A DNA stretch of 64,000 nucleotides, taken from Cladochytrium replicatum. Its lineage: Eukaryota > Chytridiomycota > Chytridiomycetes > Cladochytriales > Cladochytriaceae. Every line of letters starts with the position of its first letter. The stretch's first letter is position 1. This document shows positions 1 to 64,000 of this stretch, one piece after another. The DNA is taken from assembly GCA_025526935.1 (NCBI GenBank), contig JAHLKD010000089.1, positions 163,585 to 227,584 on the forward strand, read 5' to 3'. The translations under genes were made by a program, and so were the position numbers. The notes under the pieces are model-generated. The model was given only the letters and a program-made list of their open reading frames with translations, ran no database searches and was not told the DNA's origin.

Positions 1-837
1 CTCCTTGGCGTGTTGACGATAGCTATCTACTATATTGGGAAGAACAGAAGCTTCAATCAATCGATCGCTCAGTACATTGCTATCGGTGTTTACATTGCCC
101 TCGTGGCAATCATGTGCTTTGTATACTACAAGCGGAATCCCGGACCCTATTTCGCAGCTGGTATCAAGAAGGTCCGTGAAACCGGGGAACAAGACAAGAT
201 CATGAAACTAGCTTCAATGTATGAGGTTTATCGCTCTTGTGATAGTTAATGTTGAAGTGCTTGCCTCAGATTTAAGGTCAATCGAAACAAGGGAATCGTG
301 AAAACATTCAATCAGACCAAGGTTAAGGCGGAGCAGGTATTGATTGCTCTATATAGCTTTTAAAGATCCACAGCAGAATGATATTCTCATGTTGGAAAGG
401 ACTCTCTTGACTTACTTCGTATGTGCTTCGATTTCCTCCAAGGCCAAGGGGCGCTCCACCCAGCAGTAGAGGAGAAAACTAGACAGTTCCTCAACGATCC
501 TAGTCTACAGGAAAAGCGACCCACTGGGCCAAAAGCAAAGACAAACAAGGTCTATCCCGAGAACCCGGGATCAGAGAAAGGCAGCGAAGAAGGAACAATG
601 ACGCGGCAAACGATCCAACAGCGGCGAATGAGGGTTGCTGCGCTCAAACGATTCGACATGATGCTGTTACAGGTGATCGTGTCGACGACGCACATGCTGA
701 GATCCGCGATGAGTATCAGTGTGGTGAGGAAGCTTGCGCCGGAGTTGACGGGAACTTCGGGGATGCTTCCTCGTGTTCCTCGAGCGAATCGGAGAAATTC
801 TGAGGACATTGAGAAGATGCTGTCTGAGCCTAACTAG
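1..837 (+). CDS. 3' part of a multi-exon membrane protein gene (5' end outside window)
   Basis: The frame is open from the window edge to the stop at 247-249 and encodes a hydrophobic helix (about 20 residues around YIAIGVYIALVAIMCFVYY) followed by a charged tail, so this is the last membrane segment of a protein that begins upstream. Good splice-like signals follow: a possible acceptor before 269, a donor after KAEQ near 340 and a GTATGT donor at 419. The protein therefore probably continues through small exons. Two frames are open after 511: a basic one ending at 837 and an acidic, Ser-rich one ending near 815. I could not decide between them. No family was recognised; a receptor or transporter tail is possible. 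The end of the gene is uncertain. Confidence 0.4.
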
Positions 838-957
838 GATCCGCGATGTGTGATAGCTAAATTTCGACTCTATTGCTTTAGACCCTAACGCCTGCCCTTC
901 GAAATGGGACTCCAATATTTGTATGAATAGAAACTCATGAAAGCATTAAAGGAACTG

Positions 958-2440
958 CTACCGCTGTGACCAAAAATGTATATTAATGTGAATGCTATTG
1001 GTATTGGTGTATGTCAGCCTTGAAAGCGCCATGATACAGTTCTTTCGATATCTCACCTCAACAGCCAAAACAAACGGCGTAAACATGCCCGCCAACAGTG
1101 CGACAACCTGGACCCAGCCCAAGTTGTGGTCCGGTGAGGATTGACTGGAACCTAGATATCCGCCGTTGGCTCCCGCATCTTTGGAGCCGTTGGATCCATG
1201 GGAAGGGCTTGTGTATATTTCAGGCAGAATGTGCATTGTCGCCACGTAGAGGAACGTGCCCGCTGAAAAGAGAAGCAGAATTCCCGTCCACTTTTGCATG
1301 GCCAACTGATCTTCAAGAACCGCAAGGGAAGCAGCTGCGGCGGTCGCAGCACTGACGTAACCAGAGGCAACTTCAGCCTCTGATAATGTAGAAGAAGGAA
1401 TTTCGGTCTCGACGGTAATGAAGAACCCTTGTTTGAGGAGGAAGTAGGTAAGGATGGCACCGATGGGTGCGGCGAAAGAGAAAATAAGAAGGTGATTTCG
1501 GATTGTGCGGCGAGAGCGGCCTTCGTGGAGAAGGAAGGTGGCGAGGCCGAAAGCTGCAGGAGCTTTGTGAAGCATGATGGCTATAAACACAACAAGCTCA
1601 AGACTCCCCCGACCTAAAGGTTCAATTCAGAAAACAGGTAATCAATCCCCTTTCCTGTGGAATGATCGGTCGAATATCCTCACCGGAGGCAGAAGCTGCT
1701 CCTAATGCGATTCCATCCGCAGCCGCATGAACGACCAGCCCCAATGTTGCTGCTGCTTTTTGCTCTCCTCTCTCCCTGAGACCGATTAGCGGTCTATCCG
1801 CTAAACCCGAAGGGCCACTGGAGCCTCCATTCCCCGAATTTCCTGGGGAAACCATCACACCCTCCCTGAAATCTGAGAGGTGGATGTGTGCGGGCCCACT
1901 GTGTTTGTGCGATCCGTGAGCATTGCCGATAGTATCAATCAGGAACATGAAAGCAAATCCCAATGTCAGAGCTGGGCCGATGTACTTGTGTGGTTCAAAT
2001 TCGTCGTGTGAGCCGTGATTATGGTCATGAGCAGAGACTTCTCCGCCCCCTTCTATTTGATGCTCCGCCGCGGCATGAAGTTTGTGATCATCTGTGCTTG
2101 TAACTGGAGCTGCTCTTCGTCTACCTTTTGTCGGTGGTGCAATGTGTGGATCCGCAGACCTGGCACCCTCGCCATTGTTGTCAGATTCGCTACCACCCTT
2201 CCCTACATGCTCGGTAGCATGCATAGCGGCTATGAGATTTGTCCTCACACTGTACAGAGTTTCTACTCCTTCCGGTAAGATCACATCCAGCGCTGTACCA
2301 ACAAGGAGGCCAGCACCAAATGTCGAGACAATCTTGAGGCGGTCCTCCGAGAACGTGAAAGCAAGCGGAACGCTCCCTGCCAGGAAAGAGCCCGTGAACA
2401 TCGAAATGCACAGCAACACGAGCCAGAAGAACGAGTCCAT
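958..2440 (-). CDS. ZIP-family zinc transporter (ZIP9/SLC39A9-like)
   Basis: Three exons, 1684-2440, 1057-1613 and 958-963, close in phase and give about 439 aa. Introns are 1614-1683 (GTGAGG..TTTAG) and 964-1056 (GTGAGA..CACAG). ZIP proteins move Zn2+ or similar metals into the cytosol from outside or from organelles. The first membrane helix follows MDSFFWLVLLC. A His-rich loop (HDHNHGSHDEFEPH) lies between early and late helices. The signature pair is present: HAAADGIALGAA in one helix and IAIMLHKAPAAFGLATFLL in the next, which supply the metal-binding His and Asp residues. The second half of the signature falls on the second exon, which confirms the splice. The last exon encodes only Arg-stop, so the exact C-terminus is less sure. 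The PPIL6-like gene ends 90 bp upstream on the same strand. Confidence 0.85.
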
Positions 2441-2529
2441 TATTTCTCGGTGTGATTAGCGTGGCTGGGACAGAACACTCCGAAAAAAGTTTATCACTTT
2501 TAAAAAATTAGTTGCTGGCTGGTCCAATC

Positions 2530-3465
2530 TCAAGGAGTGTGTCGGTCGGCTGTGATCTGAATGCTTTCCTCCTTTTCTCCTCCCTTAGTAACCATCGCAC
2601 TGCCTTCCTTTTCGTCATTCCATAGACCCGCGGCAACTACTTCCAATCTTCCAACATCTTCCTCTCTTGAACTGTATAGCTCATCCAGAACACCGGACGA
2701 ATCCACAATCACTCGTCCAAATCCCACGTATCTCCCTTTGAAGAACTCCACCTCTTCGTCCGCGATCTGGATCATGAAAGTCCCATCGTTGCTGTGCGGA
2801 CCAGCGTTACACCACACCAGCGTTCCACGCTCGTGTCGGACAACAAAGTTTTCGTCTGGGAATACTGGGAGAGGGGTGGAGGAAGGGGAAAAATGGAGAT
2901 GGGTCTGGAAGCGCTGATGGACCGGTGTGCTGCTAACGTTCTCGAGGATAGATGACGTGAATATACGAACTGATTCTGGTGTGATGCTTGAATAAAGCTA
3001 AGCAGAGCCCATGAGCATGGATTTTGGCACTCTGAGTATTCATTACCTCAATGATCAGACGTCCAAGCAGCTGTGACTCCTGGGCAAGATCCAAATAGAC
3101 GATCTGGTTCTGCTTGGTGTCACTTTCAGTCCACAATCAATAAGGAATAATCAGACCTGTCTTTTTTCGATCCAAAGTTTGAAGCCGAAAGGGAAAGACA
3201 GCGGGCGATCGAGAGCGATTGCATCATGAATCGTGCTGGTGCAACCGAGAACCTCGACAATGGACGGGGGAGGTGAATCGAGAACGACAGGCGACTTTCT
3301 ACCATCCACTTGCATTTCCTTTCCGCTCATTACATCAAATGCAGGGAAACTGAACCCTTGTGGAACCGGAGGTAACTTCAGCAAACAGTGATTCGGATTC
3401 TTAAAGATGTCCACCCCCGGATTGACCTCCTTGAGAAGCGTAAGGCAAATCACTTTCCTCGGCAT
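2530..3465 (-). CDS. Divergent cyclophilin-type protein, PPIL6-like
   Basis: Exons 3157-3465, 3047-3109 and 2530-2997 join in phase to about 279 aa, near the size of animal PPIL6 (about 310 aa). The N-terminal third is a non-cyclophilin extension. The cyclophilin fold then starts at QIVYLDLAQESQLLGRLIIE, continues with LYSSITPESVRIF, then DENFVVRHERGTL, NAGPHSNDGTFMIQI and GFGRVIVDSSGVLDEL. The stretch that normally carries the catalytic FHR motif is missing or replaced by a Ser/Pro-rich linker, so prolyl isomerase activity is unlikely; PPIL6 is likewise listed as inactive. PPIL6 is associated with cilia and flagella in animals, which would fit a zoospore-forming fungus (inference). The acceptor of the first intron is one of two tandem AGs (ACCAAG or AAGCAG). 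Confidence 0.65.
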
Positions 3466-3966
3466 AAATGCATTTACATTGATTGATCGTACGTATGACC
3501 GGTATTGAAAAGTGGTGAGGGGTAGGCAACAGTCTGGATTGAGCTGAACGCAGATATCGGTGTTATGAAAAATGCAGCTATTCTTTTGAACCTACGCTCG
3601 CCAAACATTCGTGGTACTCATCAGAAGAGACGATTCCCACCAAGCAGATACGATATGATTCACGTACAACCATGATCTGAACTCGGATCTATGTAACTCA
3701 CGTGTGATTGAGAGAGCACACAAAAAGTTCCTTGGACTAGCTTATTTAGGAGAACAAATACTTCAACATATTGCTGTTTAAAATTGCATAGCTGTTTTGG
3801 AAAGTCCTTGCAAGTAGATCAGGATTTTTGCGTATTATCTTGCTTCACCAACGAGTCGCACGAGTTGAGTTACAATCTTGTTAGCTTGACTTTCAACGTC
3901 AAATAATTCTCTCACGCAAGCTAGCATGAAACAAACTCGTATGACAGCTTGAAAGGATTCAAATAA
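3466..3966. other. Intergenic region, divergent promoters
   Basis: No coding signal. It lies between the minus-strand cyclophilin start and the plus-strand secreted-protein start, so it probably holds both promoters. The part from about 3720 to 3960 is AT-rich. No clear TATA box or repeat was seen. Confidence 0.4.
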
Positions 3967-4371
3967 ATGTTCGCCGGTTCGCTCTGCCCAATGTACACAT
4001 CAACAAATATGACCGTTCAGCGCAGCAACAGTCGCCGCATTATTCTATTCCTTCTCCTCACTTTCCTCCTTTCGATTTCCATTCAGAACGTGGCTGCTCA
4101 GCGAGACTTTCCTCCTGCTGTAGGTAAAATACTAACGGATCAAACAACTCCACAAAAGTTTAACACCTTTTATAATGGAAAGATCTTCAGAGATGACGCT
4201 TCGGCGGAGCAGTATAATGGTGGTCCCAAGATCCTGCCGACTCCAACTACGAAGAACACGCCCACGAGCAAGAAACGTCCTCCCATGGTTGCCCCACCTG
4301 CGGTTGCACGGCCTGTGCACTACGTCCCCCGGATCTACCGAGCTCAAAACCGTTATGTTCCTAAGAAGTAG
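3967..4371 (+). CDS. Small secreted protein, unknown
   Basis: Single-exon frame of 134 aa. A hydrophobic core (IILFLLLTFLLSISIQNVAAQ) ending in Ala-Gln looks like a signal peptide with cleavage near VAA-QR. The start at 3967 puts 24 residues before the core; the Met at 4009 would give a more usual signal peptide and may be the real start. The mature part, about 90 aa, begins RDFPPAVGKIL and has a Thr/Pro/Lys linker and a basic C-terminus. There are no cysteines after the signal, so it is not a disulfide-rich effector type. No family recognised. Confidence 0.55.
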   Translation: MFAGSLCPMYTSTNMTVQRSNSRRIILFLLLTFLLSISIQNVAAQRDFPPAVGKILTDQTTPQKFNTFYNGKIFRDDASAEQYNGGPKILPTPTTKNTPTSKKRPPMVAPPAVARPVHYVPRIYRAQNRYVPKK

Positions 4372-4650
4372 GACTATTTATATTAGTATGCATGTGTATC
4401 ATTGAATTTGTGTAGGTACGCCGCGAACAAGAATAATGTGTCGGTAGGTCGGGCCCGGCCATACATTATGAAAGTATTCAGCTATGTATAAATGCAGGCA
4501 GCTACAGCTGCAAGATCAAATGGAGACAAACTTTATAATCATCTGAGACAGAAAGGATGATCAGACAGACTTGACTGTGAAACGTATGCAAATTCTCAAT
4601 CAAAAAAGGTCGAAGAAAAATGTCTCCTTAAGCAAACATTGTCTCAAAAA

Positions 4651-4863
4651 TCAAACCCATCCGTACTCTATCGGCCCATAGTAGCCACCCCTGTGACCCA
4701 TCGCAACATCTGCAATAGATCCACGCACTGGACCAATCCATGTCGAACGTCCAACCTTGGACACCTTGGCAATTGCTATGGAACCCATAATAGATGCGGT
4801 CATCAACCGGAACATCCTTTTCTTAACCAGCTTTGCGGCAAGCATTAGAGTCGCTCTCGCCAT
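4651..4863 (-). CDS. Short open frame, hypothetical
   Basis: A 70-aa frame with an ATG start. The N-terminal half is amphipathic and basic with hydrophobic stretches; the C-terminus is Gly/Tyr-rich (GHRGGYYGPIEYG). It could be a small membrane-associated protein, but it overlaps an open frame on the other strand and nothing independent supports it. Confidence 0.3.
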   Translation of the reverse strand: MARATLMLAAKLVKKRMFRLMTASIMGSIAIAKVSKVGRSTWIGPVRGSIADVAMGHRGGYYGPIEYGWV

Positions 4864-6106
4864 TTCAAGCCTTTTCTAAGTTGATGATTTTTAGCTACGC
4901 AATATACATCAATTCATGCTCGATCGTTGCTACCAGAGCTTTCGGAGCTCGGTAGCTAACTTCTCAGTGTTCCTGTTGGTAGTCGGAACGGTCTTTCCAA
5001 AACAGTAAGCACGCTTTCGCTTCTTCAGGTACCAGCGTGTTGCTGTGCGGCTCAATGGCTTCGAACTCATTCCGTTGGAGCGGGGTCGCCATGAAGGCAA
5101 TGGGTTCACAGTCGATCATACCCGCTGATCTAAGGCTCGCGACACAAAATTTCACAACGATCTCGCCGCGATTCGATAGGCCACTGCAACTCAGCGATTA
5201 CACTGATTATTACGTGCTTGGAACCATCAAGTCAATGCCAACATCCCACAATGAGTGGATGACGCGAATAGAAAATCTATAGCGTGAGTTCCAGCGAGAC
5301 GGTTTGCTCATTCTTTGCGTTTCATATTGAATTTCTGATATCTTATACAGCAATGGATTTTGGAGGTAACAACTAAAGCGTGAGAATTTGTAAATTCTTC
5401 TCGGATTGTTGCGACTGCTGCCCGTTCGATTGGTGTAGATGGGTTGTCTCTTGTCTATGAGCTCCCGGTGGTCCTTCGCAAGATCTTCTTCAAAAAAACT
5501 TTATTCTTCTCTGTGGTGTGCAGAAAAAGATAAGGATTCAATCAAAAACTCTGCTTTCCTCCAAGAAAACACCATTACAAACAACGCAAAAAACGCCGCC
5601 AGAAACGCCAATCAGTAAGAAAAAACAAAGAATCATCATATCAAACGTTACATCCCGAACCCCGAAACCCCACGCTTTCCTAAGACATTCTCATAGTAGC
5701 GACGATCGGTTACATCGCCATCTTCAAAACCTATCTCTCTCCAGATTTTGTGAGAGCTTTATATTGTTTTCAACTCACTAAGTTCTTGTCTGATATTGTG
5801 AGTGTAACCTCTGATGGTACCAACCTCGAGGTTTGAAATCACAGATATTCCCACGATTTTTTGTTCCGTTCATTGAGTATTGTGCCAAATGGGTAAATTC
5901 TCGGTACACTACTCCAATTGCCAAGATAAGCTCACTTGGTCCTCACTTGGTCCTTCACTTCTTATCTCAGCAGCGTGAATCTGGCGCTCTTCAGCTGGAG
6001 CCTGGGCTTTGGGTTGTAAACCGAGCACAATTAACACAGGCACATCGAACAGGCTTGCGGCGATCCACCGAGACTCATTTATTTCGCATGTCCCTCCCAA
6101 AAAATA
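4864..6106. other. Long stretch without a supported gene
   Basis: One minus-strand frame, 4964-5155 (contains IDCEPIAFMATPLQRNEFEA), reads like protein and could be a terminal exon, but no partner exon with a matching phase was found. The rest, including a plus frame at 5833-6333 that runs antisense into the URB2 3' end, shows no convincing coding character. Confidence 0.35.
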
Positions 6107-9100
6107 TCACACCTTTCCAGCATACCGATGGAACCTATTCCAGTCCTGCACCAAGTTCTTCAGCACAAGCTTTCCTCCAGCCCCACCCGCCGCCGGATGA
6201 TCCATACACGCCAAAAGATGTTCCCGTTCCGATGGCCTGCAAATATCTAAAAGTGCGTAGATACCCTCCACCAGAGACGCTCTCTGCGCGGCCGGTGGCG
6301 GCCCCCACCAAGCGTTACTCCCCGACGGCCTGAGAAGCAACAAGCCCACATACTCGGCAATCAGGTTCGGAGCATACTTGACAAAAGGCTTCACCGTCGT
6401 CTCCGACGCGATTTTCTGAGTCGTGCCCCCGCTCGTTCCTTCGGCCGCTGATTTTTGAGCGATCGCTACCAGGATGCGTGAGAACGTCTCAGCGTTCTGA
6501 GGCGGTAGCGGTGCACGGGCGGTGAGGAGCGGGAACGGGTCGATACGGAAGGGGTTGTGGGGTTCGTTTGAAAACTGCAGGGATTTGGACGACGTGAGTC
6601 GGATCAGTGTCTGATCCATGACATTATTGTCGCTGTCGCCGAGGGTGCGGAAGCACGCGAATAGGGTTCGTAGGACCGCGAAGAGGGATGGGATCGAGTG
6701 AACAAGCTCTGGTTTGCGGAGGCGGACGATAGACAGGAGGAGTTGGGCGATAGCGTCGAAGAGCGCGGACGACTCGGATGCTGTGAGGGGTTGGAGTGGA
6801 GACTCGAGATGCGGTTGGCGGTGGAGGCGAACGCGGGCGAGGATGGATGGGGAGGTTAGGGCCGCGATGACGTCGAAGATAATGGTGAGGTCTGAAGAGT
6901 GCATAAAAACAAACTGGACATACAACATACGATTAAATCTCCCCATTGAATCAAGTCGCGCATTCGGGCATACCCTGTCAGTGCACAGTGCGTCCATGAG
7001 TTGCACGACCGTGTGGATGACCTCTAAGCTGCCAGTCTGGTGTATCACAAGGACCAACAACCTCAGAACCTGAGAAATCTGCCTGTTGACTGCGCGCTTA
7101 CCCCCTTTTTCACACAAGCATATTGTCAGTTGCCGCAAAAGGTCTTAACTCAAACATACCAGGCGGACAATTGATCAACACCACGGAAAGGATCTTCAAC
7201 AAACTGCACCTCTTCTCTTCCACCCGTTTCGACGATATGCACACAAACGCTTCATCGACAAACTCGCGAGTCTCCTTGATGACAGTCCCAACAACCTCGG
7301 TGTACGCGTCAGGTCCACAGCTTGAGGCATAACCTCCCAAAGCTGCATCGATGTACTTCTCCCGCACATCTGCATGAAACAATCATATGAATCCCCTTCA
7401 AGTTTTCAAGTATGGCAAATCGCATACCTGATGGAACGAGGGTTGCGACCCCCCATACGATAGACAGTATATACTCAGGAGGACTCGTGTCCGCGCACGA
7501 CCCAGCGCAAATCAAAACACACCGGCACAAACGCGCACATACGACCTCGCACGTCCCGGTGTCATCCCGTTCCATTGCGGACGCAATAAGCCCCACGAAG
7601 CGTGACAGCATCAACCCGACCCCCCGGATCAGCTTTACAACCGGCTCGATCTCAACCCATGATTCCGAGTCTGGGTTTCTCGTTCGCGCAAGGAGATCAA
7701 GCAAATCGCACATTCCCAGCACCAGCACCGGATCACAAGTGTCCCGCGCAAGCAGTCCCTCGATCCACGCCATCGCAAGTCCCTCGCACTCCCCAACGAT
7801 ATCCTTGCACCTCCCACGGGCGCCGTACTCCTCGCCTTCTATGAGCCCCGAGAGCACGAGAACGAAGCCCGGGAGCTGTGTAATTGGCGGATGGGACGGG
7901 TTTTTGCGCCAGGGTGTGAGGACGGTGTTGGAGAGGTATGTGAGCGTCGCATCGATGTATGAGGACGCAGTGGCTGTTGAGCCGCGTGGCATGGGGCGTT
8001 GCGAGCGGTGGAGGATCGCACGGAGAGTGGAGGTTATGATTGTGTCCGAGTCGGCGCGGAGGGTAGGATTGGGGAAGGAAGGCGTTTGGAGGTAGTATGG
8101 TACGAAATCGGGGGAAAACAGCTGGTCGAGACAGAGAAGGGGGGTTTCAGATAAGGTTATCATATTTTTTTTTTTTTTGGGGGGGGGGGGATTTGACACG
8201 TACGGTGACCGTGCGATCGTCACGAGCGTTCCAGATCCGCGAACAGATCCGTCTGCATGCGCCTAAGAGCCTCACACTTTCGATCGTACTCGATTTCCGT
8301 CGTACGACTTCAAAGTCGACGGATACGAGGATCAGAGACACCGCGATCGCATCCGCGTTTGAGAAATATACGGTCGGGAATACATTGAGCCATGTGACGA
8401 GGTTCAAAACCGCGGTTTTTACAGGGGTGCTCGTTGCGAGCGAACCGGAAAGAACCTCGGGCAGGAGGAGAGTGAGTGTCGGAGCGAGGTCCGAGAGGAT
8501 ATGTTGGTGTGATTGGGATTGCAGAGCCGTGCATGTTTTGGAGAGGTAGGGAGTGTCTGTGCCCTTCGCAGCATCGGATAGAATCGACAAGTATGTCTTC
8601 CAGAACAAGGCTGGGTGCAAAAAAAAACATAAAGCGGTGAGAAGGATGTAGAGGCGTATGCTGACCACAACTGACAGCGGAATGGGGTGATCTCGAAGAA
8701 CGCGCTGCTAGATAGCAACTTGTTCACGACGCTCCCAAACGTCTCGAAATCCACAGGGGTGGTAGCAGGGTCCTCTTCTGCAAGAGTCTTTACAAAGAGT
8801 CTGGAGATTTGTTGCAGCTGCGACGCGGACGCGAGTCGACTGCAGAGATAAATGTGAGACTGAATCGCATCCAAAGCTGTGCTGCATACCACGCGAGCGC
8901 GAAGTGGTCCGCGACGATCGAGAACAACGCTACACCGACACAGTGCACGTGCACGCCCGGAACCGTCCCGTTCCAACCGACCGTGCGACCACCCGCCATC
9001 TCCTTTTCGATCCATCGCAACGACGTTTCGATCACAGTCTCCGCGACGCCGTCGGCGTTCGATGCGCCGGATCCGGCCGATTCCAACCGGTCCAGATGGA

Positions 9101-11753
9101 ACAACCCGATCTTCACCGTTGCGAGAATCGTCGCGGGCGACCCGGACCGACACCCCCTCCTCACCACTGTCTCAATTCCACAGTCACCGTGAACACACTC
9201 CTCCCAGTACTCATCCGACAGCCCTCCGAGAGTCAAATACAGCTCGAGCACACCGGGGACCACACGCGCCTCCATCTCCTCTTCCTCCACACCGACCTCA
9301 CCAGCCTTGCGCTTCTTCCCCTTGGTAATCGTTGCGCTTGTTTCATCAGCGCACCATAATCGAATCAGCGGCGAGACAACACTTCGACCCATCTCGTTCA
9401 CGAGGGTTGCGAGGGCTTGGCGGTGGTTCGGGGCGTTGAGGGTTTGGGAGCGGAGTGCGGAGGTGAGGAGGGTCAGGATGTGGACGAGGCGTGTTGAGCT
9501 GTTTGTCAGCGACGGGGGTTTCTTGGACGATGGGTGGGTGAAGGACGGGAAGGCGTGGTGCTCAAGTTCAGAGAGGATGGTGCGGAGGATTTGGAGGACT
9601 TGGGCTGGGAGGGACTGCGAGATGCATGTGGAGAAACTATTGTGAAAGGATGAGAATGGGGGTAAGTCGGTGGGCGTGAGATTGTGTGGGAGACTTACAT
9701 GCAGAGGACGACGGAGTCGACGAGGAGGAGGTGGTGGGCGGGTTTTAGGACGAGGGAGCGCGTGATTTGGAGGAGTTGGCCGACGAGGTCGTCGAGACAG
9801 TGGCCCTTTGTTTTGGTTTGAAGGAGGGAGTCGAGCAGACGGATGGAGGCTTTGATAGAGTCCGGGTTGGTCTGAACAAAGTTAGGGAAAGGACAGGATC
9901 AGTCTTGACATCCAAAAGTACCGGAATTACTATTCCAAGGATGTCTGACATGTGCGGATCGAGAGAAGCGGTGTCGAGGGCCAGTAGCTGATTCCACGCT
10001 TCAATAATCTCTTCTTTCAACGCTATCCGAAACAAACATCAATGAACTGTCATTCATAATATCACCGTCACTCACCATCATTCTCTTCTGCCTTACAGAG
10101 AAGTAATAGCTTCCCAACCATGGTCTCGAAACACTTTGCCATCTTCCTCGAAATCTCCTCGTTTGTGGGGACATACACCCCTCTCCGGTTCAGGATCTGC
10201 AAGAGACCCCAGATCGCGACCGTTGCTTCTTTCTTCAGCTCGATCGACGCTTCCGAGGCCAGTACTTCGTCGAGGAGTTTCTCGAGCTGGAGGAAGAAGC
10301 TGAATTCTATGGAGAAGGTTGGGGTGTTGAGTCCCGCAGGTGATTTTTTCGAAAGCGAGGATTTTCCGGCGCAGAAGGATTCGTAGAGGGGGACCAGGTA
10401 GTGCAGGACTAAACAGCAAAACAAAATAAACGAGATTGGTCCAGATGGATTTCAGGTTGAGCCATACCGGCTAAGGAAGCGACGGATCCTTCAGCAATGG
10501 TGCCTTCGTTTTTCCCCCCTTCACCATCTCTCAACACCATCGATTTGAGACCGTCGAAGAGCTGTTTCGGGTAGCTGACGACTTTCTGTTCCGTTTGTTT
10601 CCGACCGAGCTGCTGGAGAGCCATTGCGTATTCTGGGATGTGCTCGTGGTGGAAGAGCGAGGAGGTGAGGAGGGAATCTATAGCAGAGGAAATGTCGGGA
10701 CGGATGTTGTTGTGCAAGAGTTGGAATCGGAGGATGACGAAAGGTAGGAGGAGAGTAGTCACCGTGGATGTGAAGACCTGAGAAAGAATAAACATGTGAT
10801 ATTGTGCGGAGCAATGCAAGTAGTGGGGGTTCAATCCGATTGGAGTGTGATAACACCGCAAAGTGGGGTGGGTTATACCCCCAACGATTGTAGGTGGGTA
10901 TAACCCAACGACTTTTCTCACATCGCTTCCCGGAGTGCAGTAGTTGTAATTGGATACCAAAAATATCACTCACTCCTCCCCACTCCAACGAGTGCTCTCA
11001 AGTGTGATACAACGTCACGGTATCCACTGTCTTCACACCTTTCCAATCCCATGAGTGCTCTCACACAATATCAGTAAATACCTTTTTCTGGTTGGCATTC
11101 TGCGTGACAAGGCGATAGAGACCTCTCACGGTCGACGCCAGCAAAGCCAAGTAGGCGTCCTTCAAGCCATGCACCTTTCCAATACCCAAAACCAAGACCA
11201 AGTTGGCTATATCAGCATTGAGATGAAAGTAGTGGTCCAAGGTGGGTCTCAGTAGATCCGAAAGGTGGTTCTGCAATACATTGAGTATTCTCGAAGCCGA
11301 AGCAACGATTTCAGCATTCGGAGCAGAGTGTGATGGTTGGAGAGAGCCACATTTCACGAGTTCGATAAAGACCTGGATCAAGGGCGACACGTTTCTCGCA
11401 ACCTGACGCACGAGATGCTTCGAAGTTGAAGCACGATCGGCGAGGAGAGAGATCACGTCATTGAAAAGGGTCCAGAAAGGTTGGTAAGCGAGAGTAGTTC
11501 TATGAATGTGATCAGTTTGAGAGAGAGAGAGAGAGAGAGAGAATTGCATAGCTACACACAGTTTGTCATTTGCCTCGACGGATGCATGCCAGCACCACAT
11601 CAGCAGGATGTCGCATCTGTGAGCAACCGGCAGAGCATTTGACTTGCACAGATCGGATGCGATGAGCAGCTTATCCAGCAGCGACACTGAAGAGTTTCTG
11701 AGTGCTTTTCTGAGAGCGTCGACAGACAGAGAGCGAGGCAGCATTTCTGACAT
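6107..11753 (-). CDS. URB2: Nucleolar pre-ribosomal-associated protein 2 (URB2/Npa2)
   Basis: Thirteen exons close in phase: 11560-11753, 11082-11499, 10468-10777, 10076-10408, 9922-10022, 9699-9871, 8890-9636, 8676-8839, 8204-8610, 7428-8121, 7160-7369, 6974-7089, 6107-6913. They give about 1557 aa, close to human URB2 (about 1520 aa). The diagnostic feature is the conserved C-terminus: a long helical region ending in LKNLVQDWNRFHRYAGKV-stop, as in the Urb2/Npa2 C-terminal domain. URB2 works in the nucleolus in early 60S pre-ribosome assembly. The rest is helical-repeat-like. All introns are 41-82 nt except intron 2 (10778-11081, 304 nt), which holds a MITE-like element. Intron 9 (8122-8203) contains G and A homopolymer runs and intron 1 a GA microsatellite. 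The start at MSEMLPRSL is the first Met that leaves a compact N-terminus; Met at about 11861 is an alternative. Confidence 0.88.
10796..11078. mobile_element. MITE-like element filling intron 2 of URB2
   Basis: The 304-nt intron is bounded just inside its splice sites by inverted ends: TGATATTGTGCGGAGCA on the left (plus strand) and, reading the other strand from the right, TGATATTGTGTGAGAGCA. Further in, both arms carry related blocks such as ATTGGAGTGTGA and ATTGGAAAGGTGTGA. No coding capacity. No target-site duplication is obvious. The other introns of the gene are 41-82 nt, so the element accounts for the extra length. Confidence 0.5.
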
Positions 11754-11861
11754 GTGGCTTGTTGGATGTAATAAAAGTCCTTCCTTTTTAATCCTGTATT
11801 GTTGGAACCGTTTGGTAGTATTTGAGTTATCTTTTCGTAACAGAAAATAGACTTTCGCCAT

Positions 11862-12468
11862 TCAAGGTATTGAGCTGAACAACATAATCTTCTTGTAGCT
11901 CCGTCCAAGTGGATTATCGCGAGTTAGAAATATAAAGTAGTTGGGATCCCTGTTGCTCTTGTCGGCTAGCGCCTTCTCTCCAGGTCGCAGCGCCTTCACA
12001 AATCCGGAACATGCGAACTTCAAGTAATGCCATTGTCCACATGGCCTCCCTCCCTTAACCCAGACGATGTGTCCAGTGCAATGCACAAACCTATCCCGTA
12101 TCACTGTCCCGCCTTTTTGAATTTGTCAGAGTTTGTGGCTCTTCGATTCGAATATGGGTCCCATCCAGTGGAAGCTGCACTTTCAAGTTCAACGTCGCAA
12201 GAACATTAGTGCCCACAGAAGGTGAGCCATGAAGAGTGTGGTGGTAGCTTTCCGTGCACACACAACTTGGTCCAAATGGTTGCACAGACCATTTCGGAGG
12301 TGATAAAAACTCCCTGCAACGTCTTTGAGGAGTTCGACCCCTGATGCCTCTGCTGGAATGTGTGAGCTTGCACCCTTCCTTCATGAAGCAGGATGCAAGC
12401 TCATCCATAGTTGAGTATGTTGTCAAGAAAAGGATGCCACTACCACCACAGAAAGAGGTGTTGGGCAA
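11862..12468 (-). pseudogene. Possible decayed or frameshifted gene, unknown product
   Basis: Two minus-strand frames abut with a one-base offset: 12091-12468 (126 codons including stop, ATG start) and 11862-12104 (contains GHIVWVKGGRPCGQWHYLKF). Both read like protein, the second as a beta-rich, Trp/Gly-containing fold. No GT..AG pair joins them in phase, so a frameshift is as likely as an unseen intron. The locus lies directly upstream of URB2 on the same strand. No family recognised. Confidence 0.3.
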
Positions 12469-12505
12469 TCTGGGTCGATATTGTCGATATGGGCCAATCT
12501 AGTTC

Positions 12506-12926
12506 GTGTCAAACGTAGCACTCAAACAAAGCACTAATTCCGCTGGTGAACGAGGAGATTGCAATTTCATTGAACAATATGTTAAAATCCAAGTAAGTAA
12601 CCGAAGGAATACGGTTGGAAGGGTGCACAAGATGAAAGGGATACTTCGCCACGTGGACAGATCGGTGCACTCGCGTTTGGGTCGAGATTGTTCAAGAAGG
12701 TAAGTTGTGAAGAAATATCACATAAATTATTGAGATAACAGAAACTAAACAGAATAAGAGGAAACATTCAAACTTATAAAGAACAAGTGGAAGAATTCGG
12801 AAGAAAAGAAGCGGTAAGTAATCAAGTAAAACATTCTTAAAACGTTTCTCAAAACAAATATTTCCAAATAAGAAATCATGGCAAAAAGGTAGACAAAGAA
12901 GGAAAACAAGATGTTTCGAATGCTGA
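12506..12926 (+). CDS. Possible small micro-exon gene
   Basis: Four short open blocks can be joined by three canonical introns, all in phase 0: exon to 12592, 12661-12699 (IGALAFGSRLFKK), 12742-12813 (KLNRIRGNIQTYKEQVEEF..) and 12873-12926 ending in stop. Introns are 12593-12660, 12700-12741 and 12814-12872; each starts GTAAGT and ends AG. The product would be about 85 aa and helical, with a short hydrophobic segment and a charged coiled-coil-like helix. No ATG opens the first block in frame (it begins with GTG), so a further 5' exon is likely. No family recognised. Confidence 0.4.
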
Positions 12927-13491
12927 AACATTATCCAAAAAAGGTAATAATCAATTTTGTCAGGTGACACGTGTTGACCAAACTCTTACAAGAATCAATG
13001 CTAGGCAAGCCACATGTCCAAGTCCATAAGAACGCCAAAACGAAGAACCCGCAAGAACAAAACACTCTGTCACAATGGTTACAATGCTCGAACACGTCCG
13101 CAACGCTCCATTTAACAGAAAAGAATAACAAAGGAATGGCAAACCAGGTTGTTCCCAGCGTTGATATCACGCCATCCCCCAGATAACAGTTAGATATATA
13201 GTAAACAAATCTGACCAACACTAGCTAAAACCTATTACCTACACCATTATTCCCAGCAGTATACAACAATACAATAACACTTCCATGCCCAGTAAACTGT
13301 TGATTCAAATCACCCCACACAACCCCAACCCCAACCAGCCACTCCCACCCACCCATCATCACATATCGTAACCATTCAATAACTCGATTCAATTCTTGCA
13401 ATCCTTGTAATCCTTGTAATTCTTGTAATCCCTGCACTTTTATCACCTGCCTGCTCTTTCTACTTAACTCCCCCCTCCTTATCTCGCTACC
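12927..13491. other. Intergenic, 5' region of the coiled-coil adaptor gene
   Basis: No supported gene. It contains C/A-rich stretches (13300-13370) and a short tandem repeat at 13395-13434. It probably includes the promoter and 5' UTR of the downstream gene; the ATG at 13492 has a good context (ACCATGG). Confidence 0.4.
13395..13434. repeat. 9-bp tandem repeat (TTGTAATCC-type)
   Basis: Four to five imperfect copies of TTGTAATCC/TTCTTGCAA-like units lie end to end, about 60-95 bp before the ATG at 13492, probably within the 5' UTR. Confidence 0.6.
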
Positions 13492-16400
13492 ATGGACCCA
13501 CCATCAACTTCGGACCCTTTCCTCTTTCCGCCTCCCCTCCTTGCTTCCGCTACTACCTCTTCCGCTTCGTCGGCTTTCACCGCTGCCGATCCCTCGTCGT
13601 CTCCGCGCTTCGCCTTGCTGCACCCTTCCTCACCGCCACATCCCCGCTCCCCTGGCCGTGCTCATAAACCAACTGACCACCACCATCTCAACGACTCTCC
13701 CGATACTTTGGGTAGCTCGGGTATTCTCGCCCGTGACATGTGGACCAAATTGCAGCAATGTAAGTTTTACTCTTACTGCGACGTGACGTGACGTGAGTGA
13801 CGCACCCCGATTCTTGGGGTGCACCGTTCCCCTTAATTTTTTGGTTTGGTCGGAGGTGCTGCACTTCGCACAGGCAACATATTTATTATGGAATTATTCT
13901 ACTTTGTTTGACGTGTTTGGGTTGACTGGTGACGGGTTCGATCACACGCGTGCCTGATCGCAGTGCCGTTGACGGAGCACCTTGACACCTAAAAACACTC
14001 GTGGACACGGGCGCTTCCCATTTTTGGGGCTCCTCGCATTGCATGCTAAGGCTCGCGCTGAGACTACCTCTCCTCTTCACTTATTCTCCATTACTCATGC
14101 GCGATCCTATCCCCTCCCTCCCCGCCCTCCTCATACCCTCATCCTCCCACATTTCCCATTTCCCAAAACCATCTCACACAAACATGCTCAACCTCTCTCC
14201 TTCACCACCACCATCTCCGACTTTCCGACAATCCATACTAGCAGCCGGTGGTGGACTTTCGTCTTCAGCCGTAACCACGTCAACCCTCTCGCTGGACGAG
14301 ATCCCGAGCTGTGTGACGGATGGCACGTGCCCTCGATCGCAGACGTTGCTCGATTTGCTTAGAGCAAGGGAAGATGAGCTAGCTACCGCGGCGCAGCTCG
14401 GATTGAGCCTTCTTGCAAAGTACGAGGAGGGCCAAACCGAGCTCAACAAGTTGAAGAATTTGGTAGGCACACGGAGAGGAAATAGGAGGGTGTTATATAT
14501 AGACACAGTCGGCTGTGATCACGATAGTGGATTGTCACTCATCGTTCATATCTCTTCAGCATAAGAGCACATGCACACACCTGGCGGATCTGGCATCGGC
14601 AGCGGAAAACTCCGAAGACCTCTTGACTGAACGAACCACCCTAGCCCAGGTACACCTGACCCTACGTCTCAATCCTTGAACTTTCTCTTACCTTTTTCGC
14701 TCGCTCAGACCGTCGTTGCACTGCGCGAAGATCTCCGTGCCGCCGACGCGCGCGCGCAAGAACTCATGGCCGTCGTCGATTCCCGCGAGCACGAGATCGC
14801 GCGTCTCTCGCGCGACCTTTCGAAGACCCAGCACCTCCGGTCTCGCAACGAGCAACTCGAGCTGCAGGTGGAAATGCTTCGAAACGAGATGGCACAGTTG
14901 AAGGAGAGCGAGGCGAACTCGGCGCGGGGGCTCCGAAAGGTTTCTGCGCGATGCGTGGAGTTGCAGATGATGTACGAGCGGGCCAAGGAAGAAGCGCTTG
15001 CGTTGAACGAGACGCAGGAGCATCTGAGGATGCTGACGAAGCCGGCGAAGAGCGTTAAGATCCTTGTTGTGAGTTTCTGGGGGAGCGAGACCATGGGAGG
15101 TGACTGCATGTGCTGATGTTTTGGGTTTGCAGACGGAAGAAGATCGGCAGCATATTGCGCAGGCGAACAGCGAGTCTGAGAACCTGATGATGCTGGTGAA
15201 AGAGTTCTCGACGATCAACGCGAAGCTGAAGGCGGAGTTGGCGGAGAGCAAGGAAGTGCTCGCAGATTCTAGGAACGAGGTCGCGCACTTGCGATCGATG
15301 CTCGAAGAGTGAGTTTCGGGAGTCAAGAATTCGAAAGGGGGTCATCTCGTGCTGACATTGTCTTTAATTGCAGCCGCGCAGTGGTGATCCCGACCGCAGA
15401 GCGAACGGAAGAGCTCAAAGGCAAGACGATTTTTGAGGAGCTCGAGTCGTACGTCATGTCACAGAGCATGCAGCAGCTCGAGCGCTCCGGCTACATGCAC
15501 CTTGCGCGCGGGACGTCCTCGCGAGCTCGCGACAACGACATGCACTCCCTAGCCGATACCACCGATTCCAGCATGCCGACGTCCCCAAGCACGACATCGA
15601 GCGATTCGATACCGTCCCCTGGCAAAGATGACGGCAACACGACGACGGCGAGCAGCGCGACCTCGCCAAGCATGACACAATCGTCGAACCCTACCAGCCC
15701 GACCTCGAACGACTCTGACAAACGAAAGAGTCTCACAAAGGGCCACTCGCCACGCACGAAGAAGCACAAAGCCGCCGCGCTGGCGTCTCTGTCATCGTTA
15801 CCCTCGCACCAGCTGATCTACCTCCGCACATTGCAATCAATCGCTACGGATCTGCAGCGACGGCTCGGTGGCGCGGACACCGCGACGCTGAACCGAAGAC
15901 TGAAGCGCGCGTTCGATATCGTTGAGCTTGCGCGGTTGTCGAACAGCGTGATTGCAAACATTGTCGCGGACGTGGAGAACCTGACGCTGAGGTTCAGGCA
16001 GACTGGCCCGACGCCTGTCGCGACGCCGGTGATGAGCTATGCGAAGCGGCCGAGCGTGACGGTGAAGCATGAAGGGATATTGAGAAACGTTGGGGAGAAG
16101 GATGGGGAAGGTGTGATGTCGCCTGCGTCGGAGGCGGACACTGTGACGTACGAGCCACCGAGCGTGGTGGGGTCGATGTCGGTCGCGGCGACGAAGCACG
16201 CATCGAGCTCTGCGAACGCTGCGGCGGCGGCGTTGCAGCACCTCCACATCCAGCATTTGAACACGACGCCTGGGTCGACGCCTTTGACGAACGCGTCGCC
16301 CGCTGTTGCGAGCCAGGAGGTGGTCTACCCGCTGGTTCTGACGGTGCAATCGCTCCTCCTTGAAATCGCAAAGTTGCGGACGACGCTGAATGATTTGTCG

Positions 16401-16979
16401 GTTGTGTACTACCAGCTCATGGACAACGTGAGCAAGGACAAAGCTGACAAGGCGATCAATGCTGCCGTTGAAGCCGCAAAAGCCGCAGAGGGACGATCGA
16501 GTTCTCCGTTCGCACGGTTCCTGAGGGCACGGTCTACGAGCACGGGGCGGCAGGGGAAGAGCGTTTCGAGGGCGACGACGCCGGAGGGCGGCGGGGAGAG
16601 CGAGGAGGAGGAAGGCGTTGCTACGCCTACGCAGGGACGGAGGAGGGTTGAAGAGAAGCCCGCTGTTGCTGGTGACGGCGTTGCGAAGCGGCTGAGTTTC
16701 AATGGCGAGGAAGGGGGAGGGGAGAAGAGGCGGGAGTTGAGGCGGACGGGGTCGGAGGCGAGCCTTGGGAGCGTGAAGGAGGACGAGGAAAGGAGGGGGA
16801 GGGAGAGGGAGAGCGGTGGGAAGGACAAGAAGGAGGAAGGGGAGAAGAATGTGGGAGGGGAGAGGAAGGGGGTTGGAGTTCTCGAGGCAGTGTTGTCGGC
16901 TTGGAAGGCGACCATGGAGATGCAGAAGGAGGGGAGGTTTGGCGAGTTTGCGAGGGAGAAGAGGAGTGTGATGATGTGA
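13492..16979 (+). CDS. Coiled-coil protein with CC1-box and Spindly-like motif (BICD/HAP1/TRAK-type dynein adaptor candidate)
   Basis: Six exons, 13492-13759, 14242-14462, 14560-14649, 14709-15068, 15133-15308 and 15374-16979, close in phase to 906 aa. After a disordered Pro/Ser N-terminus, residues about 120-165 read LLDLLRAREDELATAAQLG: the AAxxG core (139-143) matches the CC1 box by which BICD, HAP1, TRAK and Spindly bind dynein light intermediate chain. A long heptad coiled coil follows to about 370. At 390-397 TIFEELES resembles the Spindly/LFxEL motif that contacts the dynactin pointed end. The C-terminal half is Ser/Thr-rich with two helical blocks (YLRTLQSIATDLQRRLG; LVLTVQSLLLEIAKLR) and a basic/acidic tail, presumably for cargo. 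Role as an adaptor is inferred. Exon 1 is the least certain; an ATG at 14184 is an alternative start. Confidence 0.65.
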
Positions 16980-18551
16980 AGGAGGGTTTTCGGGATTCTG
17001 ATACTTTTTGATACTGCGTTGGTAGAAGTTTTTTGGTGGGGGAAGTGAGTGAATGGGGGGGATATGCCGATGACACGGACATATCTTTGTGCCCTTTGTT
17101 TTTTGTGATTTGATTTTGCTTTGGAAAGCGAGAAAGATGAAGAGTTTTTTTTTGCTGTTCTCGGGAAGTCGGATTGATTTGCTTCATATTCTATTTGATT
17201 TTTCCTCTTCCCTCCCGCCGTTTATTATGTTTTCAATTGTCTTCGTATATCCTTATAATACCATTATTTTTCTTCCTCTCCGTTTTTACGATTCCTGGGG
17301 TCGGATTTTGTTTTGTGGATACCTTTTTTTTCTCTGTGTGAGAGTGCATTTGTTTCTTTGCATAAGTGAAATGCGGACTTTGGTTGAGCGCACTTTCCCT
17401 CTTTTTTTCCCTTTCTAATTATTGTGATGGCGAGAAGTGGCTTTTTTTCGACACAATAGAGATTGTTAAAAGCACTGAGTGGGAGCCGAGTGTGGGGTAA
17501 CGTCGATGGATGGAAGTGGGGATCCATTTCAAATTTCAACGACTTGACGCGATTGACCAGCCCGCTAAAAAGGAAACAAGATCTCTCAATAGCTTCATCG
17601 TCTTCGGGATTGTTCATGCCCGTAAACTAACCCTAGACCTTGTGACCTTGGAGAATTTGGGCTGCCTTTTTGGGGGTTGGACGGAAAAACAAGCACCTGG
17701 GATGATGCCGGTTTTAAGAGCCCCCCACACCCACACTTGTTTAAGAGGAGTGATATTAGCCTTCGGTTCTCTCCTAAGGAATACAGTCAGTTGCCGGCGT
17801 ACTTCGCCTCGACTTTCAGACTGGAACAGTATCTGAGACGGGAAAAAGACGATGAAGCATGTTTGAATCATTGGCTTTCGGAGTGGAGTACTCCGCGTTG
17901 CAGACCAGTTGCACAACAAGACAAGCAGCAGATATGTCGACAACGACATATGTTTTCTTTGTTTTTTCCCGAATAAGCAAGCAACCCGTGCTTCGAATTA
18001 CAGTTGGACCTCCCGAATCTTCCGTGACGCTATAGCCATATATCACCGCTGCGAACGATTGCAACCCCATACCCGAAAGCTGTGATGCCAAGGGCGACAA
18101 CCCGAGAGCAACCATTAATCGAGTCTTTGACTTTTGCACACAAATTTGCACCAACAAGTGATCGGGGCTTGGATGATCTTTCGGCACAGGAGGGTTGTCA
18201 CCCGTGAGCTGCATTAACGTTAACGCCGGCACACTAGATGTCTAACGTAAGCTGGCAAGTATCCGCGCTTTCCTCCGACATGAGCAACAGTGCAACAATC
18301 TGTGGTGACTCAGGCAGCCCAAAGAATAGTCCAGTAATAATGCTCCATTATTATCTTCGATCAAATTTGGATGTAAATTTGCCTCGTGTCCAATATATCC
18401 TAATATGGGTAGCCCTCCCTTGCTGCCACTGCCACCCGCCCTCGACTACAAAACGGACCGACCCCCAATCCAAGGTCCATCATCCCCGCTTATCCACTGT
18501 AGACACATAGACTACGTCGTATTCCCGCCAAAGAAACCTCTCAAAGTCACC
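16980..18551. other. Long intergenic stretch
   Basis: From 16980 to about 17450 it is T-rich, as expected for a 3' UTR and flank. A minus-strand frame at 17816-18232 has some protein-like composition but no ATG at its head and no family resemblance, so it is not called. The last 250 bp are the likely promoter of the gene at 18552; they contain an AT-rich block (CCAATATATCC near 18390). Confidence 0.4.
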
Positions 18552-19281
18552 ATGAAGTTCAACGTTGCTGTCGCTATCCTCGCCTTCGCTGCCATCGTGC
18601 GCGCTGACTAGTAAGTTAACGAAATGTGCTGTTTGTCTTGTAGATCTAACCAAGGGCTCTCATTTCAGCGGCCAGCCCACCACTACCCCCTACTGCGATG
18701 AATTGACCACCGGCACCCCCACTGGCACTGTTGAGGGTGGTGTCTCTACCCCTGGCGGTGGCTACGCAACCACCCCCACTGGCACCGTCGAGGGTGGTGA
18801 GTCGACTCCCGCTGGCGGTTATGAAACTTCCACCCCTGGTGTCGAAGGTGAGGTTTCTACTCCCTGCGACACTACCCCCACCGGCACAGTTGAGGGCGGT
18901 GAGTCCACCCCTGCCGGCGGCTACGAGACTTCCACCCCGGGCACCGTTGAGGGCGGTGAGTCCACTCCCTGCGATGGCACCGCTCCCACCACCCCCGGCG
19001 ATGTCGAAGGTGAAGGCCCCACACCTACTGACGGCTACACCACTGGCACCCCTGGCGGTGAAGACGACGACTGCGACGAGTGGGAGACCGAGACACCCAC
19101 CCCTGAGGCCACCGACATCAACTCCTACTCTGCTGGTCTCTCCGCTGGTGCATCCAGTGGCGGCGCAAGCGCTGGTTTCATTGTCGGTATCGCTGGTGCT
19201 GCTCTTGTTGCCGTCGGTGCCGTCGCGGGTACCGTTTTCTACGTCAACAAGGCTCGCAAGGCCAAGGCTTCCATGGCATAA
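18552..19281 (+). CDS. Mucin-like type I membrane protein
   Basis: Two exons, 18552-18610 and 18669-19281 (intron GTAAGT..TTTCAG), give 223 aa. A clean signal peptide (MKFNVAVAILAFAAIVRAD) is followed by repeats of the type TPTGTVEGGESTPAGGYETS, rich in Thr, Gly and Glu, a short acidic Cys-containing stretch (EDDDCDEWETE) and a C-terminal hydrophobic helix (FIVGIAGAALVAVGAVAGTVFYV) ending in a short basic tail. The protein should sit in the plasma membrane with its repeats outside, probably O-glycosylated. Codon use in the repeats is strongly C-ended. It differs from the next two genes, whose anchor is N-terminal. Confidence 0.8.
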
Positions 19282-19822
19282 GCGATTTGCTGTTTTCACA
19301 TTCTCTGCTCCATATCCACACACACTCTGACATTCGATCACTGCGGTCTTTTTCTGGCTTGTAATTTTTGCAGCGACATATTCGGGAAGTGAGTTGCGCC
19401 GTTGTATGGTGTTTCTCTGTTGTAGATTTTTTTTGTGTCTGCTCTCTACTTCGTGCGAGTATTTTCTGGATGCTGCATTTTTTTGTATTCCCTTTGTTTT
19501 TTCATTCCCAATCAAAATAGAATTGCCGTAAGGCGTATGAAATGAAATATGAGGTCGATCCGGTTCTGAGTGAAATCCAAAATTTGAGGGTGTGAAAAGT
19601 TGTGTGCCATCAAGTGTGAAACTGGTTGGGAAACAACAATTTGTTTCATACGGGATGGCCACAAAAACCAGCCGCCAAAAGATTATCAAATTTCTATCAG
19701 TGTTTCATCGCATTGAACCTGCCGCAACGTTGTTGCCGCACCATTGCCGCAACCCTTCTTCTTTAAAAGAACTGCAAAGTGCTCGTCTAATCTGACAGTT
19801 CAGTTTTCATCTTCGAATCATT
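19282..19822. other. Intergenic
   Basis: 3' flank of the mucin-like gene and promoter of the next gene. T-rich at 19420-19510. No coding evidence; the long minus-strand frame crossing it is antisense to the repeats. Confidence 0.4.
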
Positions 19823-21430
19823 ATGCCTACCAACAGACCACAGCGATCCTTCTTGCGATGCACGACTATTCTGGTGATCGGTGCAACCCTCGCTGTCATC
19901 CTGATCACTTCCCAGTTCTCGCATCATGAAGCCGTAAGTTACCACCACAGTGATCCATGCTTGCTACTCACGCATCACGTCCTCCTGATCTCTTTTTAGT
20001 CGACCCATCAACTCGCCAGACGCGATCTCAAGAGCCTTTTCGACCTCTCGGAGGTGATCAAGGCAGCCGCGAAGAGCGAGCAAGAGCAGAGCGGGAACGG
20101 CGAGAACGCAGGGAACGCTGAGGACGCGACCACAACGACGACGACGGGGGCAGGCGAGGCCGACGGCGCTATCTCTGCCACGACAACGACGGACGCAGCT
20201 ACCGCGACGGGCGAAGCTGGTAACGGCAACAAGGATGATGGTGCGGCGAAGAAGAAGGACAAGAAGAAGAAACACGACAAAGCAAAGGGGAAGGACAAGG
20301 CCAAAGGGAAGGACAAGGCCAAAGGGAAGGACAAGTACAAGGGGAAGGAAAAGGAGGACAAGAAGAAGGGGAAGGGGAAAGACAAAGATAAGGGTAAAGG
20401 AAAGGGCAAGGGGAACGGAAAGGGGAAGAACAAGGACAACACTACGACGACCGAAGCGGGTGCTGGTACGACGACCGAGGAGGCTGGTACGACGACCGAA
20501 GCGGGTGCTGGTACGACGACCGAAGCGGGTGCTGGTACGACGACCGAGGAGGCTGGTACGACGACCGAGGAGGCTGGTACGACGACCGAGGAGGCTGGTA
20601 CGACGACCGAAGCGGGTGCTGCCACGACGACCGAGGAGGCTGGTGCTACGACGACGCCGGCCGCAGAAGGTGCCGAAGTTACGACAACCCCTGGAGTCTA
20701 CGAAGGAGCGGCTACTACTACTACTACCGAAGCGGAAAACGGTGGCCAACAAACAACTAACGCGGAGGCAGGCGCTTCCGTGGGTGTAACCACTACCACG
20801 GACGCTGGCGCGGTCACAACGACTACGGAGGCCGGGGCCGCGGAGACTACTTCTTCGATGGGCCACAACAATGGCAACGGCAACAAAAACAAGAACAAGG
20901 ACAAAAACAAGGATAAGAACAAGAACAAAAAGGGCCACGACAACAACAACAACAACAAGAAGAAGAAGAACAAGAAGAACAACAACAAGGAGAACGAGAA
21001 GGGCAAAGGGAAGGGAAAGGGCAAAGGCAAGGGAAAAGGAAAAGGAAAGGGGAAGGGCCACGGTAACGTGAACGGAGGCGCGACTACGACGACGGAAGCT
21101 GCTGCTGGCGAAGCTACGACTACGACCACCACCACTTCTGCCGAAGCCAGCGGTGTTACCGAGACTCCCGCCGTCAGCGAAGTTGCCTCGGCTACCACTT
21201 CTCAAGCTGGTGAGGTGATCCCTTCGCAGCTCTCACGATCGGGATCTGAGCTCGAGGACGATGATGAGCTCGACTTTAGCGAGGACGCATTCGAGTCCGG
21301 CGAAGACGACGACGCGCTTGACTTCAGCGCGGGGGATTACTTTAACGCGCTCAAGGGTGGATCTGACAACAGCAACGATGGTGGTAACGATGAGGACGGA
21401 GAGGATGATGGTGACGAGGACGATGAGTGA
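19823..21430 (+). CDS. Signal-anchored low-complexity protein, paralog 1 (Thr-rich repeats, KGK tracts, acidic C-terminus)
   Basis: Exons 19823-19933 and 20000-21430, intron GTAAGT..TTTTAG in phase 0, give 513 aa. A basic N-terminus and one hydrophobic segment (TTILVIGATLAVILITS) form a signal anchor. The middle alternates Lys/Gly tracts (KGKDKAKGKDK) with TTTEEAG and TTTEAGAG repeats, then Asn/Lys tracts. The C-terminus is acidic and contains IPSQL..LDFS..DYFNAL. The next gene shares the 111-nt first exon, the phase-0 intron directly after the anchor, the Lys/Thr composition and the C-terminal motif, so the two are tandem paralogs. Function unknown; a surface or wall protein is likely. Confidence 0.75.
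20446..20640 (+). repeat. 21/24-bp tandem repeats encoding TTTEEAG / TTTEAGAG
   Basis: Nine or so near-identical units of ACGACGACCGAGGAGGCTGGT or the 24-bp variant follow one another in frame. The near identity at the DNA level points to recent expansion. Confidence 0.85.
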
Positions 21431-21962
21431 AAGAAAAGCGAGTAGAAATATCCTGTAAAAACGAATTTTTTGGCATTATGTATTTTTTGAATGTTTGGGG
21501 GTTGCTCGCTTATTCCATCATCCGCATCTTTTTTTCTTTTCTTCCTCGAGAATCTTGTAATTTTTTGGATGATTTGTGAGCGGATCATACTTTTATACAT
21601 ATGTTTTTTGGAAGTACCTGTGAATACGACGTGTGTCACTGTGCGTAGCAACGTATTGACGATTGAGTGCATTTCTTCTGTGCCGTTTTGATGCAATTAT
21701 ACAATCATACCCATGATTCGCAATCCAGAGCTGCACCCTGCAGCCTCGCCCTTCCACAAGGTGTCGTCCGACACGCCTTCCCAATCAACCCTGGGCGCCA
21801 CCACTCGGATTTTTCCCACCCTCAAAGTCCGTCCTTGCGGCCCATCGGTGCACGGACCATCGCCGCACCTCCCGGCCGACCGTAAAAACCGCGCAGAAGA
21901 TCCCCGTCTTGGGTGAGAGCGGATTTTCCGACAGCAACAACTATCCCCTGATCTGATCTCAG
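21431..21962. other. Intergenic between the two paralogs
   Basis: T-rich 3' flank to about 21660, then a more GC-rich promoter region. No gene seen. Confidence 0.4.
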
Positions 21963-24535
21963 ATGCCTAGAATACTGGGATCTTCGTTGACCTTCAGGGC
22001 CACCGCTGCCATCGTGATCGCGACGTTGATCGTTCTCTCAATTGCATGGCACTCATGGCACTCGAACAATCATGTAACGGAATTGAAAATCAGATCGCCT
22101 TCTTTCAAATACCATACTCACATTGTCGATGATCTTGTAGGCTGATCGTCCTGATCTCGCCCGGCGTGGGTACAGGAGCCTTGCGGGTCAAGCGTACGCC
22201 GTCAACCCGGATCCTAGCAAGAGCCCAAACCGGTACCACCACCAGGCTGTAGCCAAGTCGACCACTACCACCGCCGAGGTTGCGTCCCCAATTGCCGAAC
22301 CTGACAGGGCGAAGCCCACAGCCGTGGCGACAGCAAAACCAAAAGCGAAGAAAGCAAAAAAGGGCAAGGGGAAAGGGAAAGGCAAGAATGATAAGAAGAG
22401 GAAGGATCGGAAAGGGAGGAAGGGGAAGAAGAGTAAAGTTGGAAACGTGAACGAGTCGAAGACCACGACTACGACGAGCGGAGGTGAGATCTCACAACGC
22501 AATTCTAAGGAGAACTTGATTGAACAATAATGGTTGATCTGCAGGTTACGGCTACGAAACAACTTCGACCAAGGGAGGTACGACGACCCAAGGCTATGCC
22601 AATGCAGAGACCACTACCACCACGACGACGACAGCGACAAGCGCCGAAACTTCCGTTAGTGGCAATGGATACGGAAGCTCTACCACCACGACCACGTCTG
22701 CCAATCCTTACGTAACCACTACGACGACAACGACAAGCGTCGAAACTTACGTCGGTGGCAATGGATACGGAAGCTCTACCACCACGCCCACGTCTGCCAA
22801 TCCTTACGTAACCACGACGACGACAACGACAAGCGTCGAAACTTCCGTCGGTGGCAATGGATACGAAAGCCCTACCACCACGACCACGTCCGCCAATCGT
22901 TACGAAACCACGACGACGACAACGACCTCGGTCAACGGGCACGAGACCACGACAACAACTACGACCTCGGTCAATAAATATGATACAACCACGACGACAA
23001 CAACCACGACCTCGGTCAATAAATATGATACAACCACGACGACAACAACCACGACCTCGGTCAATAAATATGATACAACCACGACGACAACAACCACGAC
23101 CTCGGTCAATAAATATGATACAACCACGACGGCAACAACCACGACGGCAACAACCACGACGGCAACAACCACGACGGCAACTACCACGACCTCCGTCAAC
23201 ATGCACGACACGACCACTACAGCAACGACGTCAGTCAATGCACACGAAACATCAACCACGACCACGAGTTCGGTCAACATGCATAATACAACGACGTCGA
23301 TTGCCTCCACCACAACGTCGGTCAACATGCACGATACAACCACAACCACCACGACGACCGTAAACAATAACTACAAGTACCAGTACAACAATAACGACAA
23401 GCAGAAGGAGGCGGAAAAGAAGAAGGAGGAGGAGAAGAAGAAGCGAGAGGAGGAGAAGAAGAGGAAGGAGGCGGAGAGGAAGAAGAAAGAGGAGGAGAGG
23501 AAGAGAAAGGAGGCGGAGAAGAAGAAGAAGGAGGAGGAAGATAGGAAGAAGAAGGAAGCGGAAAAGAAGAAGAAGGAGGAGGAAGATAGGAAGAAGAGGG
23601 ATGAAGAGAGGAAGAGGAAGGAAGCGGAGAAGAAGAAGGAGGAGGAAGATAGGAAGAAGAGGGATGAAGAGAGGAAGAGGAAGGAAGCGGAGAAGAAGAA
23701 GGAGGAAGAATATAGGAAGAAGAGGGATGAAGAGAGGAAGAGGAAGGAAGCGGAGAAGAAGAAGAAGGAGGAAGAAGATAGGAAGAAGAGGGATGAAGAG
23801 GGGAAGAAGAAGGAAGCGGAGAAGAAGAAAAAGGAGGAGGAAGATAGGAAGAGGCAAGAGGCGGACAAGAAGAGGAAAGAGGAGGAGAAGAAGAGAAAGG
23901 AGGAGGAGGAGAAGAAGAAGGACAAGAAGAAGAACAGGTCGACTACGACGTCCAAAACAACCACAACCACAACAACCTCAACGACCAAGACTTCACAGAC
24001 CTCCACAACCACGACCACTTCGACCAAAACGACCACCGTTACAGTCACACCTTCTCCGACACCGGTAGCCGTGTCTGGTTCTGGCGTCGTACCCTCCGAT
24101 CTCGACGCTTTCGTAGTTAGCGACGATGGAGCCGATGTCCCGCTTGATTTCAAGCTCACCGACTACTTTGCAGCTGATGACGATAAAGGCGGCGCGGAGG
24201 GCGCCGATCGTGTCGACGTAATCAACGCAGAGGAACGTGCGGCAGAAGATGAAGATCGTGAGGAGGGCAACAAGGGTAAGGTCAGTGCAATCGCAGCGCC
24301 AGACGACACGGGAGTCACTGAAGACGACGAGGGTGATGTCGAAGCTGCCGACCGAACGGAAGAAACAGAAGACGAGGATGAAACGCACGAATCCGGCAAG
24401 AGCGATGCCGCTGCGTTCGAGGATGGCGAGGACGCTGCCACTCTCCCGATCGATGCAGCACAATACACGGAAGAACTGGCGGATGCACAGTTGTTAGCTT
24501 TGGAAGAAGCTGACGACGAGGAAGTTGGAAACTGA
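21963..24535 (+). CDS. Signal-anchored low-complexity protein, paralog 2 (KGK, Thr repeats, charged coiled coil, acidic C-terminus)
   Basis: Exons 21963-22073, 22141-22483 and 22545-24535 close in phase to 814 aa. The signal anchor (ATAAIVIATLIVLSIAW) is followed by a Lys-rich tract (KKGKGKGKGK), Thr-rich repeats with SVNKYD and SVETSVGGNGY units, then about 170 residues of EAEKKKKEEEDRKKRDEE-type charged helix. A second Thr-rich linker leads to an acidic C-terminus with VPSDL..LDFKLTDYF. The first exon is 111 nt as in the upstream paralog and both introns are GT..AG. The layout (anchor, stiff charged rod, acidic end) suggests an extracellular spacer or wall-linked protein; this is inference. 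Confidence 0.75.
22963..23190 (+). repeat. 45-bp tandem repeats (SVNKYD units) and 15-bp repeats
   Basis: Four copies of a 45-bp unit start at about 22966, 23011, 23056 and 23101 and are almost identical. They run into four copies of a 15-bp unit (GGCAACAACCACGAC) to about 23185. All stay in frame. Confidence 0.85.
23500..23880 (+). repeat. Imperfect repeats encoding the charged coiled coil
   Basis: Four or five units of about 57-66 bp, each containing GAGGAAGATAGGAAGAAG and GCGGAGAAGAAGAAG, follow in tandem. They encode EEEDRKKRDEERKRKEAEK-type sequence. Confidence 0.75.
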
Positions 24536-24997
24536 GCTATTCAAGAGGTTTCTTTTAGGCAACCATGTTCATTAGTATGCGGTACTCATGCAGCTTCTCT
24601 ATTTTTTGGGGTATTTCTATCTTCCTCTTTCTCTCAAAGCGGTTATATCCGTTTACGTCTTTTTGGAATTGCTCTACTATTTCTTTGTTCTCAAATTACC
24701 GCAAATTTCAAGCGGCAGAACGTTCGTAACTTTGTTTCTTGGATTGTGTTATTTTTGGAGGTTAATATATATTATCCTATTTGCAATAAAATTAATAATT
24801 ACGCTTTACTGACTCAAAATAACCATAGATAGCTATAGAACCAGATAGGAAGGCGGCGAAAGGTATAGGTGCATCTAAAAACCAAGGAGACAGTTTGTTT
24901 TGCAGTTTGGTGAGGAAACATTTTTGGCAAAACCTTCTCCAAGATATTTGTTTCAATCTTTCGAACTCAAAATAAATAAGTCCATCATATTGTCCTT
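24536..24997. other. Intergenic, AT-rich, between convergent genes
   Basis: 3' flanks of the paralog-2 gene and of the minus-strand HAD gene. No coding evidence. Confidence 0.4.
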
Positions 24998-27900
24998 TTA
25001 AGTTAAAATGTCTCCACATGATGCCACAACCAAGTATGGCCCGTACGCGCACTCCATCAGTTGCGATGACATCGACGAGGTATGATCAGATGCAACGAAC
25101 ACTGTGTCGATTTGTGCCATTGTTCCTGCAAGCATGCCCGATTCCAGCTGGTTCCCAACAATACTGAAAATAGAATGCACTGGTCAGAGCGCCGCTTTGC
25201 CGTACTTGCGAAAAACAATCCTCACCAAATTTCTTCGCTGCGTACTCCGAGCTGCTCTTGCGCGTATCTTATCGCGAAGTTTCTTAAGGTCACTCACAAA
25301 GTGCAGGCGACATCGGGGCTCCCACTCACCGAATCAACAAAGAGCTCGGCATTCCACAGTAAAATGCCTTCCGCCCAGTAGCCACCTCGATCATCTTGCA
25401 TATTGCCCCTGTCGCTGTAAAAGTTTGGTCGCCCTTCTCATTGACTGTGGTCTACTTAACAATCGGTTAGATCAAACAACGGTGGCAAATAAAGTATAGT
25501 AATGGGCCACACCGTCTCGTGGTTCGTCCCGACGAGTTTCGCACCGCCGTAAACAAGCTGTACTGCTCTCGAAATCTTCAAACGAGAGTAAATATCATTT
25601 TGATATTCACCAGAGTTCCATTTTAATGTACACCTTCTCAAAGTTGAAGCTTCTACATTCGCCCACTACGACGAAATCTGGTCGCTCTTCGTTCATCTCG
25701 AAGCCGCTCTCGTACAACGCATATGTAAGTCCTGGCTCACCGATGCAATAACAGCTTCCCTGAATTCGTTGGAAATCATGTTCAGCCACAAGGGATCAAG
25801 GGAGGGGATCTGCTCACCCCTCGCGGACGCTGCGTTTTGAGGAACCGTGCAGTTGCAAGTGCAGACGTGAAAAACTGGGACTCCGGTATAGATAATCCCA
25901 AACGTGCCAGCTTTGCAGAGAGTTCCCTCGGTGTGAGCGCAGAATGATTTGTCTGTCAAAATAGATATAAGGTAATGGATACATACGTTTTGGAACTTAC
26001 CACAAAAGTAAAGCGTTTGTTTTCAGTCCGCATCCAGTTTATAAGCTCTTTCATGCCGGAGAGCAACTGACCACCGTGAATCAAAAGCCCTAAAGCGCAG
26101 ATTTGATGAATTTGAATTTAGTACATTAACACGGACTTACCATCGACCTCGCACATGAAGCCCTTTGTTCGCGGAGAAACGGTTAATCATGATTGTTGTT
26201 GTTTTTCTGGTATATCCTTACCTGTTTATCCTTCATACGTCTCAGTCGCTCTCCGTACTCCTCAACACTCAACCCCGACATCGCCGACAGCTTCTCCCAC
26301 TTCTTCCTCAGGGCTTTCCTCCGTCCCGCGCTGCTCCTCCGCCTCACAACACCACCAGCTTCGACCCCATTGCTAGACATTCCGCGCGACAGCACAGGGA
26401 TCCTCGACGACGACGTCGCCGAAGCCTGAGAGTTACGCCTCGCAAGGCCTCCGGTTGCTCCGCACACAAGCGTGTGGATCGACGCCGGTCGGATTGAGTC
26501 GCTAGAGGAGCGGTTTCCACCTTCGGACGATGATCCCGCTACTGGTCTGATTTGTGTTGGGGATGGTAGGCCGCGGCGTCGCTGCTGGTGGGCATCCGGT
26601 GGAGATGCCGACGGACGACCTGGGGTCACTGGAGCAGAAGTTGGGCGAGGTTTTTGGTACATTGAGACTGGCGGTACCACAGCTGTTTCGTGATTCCGTT
26701 TAATTTCTTCAGGTTCCTTGTTCTCGGAAATTTCCAGAGTTGGAACAATGTCTTCGATACTCCTCTTTTCTTCATTCTCAGCTAGTATAACATTGATCGG
26801 CTGCACCGTGGCTGTAGTGCTGGGGGGCTCAGCGGCCGGCGCAACAACGCTCGTCTCTTCTTGTGGCGACACAAACAACCGCTCCACCATCTCCTCAATG
26901 TGTATTGGCGATCTGACTTGCTTCTTCCATTCCTCCTCAGAAGCATAGAGATCGTCCAACGGTGGTTCAGGAATGGGGTCTTCAGCAGTATGTTGTGATG
27001 CTCCAGATGAACTGGCGACCGGAAAAGCCGATATGACGCTGTTGACGCTCCGCTGCGAGTCGATGGACGGACGGGCGGTGGAAGGTGAACGAGGGAACTT
27101 GCCCTGGATGGGTGGAGCGGGCTTTGAACGTGAAAGCCGGATGGGTGCGAGCGGAGGACGACCTGAAGGATCCGAGGTGGTTCGTCGAAGATCTTCGCTT
27201 CTGCGCATAACTGCAGCCGATGCGTTACCAAAGGAATAAAGACTTCCGTGAACATAGAGCTTTCCCAAACGATTTTCGGCAGGTGAAGTTCCGCTGTCCG
27301 GGGGCGCGGTGGAAACGACCTCTATAGAGTCATTAAAGGAGCCATCAACGAGCTCCAACCGTCCAGATGACGATGTCATCGTCGCAGAGCTTAGATCCTT
27401 TGACGAGCCACTCTCCGTCATCGTATCATCGTGAATGGACACACGAATAATGCTACCCGTTGACTTTGATTTGCGATGCTTTGGCCTTATCCATCCTGCC
27501 TTCTCCGTGGTTGCCGTAAGCTCAACAAACGATGCAGGGCTGGCGGGACGCTTTGGAGATCGCTTGATGTGATACATTGACAGGAGTCGAGGAATAGAGT
27601 ATCGCTTGCGTGTACCTTCTGGAACAGAATTGGCTCCTTCCGACTCTGTCGAGGTTCCCACTCGTTGGGCAGGCGTCGATGCAAGACCATTCAGATGATC
27701 GGCGTCGGTCTCACTTGTTGGGGTTTCAGCAGGTAATTTTCCTTTATCTGAGGCCTTCGAATCTCGCTGCGGTGAATCTTGCTGGATTTGTTGAGCTCGA
27801 TCCGTCTCTCTTTCACTACTGAGACTCTTCAACGAAGGTTTTCGCCACTTTGTGCGCCAATTGAGCATACTATGAACACCGTTCGCAATTTCATGGTCGT

Positions 27901-28216
27901 TAGATGGAGGTGGTGTGAGTTCTCTTGTTTGAGTTGGTAGTGACTTCTCAATCGACATTGATATACGTGGGGGCCGCTGGGGCGTTTTATGTGCTGAATT
28001 GCTCTCAGGATCAGCACTTATTTTAGGTGACCAGGAAGGCGTTGAAGGCCGGCTGGTAGTGTTCCCCGCGAGGGGTGAGGAGCCAGACGCAGCCTGTGGA
28101 GAGCTGTCTTTTCCTGCCTTCTGTGGAGTTGACCCAGATGGAGCGGGAGGCTCCACGTCGTTCCGTTCCGCCCAGTACTCCCGTTTCTTGAAATCGAATA
28201 CCTTGAACACCTTCAT
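24998..28216 (-). CDS. Disordered protein spliced to a degenerate HAD (NagD-type) domain
   Basis: Exons 26222-28216, 26141-26162, 26001-26089, 25818-25952, 25634-25759, 25461-25575, 25330-25414, 25226-25251 and 24998-25179 close in phase to about 924 aa. Residues 1-665 start MKVFKVFDFKKREYWAERN and are Ser/Pro-rich and mostly disordered. The rest is a HAD subfamily IIA fold: GFMCEVDGLL, TNHSALTPRELSAKLARLGL, IGEPGLTYALYESGF, GAKLVGTN, TGAICKMIEVATGRKAFYCGMPSS, IVGNQLESGMLAG. Key residues differ from active enzymes: the nucleophile Asp is Glu, the motif-III Lys is Met and both motif-IV Asp are lost. The joint uses CAG|GTAAGG; without it the first part ends 12 codons later and the HAD frame lacks its first strand. 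Two separate genes remain possible. A 5' UTR intron (28237-28289) is likely. The donor of the 25414-25461 intron is weak. Confidence 0.65.
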
Positions 28217-28391
28217 CGCAGAAGAGTGCGATTTTCCTACAAGTTTATGAAAAATTAGCGCGCAAATGAGTGTCCCGCTGGTCACTCACCTCCCGCAAGT
28301 CCCCCCTTTTTATGTCCTGTCTCCGAATGTGCGATTCGCTGGCGGTGGCCTAAAGACACGACACGCGACTCGCTATTTAACCATTCTGGGA

Positions 28392-29060
28392 ATGACACTT
28401 TCAAAGGCAACGAAAGTTGCAAGGAGCAGGAGATGGCGATACGTGCAGTTGGAGAAGGGAGTGCCGGGCGGGTATTTCTCAGAGGAGCAGATTAAGTCAC
28501 GTCATGCACTGCTTTATTCGGAGTTCATGGGTGAGCATGCATGCAAAAATAGAGCTTATAGGAAATGTTCTAACAATTTCGTTCTAGAGCAAGTGGATGA
28601 AGACGGAAACCCTGCTCCAAGACACGACAAACCCTTCCCATCGAGTATGAACCTCATCGAACGAATTTATCACAACATGGACCTTGCTCGATTCGAAGAG
28701 CTACGAGAAGCAGAGCGACAGCTAGAAAATGAGCAATTCGAGGAAGAGGAGGAAAGCGACGAGGAAGATGAGAAAAATGAAATGGGAGAGGACGGTGCTG
28801 ATGCGAGAGAAGAAAACGAAGTTGACGAGGAGACCGAGAGAGAAAACAGGCTGAACGAGTTGGTGGAGCTCATTACACGACAGTTCATTTACGGAATGGA
28901 TAGGGACTTTGACTATGCCGGGCTGGTTGATGAGAATCCTGATTACGATGATGAGGAGCTGGCTGCGAAGGATACGGAGGATGCATATTTTGATGCGGAA
29001 AGCGACAACGAGGATGCAACTCCGAGACCAAACACCGACGCTGGAGACCTTGACTACTAG
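28392..29060 (+). CDS. CCDC97: CCDC97-family protein
   Basis: Exons 28392-28530 and 28588-29060 give 203 aa; the 57-nt intron (GTGAGC..TTCTAG, with a CTAAC branch point) has no in-frame stop, but its removal joins SEFM to EQVDEDGNP cleanly. Family features: RRWRYVQLEKGVPGGYFSEEQIKSRHALLY at the start, an acidic Glu-rich coil in the middle, and FIYGMDRDFDYAGLVDENPDYDDEE near the end. Animal CCDC97 associates with the SF3B part of the U2 snRNP. It is transcribed away from the minus-strand HAD-fusion gene; the two starts are about 176 bp apart. An upstream ATG at 28266 would add 42 residues of uncertain nature and overlap the neighbour's 5' intron. Confidence 0.8.
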   Translation: MTLSKATKVARSRRWRYVQLEKGVPGGYFSEEQIKSRHALLYSEFMGEHACKNRAYRKCSNNFVLEQVDEDGNPAPRHDKPFPSSMNLIERIYHNMDLARFEELREAERQLENEQFEEEEESDEEDEKNEMGEDGADAREENEVDEETERENRLNELVELITRQFIYGMDRDFDYAGLVDENPDYDDEELAAKDTEDAYFDAESDNEDATPRPNTDAGDLDY

Positions 29061-29216
29061 TTGTCCGAAACCTGACCACAGAGCATAAAGAGAATATGTG
29101 ACAGCATGTATATCAGAACAGAAACCCATTTAAAAACCGGACAATTGGGTCAACATTAACAGTCGCACAAATACCAAAATACATATAGTGATAGACAGCA
29201 TTCATCGGCCCACAAA

Positions 29217-30053
29217 CTATCCCAAGATAAACGCGGTGTAACATGGCTTCCCGTCGTTCTGTGCACATTCTCCACATTGGTTTACAATGCTTTCAACCAG
29301 TGCAATGACTTCAAAATCGCCTCTTGCCTTTGCAAAGTAAGTCGCCAGACATGACCACGAGTAAATCATCTCTCTCATGGACCTGTTCACGTCGCGCATG
29401 AAAACAAGAACTCTGACCGATCCAAGTAAAGCCGCTGCGTCGATCGGGCACACCGGAACATAGCACTGGTACTCGAGCCCATCCGCTTTCCCGAACGGAT
29501 AGCATTTCAGCTTTGACCACTCCTTGATCGTCTCGATTGTGTCGATGGCGTGCAGAGCAGCGAAGAGGGGCAGGTCGTCCGTGCGGAGGGCGTGAGCGCG
29601 AGGTTCGGATAAGTTCCATTTGGTGAATGGAACTGGGAAGATGAGGGAGTGCGGGGAAGTTGAGAATGCGAGGAGAGAGTGAAGGACGGGTTTTAGGGAG
29701 TACTGGGCTGCCAGATTGATCCAGAGGGAAGGGTCGGGGATGAAGGCGTGGAGAGTTGAAAATTTGGTGGTGAAGAGGTAGTAGGTGAGAGAGAGAGAGA
29801 GACCTTTGCGGAATCGGGATTCCAGACGAGATTGAGGTGTGCTTGAGGTTTTGATGTGCCAGCATTCGAACGTGCGACGGTAGTTGGTGCGGTCAATCTG
29901 GGAAGCAGCTAGCAGGGTGAAGTTGTTGGTCGAGAATGAGAGGATATGCAAACGGAGCTCCACTGGGAGGAGAGCGAGCAACGTTGCGGTTTTACGAGAT
30001 GTTGGCCGTGAGGTTTCCTTGGAATGGAAATGACCAGACAGATCAAGCATCAT
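29217..30053 (-). CDS. F-box-like protein, unknown
   Basis: Single exon, 278 aa, ATG start. The segment LLALLPVELRLHILSFSTNNFTLLAASQI (residues about 25-55) has the spacing of an F-box. The remainder is helical with LWINLAAQYSLKPVLHSLLAF and a C-terminal part with several Cys (CYVPVCPIDAA; NQCGECAQNDGKPC). F-box proteins recruit substrates to SCF ubiquitin ligases through Skp1. No LRR or ankyrin signature was recognised. The next gene, on the same strand, also has an F-box, but the sequences are not close paralogs. Confidence 0.55.
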   Translation of the reverse strand: MMLDLSGHFHSKETSRPTSRKTATLLALLPVELRLHILSFSTNNFTLLAASQIDRTNYRRTFECWHIKTSSTPQSRLESRFRKGLSLSLTYYLFTTKFSTLHAFIPDPSLWINLAAQYSLKPVLHSLLAFSTSPHSLIFPVPFTKWNLSEPRAHALRTDDLPLFAALHAIDTIETIKEWSKLKCYPFGKADGLEYQCYVPVCPIDAAALLGSVRVLVFMRDVNRSMREMIYSWSCLATYFAKARGDFEVIALVESIVNQCGECAQNDGKPCYTAFILG

Positions 30054-30168
30054 ATCACCATAACCCGGAAGGTACTCACAAGGTCACAGCCACACAAACG
30101 CAAACTATCTCTCCCCAGCAGTGTCCATAAAGGATACTCTTTCGGATCTCTAAAACTTTAATAAATTA

Positions 30169-31614
30169 TCAATCCTCTTCTTCGAGTAAGCCGAAGAATT
30201 GATGGAAGGTCATGGAGAACGGCTGTTCATCATGCATGAATGGCTTAACAAACACGTAACGACCGTTCGCCCGTCTCTCTCCATGATTGCTCAAATAGCG
30301 GAGTTTCTCGTACACTTCAACCAAATTCGGAACTTCTTCAAGCGGCATCCAATGCAAACCATCTGAACCAAGCATAATTTTCAGGGATGTGATACGGCAA
30401 CGCTCGTTCGACTTCAAGGCTCTGGCAAGCTCACGGCAATGGTCGACGGTAATGAACTCGACACCGTCCAGCGCAAATTCGTGGAGATTGGTGTTAATCT
30501 CGAGAAGTCGAACGATTTTGTCAAATTCTGAATCAGACATTTCTATGCCGACGATACCGAGCTTTTCGAGTGAAATTTGCTGGGCAGCATTCGGTGCAAA
30601 TTGATCGAAACCGATGAATGCGTCGCCAAAGCAGTCTTCGCCCGAAAGCGTGAGTTCTTTAAGCCTCTTATTGTTGATGACGAATTGTCCGACAATGTCA
30701 AGGTCCAACTCTTGGCTCCGAAACTGTAGAGCTAGCCGCTCTATCGAACGATTGCCCTTAATGATCTCAAGCATGAAATGAAGTTCCGAAGACTGTTCAG
30801 CAACCAGTTCCAAACTGACCAAAGTCGAGTTGGCTGCAAATAACTCCTTTGCTGTGGTCATGCAATCCTTCTCAATGATTTCTGCCCAGCTATCGGTCAT
30901 TTCAAGCCGGAGAGTGCACAGAGTTGGTTGTTCTAGAATTGCAGAAACAGCTTCGAGGGTGGTGGTGTACAATTCCGCAGAGATGACAGCCGTCCTCAAG
31001 TATGGGAAGAGTATATGAAGATTGGGAAGGAGAACCGTTGTGGCCCATGATCTAATCTCAATCTCTTCAATCTTTGTGTGACATCCCAGCGCTTCAACGA
31101 GCCGCTCTTCGACATCCTCTTCTGCGTCCCCGTCCTCAACTATGTTTAACGAAAGCCGGCATAAAGACTTGTTCCGTTTGATGAGCTCGATAAGCACAAC
31201 TAGATCATGCTTAAACGGTCGAAGTTCTTTAACCTTGAGGCTTCGCAGGGAGACTAGGTCGTTTAGCGACGGTTCAAGAAGGTGAAACGTGTGTGAAGGA
31301 TTCTCGCTTCTCCTGCTATCTGCAAATTCAAGCTCCCTGGTGTGCGTGAAATGCTTGCTTCTGATAGTTGCTACGAACGGAGCTATGGAGTATGGTTCCA
31401 CCGTCACTTGCTCAAACAGTGTCGGCATTGCAACGCGGTGGAGTTGCTTGCATGTCTGAGCGAGTTGCCATGCACTTCTTTCTTCCGCAGCTTCAAAAAT
31501 ACGTTGCTGAATCTCTGGAGGTAATTGCATCAATCCCACTTTCGGGCTGCAGAGGATAGTCATATCTGCTTCTGCCACTACATGGGTCGGACCACTGTGC
31601 TGATATTCGAGCAT
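30169..31614 (-). CDS. F-box/LRR-type protein
   Basis: Single exon, 481 aa from an ATG at 31614. The F-box is LPPEIQQRIFEAAEERSAWQLAQTCKQLHRVAMP (residues about 30-65). The rest consists of degenerate leucine-rich repeats, for example LERLALQFRSQELDLDIVGQFV-type and LVSLRSLKVKELRPF segments. It should act as a substrate receptor of an SCF complex; the substrate is unknown. Two shorter, broken relatives lie immediately upstream (31980-32850), so this is the surviving member of a local duplication. Confidence 0.7.
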   Translation of the reverse strand: MLEYQHSGPTHVVAEADMTILCSPKVGLMQLPPEIQQRIFEAAEERSAWQLAQTCKQLHRVAMPTLFEQVTVEPYSIAPFVATIRSKHFTHTRELEFADSRRSENPSHTFHLLEPSLNDLVSLRSLKVKELRPFKHDLVVLIELIKRNKSLCRLSLNIVEDGDAEEDVEERLVEALGCHTKIEEIEIRSWATTVLLPNLHILFPYLRTAVISAELYTTTLEAVSAILEQPTLCTLRLEMTDSWAEIIEKDCMTTAKELFAANSTLVSLELVAEQSSELHFMLEIIKGNRSIERLALQFRSQELDLDIVGQFVINNKRLKELTLSGEDCFGDAFIGFDQFAPNAAQQISLEKLGIVGIEMSDSEFDKIVRLLEINTNLHEFALDGVEFITVDHCRELARALKSNERCRITSLKIMLGSDGLHWMPLEEVPNLVEVYEKLRYLSNHGERRANGRYVFVKPFMHDEQPFSMTFHQFFGLLEEED

Positions 31615-31856
31615 TTTAGGTTCGGATCTGCTGAAACAGCTTGATATCGCACCTGCGTTGTGTACAACACTGGGTATCGCCGCACTCGTGCCGTTAGATG
31701 GTCGAAATGAACGTCCAAACTTTCAAGGATTACTCCATCGTTCATGAAAGGTGCGATGAAGAGTTTGATGAAGCTGCAAAACTCTCCGACAGCATGCTGG
31801 AAATGTTTATCCATTTTCTCGCGGTCAACCACATCGTATTGATGTGACGGTGTCAT
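31578..31856 (-). CDS. Short open frame upstream of the F-box/LRR gene
   Basis: A 92-aa frame with an ATG (31856) overlaps the 5' end of the F-box/LRR gene by 37 nt in another frame. Its sequence (SFIKLFIAPFMNDGVILESLDVHFDHL) looks like a fragment of an LRR or helical domain. It may be a 5' remnant of a duplicated family member or a non-coding frame. No splice joins it to the downstream gene. Confidence 0.3.
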   Translation of the reverse strand: MTPSHQYDVVDREKMDKHFQHAVGEFCSFIKLFIAPFMNDGVILESLDVHFDHLTARVRRYPVLYTTQVRYQAVSADPNLKCSNISTVVRPM

Positions 31857-31979
31857 TGTTCAGGCACCAAAAATGTTAAAATGTTGGATTTCTGTTCTTC
31901 AGTGCGGCGAAATATTACCGCTTTTGGAAGGCCCGAACAATCGTGTACAAAAAAAGTTGTTGAAAAATAACCAAAATAT

Positions 31980-32850
31980 TTAGCTAACTGCACTATAAAT
32001 CAAGAATCTTCGTCTAGCAAACCAAAGAATTGATGGAAGATCATCCAAAATGGCTGTTCGTCTCACTCGTGGTAGATTTGCACAACACAAAACAGCCATC
32101 CGCTCACTTCTCCCTGTGATCACGTGATCAAGTAAATCTGGGAGTCTCGTATCAAGCTCGCATATTCGGCAAGTGGCTCCCATTCTCCACTACCATCAGA
32201 TCCCAAACGAATCCGCAGAGAAGTTATGCGGTTCCACGCTTTGGCCAGCTGACGACAGTGATCCATGGTGATGAGCTCCACACCATCCAGAACAAACTCG
32301 AGGAGATTGGGAAATTCATCGATACCGACTGTTCCCTCGTCACAGTCATTGCTGTATTGACATCTTCTCGAGATTTCCTTGAGTCTGGTTTCGCTGATGC
32401 AGTTTCCAACAATTTCAAAGTCCGAATCTTGAGCCTCACATTCCAGCACAAGCCGGTCCAGACGACGATCGTGCTTTACGAGATCAGCATGATATGAAGT
32501 ACACAGACAGTTCTGCAACCAGTTCCGAGCTGACCAACGTCGAGTTGTTTGTGAAAGACGTCTGAGCATCGCTAAAACTAGTGGTCCCGCTAATTGCTAT
32601 CCACTAATAATATATCTCTAGACGGAGAGAGAGATGAGAGTTGGTTGTTTTATGATTGCAGAAATAGCTTCAAGCTCATCGAGAAAGGCTGTTCATCATG
32701 CATCGATGGCTCATCACACACGAAATAGCCATTCTGTGTTAACTATAGCCAAGTTCGGAATTTGTTTTAGCAGAAATAGCATCGAGGGATATGATTTCGT
32801 TTGCCTGGGCACTTGTCTCGCTACGTCATCTCCGCCGGTGTTGGGCCTTC
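31980..32850 (-). pseudogene. Two decayed fragments of the F-box/LRR gene
   Basis: The stretch 31990-32570 matches the C-terminal half of the intact gene at 30169: the 3' end (AAGAATTGATGGAAG block) and the segment FVLDGVELITMDHCRQLAKA, which corresponds to FALDGVEFITVDHCRELARA, are both recognisable. Large internal parts are deleted and the frame is open only for 149 codons. A second, smaller fragment follows at about 32640-32790, where the GAGTTGGTTGTT block of the middle of the gene is joined directly to the GGCTGTTCATCATGCAT block of its 3' end. Neither copy could encode the full protein. Confidence 0.65.
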
Positions 32851-33429
32851 TAATCTGTCTCCTCCAGTCTCTCCCGAAGCTTTTTGCTGCTTTTGATCTG
32901 TTTCAGCCAGCGACTTCTTAAAGCCAACCCCTCCTTCGATCGACTTGGACTTCCTCAATTTTAGATCTTGTTTCATTCTTCGCTTTGTACTTCCCACAAT
33001 GATTGCCGCGCGATACTGACACCACGGTATGCACAAAAGAATGATATCTAATCCTAGTAGATCTCTAATGCTCCCCTGTCATTGGCGACGAAGATTGTGT
33101 ACTTAGACGCGACTTGTCATCAACCGGATATATGGCATGCCGGCTTTGCTTCCCTATGAGTATTCTGTGAAAGAACCTAGAAGAATGGCAACGAGAATGG
33201 ATATTGGAGAGGCTCAGTTATGTGTCATCGAATAACATTATTTGTTCACCTGCAATGCTATTTCTGCTTATCTTGAAACATCCATCGCTCCGGTCTCTCT
33301 GGCTGGAGAAACTATTAGCTGGTTGGAAATCATACGAAATATTACTTTTTGGAAGCAATCCAGTCTCAATGAGATATATTTTCGATGAAAAGCCAAGCGC
33401 AAAACAGAGAAAAGCTGAAAACCATAGGC
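32851..33429. other. Intergenic
   Basis: No supported gene. It separates the F-box/LRR fragments from the left edge of the segmental duplication that starts near 33430. Confidence 0.4.
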
Positions 33430-33551
33430 TTGTGATCTGTACAAAGTTGCTCAATCTCATCGAAATCAATCCGTGCTGTCCTCAACCCTTGGAGACGGGT
33501 TTCCAGAAGGCACTCGCTCGATTCCAATGACCGGTGTGATTCGATTGTTAT

Positions 33552-34650
33552 CTACACCTCTGATACAGCCGCCCTTCCAAAACGTGTCAATTCAGAACCT
33601 GAGCTATCTGTCGCCTGTTCTGAACTCACCTTGTCAGAGCAAGTACAGTTCCCTCCCAAGAACGTTGGGAAGTCATCCGCCTTGAGGTACGTGCTCAAGA
33701 ACGGACACTTTGAGAGATCCGTTCCGGAGTTGACGATTCCAGGACATACTTTGATTTTATCCAAAGTGCGCTTGCTCATGAACAACTTTGCGATCGGGAA
33801 GACCATGTTCATCCACGACGGAGGGTTGATCATGACCTGGATTCCCAGGAGTTGGGGGTAGTATGTTTCTGAACCTTTCGAAGCCATGCCGAGACCTCTG
33901 ATTACCAAGAACGTTAATCACACACTGAAGACTGAAGCGGTTTGGTGCACCATACTTGAAGAATCGCCGGTCAGCACCGAGCATCTTTGCATGTTGAAAA
34001 TCGTTCACGACAATAAGCTTGACCAGCTTCCCCGATTTCCTGGTCGCAGCGTCGCATATCGCGAAACCCTCTTCACGCTGGATCAGCATCCACTCGCCAA
34101 TCTGCTCCGGAGTTGCCCTGGACATCAAGTCCGGGACGTTTGTCAATCCTAAAAAGCCGATCTGGTAAGTATATCGATTTTGAGAATATGTTTCTAATTT
34201 CAAGTACCAGAGCGAATGATCAAGAGCGGAGAACCGTCAGATGTTGTTCCATGGAAGTCCATCACGCAGAGCCTCCTATGCGAGCGGGAGAAAATGCATT
34301 AATAACGACATCTTGAAAGGCCCCTGAACATTTCTGCGAACCCAACAATGTCGTCATGAGGAGGCGGGCCTCCAGTACTTGCAATTTCCAGCGCTTTTGC
34401 ATTTTCACGACTGGTCGGCAGAGATAAATAAGACTCACGCTTCACTGACAGTTTCTTTGACATACCGCCACTTGATGGTTTCCCTGAGGTTGACTTCAGC
34501 TGTTGAGCCGTTGCTGAGAATGAATCTCAGGATGAAGATGTCGTCATAGAAAGTGGATCCAGCAATCTCTGAAGCGAGGTTCTTCTTCAGCTTCTGAATC
34601 TCATCCGCGTGTGTTTTCAGAGTCTCCCCGACGTCGATCTGCTTTGACAT
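33552..34650 (-). CDS. CRAL-TRIO (Sec14-like) lipid-binding protein, copy A
   Basis: Exon 1 (34439-34650) encodes a CRAL-TRIO N-terminal helix bundle: LKKNLASEIAGSTFYDDIFILRFILSNG ending in KWRYV. Exon 2 starts at 34410 and adds ..IASTGGPPPHDDIVGF; exon 3 (34208-34275) gives VMDFHGTTSDGSPLLIIRS; exon 4 (33951-34148) gives LTNVPDLMS..EWMLIQREEGFAICDAATRKSG; exon 5 (33552-33895) holds the lipid-pocket end, YYPQLLGIQVMINPPSWMNMVF. Sec14-type proteins bind or exchange phospholipids or other hydrophobic ligands. Exons 3-5 and 1-2 join in phase, but the exon 2 to exon 3 joint does not: the only donor before the stop leaves the wrong phase. Copy B has the same feature, so an unseen micro-exon or an unusual splice site is likely rather than a mutation. 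Confidence 0.65.
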
Positions 34651-34707
34651 GTCAAACCGAAGGTTGAAATGCGGAGAAAAGAAAAATTTGGGGGTTAATT
34701 AAGTGCG

Positions 34708-35110
34708 GTGCCGCCACCGGGGACTACCTCTAGCCAAGCCAACCGCGGTTCAGCCGAAGACAATCAAGAACATTTAACCGCACCATCGGATGCCGTAAAC
34801 GACGGATGTGCTCGAGGTGCGATAATGGTTTTCACTTTGCAACCACGAATGGTATCTTCACGTGCCGAGCGGCGGAAGTCGAATGGAACTGGTAGCGGAA
34901 GATGATGCGTAAAATCTGAGATCGAGCAGTTTTGGCTGGAATGGGATTCGAATGCGTGACATGTGGACTTCTGGACTGGTTGGAAAGCGAGTGGACTGAA
35001 ATTGCACGAAAACCCCATTGTTGACAAACGGTAAGAAACCATGAACCAAGTGATGAGGACAACGATCAGGGGATAGGGTTATGTGGAGGTTGAGTGGTGA
35101 ACACCTAAAG
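34708..35110 (+). pseudogene. Decayed copy of the WWK-repeat gene
   Basis: Short blocks match the intact gene at 36559-37995 in order: GCAACCACGAATGG and the following HLHVLEWWKSNG region at about 34840-34880, then GCGAGTGGACTG near 34990, then the 3' end (GACGATCAG and GATAGGGTTATGTGGAG near 35060-35090, compared with GACGATCAGCTGATAGGG in the intact gene). Most of the repeats are deleted and no frame remains. It sits next to CRAL-TRIO copy A exactly as the intact gene sits next to copy B. Confidence 0.6.
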
Positions 35111-35271
35111 GTGGTTGTGAGCGTTTGGCAGATCGTGATGATTATGAAGGCAAAAAATGAATATATCCGCAATTCCAAATCCAAGCGAAGCTCAAAGAGC
35201 AAAAAAAAAAATGTGGTAAAACCAATTACGTTGGCTTACGATCTGTACAAATGCGCCCAGTCTCATCGCAA

Positions 35272-36456
35272 TCAGTATGTGCTATCTTCAACACTTGGAG
35301 ACGGGTTCGCAGCCGGCACTTTACCGATACCATTGACTGGCGTGATCCGGTCATTTTCTACACCTCTAACACAGCCGCCCTTGAAAAAAGCATTCAACTC
35401 AGATTCCGAGTCCTCTCTAGCCTGTTCCGAACTAACCTTCTCAGAACAGGTACAGTTCCCTCCCAGGAACGTCGGGAAGTCGTCCGCCTTGAGATATTGG
35501 TTCAAGAACGGACACTTTGTGAGATCTGTTCCGGAGTTGACGATCCCGGGACATACTTTGATCTTGTCCAGCGTGCGCTTGCTCATGAACAACTTTGCGA
35601 TTGGAAAGACCATGTTCATCCACGAGGGAGGGTTGATCATGACTTGGATCCCAAGAAGTTGCGGGTAGTATACTTCCGAACGTTTCGAAGCAATCCCTAA
35701 GCCCCTATTAACCAAAAGCATGGGTTGAGACCGAATAATGCTTTTGAAAAAGCGTTTGATGAAAATACTTGAAGAATCTGCTGTCGGCTCCGAGCATCTT
35801 TGCGTGCTGGAAATCGTTCACGACAATGAGTTTGACCAGCTTCCCCGATTTCCGTGTCGCAGCGTCGCAGTGCAAAACCTTTTTCCCGTTGAATCAGCAT
35901 CCACTCTGCACACTGTTCAGGGTTTTCCCTGGACATCAAGTCCGGGACGTTCGTCAATCCTATGAAAAAAAGAACTGATGAGCTCTACGTTCCAAAAAAG
36001 GTTCCATGCTCCGGTACCAGATCTAATGATTAAGAGTGGTGAACCATCAGATGTTTCTCTGTGAAAGTCCATCACACAGTATCGTCTGTGAAGAGAGGAA
36101 ATGGTATTACGATCTGCATTTTGAGACCGTTGATTAAGCGAACCCAACAATGTCGTCATGTGGAGGTGGGCCGCCGGTGCTCGCAATTTCAAGAGCCTTT
36201 GCATTTTCACGCCTGCCCAACGCAGAAAATCAGACCCATGTTTTAAAGTTGCAGCTTACTCTACACACCGCCATTTGATCGCTTCCCTGAGGTTGGCTTC
36301 AGCCTTTAAGCCGTTGCTGAGAACGAACCTCAGAATAAAGATATCGTCAAAGAGCGACGATCCTGCGATCTCCGAAGCGAGATTCTTCTTCAGTTTCTGT
36401 ATCTCATCTTCGTGCGTCTTCAGAGCCTCCGCAACGTCGATCTGCGTCAACAGCAT
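35272..36456 (-). pseudogene. CRAL-TRIO protein, copy B, with a 2-nt frameshift
   Basis: All exons of copy A are recognisable: exon 1 at 36260-36456, the GGPPPHDDIVGF block near 36150-36210, VMDFHRETSDGSPLLIIRS near 36020-36080, LTNVPDLMS near 35900-35960 and YYPQLLGIQVM..NPPSWMN at 35272 to about 35700. In the fourth exon, near 35870, copy B lacks two nucleotides compared with copy A in the codons for GFAICDAA, so the frame shifts into ALRRCDTEIGE and does not return before the next splice site. Elsewhere most differences from copy A are silent. The gene is therefore either recently broken or carries a sequencing error at this point. The C-terminal extension is longer than in copy A. Confidence 0.6.
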
Positions 36457-36558
36457 GCCTATGTTTCATGCGTAGCAGGACGGTTGGGTCCCTTATACAA
36501 ATCATCATCACCCGTGCCAACACATTCGAAGTCGGACGCAACAAATTTTCAATTTTCA

Positions 36559-37995
36559 ATGGCACAGACACCCATCGTACCCATCGAGATTGTCGACCAG
36601 ATCCTGCTCGCATTGGGGAAGTGCGCTCGTGCGCCAAAGCTCGCTTTCAGATGTGCATCCCTCTTCAGACGCAGAAATGTGCAAACTGAACTCTTGGACT
36701 TGGCCATACCCATGGACAATGCCAGCGCTCCCGGCTTTGTGGATGCGCTGCAGTTCCATGTCCAGAACCGCAATAAAGAAATGGTCTACACCTGCAACGC
36801 AATGGACTCAGCGAGCGCAAACGGCCACGTCCACATCCTTGAATGGTGGAAGGCAAGCGGACTTGAACTCGAGTACACTTCCGACGCTATCGACAATGCA
36901 TCCGCGAACGGTCAACTCGAGGCCCTTAAATGGTGGAAAGAGAGCGGATTGAAGATGGAGTGGACTTGGGCCTTGACCTTTGCAACCACGAATGGACATC
37001 TTCACGTGCTCGAGTGGTGGAAGTCGAATGGAAGTGTGACCACTACCCGAACGTACGATGCGTACTACCTGGACTCCGCGAGCACCCAGGGTCACGTCGA
37101 CGTACTCGATTGGTGGATGTCGACGGGCACCGATATGGCTTGGAGCGAACAGGCGATGAGCGGGGCGAGCCAGAACGGCCACTTGGGTGTTTTGGATTGG
37201 TGGAAATCGAGCGGACTTGAGTTGAAATGGGATGCAAACGCGTTGGATTTGGCGAGCTCGATGGGTTGTCTGCACGTGTTGGACTGGTGGAAAGCGAGTG
37301 GACTGGAACTCAAGTATACCAACACTGCGCTGGATCTGGCCAGCAGGGAAGGCTATCTTAAAGTTCTCCAGTGGTGGATAGACAATGGACTTCCTCTGAA
37401 ATACAGCACCTATGCGGTCGATTCGGCGAGCGAACATGGGCACCTCGACGTTCTCGAATGGTGGAAATGCAATACTCCGCGTCTCAAATATACCGATCTG
37501 TCCTTGATGGCAGCCAGCGCAAATGGGCATGTCGACGTACTACAATGGTGGAAATCGAGCGGGCTGGAGCTAAAGTATACCGAATTCGCAATGGACGCTG
37601 CGAGCGAGAATGGGCATGTGCAAATCCATGACTGGTGGATGTCTAGCGGGCTCGAGCTCAAGTGGAGCGCAGACGCTCTTGATTCGGCTAGCGCCAATGG
37701 CCATGTGAAAGTGTTAAATTGGTGGATTAAGAGCGGATTAGAGCTGAAGTGGAGCTACTATGCCCTGAATCGCGCAAGCGTGAACGGATACATCGATGTG
37801 CTCGAGTGGTGGAAGGCGAGCACGCTTGAGCTAAAATGGACCAGTGCTGCTATAGACGAGTGGGACCTGCCGGAGCGCTTATCTGTTCTCAAATGGTGGA
37901 AAGAGAGTGGTCTATTGACCGACGACAAAGCGAATGGCAGCGATGACCCAAATGACGACGATCAGCTGATAGGGTTGTATGGAGCCATGTGGTGA
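36559..37995 (+). CDS. F-box-like protein with WWK (ankyrin-like) repeats
   Basis: Single exon, 478 aa. The N-terminus (IVPIEIVDQILLALGKCARAPKLAFRCASLFRR) looks like an F-box. It is followed by about 12 repeats of 33-34 residues with the core A-x-D-x-ASANGHVxVLEWWKxSGLELKYT. The pattern of helix, turn NGH and helix resembles ankyrin repeats; proteins of this type form large families in chytrids (general knowledge, family name not certain). The repeats are near identical in their WWK and NGH positions but differ elsewhere. Likely role: protein binding, perhaps substrate choice for an SCF ligase. An in-frame upstream Met at 36412 overlaps the start of CRAL-TRIO copy B, which is transcribed divergently 102 bp away, so the Met at 36559 was chosen. 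Confidence 0.75.
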   Translation: MAQTPIVPIEIVDQILLALGKCARAPKLAFRCASLFRRRNVQTELLDLAIPMDNASAPGFVDALQFHVQNRNKEMVYTCNAMDSASANGHVHILEWWKASGLELEYTSDAIDNASANGQLEALKWWKESGLKMEWTWALTFATTNGHLHVLEWWKSNGSVTTTRTYDAYYLDSASTQGHVDVLDWWMSTGTDMAWSEQAMSGASQNGHLGVLDWWKSSGLELKWDANALDLASSMGCLHVLDWWKASGLELKYTNTALDLASREGYLKVLQWWIDNGLPLKYSTYAVDSASEHGHLDVLEWWKCNTPRLKYTDLSLMAASANGHVDVLQWWKSSGLELKYTEFAMDAASENGHVQIHDWWMSSGLELKWSADALDSASANGHVKVLNWWIKSGLELKWSYYALNRASVNGYIDVLEWWKASTLELKWTSAAIDEWDLPERLSVLKWWKESGLLTDDKANGSDDPNDDDQLIGLYGAMW

Positions 37996-38186
37996 ACCCT
38001 TGTCTCTGATACTCAAGATGGTGCAGGAAGCATGTATTTTGGGATTGAGATGCAGATTCGGAAGAATAGACTTCCAGGCAACATGATGAGGAGCACCTAA
38101 AGCGACATTCTTAATTTACGAATACGAGACAAATCGAATGACTGGCTGTCGAAGCCCAAGCTCAGTGACAAAATCTCACATTCGGT

Positions 38187-38400
38187 AATGGCATCCATCT
38201 TTGCGGACGCGATCTCAAGTGGAGCGACGCTATGGACAATGCGAGCGGCACTGGACACGTGAATGTGCTGGACAGGTGGGTCAAGAGTGGATTGGAGTTG
38301 AAATGGGACAATAAAGCCATCGACTGGGCGAGCATGATGGGACACATTATGTGCTGGAAGGCGAGCGCTCTTGACTTGAGGTGTCTAGCGAGGCTGCAAA
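38187..38400 (+). pseudogene. Fragment of a WWK-repeat gene
   Basis: Two repeats are readable in one frame: AMDNASGTGHVNVLDRWVKSG and AIDWASMMGHIM..CWKASALDL. There is no start and no further repeats. The fragment overlaps, on the opposite strand, the last coding exon of the B-box gene (38347-38484). Confidence 0.65.
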
Positions 38401-39094
38401 CAGGTTGCTCTTCAACAGGACCTTGTCGATGATCTCTCGGCAGACGTTAAGGTAATTCTCCTTGAGCTTCTCCGCGTCTGCGATCTTGTGTGACAGGTAT
38501 TTGTATTGCAAATCGATAATCGAGATCTTTTCTTTGTCCTACCTTGAGCTTCTCGTCGAATTTCCTCAGAGAGTCCTTCTTGGCAACGAGGAGGGGACGC
38601 CAGGGGTGCTCACGGTGAGCGCTGGACATGATACAATCGTGGCACAGAGCGATCCTGCACTCCATGCAGTACAGATCCTTTAACTCGTCGCAGTGGAGAC
38701 GGCACATACCGATCGACGTGCGAAGATCACGGACGATTTGAATCTTTTTCAGATCATCAAGATGGTCGGAGTGTTCGTGGTAGGAATCCACCACCTCGGT
38801 TTTGACAGCCTTTTGTGCGGTTGTGGGCTTGGATGTGAAAATTGCAGAGCTGGAGGCGGCACTAGAGACAAAGGCCGAGAGGGTGATCGTGCTCGGATTT
38901 CGGCTGGTTGGGACAAAGATCGCAGACGGTGAACGTGCCTGGCCCGAGGACGTTAGCTTCCTTTGCATTGGCGTTCGTTTCGTTGTTGTGAACTTTCGTG
39001 CGGGTGTCCTAACACAGGGTTGCCGTCGATGACGAGCGGCACGCTTCGAGCGACCCATTTCCAGCAAAATGTCGGAGGAAAGCAACGTTACCAT
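38347..39094 (-). CDS. B-box zinc-finger coiled-coil protein (TRIM-like)
   Basis: Exons 38543-39094 and 38347-38484 (intron GTAGGA..CACAAG, phase 0) give 229 aa. A basic, disordered N-terminus is followed by a B-box-type finger: CRLH..YCMEC..CHDC..AHREH, with all eight zinc ligands in the usual spacing. A helix rich in Lys and Glu (KKDSLRKFDEKLK then DAEKLKENYLNVCREIIDKVLL) spans the splice joint and should form a coiled coil, so the second exon is well supported. There is no RING domain, so ubiquitin ligase activity is not expected. The Met at residue 13 (MGRSKRAARH) is an alternative start. Confidence 0.7.
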
Positions 39095-40013
39095 ATCGGG
39101 ACGTGAAGTCGGAGCAACGAAAAAAGAAAGACTTTGAATTATTGTTAAAATTTAAGATTGAAGATTAAACGAATACGATGTATCGCAGAAGGACCACTAA
39201 AACTCGATCCAATAACGACGTTCACATGTAGGTTTCCTCGCGACATTACTTTCATTCAAAGCTCGTAACATTCGACATGGCAAACAATTCGAAAGTTGAT
39301 TATTATCTTATTGTACAAATACACCCCTAACTTTGAGCATAAGGCTAGGGTCCGTAAATTTTTCACCGAGATGGGGCGACTATTTAGCTTATGGATAAGG
39401 CGGATGCAATTCATCAACTCCGCTTGTAGAATCCCAGACTCGAAGAAGATATGCACATTTTCGTCGCAACACTTGATGCTTGATGTACGTATGGTCCCAT
39501 TTGACGGCAAGGTACAAGAAAAGTGTGGGGTCTCAGTCGATCTACAACATCGCTTACAGCTGTCAGCCAATCGGAGGATACGGTTTCGATGAAGAAAGAC
39601 CACAGCTTTACCGCAACCTCACCCGTCCACCTCTCGCTGCGTCTTCGTGGGAGAGGGGAAACGAATTCGGATCGTGGTAATGGTTCGGACCGAAATTAAA
39701 ATCGAGCTGGATCTCGACGTCGGCCTTACCCTTAGTCAATGCACAAACATAAAACACAAAGTTGACAGAGACGGTTGTGGAATTGCTGCGACGGAAGGCA
39801 ACAAAACCGATCGACGATAACGAGACACTGGAATCGATCATTGGTGACGGCAAGGGTTTGTGGTTTGCCACCAGCGCCGTCTTCAACGCATACATGACTG
39901 AACCAGAATTCGTTCAGTAATGAAATTACTAGTGAAATCGATGAATCACTTGCTTGGAAAGTTTTTTATTTGTTGTTGAGCACCACCAAATTAAGTTATC
40001 TGTGATCACGGCA
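39095..40013. other. Stretch with overlapping short frames, no firm gene
   Basis: A minus-strand frame at 39608-39895 (ATG at 39891-39893 region, about 95 aa, contains VSVNFVFYVCALTKGKADVEIQLDF) is the best candidate and might be a small beta-rich protein. Plus frames at 39296-39592 and 39480-39680 compete in the adjoining part. None shows a family match or a partner exon. Confidence 0.3.
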
Positions 40014-40484
40014 ATGGAGACAGTTTCAGACCAAGATGTCTTGAATGCTCTTGCTCTCTCGGGGCCATACTATTCCTCCACACCTACGGATGTGCAGCTT
40101 TATCTCTCAAAGAGTCAGCACTCCCTCAAAACGATCCGAATGTTTTCCGACGAGCACCCGATCTTTCTTCTTGGTGAGACTTTCGAGGGGGTCATCTTCG
40201 TCGCCTTCCGTGGAACATTTGCCCTTGTGTTATGTTGCGACATGAATCTTATTCCATCGGCATGTGATCCATCATCCCCAGTTCACAGCACCATCGCGAT
40301 AGAAATGCATTTCCAACGTAAGTTGGATAACTTCGAACAAGCTCTCATTTTGACAGATAACGTAAATAGAGCAATTGAGACCTCGCTTGTTGTCTTGAAA
40401 CACGATGCAGACATATTGGTAAGTGCTGATTGGTGCTGTTGCCGCCAGCATCGCCTCGCTGCTCCCGTTCTCTTGGTACACTGA
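40014..40484 (+). pseudogene. Class 3 lipase-like gene, broken at the nucleophile elbow
   Basis: From the ATG at 40014 the frame reads like the N-terminal half of a fungal lipase_3 domain: LNALALSGPYYSS.., then IFLLGETFEGVIFVAFRGT, the conserved strand with the oxyanion-side FRGT. About 75 residues later, where GHSLGG is expected after the helix LVVLKHDADIL, the frame changes into Cys-rich nonsense and stops at 40484. Another frame continues with AVAASIASLLPFSW, which resembles the helix that normally follows GHSLGG. The serine elbow is thus missing, with a shift in frame. A GTAAGT at 40420 could be a donor, but no acceptor restores the domain. Confidence 0.5.
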
Positions 40485-40851
40485 GGAAGAAGCAAAGCAA
40501 GAGTAGCTAGACCAACACCGAACCCCGCACTGTAGAGCTGTGCCTTTTTTCGCGAAAGAGACCTATCTGCACCTATCCCGGAAACGCTAGTGCAACCAAT
40601 ATCTTTTCTTCGACAATGTCAGACCGAATTTTTTGGGTGGAATGCGAGAACTTTGTGAAATCTTACAAGCAAGCTCGCAATTGCGAGAGCCAGCTTGCAT
40701 ACGCCGTCATCAATGGCGCGGCTTGCAATGACGTATGATAGGAGCATAGTATGGACAGTATTTGTTTGTGGTAGCTCACCGTACATCGGATTCTCCGCCC
40801 AAGTGAAACTCGGATTGCCTACCCTTGCCCTTCGCTGCCGATTGAGCACCG
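40485..40851. other. Intergenic between two broken genes
   Basis: Short minus frame 40619-40864 without recognisable content; no gene called. Confidence 0.35.
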
Positions 40852-41541
40852 TCACACCGCCCACATGATTCTCACATCGATCCGCTTATCAGTTTCCTTC
40901 TGCCCAACATGGATCCAGTCCCGGTGCGGTATGTTCTTCAAGTGTTCTTCCCTCTTTGGTTGCAAGAACTGCTCTTGACTGCATCCGGAAGCCCACCCGC
41001 ATGACCCGATTGTCCGATTCGGTTGATTAGTAGTTGGGAGGTCGAACTGTGTCGATGCCATGTAGGGAAAGAAGCTTGCTGTTGCCGAGACTGGAGAGCT
41101 GCAGGACTTTTGGCGTCCCGTAGAGACAATAATTTGCCCTCCAGATTGAACCAATTGCGATTCCCCTGTGGCAAGCTCGACACCGACCACCACTTTGTTT
41201 TTGAGGATGATACCCCGGCCGTGGTGTCGGGTGATGACTTTCAAGCGGGATAACCTCTCTTGCGATCTGGCGGTTCCCATCCTTCCAGTTTTCCTCCAAG
41301 TCAGTAAAGTATGTCCATTTTCCCGTTGGCGATATGTTTGAGTCCGAGTCCGGTGGACCATATCAAGAAGTGGATGAGCCGATCGAAGCGATTGTATGGG
41401 TTCATCGAAAATGCTGGTGGTACTGAGGGAGTGTTGATTAGAGAAATGAACGATCCGATGACTTAATACATGGGAGCGACCAGATGCAGACATCCAGAAT
41501 ATGGGAGGGGGTAATCGCGAAGCAGTTGCACAACAACTCAA
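40852..41541 (-). pseudogene. Fragment of a GMC-type oxidoreductase gene
   Basis: A frame of 229 codons contains GIILKNKVVVGVELATGES..GGQIIVSTGRQKS, which matches the strand pair before the conserved ..VILSAGALQTP.. block of glucose-methanol-choline oxidoreductases. The N-terminal FAD motif (GxGxxG) and the C-terminal catalytic His region are absent, and neighbouring frames carry further scraps (for example HHGRGIIL and LPTTNQP). The first residues have no homologous look. Most likely a relic. Confidence 0.45.
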
Positions 41542-42011
41542 AAAATTGTTCCATGCTACACAAATACTAAGATCATCAACTAAAGAACATGAGATGTATC
41601 GATGTTTGAATGAGCTGACAAAGATCTGAGCCGGTGGACGAGAGAGATCATCAAAGAAGGGTTGTTTTGATTAAGGCTTAGGTGATGCAGCATTAGTATA
41701 AATTCCAGGATGGGAGAGGGTAAAATCAAGACTTATCCTCTAACCTCTGTTAAGATGGCTGGAAATAGCTGGCCAATCTGAGCTAGAAAATTTGGGCCAC
41801 CTTTGCTGCCTGACATCCGAATACCAAGGCCCTTTCCAAGACACACTCTGTCCACATATTCAGAGAACGTTGTTTATGTGGTAAAAAGAAAATTTTTCTG
41901 AAAGTAACAATCTTGATTGGGGTTAATTGACATCTAATTTCAAATCGTTGCTGCGCATGGTACTTTAAAGAAGGCAAAAATCGCGCACTGGTGTTTTGCT
42001 TCAGGAAAAGC
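41542..42011. other. Intergenic
   Basis: No coding evidence; contains the promoter of the methyltransferase gene. Confidence 0.4.
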
Positions 42012-42881
42012 ATGACTTTGGCCATCAACTCCCCAACAGCTTGGTCTGCTACCGCACCATCTTTTGCAAATGCGAACACATCAGATGGGCCCATTTCTTC
42101 AACTTTATTGGCGCTGTTGGAAACCATGAACGCGGCCGCTCCGTTCTCAAGAGCAACCACCATTTTGGATGTCGGGACCGGCGCAGGGATCGCCATCGTT
42201 TCCCTGTTCCGAAGGTTTGGCGTGAGCCTTCCTTCCTCGTGCATTGTGCTAGCGACCGACTTTGCGAGCGGAATGGTTGATGCTGTGAGAAACAAGAAGA
42301 ACGCTGAGGTCACCGCGGGGAACTTGATCTGGTCGAAAGTAACTCCTGCCATCATGGATGCTCAGGACCTCTCGGACATTGAATCCGCCACGGTCTCCCA
42401 CTACATGTCGAATCATTGCATCTTCTTCCTACCCGAGCCTCGTAAGGCAATTCTTGAGGCCTTTCGCGTCATTCTTCCGGGAGGTATCATTGCGACGTCC
42501 TCGGTGATAACCTCAGAATGGATGGAGATTGTTTTGAAAGCTCGCGAACGGGTTCGTCCGATGCTGCCCGGTTTTAGGATCGTTGCGGAGGGTTGGGACT
42601 CTGAAGAAGGCATCCGAAAAGAGCACGAGCTTGCGGGATTCACTGATGTTGAAGTCAAAGAGGTTCCTATGCAGATCTCTGTGGCAAACGTACGAGGATT
42701 CGTTGACGGGTTCGTGATCAATGGAAATAACCCCGGATTCGTGATGTTCAAGGAGGGTCTCACGAATGACGAGATTCTCAGAATGGGAGACGAGCTTGAG
42801 AAGCTGATCTTGGATAAGTGCCCGAATGAGCCGCGTGCCCTCAACGGCATAACATTGGTGGTAGTTGGTAAAAAGAAGTAA
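42012..42881 (+). CDS. SAM-dependent methyltransferase (class I), substrate unknown
   Basis: Single exon, 289 aa. Motif I (TTILDVGTGAGIAIVSLFRRFG, residues about 45-65) is the glycine-rich SAM loop; the acidic residue of motif II is in VLATDFASGMVDAV. Then come AQDLSDIESATVSHYMSNHCIFFLPEPRKAILEAFRVILPGG, the usual post-I region and motif III with the LPGG turn. The C-terminal part (GFTDVEVKEVPMQI..) is typical of small-molecule or UbiE-like methyltransferases, but the substrate cannot be read from sequence. It is convergent with the SDR gene, with 83 bp between the two stops. Confidence 0.75.
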   Translation: MTLAINSPTAWSATAPSFANANTSDGPISSTLLALLETMNAAAPFSRATTILDVGTGAGIAIVSLFRRFGVSLPSSCIVLATDFASGMVDAVRNKKNAEVTAGNLIWSKVTPAIMDAQDLSDIESATVSHYMSNHCIFFLPEPRKAILEAFRVILPGGIIATSSVITSEWMEIVLKARERVRPMLPGFRIVAEGWDSEEGIRKEHELAGFTDVEVKEVPMQISVANVRGFVDGFVINGNNPGFVMFKEGLTNDEILRMGDELEKLILDKCPNEPRALNGITLVVVGKKK

Positions 42882-42964
42882 AATTGGTCCGCGTCCATGA
42901 AATGGGAATTATGAATAAACAAGTAGCTTTATCCATAGGAACGATGAACATCATGAACAGTCAA

Positions 42965-43935
42965 TTATGCCCATTTCTCAACAAACTTATGCACATCAGC
43001 CACCTCTTTAACCTCAACCTGCGTTCCACGCAGACCCACGGCTCCTGCGATCGCCACAAAGATCTTGCCGAAAGACTTGGTTGTCGTCATGAACCTGTCA
43101 CGCTGCTGTTTTTCGTTGTCTGACAGCTTCGCCATGGTCAACGCCAGACGGGCAGCATCTGCCTCGGACATGTTGTAAACGTCCTTTTCCACGCGAACGC
43201 TGATCATCAGTGCTTTGGTGCGTGGAAGATTGAATCAGTCAGCGAATGATTGCAATATAATCATGGCTTACCGTTGAAATGAGTTTTCGCCGAAGTAGTT
43301 TGGGTGAACACGGTGCGGCAGAATCCTTCAACGGCATTGGCGGTGATCGATGTGATTCCTTGCTCGGGCCAGCGAGCAGCACCACCATTCACAATCGTGT
43401 AGCTTGTACCTTCCCTATCAAATACTTGAAGTAGGGAGTCGATAACGAGAATGGTAAACTAGAATCTCAGTAAATCTCAACCTTACCAAGTGGGCCAAAC
43501 TCGCGCCAAGCATAAAAATGAGCGTCCACGTTTGCTCCAAAAGAGTTTTTCCACTGGTCAATGGAAGTCTGGAATCAACAGAATCAATTCACCAATGTGT
43601 ATTTTGCACCAAACATAGCATGCCTCATGAAGCGGCGGGGTCATGTGGAACGGCCCCGAGCTCGACACGACATGATCGACCACCTCAAACTCTTTCAAAA
43701 TCTCTTCACGGAGTTTCTTCACGTCGGAAGGAGAAGCCAGATCAAAGGGCGCTTTCGCGACGAGCTTGTCAATTGGTACTTTAGCCGCAACAAGAAAGCC
43801 ACGGAGAGCATCAAGAGATGCGATCGAACGCGACGGTGCGATCACGGTGGAATCGGCCTCCAGAAATGCCGCAACCGCACCACTGCCAACGTTCCCGGTT
43901 GCACCAAGGACGAGAATGATCTTGTTAGCAAACAT
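42965..43935 (-). CDS. Atypical short-chain dehydrogenase/reductase-like protein
   Basis: Exons 43624-43935, 43487-43568, 43272-43424 and 42965-43212 close in phase to 264 aa. The N-terminus has a Rossmann start (IILVLGATGNVGSGAVAAFLEADSTVIAPSRS) and a later NNAG-like strand (DHVVSSSGPFHMTPPLHE). The first intron appears to use a GC donor (GAG|GCATGC); the joined product HE|TSIDQWKNSFGANVDAHFYAW matches SDR spacing better than the GT alternative 9 nt downstream. The catalytic YxxxK is not present: the expected site reads SITANAVEGFCR. Activity as a classical SDR is therefore doubtful. The rest of the C-terminus is family-like (MSEADAARL..). Confidence 0.7.
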
Positions 43936-44400
43936 ATCGAGCTCAGAGACAAGGAAGAGTTTGGTGATTTAATTAATTTTTTTCCTGACCATTTCGGAGA
44001 CCTTTATAAGACTGTCGGCGCATCAATTACTCCACTATTTGTCACCGGATCATATAAACTGTGAAAGCAGCGGCATTGACGGCAGTTGGCACAGTTTTCC
44101 ACGGTCGTCTGTCTCCGAAGTTCCGCTGTATGGATAAATATTAATATCTGTCTATCTGATAAGAAATACACAGAATATATTAACGGAACGCCTGGCTACT
44201 CATGCATCTTTTTAAATTCAGTTCGCTCCAAAACATCATCTCGAATGTTAATGAAGCTTACACCAAGGTAGGAAATCCTCATCCCGAAAACCTGCACCGA
44301 AAAGGGTGTGCAACAAGATACAGGGGGAAAAATGCTCCATATCCATTAATTTTTCCCTTAAGTGAACTTAATGGTGAAGCTGCTGATCCTCACACCGAAT
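43936..44400. other. Intergenic
   Basis: Promoter side of the SDR gene and 3' flank of the next minus-strand locus. No gene seen. Confidence 0.4.
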
Positions 44401-46150
44401 CCCTGCACTTGATGTTGCATCTGATTTGAACCGAAGTTTCAACCCGATAAGTGAGCCTCCAGCAACAGGCGCACGCTGGTTACCAGGGATAGATCCATCC
44501 CCGGTGAAGTTGAAAAACGAGAAGATCTTGTCTGTGAGGTCGAAAGTGAATGCACTGAAATAGCCGTATTCCGATTTGAATCTGGCAAGTTATAGAAAGC
44601 GCAATTTGTTTTGCTCCACTCGGGACCCAAGATCAGCATTGCCGATGTATAGAGGCTGTTCACATCCATTGAGAAGCTGTCATGCATTTGCCGGGTTGCC
44701 GAGAATGTAAATCGAAGCGAAGTCGTCCGCGCGGAAAGCTTTGAAGTCCCACATTTACGGGTAAGATGAAACTTTTCCCCCTGGATAAAACTTAAGCGAA
44801 CGATGCGTTTGAACATACTGAACAACGTAGCTGAGGTAGCTTGTCAGCAATAAACATGAGTCCCACCTGAACAAAACTGTTATTGAACATCATCAAACAC
44901 ATCAAAGTCACCTCACCCCTGTTGTCTGTCACGTCGACGATCAATCCGTCTGAGTCGATTCATCGACAGATTCGCGTACCCAACCAAAGAGGCTATATGA
45001 GGGGTTGTAAGGAATCTGATCGCCACCGGAAAGCAGGGTCTCAAAATGTCCTCTTATCATAACAGGTGTCAAGAGGATCTTCCTGGTCTTTTCGTCGATG
45101 GGCCTATCCATAATGTAACGGCCATAAGCATTTTGCGGCACTTGAATTGGCGGATTGTTCGGCCAAGTTGTGGCTGGCTCACAAGATTGTGTGTCAATGA
45201 CAATCAACCATTGCAGCGTGACGGTGTAGCGTGTAACGAGGCTTCCGGTCAGATCGCATCTCGCGAAGGTCAATGTAGTGTTATCAGCCTAGGGAAAGAA
45301 TTGATGTAACCGAATCGATGGGTCACATATTGACCCGTGTTTCGGTATCCGCCAGACAAGATGGATCCACCTTGATCGTCCTGAACCAGCTCGAAAAATT
45401 CCTTGAACGACAAACCGTCTTTCTTCTCTAACTACACACACGACTCCGTTAGGCGACCCTTCGGGGAATTCAATAAGAACTGCTCACAATGTCTCCAAAT
45501 TGAATCTGCTTAACTCCGGGAGTAAGATTAAGAATATCCTCGGATTCTCTGGATACTACTGCAGGCCTGGGGTCGTTGAATTGATCATCAGTCTTGCTGA
45601 GATCCACATGGATTGGAATGAACACAGTAGCGCATCCGTAGGGGTATGGCATAGCGTAGCTGGCACTTTAAACCTGGATAAACTGGCCAAATCGAAAACA
45701 GTCGTGATTGACTCACTGGAAATCACGTAAACTCGAGAACCTGGGCGAAAGTAAGTCCCTGGATATCGTTTCAGGTGTAACGTCTGAAAGACCTATATCT
45801 TCGACATTTTGAGATGGAATTCGCGGTCCGTATAATTCTTGGAATTGACAACCAAGTCGCGCAGCGGCGGCGGGCGGTAATCTGCACGGGAGAGGTGATT
45901 GGCAAGCTTCGAGTCAAGTGAAGGATCTGCAGATATTTTCAGCATTCGAGCTTTGGATCCGTAAAGCTATCGAAAACGTACATAACCCGAACCTTTTCTC
46001 AATGCTGTCCGCCACATACTGGCGAGTTTCTGGAGCGTAGCGTACAAACGCATCGAAGTCCTTGCGATGAAGTGAGAAAAGGTCGGTGGTGACTTGGCCC
46101 AAAACGAGAGAAGCGAGGGTCAGAATGAGAAGTGCGGAGAGCTGGGTCAT
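44400..46150 (-). pseudogene. Secreted-protein locus with several exons, frame not resolved (possibly decayed)
   Basis: The first exon is clear: ATG at 46150, signal peptide MTQLSALLILTLASLVLGQ, then TTDLFSLHRKDFDAFVRYAPETRQY; donor GTACGT near 46000. Protein-like blocks follow on the same strand: LDSKLANHLSRADYRPPPLRDLVV (near 45850-45920), YFRPGSRVYVIS (near 45740), DLSKTDDQFNDPRP..TPGVKQIQFGDI (45490-45650), PQNAYGRYIMDRPIDEKTRKILLTPVMIRG (near 45060-45150), ADDFASIYILGNPANA, and finally FSFFNFTGDGSIPGNQRAPV. Some joints have good introns, others need a frameshift (for example at the GCATGA after NPANA near 44685). It could be a many-exon gene with unusual splices or a recent pseudogene. 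No family recognised. Confidence 0.45.
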
Positions 46151-47182
46151 TGTAGTTGGTGGAACCGGGGATGAAATGGGGTGTATCTGTTTTTGCTGAG
46201 TGGTTTATCATAAGCGCCAGAACAAATTTCCACTTCGTACAAATTTGCAAATTTGCTGTGCATCTCTTCCATTTGCAGTCTGAGTCAAAGTCCCACCTCC
46301 ATTACTAATAATAAGCTGACTTGTCAGAATTGATGATTCCACGTTGCCTCTCGGCGCAAATTTGTAAGTTGCCTGGCGATTGAGCATGATGTGCGAAAAC
46401 AGCTTTTGGGATGATAATTGGTGTCCAAGCATCCAACTTGGTGGGTGTGCGAGATGGTTTGAAATTATGAGAAAGAGATCATGTCGCCACGTAATTTGAT
46501 AATTTCAGAACCGCTGAACGGTGCGCTCACAACCACCAGCTTACATGCTTGGGAACGCGGTGTGATGTAACGGTTATTCCGAGCCCACTACCGCGGCTAT
46601 CAGAACCACCAAGTTTGGAAATGTGACCAGCCCATAGATCATATCCCTCGTGGTTTCGTCGTCCGTGTAAGTCTAACGATGGCGCATCCCCAACCCACGC
46701 GGAGCCAATGTAACGATCGTTCTGCTGGGGGAAGTACCACTTTAAGTCAGACTAGTCCATTCTGACGTGGTACCACTAAAGCTCTGATGAGATTTCTGCA
46801 AAACTCTGCACAGCGATTAAAGTCAATGGATAAATTGGCTGTGAAGAGTCGAAGATCAAATTGTTCAACGCAAGTTGACTCAAAAAATTTTCATTTGTTT
46901 CGCTCATGCTTCTAATGCTACAAACAGCTCGGTTCGTATGTTTGAGCTCTGGTTAATGGCCAAGCTAGAAATGCGACAATGCGTTTGGAATGATAAGAGC
47001 AGAGATCCAGCCCTTCGTGAGGTGGCAGCTCGCGAGGTGATGAGTGAGAGGAGGAGCTCGCTGCAAGATATCAACGCTGAGCAGCTCAGCAGATGGAATA
47101 GTTCTCAGAGACACCCCACCAGTAGTTCTCGAATATTTAAATAGATTGAGCTCTCGCCTCACATATTCTCCCTCAAGTCAAA
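46151..47182. other. Intergenic, promoters of two divergent secreted-protein genes
   Basis: No gene supported; a plus frame at 46875-47144 lacks protein character. The right end holds a TATA-like element (47131-47141). Confidence 0.4.
47131..47141 (+). promoter_or_regulatory. TATA-like element
   Basis: ATATTTAAATA lies about 45 bp before the ATG at 47183, followed by a short C/T-rich leader ending in AAAATG. Spacing to the ATG is short, so the transcription start would be close to the start codon. Confidence 0.35.
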
Positions 47183-48203
47183 ATGTTCACTGCTGCCGTT
47201 GCTCTCCTTCTCGCCGGATCTGCCGTTGCCCAGTTCACCAACTGCCCAGCTGCACAGGACCTTGTTGTCGTCAAGTATGTCTCTTGTTAGAGTGATTCTA
47301 CCAAGTGCTAATCGTTTCTTTAATATAGAGATGTTGCTGCTGGCGCTACTCTAGTCAACTCCGGAGGTGCGGTTGGGGGCGAGCACGTCAGCTTCACCTT
47401 TGCGGGTGCAAATGGTGTGACTGTCCGCCCTCTTGGTGATGGGCAACCTGTCGACAAGCTCTACTGGTTCTTCAAGTTTGACGTCCAGGAGTGCTACGAC
47501 GCTTCTGGTTACAATGCCATCGAGTTCGACGTTACCATGCCCGTCGGATCTACCTTCTCGATGACCTGGACCACCCACTTTGCGAACTGCTCGTCGGTGC
47601 AACCCACTTGCGCTGGCACCAACCGCTGTGTCCGTGGCCTTGACTCCACGTACCTCCCGATCACGAACTACATTGTCCCCAGCGGCTCCAAGCAAACTGT
47701 CCGTGTACCCTTCGCTGACTTCCTCCCCAACTCCGATGGCACCGGTCTGACTGATTTCTACCACATCAAGGGTGAGTTTTGTCGCAATCTTGTTTTACAT
47801 TGCAGTTTGACTGCTCACATGGAACTCCATTGTTTTTCTAGACTTCACGTTCATCAACTTCTCTCCCAATACCACTGCTCCGTCCTTTGTCTTCAACAAC
47901 ATCATCCTCAAGGCTGGCTGCACCGCCGGTCTGCCCGCTCCGCCCTCCGACCGCCCTGGCGTCGCTACCAAACCCGCCAACCAGTCCACTGACGTCTCTC
48001 CTCTTCCTGGAATGATTCCCCGCACCACCGCCGCTCCCCGCGCTTCTGGTACCAGCGGTGCGACCACTATCTCCACTGCCAAGGCCAGCACCTCCTCTGG
48101 CGCCGTCCCCGGTTCGAAATTCCTGGTCTCCTCGACCTTCGTTGCGGGACTCACTTCAACCGTCGCCATCCTCTTCGCAGGTGCTGTCTTTGCTCTTGCA
48201 TAA
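47183..48203 (+). CDS. Secreted protein with C-terminal GPI-type signal
   Basis: Exons 47183-47274, 47329-47771 and 47842-48203 (introns GTATGT..ATATAG and GTGAGT..TTCTAG) give 298 aa. The signal peptide is MFTAAVALLLAGSAVAQ. The mature domain, about 200 aa, is beta-rich with six Cys (NCPAAQ, ECYDA, NCSSVQPTCAGTNRCV..) and aromatic pairs (LYWFFKF), as in fungal carbohydrate- or wall-associated domains. A Ser/Thr/Pro linker (TTAAPRASGTSGATTISTAKAS) precedes a hydrophobic tail (STFVAGLTSTVAILFAGAVFALA), the layout of a GPI-anchored wall protein. No named family recognised with confidence. Confidence 0.75.
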
Positions 48204-48636
48204 GTCCCCGTTAGTGCGAGGGACTCAATGATGTGGTTGCTCCGCTCCTACTCGTTTGTTTCTATTTTTGCTCCTGATATTTAGTGTGGTCACAAGAAAT
48301 TATAACTTGTTTTTGGCGTGCGTACGAAAATGGTTCATCCTCTGGTTCTTCGGGTTGATACATAAGATTCTGGTTCTTTGGTTGATACGTAAGATAGTTT
48401 GAAAAACTTTTGAATATCGAAGATACTTATTGTTTTAGTTGATGTGAATTGAGAATTACTAATAATGTTAGAAAAGATACCCATTAAAATGACGAAACCG
48501 CTCTTCATCGTCCCTTGACCATATGTCATTACCCAAAAATTTAGCGGAAGCATTAACAAAAATAAGAAAGAAAAAACCGTGCATGAACTTATCAGCGAGC
48601 ATGAACCCATTAAACGCCCGACATTTTCGTCCTTTC

Positions 48637-51063
48637 TCAAGACATTGTTCCGACCATCCAGCTCACGTCCGGAATCTCATCCTCGTCCTCGTCCATCGCT
48701 GTTGTCGGCGAAAACTGCCTCTCCCTCCTCCTTCTCGCATACGCAAAGTTCGGCGAATGCCTCGACTCCGTCTCCGTCTCCGGGCTCGTCGTCCCCTCCA
48801 TCGCATCCGAGTCACTGTACTCCGACCCCGTCACGAACACATAGCTCTCCCTCTCCACAGCCGTCCACCGCTTTTCCCCGTTGTTATGATGACGCCTCTT
48901 GCTCGGCGGCGCGCGCACGTTCGCGGCCGCGGTCCACATCTTCCGACGCTGCGCGAGGATCGAGCGCTTCTCGGCTCTGTAGAGCTCCTCGAGACGCTTC
49001 TCGCGCTTGTCGGCGCTGGAGGTGTCGTGGTCCGCGTGCGGGGACGCGGTGGTGACCATTCCCGAGACGACGGTGGCGCCCTTGGTTGGAGAAGGAGGTT
49101 TGGGCGAGGAGAGACCGAAGAAGCCGAGGGCTGCGAAGGAGGTGCCGAGGACGGGTGAGGACGCGGCATTGCGGAGTTTTCGGGGGGGGGTGTCGACGCT
49201 TGGGGATGACGGCCACCAGGATTGCTTTTGTGTGGATGACGGTTGTTGGGATTCGGTGTCAACGATAGAGTCGACTGATCCGCGATCGACGAAGAGGCAG
49301 AATTCGCAGCAGGTATCTAGTGCAAGTGGTTTGGCGACGGTTTGGACGTCTTCTCCGGTTTTCGGAGGTTGGGAGAGCACCCGGTGTGTCGACGAGTGGT
49401 GAATGACCTTCTCGGCATTGGGAGTGCCTCGGAGAACACTGTGGCAGGGTTCGTAAGGATCGCTGGTACATTCCGCTCGATAGCGCCTGCACATGTAGCA
49501 TTTCAGCTGAACGGCGTGGATGGGGTTGGAAACTGTGTTATCCCTCGGAGGTGTAGGAGTACGTGCTGGGGTTGACATATTGAAGAACGAAGAGACTCCA
49601 AATGGATCGGCAGAAGGAGTATTCGGCGCGGCAGTCGGAGTAGATGGTGCGCCGAACTGGAAGAAGGATGTGAATGCATTTGTGGGCTGTTCGAAAGTAG
49701 GTGTCGTGTTCTCCGGGAACGACGACAGAGTGTGATTGTATCGGTTCTTGTCAGGATTAGAGCGCTCAGATCGAATCGAGGTCATGCTGTTTCGGCGACC
49801 GAGAGACTTGTACGACGTTGGCGACAGGTACCCGGTGTCCGCATCCGATGCCATACTCGAAATCGATGGAGTCATAGAACTCTGGGAGTTTACCACGGCG
49901 TGCTGGTGCACCTCGTCCAGTCGGCGATTGATCCCTTCGATATCAACCTTGTCATCAGTCGTGCTGTTCATTCGCTCGTCGGCCCAGTTTCGCCACCGTG
50001 CATTTTCAAAGTCGACGGCGGAGGCGTGTTTGGCGGCCATGCATCTGGGTCCTTCCCATTCCGGCTTGGAGGGAACCACGTCCTTGAGTTCAATCAACAC
50101 CATCCACTTGGAGTCCGCCTGCGGCTCCCCGAACTCGTACAAAAGGTAAGGGCTGGTTCGCGTCAAAACATGCTTGAGTTGAAAGACCCGCTCATCTCGA
50201 ACATGGTACAATGTAGAAAACTGTTGTAAAATAAACGTCAATTGAAATCCTTGCTGAAGTAGTTCATATTTGTTTTACCTCGTTGAGATCCAGCTCATCG
50301 CCGAGCCATGCGTTTGTGGGGAGGTGTTTCGGGTATGTGTGCGCTGGATCCCAAAATGACAAGAATGAGACTTTAAAGCAGCAAGGTAGTTTCTCTTAAA
50401 CTCACCGATGAAGCATCCGGGCGCATATTGCGTCAGCATCCGCTCAGCACTGTTCAACTTGTCGATGATCTGGTACGACACCTCATCAGATCTCTCCATC
50501 TTGTCCTCCGAGTTATCTCCCGTCTCGTCTTCCATCGCTCTCTTCTTCCCTCTGTCCCCGTTCGCGAGCACCGGCGCAGACTTTGGCTGCGCCCGGAACT
50601 GCACATACTTTTTTTCCGCATTGTGATGCATGTTCCCATTCGCTGCAGAAACCAGCCCTTCGAGTTCTTCCTGAGTCGGACGGAAGAATCTGTGCATGTG
50701 CGACGGCGCGTCATCCATCCCGTGAATGAGTTGGAGCACTACGTGGACTTGGAGGAGGGAGAAGTTGGACGGCAGGACGATGTGACGTTCGTTCACGGCC
50801 GTGCGGAATCGGATTCGCGATGCATCGGATGTCATGGACACCATGCGCACTGAGGGAGTCTGTGTGGTTGTAACGCCCAAGCCGAGCGGCGGTGGTGCCC
50901 CTGTTGTCGAGATGGTGGGACGAGACCACCATGTCGGGATCTCAGAACCGTTCAAGGTGTGATGGTGGTCATCAGGCACCCGTGAGCTGACTCTGTAGAG
51001 TGTCGCTTTGAAGAAGACAACGTGGTCTGAACGCGCAACGCGCACTGTGGAGTGTTGTTGCAT
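48637..51063 (-). CDS. Protein with pRiA4b ORF-3-like domain and a Cys cluster
   Basis: Exons 50406-51063, 50279-50343 and 48637-50220 close in phase to 768 aa. The domain resembles plasmid pRiA4b ORF-3-like proteins (PF07929): IRFRTAVNERHIVLPSNFSLLQVHVVLQLIHGMDD..HMHRFF near residues 85-130, then, after an insert rich in charged residues, PYLLYEFGEPQADSKWMVLIELKDVVP and GPRCMAAKHASAVDFEN, which match the YDFGDxWxH and PxCxxGxxAxPPED blocks. The function of this domain is unknown. Further on, CYMCRRYRAECTSDPYEPCHS and CCEFCLF form possible zinc-binding clusters; the rest is Ser/Pro-rich and ends with an acidic tail (MDEDEDEIPDVSW). The exon 2/3 joint restores the domain and supports the model. 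Confidence 0.65.
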
Positions 51064-51689
51064 GCGGGAAGTATGTGTATGCTAGCGAGTGGATGGCAGC
51101 GAGAAGCGACGATGGGAGGGACAGGCGTGCTCTTGAGGGCACCACCAGGGCTGAGGATGACAGGCTGTTTGTAATGACACGGAGAATCGACGCGTTCTTT
51201 GACGCGTTTCTGCAGGAAAGACCGCGCCTGTCACAAAATTTTGATGTGTCCTGAAAAAGAAAAAGAGACATCAGATCAGGTAGGGAAGAAGGACAACCAG
51301 AGATGATTACTTGCTCTGACCCCACCCAACACCAAATTTGATTTGGCCCTTACTTGGAAATTATGCCTCAAAGGTTTAGTGGTCGCTGGCTGGCTGGCTG
51401 CACCCGTGAGTGCGTATAACTGAACTTTGCACTCGTTAGCCTTACAAAACCCAGATCTCAGGCTTGCAGAAATCAAACAAATATCGTCATTCAGTTAGTG
51501 ATCACTGACGAACAACTAAATCACCCCTCGCAGATTTCAACTTGGCTTCAGCTGCTTTATAACGAATGGGGCAAGTAGGTCCATTGATGAGGCGCCGCGC
51601 AACATTCCGAGATGAGAGGGGCGAGGATGAAAATTGTTTGATAAGGATGATTAATCAACGGAGGATAAATACGGTGGATTAGCCTGTTC
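51064..51689. other. Intergenic
   Basis: Promoter region of the pRiA4b-like gene; no coding evidence. Confidence 0.4.
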
Positions 51690-52490
51690 GTTGCTGTACT
51701 CTGCAACATCCCGAGAAGCACCAGAAAAAGCACGGAATGCGCATTTCAAAGTCGACCATCTTGTTCTTGGCATCGGGGGTGTTGTTCAAGGTGCGCCTAA
51801 TCAAGCTGCCTGCCCAGTGAGCCACGAAAGCCAGATCCCCGTGAACGCAACAAAGCAGCTTTCGTCCGCATAACAGCCCATTCAACCCCAAGTTTGTGCT
51901 TGGACAGAACTTGACATGGGATCAAGTCATCGATTTCCCCAACGTGCCTCTTTCCAGGGTAAGTTTTTCTCTGCTCATGATCTCAGTGTTCCCTCGATGC
52001 CTGACTATTCCGCTAGTTTGATCTGATATCCGGCATCAAGCTGATCAGCGTAAGGCTCGAGGGAGTAAAGAAGGCGGCTGAATTTTCTTTGCCATTTTGC
52101 TTACCAAATATAGCGACAAATCAATCTTCCGCTCAGGATGCGAAGGCATTGGAACAAACCTTCGTCGCGCAGAACTCCGGGTCAACAAAAAGGGCTCAGA
52201 TGTCAGTGGGCACAAGACCTGGCACCTCTTATTCAGGGCCGACCCGTCTGGCCCGCTCAATTACTCGCATTAGTGCATCCTGGCATTCCACGAGGCCCCG
52301 AACTTCCAAGCAGATTTTTGGTCCAATTAAACCGGGCACTTTCTGGAGCCCGAGACACCTGCGCCGAGGAAGACCATCAGGGTTGAAGGTTACAAGTGGG
52401 ACGTGCCCGTCAAGATCTTGTTCGAGACACCACTCTCTGGACAATGTGTGGCACAACCAAAGCATTGCGGAATGTTTTTCTTCTTCTGCA
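51690..52490 (+). pseudogene. Decayed gene, unknown family
   Basis: Protein-like blocks in order on the plus strand: FNPKFVLGQNLTWDQVIDFPNVPLSR (51875-51959), followed by a GTAAGT donor and CGCTAG acceptor, then FDLISGIKLISVRLEGVKKAAEF (52017-52090), then a frame with two internal stops: HKTWHLLFRADPSGPLNY-S-H-stop, FHEAPNFQADFWSN-stop, and PETPAPRKTIRVEGYKWDVPVKILF (52200-52430). The strands and the phrase IKLISVRLEG recall arrestin-like folds, but this is weak. The in-frame stops argue for a pseudogene. Confidence 0.45.
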
Positions 52491-53173
52491 TGAGGTTATA
52501 GCTGAACAACAACATTTCGGGAACACCCCCGACGACAGTCGGAGAGACGCACTTTGGGCTGCAGAAGCGACCAACTGATTCAAACATCAATGATTTCATC
52601 TTTGGAGGGATATTCCAGGGATGACTCCGTTGACGGGTGCATTAGCTTGTGATGATATGCAGAGAGCACAAACAAAGAGCATTCAAATAATAAAGTAGTC
52701 TTTCTCGGAAAGGATATGCTGTGAAGACACGACGCCCAACAACTCCTCCGCGCGCCGACCACCCAACCCGCACGTTTTTATTCATAAGATACAGTCAAAT
52801 TTCACAAGCCGTTATTCTTCTCTTGGAGAACGTAGGATACTTTCCATTGAAAGTTGCCAAACACGAATTCATCCACGTCTCGACGTTCCCTTTTTATGGT
52901 GGTCGTGATCATAGCGACTGACGTCGTGGCTGGGAGATCGTCGCAGTCAAGGAGCACGTAGAACAGCTCGAGGAGATTCCTCATAGCCGCCATGCTCGGC
53001 TAGGGATGCTCACAACTGCCTTCCTGCTCGCTTGCGGCTACCAGTTTTTCAAAGTAATTTTATTCGCAGCTTTTCGATCACACAGAGGACAGCAGCTGCT
53101 GCATTTACATTACTTGACGTAAACGAAGAGGAAAACAATATTTCGGAATCAACCGCTCTCAAGCAATCTTTGA
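52491..53173. other. Intergenic
   Basis: One minus-strand frame of 63 aa at 52802-52993 (MAAMRNLLELFYVLLDCDD..) has an ATG but no other support. Otherwise 3' flank of the CAP gene. Confidence 0.35.
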
Positions 53174-55130
53174 TCATCCAGTGTGCTCAACGGGGTTGGT
53201 GACAAGGTTCCCGTTCACAATCTTAGTCCTGAACTGCTCGACCACAGGCTTCTCGACAAAGTCGCCACCAGCAGTCTCCTGGAACAAAACGTTCATCTCC
53301 GAGCTGCGAAACAGGAAGCGAATATCAGTTTATCAGATTAAATAAAATGATTGTTTCTCTAAGGCTTTTACCTCTTGGCCGTCATGATGTCAATGTCGAG
53401 ACACTGTTGCGAAAGGAAGAGCTGGAGTCCGTCGGTCTTGTCAATGTTCACCGTGGGAGCTTTGCCGGTGATCTGGACCTGCACAGACTTGCAGTTGATC
53501 GCGTCCACGGTCGAGACGACGGATTCGACGACTAGTCCTGACTTTTTGCAGTTGTCTGAATTGGAATGAAAGAAAATTCCAGATTAGGACGTGAACAAAT
53601 TTCTGAGAAATCATAGTACCCAACGTGATGGCATTGACTTTGCCCTTGATCTGGATGGTGGAGTTTTGGCAGTTGTAAATGTACACGACGTGCTTGAGTT
53701 GGACGTCTTCGATCACAATCGAGCTGTTATTGACATGGTTTTCCTGCAACAAAAACAATTAACAACTTTTGGTGAGGTGCGAACGTCGTTTTTGCATCGG
53801 AAACTTACGATCGTCCACTTGTTGCCCTCAAGCGCCGTTCGTGCTGGCTTTTGGACAGCGGCAGCTCCGTACTTTGCTGAAACGAGAATTCCTTTATAAG
53901 GGGTGACGATCAACGCACTCGGTGTGTCAACTCACGCGCACTCGATGCAGCAGGCTTCACGTCATCTGCTTTCACAACGCTGCCGGCCCGAAGTTCGGGG
54001 TTCTTGTGGGTCATCTCTGACTTGTCCACCTTGCGCAGACCTATGTCAAACAGTTATCACCACAGTACACTGAAAAAATAGAAAATAGATTGCAATTTTC
54101 GCATACCGGCGGTCACATTCCCCTTGTTGATCTCCGAGAACAATCCGCCTGCAGCTGCAGGCTTTGGCGCTGGGGAGCTGAACTTTTCGAGCTGTTCGGC
54201 AGTGGGAAGCGGAGGTGGAGGAGGGCCGCCAGACGGTGCTCCATCACTGGTGCGACCAAGCCATCCGCCATGACCAACGTCTGCACTGGCAGTCTTTGCG
54301 TCGCCACCTTTGGGATTCCAGGCGACACCGGTAGTGTGGAACTTTTTCACGTATGCCTGCAGCTCGGTCAGCACTTCGAGGAAACTGTTTGCCCAGTCGA
54401 CGTGTGTCTTGTCCCTGTTATGCAAATCCATTAAGATATTTCCCAAAAGCTATTCACGTAATATCCCCCTCACTTGTCTTTGTATTCCTTGATGACGCGG
54501 TTGGAGTAGAACTGGGCGGCATCCTTCATCTCACCGACATATGGAACTGGAGTTGGCTCCTTTTTCAAGATCACATTTAACATCACACCAACCGACATAA
54601 CCAAATTCATTCATTGCGTACCACCATGATCCAACCGAGTGCGGGTACACCTTCCGAGACAGTGGACAGGTGGTTGAACAACGGGCTTGCACGATTCTTT
54701 TCGCGCAAGGAGATGATGGTCTCGAGATCTTTCTGCAGAGGCTGGACAAGGGACTGGTTGACTGTCATGTCGGGCTTCTTTGACTGCGACGCGATGGCGA
54801 GGTACGTCTTCTGATTTGCGATCGCATTCTTGAACGCGAGGGCCTAGAGATATCGTCAAGGGTTGCAACACATTAAGCAGTAACGACTGTTGTTGATATT
54901 ACCTGCTCCCGAACCAAACCACCGACCTTCTCGCTCAAAGCGAGGAATTTTGTGAGAGCGGGCGTCACGGAGTCATCGAATGCAGTGACGGCTTGGGAAG
55001 AAGAGCCTCCACCGGAGGACGAAGGGGTAACTACTGGGGTGGCGCTGAAGGAGCCAGGAGCACGGGAGAGCTGCTCCAAGCGGGTAGTAGCAGCCTCGAG
55101 GCGACGGACAATTTCAGTGAGATCAGCCAT
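53174..55130 (-). CDS. SRV2: Adenylyl cyclase-associated protein (CAP/Srv2)
   Basis: Nine exons, 54903-55130, 54622-54843, 54474-54559, 54107-54414, 53936-54040, 53809-53876, 53620-53743, 53372-53555 and 53174-53303, close in phase to 484 aa, the usual CAP length. The protein starts MADLTEIVRRLEAATTRLEQL (oligomerisation coil), continues with the helical folded domain (ALAFKNAIANQKTYLA.., HVDWANSFLEVLTELQAYVKKFH.TTGVAWNP), a short proline run (GGPPPPPLP), a WH2-like segment (LFSEINKGNVTAGLRKV) and the beta-helix CARP domain (WTI.ENHVNNSSIVIEDVQLKHVVYIYNCQNSTIQIKGKV.. to ..IVNGNLVTNPVEHTG). CAP recycles actin monomers with cofilin and, in fungi, can link to adenylyl cyclase signalling. Introns are short and canonical. 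Confidence 0.93.
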
Positions 55131-55443
55131 AGAGAATTCGGTGCTAATGGAGGATGAAGCGAGATGAGACAGAGATCACCAAGAATGGATGAACGGACAG
55201 CGGAGAGCGTCCGTACCGATAGCCAACGATGGGGGCAATCCAGATGCGAGTGGGTCAGTATCTGATAACAAAGAAAAGACTATTTTTGAAGCGGGCAAGT
55301 AAGTTTGCGGCTGTCGGTGCTGCAACACGTCGAGGGGAGGGGGTGGAGTCACGTGGAACAGGTGGGTGGGAACAGATCACATGATAGTATTCTCAAGGAA
55401 ACTGCCGTTGTGAGTCTACTAGCTCTTGTGCAGAGAGGATCGT
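55131..55443. other. Intergenic between CAP and the retrotransposon
   Basis: Promoter side of CAP and host or LTR sequence; the boundary of the retrotransposon is not settled here. No gene. Confidence 0.35.
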
Positions 55444-55503
55444 TGTCACGTGTTCATTGATTTACGTCAGGACGGCACATTTGTGTAGAGTGCACGTTTG
55501 ACA
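55444..55503 (-). repeat. Possible 3' LTR (short or truncated)
   Basis: Directly after the purine tract, minus-strand sequence starts TGTCA and 60 nt later reads TGACA, the short inverted ends expected of an LTR. Sixty nucleotides is very short for an LTR, so it may be truncated or the true end may lie further on. The 5' LTR is not available for comparison. Confidence 0.3.
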
Positions 55504-55512
55504 CTCCCCCTC
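55504..55512 (-). other. Polypurine tract of the copia element
   Basis: GAGGGGGAG on the minus strand, followed immediately by TG. It is the usual primer site for plus-strand DNA synthesis. A second purine run (AAAGGGGGAG near 55733) lies inside the end of the RNase H frame and is not followed by TG. Confidence 0.5.
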
Positions 55513-55720
55513 ACTCTGAACAAATGTAAAAGCATAGAGAAATAAAACTAAACATAGTGCTCTAGGAAATCTATATCGGCGATGAAGAATCATAGAGCGA
55601 AAAGAAATGGAAGAACGATTATTGTCTTTTTCCACAAAAGAAACTAAAGCCCAACCATAGAATAAAATGCATATTGGCTCTCTCCCCCTCAAATCGACAT
55701 CGTTGACCAACTCGTGATAT

Positions 55721-57567
55721 TTAGCGCATAGAGACTCCCCCTTTGGACAAGGATGTCATAGAACGAATATCTGCGAGAGATCGGAGACCTAGGGAATCGC
55801 GGTGTTTGGTAAACTGAATACGGCCGAGAGTTTTGGTGAGTAAGTCAGCCATGTTCTCTGAAGAGGAGATTTTGGTGACACATAGATCAGTACCGTCGTG
55901 ATGGGCAGTTGCAAAGACTTTTGAATCTACATGTTTGTTAAGGTCAGTGCGAATGTAACCTGATTTAATTTGGGAAACACAAGCAGCGTTGTCTTCATAG
56001 ATAGTGGTCGGTCCATTGAGTATCGTAAGAGGTAATCGTAAGTCTGTAAGTATAGTTGTGAGAAGTTCTCTGATCCAGATAATTTCCTTAGCTGTGTCCC
56101 AGAGAGCAAGAATTTCTGAGTGCATAGTAGAGGTGGTAGGCATATCCTGTTTCGTTGATCGCCAGGAGATAGCTGCGCCACAGCAGGTTAGTGCGTATCC
56201 GGTTTGAGCTTTACCAGAGGAGTAGTCAGACATGAACGAGGCATCGGCATAGGCAACAATCGAAGCGGGTTTTGTTCGATCAAAGTAGAGCCCATAGTCC
56301 ATAGTCTGTTTTAGATATTTTAGAATCATTTTACCTCCTTCCCAGTGTCTCATAGTAGGGGCTTGGCTGTGGCGAGCTAGAAGGTGCACTGCAAATGCGA
56401 TGTCAGGTCTACTTTTGTTAGCAAGGTAAATTAAAGATCCAATTAGGCTCATGTAAGGATAACCGGGTGAAAGAATGTGTTCTCCTTCGCGGAGGGGACC
56501 ATATTTGTCGTTCCAGGGTTCAATTTGTCTGACGTCAAGTGGGATGAGTGTAGTATCATTGCAGTCAGACATACCAAATCTGTCAAGAATTTTCTTAGTG
56601 TAAGCCTGTTGGTGGACAAAGAGACCATTGGGAGTACGAAGGAATTCGAATCCAATGCATGATTGAGCTAATCCAAGGTCTTTCATTTCAAATTCAGATT
56701 TGAGAAGTGTTTTGGTTAGTCGAATAGCTTCAGGAGTTCCCATAATGCTTAGGTCGTCTACATAGATTCCGATAATAACCCATCCATCAGCAAAGGCTTT
56801 ATAGTAAATAGGAGGTGCTTTAGGCATAGAGAGATAATCTCGAGAATCGAGGAACTTCGCAAGTCGTTCGAACCAGCATCGCCCAGATTGTTTAAGACCA
56901 TAGAGGGCTTTAAGAAGACGGATTCCAGGGTTGTCATAAACACCTTTGTAATATAGGCCTTCAGGAACCTTCATGTAGATCTCGCAGTCAGTGTCTCCAT
57001 AGAGGTAAGCAAGTACAACGTCCATAATATGAACTTCGACGTTAAATATAACACTTAGTGCAAGGATAATACGGTAGGTAGTAGAATCCATAACAGGGGA
57101 ATAGGTATCTGAGTATTCAAATCCAGGTCGTTGATTGAATCCTTTTGCTACAAGGCGTGCCTTAAACCTAATAATGTTTCCATCAGAATCTCGTTTTGTA
57201 ACAAAAACCCATTTGTGGTCCACAAGTAGTTTGTGGGTTGGTACTTCCTGTACAGGGCCTCCAACTTGTCGTTTCAAGAGGCCAGTAATTTCTTCTTTCA
57301 TCGCAGTTTGCCATTGGGGCCAGTCAGGTGAAGCTTTGGCTTCTTCCAGCGTGATGGGGTCTGGTCGATATTGTGAGTGGGAAGGTTGTTGCTTCTTTGA
57401 TTTGGAGTTTGTTGAAGTGTTGTCTGTAGCCATGATGGTTTTGTACGTGGTGAAAGCGAATGCATCGTCTACAAGGGAACGGGTGACGGTGATGTTACTG
57501 AAGAGGACCTCGTTGTTGGTAGGAGGTTTGAGAACAAGTTTGATTCGAGGTTTAGTTGATGAAGTCC
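55721..57567 (-). CDS. copia polyprotein, reverse transcriptase and RNase H part
   Basis: The frame is open from the candidate acceptor at 57568 to the stop at 55721. After a short linker (LEEAKASPDWPQWQTAMKEEI) come the reverse transcriptase motifs: WVFVTKRDSDGNIIRFKARLVAKGF, TYSPVMDSTTYRIILAL, MDVVLAYLYGD and the catalytic YVDDLSIMG. RNase H follows with YADASFMSDYSSGKAQTGY, SEILALWDTAKEIIWIREL and YEDNAACVSQI, which hold the usual acidic residues. No internal stop occurs. An ATG at 57433 is available, but the frame clearly starts before it. Confidence 0.85.
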
Positions 57568-57829
57568 CTGAATGTAGTAAGTGGATAGTGAGTGGTTGGG
57601 ATTTGGGATTTGAAAGATGTTAAAAAAAATAGTGAAGACTAATAAAGATAGAGAAAAGCATCGAATCCAGCTCTCGAGCGATATGCCGGACTTCCAAACA
57701 TACACCACAAAGAGTAAGGACCTAGCTAGCAAACAACTGTCAGAAAGCGAGACGGAGGGCCTTTGAACATGGATTTACCAATGAACGTTTTCCCAACTCC
57801 ACAACTCCATCAAGATGCTGCTTACATAC
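57568..57829 (-). other. Intron-like interruption of the copia pol frame
   Basis: The integrase frame reads ..SAQTG and then stops two codons later. A strong donor (CTG|GTATGTAAG) lies at that point and an acceptor (TTACTACATTCAG|GG) at 57568; removing the 262 nt between them joins integrase and reverse transcriptase in one frame. The segment has multiple stops and no coding content. Confidence 0.5.
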
Positions 57830-59780
57830 CAGTTTGAGCACTGTGACTACAATTTGAGGCGTTACCCACTCCCACGGTGGCGCCGGCATTATCCACTACC
57901 ACAGTGGTGCCAGAGGGTCTGTTTTCCACTACCACAGTGGTGTCCCCATTGTCATTGTCACTTTCAGGTTGCACATGAGATGTTTTTGGCCTATTAATAT
58001 GATAGGTCTTTTTGCGTGTGTTGTTGACGTGGCGAGTAGGTGATGGAGTAGTGTTTCGTTTGCGAGGTTGTTGGGGTGGTTGGTCGGGTTGTTGTTGTCG
58101 AAGGTGTTTAGGCTGACCACCGGGTGCGCGTCGAACAGGAGGGACGTTCGCTGGTGTTGGTGTACTGTCTGGTGGTGCATCTGATGTTGATTTGCTGGGG
58201 CGTTGTTGCTTTCGTGATGAAGGTGCCCGAATGATTGTGGGTGGTTCAGCAGCAGCAATCGCACGTTGAGTGAGAGATTCGCGGTTTGCTGGGTTCGGGT
58301 GAGGGAATGGGATCTGAGAGGGCCAGTTATCGATTGGGAATACTGTCAGAGGTGAAGATGATGGTAGTTGTGGTCTTAGGTAGGGATGTAGTTCTGGGAA
58401 AGAAGATTCGTCAAAAACACAATCAGCAAAGCGAGCAGTGAACACATAGCCTGTATATGGGTCGAGGGCCTTGATAATTTTTGGTGTATTCGCTCCGATG
58501 TAGATGGCTAATGAGCGAACTGAGGAGGTTTTTGTTCGAGCTGGAGGTGGTACAGGAACCCAGACAGTGCAGCCAAAAATCCTAAAATGGTTGATTGAGG
58601 TTGGTAAACCAGATTCTACTTCTGCAGGGATTGCATAGTCCAGGGATGAGTGAGGTAGGTGGTTCTTGATGTCGCAGGCGTGTTCGAATGCAAGGTGCCA
58701 GTAATTTTGCGGGAGGTTGCAGCCCATAAGGAAGGTTCGGCCCATTGTGACGATGATGTCAATTCCTCGTTCAGCGATGCCGTTCATCTGAGGTACGTAG
58801 GGAACACTGGGCTCGATAGTAATCCCTCTTGCTTGGCAGAAGTTTTCAAATGCAGCACTGTTCTGGTTATTGTCGAATCGTATCGCTGTGATTGGGTTGT
58901 CTGGGTGCTGGATGTTGTGGGAATGAATCTGTTGAACTGCAATGGCAAGGAACTGGTCAGTGGATTCAGATGGTGTAACTTTCATCAAACGTGATTTGGT
59001 CTTGATTGTCAGCTCAAATCCAGTATATCGGCCAACAGCTGGTGGGTAGATTGGTCCGGCATGGTCAGAGTGTAACATTTCGCCAAATCGTCGGTTGGTT
59101 GACTTGTCTTTAGTGTCGAAGGGGGCCGTCTTGAATTTTCCTTGTGCACATGGTTGACAGATTTCTTCATCAATGTCTGAAATGGAGGATGGGATGTCAG
59201 ATTGACGTAAAGGAATGAGATGAGGGTGGTGTCTGATCAAGAGTTTCATGGAATCCGAGCTCTGATGCCCAAGTCGAGCATGATATCGTTTGTAGGCGGT
59301 GGAACGGTCTTTGATTGTGGTTGGTGGTGTAATTTTGCGGCCAGAGAGATCCGTCATCGCAATCATATTGGCTGAAAGTTGAGCTGGGCGAATTCGTGCG
59401 AATGGGAGGCTGAGGTCAGGGTGACGGTCAAGTACTTCAACTGTCAGGTCAGTGGTGGCATCTGTAATGTAAGTTAGTCGGGATAATGCAGCAAAACTTT
59501 CCAAGTTGTTGTCGTGGAGGACATCGACAGGTATGACATTCTCTGTGGCTTCTGGAGCGAGAACAGCAAGGGTAATGTTAAGTACAGTTCCATTTTCCAA
59601 CATAACTCGGGCGCCACCAACTCCAATACCAAATACTTCACGTTTCCTTTTGATTGTTGTAACCCATTGGAGATCCGGACGATTTTCCAGAGTCAGGAAG
59701 AATTCGCGGTGTCGTAGGACAGTAACTCGAGCACAGTTGTCAATAAGGCAGGGACTGTTGATTCGCTGTCGGTGAAGTCG
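57830..59780 (-). CDS. copia polyprotein, protease-like and integrase part
   Basis: The frame opens just upstream of LIDNCARVTVLRHREFF, a degenerate retropepsin-like site, and runs to the intron-like segment. The integrase zinc finger is YHARLGHQSSDSMKLLIRHH..CQPCAQGK. The catalytic core has LHSDHAGP (first Asp), IRFDNNQNSAAFENF (second Asp) and MNGIAERGID (Glu), so the DDE triad is complete. The C-terminal region is Pro/Gln-rich (TFDN-type repeats: TTVVVENRPS and TTVVVDNAG). It overlaps the gag frame in a different phase near 59700-59780, so pol is probably made by frameshift. Confidence 0.75.
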
Positions 59781-60167
59781 ACGATTGGGGGTGAATCTTC
59801 ATGGTTGTCCTTTCCTACAGTAATGTTAGCAAAGTTGAGCATATACATCCCTGCAGCCGGTGGTTCCTCATCATTGCCGTCGTGGGCATAGTTCTCATCG
59901 TAGTAATATTCATAGTCCTGGTCATTACATTCTTCCTCTTCGTAGTACTCGTTGTCGACAACTTCTTCAGTCTGCTGGGACATTTGATCTGATGGGTAGG
60001 GAATATCGGAATCAGTATGAGAAAACATAAAGTATTGTTGTGAAGGTATGGGTTTGTAATTGCTAGTTACTGCGCGACGGCGAGGGCCATAAGAGTCTTG
60101 TTCGTTCTGGTAGTTAGGTTGTGGGTTCTGGGCCCTGAAGGCTTGGGCTTCCGCATTGGAGGTCGTG
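59693..60167 (-). CDS. copia gag-like region, N-terminus cut off by hAT insertion
   Basis: The frame (..NAEAQAFRAQNPQPNYQNEQ, then acidic EEVVDNEYYEEEECNDQDYEYYYDE and PPAAGMYMLNFANITV) lacks a CCHC knuckle in the visible part and ends at 59693. Its first residues, beyond about 60168, come from the terminus of the inserted hAT (GRVHLVNGPGPDPKDP) and are not gag. The pol frame follows in another phase. Confidence 0.5.
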
Positions 60168-60174
60168 CACACTA

Positions 60175-60340
60175 AGGATCGGCGGGTTTTAGGGTCTTTC
60201 GGGTCGGGTCCGGGTCCATTGACTAAATGTACCCGACCCGAGTGCCGGGTTTTCATGGAAAATTTTCGGGTCGGATCCGGGTCGGGTATCGGGTCCAGTA
60301 GGAAAACCCTTCTCGGGTCAAAAGTCAGACCCGAGTAAAA
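60175..60340. repeat. GGGTC-rich terminal region
   Basis: Many copies of GGGTC/GGGTCGGGTCC and their complement (ACCCGACCCGAG) occur in about 165 bp, forming imperfect palindromes. Similar CGGGTC-rich ends are known in some hAT elements of plants and fungi, so this is probably the outer terminus. Confidence 0.55.
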
Positions 60341-60382
60341 CCCGATGTGATAGAGAATCTAAAACGAAGCTATTGTTCTTTC

Positions 60383-61190
60383 TGTCCACGCGGACACTTT
60401 CCAAGAAGACGCAATATAAGTTTTGTATGTATCAAACAATTTTGCATCACAACGGACATCGAGGCATGTATTTTCTGTCCACCCGGACACTTTCTCAACT
60501 CATTGACGTACTTCAGTTATCTCTACCCAATACAACTAACCTCTCTATCAATGTTACTAGCAATAAGATTCTGTCCACCCGGACACTTTCTTAACTCATT
60601 GACGGTACTTGAGTGATCTCTATCAAGTACAACTAACATCTCTATCAATGTTACTAGCAATAAAATTATGTCCACCCGGACACTTTCTCAACTCATTGAC
60701 GGTACTTCAGTGATCTCTATCAAGTACAGCTAACCTCTCTATCAATGTTACTAGCAATAAGATTCTGTCCACCCGGACACTTTCTTAACTCATTGACGGT
60801 ACTTGGGTGATCTCTATCAAGTACAAACTAACATCTCTATCAATGTTACTAGCAATAAGATTCTGTCCACCCGGACACTTTCTCAACTCATTGACGTACT
60901 TCAGTTATCTCTACCCAATACAGCTAACCTCTCTATCAATGTTACTAGCAATACGATTCTGTCCACCCGGACACTTTCTCAACTCATTGACGTACTTCAG
61001 TTATCTCTACCCAATACAGCTAACCTCTCTATCAATGTTACTAGCAATAGGATTCTGTCCACCCGGACACTTTCTCAACTCATTGACGTACTTCAGTTAT
61101 CTCTACCCAGTACAACTAACCTCTATCAATGTTACTAGCAATACGATTCTGTCCACCCGGACACTTTCCAAGAAGTCACAACGGAAGTTC
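60383..61190 (+). repeat. Left subterminal array, nine units of about 96 bp
   Basis: The core TGTCCACCCGGACACTTTC starts at about 60383, 60476, 60572, 60669, 60766, 60864, 60960, 61056 and 61150, a spacing of 93-98 bp. Between cores the sequence CAACTCATTGACGG..TACTT..ATCTCTA..TACAACTAAC..CTCTATCAATGTTACTAGCAATA is also repeated. The core holds an imperfect palindrome (TGTCC..GGACA). A degenerate tenth core (TGTGCACCTGGAC) is at 61238. Confidence 0.9.
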
Positions 61191-61288
61191 TGTAACAAAC
61201 AATTTCTACCACGACAGACCTCGAGAGCTGTGCTTTCTGTGCACCTGGACATTAGAGTCGGTAACGTTCCAGCCACACCACAGCAAAA

Positions 61289-63706
61289 ATGGACGCCGCC
61301 TTTGTTAAACCAAAGCGTAAGGCAGCGTCCGACGCAAGCCAAAGACTAGTGGACAGTCATCCGCTTGACACACGGAAGCGAAGTCTGCCAGCCCCCCAAA
61401 TTTCAGAGGCGTCCAGCGAGGGGAACATCATGCAGGACAAACGCAGACGTGTATCAGGACACTGTGGCAACAACAGCGCTCGAGAGCCGAGCTCCACATC
61501 TTCTTCCAATGACTCCAGCGAGTTGGGCCCGGCTTCTCAGCATGCACCACAGCTTCCTGCCGACGTTAGTTTTGCTGACTCTTCAGTGCGACAGGAGCCT
61601 GCAGCTGGATCAGTTCAACCATCAATGCTTTCATCAGACGCAGATGTTGATAGCATGTCGGACTGTAGAGGTAGTCGAGGCGGCATAGCGAAGGATTACT
61701 ATAAGGTTGATAATGGTCTGAGAACATGTTTGGTTGCGAAATGCAAGTGGAGCCAGAAGGTCGATAAGACGGGATCAACAAAAAACTTCCTCCGGCATCT
61801 GAAAAACCACCATGGAAGTATTGCCAGGTCGCTTGGACTGTTGGACATCGTCCCCAAGGGACAACAGACATTGAATTTCGGCTTGCAGGAGAAGGAGCAA
61901 AACTTTGTGTTCAATCCAGACGTAGCGTGGCGGTCGATTTTGGACTGGATTGCTGCAGACAATCAGGCTTTTACTGTTGTGGAGAACGAGTTCTTTGTCA
62001 GCATGCTGAAGACTTTTCAGCCAAACTATACACCAAAGACGGCAAAAGCAGTGAAGCAAAAGGAGATGGATCTTTACGATAGGCAGAAGGAGCTCATTAA
62101 AGGTCTGATTGTTGGTTCGCCTTCAAAAGTATCAATAACAGCTGACTGTTGGACATCGAAGAACCAGATTTCTTTTCTTGGAATTACTGCCCACTTCATC
62201 ACGAAAGAATGGGAGCCGCAGGACTTGCTGCTGCAGATGATTCCGATGGTTGGAAAGCATGAAGGCGTCGCCATGGCTAGTCAGCTTGTCAAGTGTCTGG
62301 ATGAATTTGGCATGCTATCGGGTGAACGCTTATTGTGCATTACAACCGACAACGGTTCAAACAACTTTACCATGAGTGCTAAGCTGGAGACGCTCTTGGA
62401 AGATAGGGATATTGCGTGGTCTGCAGAAACTCAACACATGCGGTGTATGGCACACATTATCAATCTTGCAGCAAAGGATTTTATCGATACATTCGCGCCC
62501 GCAGGGGACACAGTCGCAAATGACGATAACTCCGGCGTTAATGTCATAAACCTTCTTCGACGGCTAGTCAGAGGAATCCGGTCTTCCCCAAAACGACGAA
62601 GCTCATTTATTGATTCGTGCCGATTTGTGAAACTGGTTCCTCTATTCCCAATTATCGATGTGACAACTCGCTGGAATAGCACGTTCTATATGGTCAAACG
62701 AGCCTTACAGCTACGAGAGGCAATGGACAAAATATGCTGGATTGAAGATTCTTTGAAAGATTGGTCAATAAATCCAAAGCAATGGGAGGTCCTACAGAAG
62801 ATCCGGGATGGTTTGAGTGTTTTCGAGGTTATATCAAAGGCAATCGAAGGGTCTAGATATCCAACACTTCCGCTTGTTATTCCATTTTACAACGATCTTA
62901 TCGATCAACTGGAGGACCTAGAGGATGCAGAATTAGATGAAACTTTCACCAAAGCATTTCGAAATGCACTAGATAAGCTGAGAATATATTACTCAATCGC
63001 TAAGAGCCCGTGTTTAGCAGTTGCTACGGTACTCGATCCTCGTTTTAAGGATCAATATTATCGATTTTCAAAGGCTTGGGAGAAAGATGTAGGAAGGGAT
63101 CAGGTCACCCTAGTGCGGAAAGTCTGGGAGGAATCGTATAAGTCACGGAAAATCAAGAACAGTGGTGCCGATGTTTTTGGAAACACGCCAGAACGTCGAC
63201 ACGATTCGAGCGGAGCTTCCGGTGATAGACAGAAAAAAACGGACGCTGAACGCTTGAGAGCCATTAGATCCGTTTTCATCTGGCAAGAAGAGATTCCTGA
63301 GGAAAAAGATGAGCTGGATCGCTATCTTGGCGATCAGGTACTCCGCGGTATTGATTCTGATGGGAAGCCAATCAATATTATGGACTGGTGGAAGACCGTT
63401 GGAAGTGTGAACTTTCCAGCCCTAAGCCAGATGGCAATGGACTATTTAGGAATACCAGCAACAAGCGCTCCAGTCGAACGAAAGTTTTCAGCCGGGGTTG
63501 ATTTGGTACCTGCAACTCGCAACCGCCTTGCTCCAAGAACAATAAATGCGTTGATGTGCCGTCATGACTGGTTGCATCAATTGAGTGCTGAAGAACCGTT
63601 CAAAAATGATTCCCTAGATTCAAAAAGTGATGTTAGTGAGGATTTTGTAAAGGTGCATAATTTTGGCGAGGATTTTGATGTGGTATTAGAGTTGGAAGCA
63701 AACTGA
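61289..63706 (+). CDS. hAT transposase (BED finger, RNase H-like core, C-terminal dimerisation domain)
   Basis: An uninterrupted frame of 805 aa. The first 130 residues are basic and disordered. A BED-type zinc finger has C147, C152, H170 and H174 (CLVAKCKWSQKV..FLRHLKNHH). The catalytic core shows ITADCWTSKNQISFLGITAHF (Asp about 286), CITTDNGSNN (Asp about 354), RCMAHIINLAAKDF and DVTTRWNSTFYMVKRAL. LAVATVLDPRFK precedes the C-terminal hAT dimerisation domain (MDWWKTVGS..FPALSQMAMDYLGIPATSAPVERKFS..NRLAPRTINALMC). All expected parts are present with no stop, so the element may be autonomous. There are no introns. No gene other than this lies in the element. Confidence 0.92.
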   Translation: MDAAFVKPKRKAASDASQRLVDSHPLDTRKRSLPAPQISEASSEGNIMQDKRRRVSGHCGNNSAREPSSTSSSNDSSELGPASQHAPQLPADVSFADSSVRQEPAAGSVQPSMLSSDADVDSMSDCRGSRGGIAKDYYKVDNGLRTCLVAKCKWSQKVDKTGSTKNFLRHLKNHHGSIARSLGLLDIVPKGQQTLNFGLQEKEQNFVFNPDVAWRSILDWIAADNQAFTVVENEFFVSMLKTFQPNYTPKTAKAVKQKEMDLYDRQKELIKGLIVGSPSKVSITADCWTSKNQISFLGITAHFITKEWEPQDLLLQMIPMVGKHEGVAMASQLVKCLDEFGMLSGERLLCITTDNGSNNFTMSAKLETLLEDRDIAWSAETQHMRCMAHIINLAAKDFIDTFAPAGDTVANDDNSGVNVINLLRRLVRGIRSSPKRRSSFIDSCRFVKLVPLFPIIDVTTRWNSTFYMVKRALQLREAMDKICWIEDSLKDWSINPKQWEVLQKIRDGLSVFEVISKAIEGSRYPTLPLVIPFYNDLIDQLEDLEDAELDETFTKAFRNALDKLRIYYSIAKSPCLAVATVLDPRFKDQYYRFSKAWEKDVGRDQVTLVRKVWEESYKSRKIKNSGADVFGNTPERRHDSSGASGDRQKKTDAERLRAIRSVFIWQEEIPEEKDELDRYLGDQVLRGIDSDGKPINIMDWWKTVGSVNFPALSQMAMDYLGIPATSAPVERKFSAGVDLVPATRNRLAPRTINALMCRHDWLHQLSAEEPFKNDSLDSKSDVSEDFVKVHNFGEDFDVVLELEAN

Positions 63707-63759
63707 TGATAACCCACTCCTTTAAATATAAATTGTTGTTTAGACTGTTCATCTGTTGA

Positions 63760-64000
63760 AGTACCGTCCAGGAGTTGAGAAAGCGACCGCCTGGACAGAA
63801 TCCTATTACAAGTAGTATTTGTAGAGAGGTTGGTGTACTTGATCGAGATCAGTGAAGTATCAGTGAAGTACCGTCAATGAGTTGAGAAAGTGTCCGGTGT
63901 GGACAGAATCTTATTTGCTAGTAACATTATTAGAGAGGTTAGCTGTACTTGATAGAGATCACTGAAGTACCGTCAATGAGTTGAGAAAGTGTTCCGGGTG
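63760..64000 (-). repeat. Right subterminal array, inverted relative to the left one
   Basis: Copies of the reverse complement of the 96-bp unit (GTACCGTC..ATGAGTTGAGAAAG..GGACAGAATC..) begin at about 63760 and recur near 63870 and 63970, running past the window edge. The first copy is the most diverged (GCGACCGCCTGGACAG). Confidence 0.9.

Follow-up and report, generated by a model that had tools for sequence, protein, structure and literature searches.

The right-hand end of the window (the whole 64,000-nucleotide stretch of Cladochytrium replicatum DNA analysed here) carries the left and central parts of a hAT transposon, which appears to interrupt a Copia-like retroelement. Window base 64000 is the final base of contig C89, so that the right array is cut there, neither the 560-aa second gene nor the right end of the element falls inside the window, and the right side was read from sister copies instead. 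The features are the following.

55721..60172, minus strand: Copia-like retroelement, into which the hAT element appears to have inserted at 60173 (ORFs and Pfam; class and interruption judged by eye)
60165..60172, no strand: left flank GTGCACAC, presumed half of an 8-bp target site duplication (TSD), TSDs being known from other copies; the other half would lie past the contig end
60173..60187, plus strand: left terminal inverted repeat (TIR) TAAGGATCGGCGGGT
60173..60352, plus strand: left subterminal region; nine CGGGTC/GACCCG motifs, found in the window and in the complete copy on contig C43, are likely transposase sites
60383..61251, plus strand: left internal array of 10 direct units with core TGTCCACCCGGACA (core search and repeat finding)
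61289..63706, plus strand: hAT transposase ORF, 805 aa (Pfam, Hermes match)
61727..61813, plus strand: possible BED-type zinc finger (C147, C152, H170, H174/H175), a C-x4-C and H-x3/4-H pattern at residues 147-175 standing by itself, without a Pfam zf-BED match
63757..64000, minus strand: start of the right internal array, inverted units; continuation known from other copies

Direct units of ~97 bp, the transposase ORF and inverted units thus follow one another where the first-pass annotation had placed them. The element itself, which that annotation started at 60168, has its left end at 60173, and its array of nine direct units holds ten cores at ≤2 mismatches (60383, 60476, 60572, 60669, 60766, 60864, 60960, 61056, 61150, and 61238), the lower count being due to imperfect first and last cores. 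Tandem Repeats Finder reported 7.2 copies of period 96 at 60473-61168 (score 1153). The inverted units run from about 63757 up to the contig end, and a search allowing ≤3 edits found a single core among them, at 63891 and with an indel. As annotated, the transposase ORF is open over 805 aa; however, the usual length elsewhere is 811 aa (28 of 30 copies), the window copy differing by one base at the last residues, and it shows further small differences from the sister copies near the contig end.

The hAT identity proposed earlier is borne out by the protein and by the DNA around it. The transposase matches Pfam Dimer_Tnp_hAT (PF05699, E 2.2e-20) and Hermes (E 2.3e-12), with hAT-like_RNase-H (PF14372) at E 6.1e-5, below the curated cut-off. 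It contains TADCWT, CMAHI, TRWNST, and SAPVER, which we take to be hAT motifs partly from the Hermes alignment and partly from what is typical of the superfamily. Short TIR, 8-bp TSD, and clustered subterminal motifs at both ends, as is typical of hATs, are all present. By its domains, TIR, TSD, and subterminal motifs, the element belongs to the hAT superfamily.

To obtain the whole element, 30 loci around the best transposase matches were read in the same genome, the window copy being one of the 30. The copy on contig C43 is complete (C43:380506-387615, 7,110 bp). From left to right, the element consists of a TIR with a CGGGTC cluster, about 10 direct 97-bp units, the transposase gene, inverted units, a spacer of ~65 bp at the turn, usually 3 direct units, and the 560-aa second gene; the second-gene stop is followed by a single degenerate core, then by CGGGTC-rich sequence, and finally by the right end. 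The left array has 10 direct units (cores at ≤2 mismatches) in 16 of the 26 copies with a visible left end and 7 to 9 in the other 10. Four to 9 inverted units were read directly in the 14 copies whose locus reaches the second gene, where the direct units preceding that gene number three in 12 copies, 2 in one, and 5 in one; copies whose locus stops short of the second gene show up to 14 inverted units before the locus ends. Hence, the arrays, which had been described as very long inverted ends of the element, are internal: the ends are made of the 15-bp TIR and CGGGTC clusters devoid of the core, and the right array is no right terminus, as the second gene sits between it and the right end.

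The other terminus and the 8-bp duplication, which the first-pass annotation had proposed to look for, were both found in sister copies. In the C43 copy, the 15-bp TIR is 14/15 identical between the left end and the reverse complement of the right end, and GCTCTCAC flanks the element on both sides. Nine copies were paired with a right end, and the left flank was visible in 7 of them: identical 8-bp flanks (GCTCTCAC, GTACTTGT, and GGCGCCAA) occur in 3 of these 7, the remaining 4 being two copies on contig C101 with exchanged flanks and two with non-matching flanks. Each of the two outermost 180-bp stretches of the C43 copy holds 9 CGGGTC/GACCCG motifs, a count that none of 5,000 single-base shuffles reached for either end, whereas the interior holds 0 in 4,848 bases and 1 in 2,036 bases (two pieces with a 134-base overlap). 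The core pattern TGTCC-N4-GGACA is absent from both outer 180-bp stretches of this copy. According to published descriptions, Kat1 has six copies of a hexamer between its TIRs (PMC4763223), a subterminal motif at either end of Herves is bound by its transposase (PMC3143072), and hAT transposases usually recognise their elements through such clusters (PMC4763223, PMC3143072). A further report describes CGG in most motifs measured for CGG-binding hAT-type domains; by the same report, these domains make up a subset of hATs, some prefer AT-rich DNA, and the sole fungal protein of this type tested preferred an AT-rich motif (PMC8097297). From the subterminal-cluster precedent and the CGG-containing motifs, the CGGGTC clusters rather than the arrays are likely to be the transposase sites, and by analogy with other hATs recognising subterminal repeats, we consider it probable that the transposase recognises the TIR together with these clusters. 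The CGG in the end motif may point towards a CGGBP/hAT-19 type.

The element is abundant and young. A transposase word is found 240 times in the genome (130 + 110, ≤2 mismatches), the right end 239 times (124 + 115, ≤2 mismatches), and the exact 22-base left end 186 times, so that the copy count called for by the first-pass annotation comes to about 240. Of 1,106 first-look candidates from a protein search, 56 were scored; all 56 are 97 to 100% identical, and 45 of them have no stop in the transposase. Across 30 transposase copies, 0 to 9 of 2,415 bases are substituted relative to the majority, making recent activity likely, where the first reading had spoken of possible activity. The non-synonymous share among the 30 most similar transposase copies is 0.94 of neutral (P = 0.89) and indicates no constraint, as expected with very young copies. 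Altogether, we lean, if only slightly, towards a recently amplified two-gene hAT that moves by cut and paste and carries internal inverted arrays.

Exact matches to the 14-mer core number 2,690 across the 50.5-Mb genome (1,288 on the plus and 1,402 on the minus strand), against 0 for its reversed control, which excludes chance. So many units could suggest a separate satellite that the transposon entered by accident; however, 98 of the 100 cores listed on contigs C1 to C3 have an element landmark within 6 kb, such zones cover 8% of C1 and 11% of C3, and the same arrangement recurs in the 30 copies read. Independent satellite DNA is contradicted by this distribution, an accidental encounter has next to no credibility, and the arrays are part of the element, as first assumed.

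Units of a second type, type B, stand at both edges of the left array; they differ from the main type except in the core and the next few bases, which are common to both types. Conservation was measured on 425 units (87 distinct) extracted without using the core. Among the 87 distinct units, the core has on average 1.07 minority units per column versus 4.98 elsewhere, and 13 of 84 windows are conserved as well as the core or better, i.e., core conservation over all distinct units is modest. When only the 30 unit types seen at least 2 times are considered, the core ties with the four windows after it as the least variable (5 of 84 14-bp windows). The arrangement of cores on one face of the helix, suggested earlier from their spacing, is not supported: at 10.5 bp per turn, the left array gives a resultant of 0.39, a value reached by 22% of random sets, and of the five periods tried only 10.7 stands out (0.4%).

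The size of the right array was estimated from the distance between transposase and second gene in the 26 of 56 listed transposase copies to which a listed second gene could be assigned, the remaining 30 being left out; in one pair, the match to the second gene began at residue 7 and its start was shifted by 18 bases. The estimates range from 4 to 34 inverted units and, at 97 bp per unit, lie within 0.04 of an integer in 25 of 26 copies, the exception (6.89) being a copy with an extra turn. The 34-unit array, on contig C23, is sized by distance and was not read through. Array growth and shrinkage by unequal exchange or repair between units is a reasonably probable process. Five copies of equal transposase bit score (1835.9) have 11, 13, 14, 15, and 16 units, and direct units of the deleted copies L080 and L081 run into the region preceding the second gene, two facts which would fit arrays devoid of function, i.e., a minisatellite arisen within the element and changing by unequal exchange, slippage, or repair. 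Nevertheless, the core belongs to the most conserved 14-bp windows among units seen at least 2 times (tied with the next four), it is common to two otherwise different unit types, and the left array keeps 10 units in 16 of the 26 copies with a complete left side, and we hold functionless arrays to be somewhat unlikely.

The number of right units rises with similarity to the window copy (Spearman 0.71, P = 5e-5, n = 26, the copies compared not being independent). Such a relation could arise if the cores were transposase-binding sites, as the first-pass annotation had suggested, in an accessory role: an internal reservoir raising the local transposase concentration in the manner of the long, repeat-filled ends of Galileo, whose tandem repeats are described as containing secondary binding sites for the Galileo transposase (PMC3688188, PMC3573991). 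We consider this unlikely: that very non-independence of the copies weighs against the size relation, the arrays are not terminal, CGGGTC clusters already occupy the ends, and the CGG-containing motifs reported for CGG-binding hAT-type domains (PMC8097297) fit CGGGTC better than TGTCCACCCGGACA. The geometry of inverted units, short spacer, and direct units would allow a long RNA hairpin, feeding or resisting RNA silencing or ending transcription; at the right-array turn of copy L049, 211 bp are 94% complementary around a short spacer. Geometry is all that speaks for such a hairpin and a conserved palindromic core would be left unexplained, so that we give it very little weight.

The second gene begins with MPRTTKKRA and encodes 560 aa; its ORF is uninterrupted in copies L063 and L066, and the L053/L062 copy carries a stop in it plus an insert of ~460 bp. 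No stop is present in 55 of 78 scored second-gene copies. Searches with the product yielded neither a Pfam family (best E 0.026) nor a solved relative (best E 0.84). A coiled coil was considered and rejected, Pfam matches to it being E 0.026 or worse and 297 of 500 shuffles scoring as well in a heptad test, which gives dimerisation of the second protein no support. Six second-gene copies, 4 of them chosen from the list of 78 as more diverged, show 37 synonymous, 53 non-synonymous, and 6 stop changes with one copy as reference, a non-synonymous share of 0.59 of neutral (P = 0.02 without stops). Seven pieces of older second-gene copies gave a ratio of 0.66 (P = 0.065). Such pieces, of 41 to 91% identity and some with frame changes, adjoin the copies read and place the second gene before the present burst.

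We propose that the palindromic cores would be sites for a dimeric element-coded protein, either the second gene product or the transposase, which would act on the promoters of both genes; action on both promoters is proposed on the ground that direct units point at both gene starts. This is the most likely of several readings and is offered tentatively. In its most elaborate form, the element would be a two-component hAT, in which a dimer of the second protein binds the cores and controls both genes, unit number tunes activity, and array growth helped the burst; taken as a whole, this combination is quite improbable.

Four short deleted copies offer a view of the element without its right array, as 3 to 6 direct cores at the left remain in all four and an inverted core in none. 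L081, which lacks the transposase and whose six direct cores extend up to the second gene's preceding region, and L082, which keeps part of the transposase, both have a perfect TSD; 7 of 8 TSD bases match in L079 and L080 has no TSD. The lack of inverted cores suggests that the right array may be dispensable. Amplified deletion derivatives were also sought, and the junctions of L079 and L082 each proved single-copy in the search, which points to deletion rather than amplification; mobility without the right array is unproven by these two copies.

Copies also seem to rearrange the genome. On contig C101, two of them (L049/L064 and L055/L068), ~10 kb apart and in opposite orientation, have exchanged flanks (GCCAGTAC and GCCGTATC), the pattern that an inversion through exchange between two copies would leave. 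The left flank of L054, on contig C3, is the same as that of L055 and matches a diverged second gene, which indicates that elements nest in one another, and a single inversion may be too simple a history for C101. Separately, at L059 on contig C31, one transposase is flanked on either side by a second gene and a right end, the two sides being oppositely oriented, which makes a large palindromic composite.

With Hermes, Kat1, and Herves, which are hAT elements, the present transposon shares transposase domains, a short TIR, an 8-bp duplication, and subterminal motif clusters, but it differs in having a 560-aa second gene and internal inverted arrays of 97-bp units. Spm/En of maize is a two-gene transposon encoding TnpA plus a transposase; it resembles the present element in having a second gene and short repeated internal motifs that may be the sites of its product, and differs in superfamily. 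Galileo (P superfamily) and Foldback-like elements, as described in the reports cited, likewise have inverted tandem repeats of variable number and inversions between copies (PMC3573991, PMC3688188); in those accounts, however, the repeats sit in the terminal inverted repeats, whereas the present arrays are internal, and the transposase superfamily differs. Membership in that group was rejected, as the outer 180 bp contain no core and the second gene separates the right array from the right end. Our literature search found no hAT with a second gene and internal inverted arrays, nor one with a dedicated partner protein, and the combination of second gene and internal inverted arrays is unusual for a hAT. 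Should the second gene act in transposition, the element would be a hAT equipped with such a partner. Moreover, ~240 copies, many of them very similar, with arrays changing in whole units, constitute a natural series in which to ask whether site number sets the activity of a transposon and how such arrays grow.

Among neighbouring features, the Copia-like retroelement comprises minus-strand ORFs at 55721-57433 and 57822-59603 and a gag-like one at 59693-60256; the second of these matches Pfam SH3_retrovirus (E 3.1e-10) and, below the cut-off, gag_pre-integrs (E 7.4e-6). To the right of hAT copy L053, a non-LTR retrotransposon-like element (L062, 2000-6000) shows endonuclease- and reverse transcriptase-like ORFs by eye, and L053 has apparently landed in it. 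Elsewhere in the window, a 478-aa ORF at 36559-37995 consists of repeated ankyrin-like stretches, and repeated ankyrin-like proteins of this kind are familiar from chytrid fungi. Dense tandem repeats with periods of 96, 45, and 66 bp occupy 22619-23934, partly inside a Thr-rich and Lys/Glu-rich ORF at 23201-24535.
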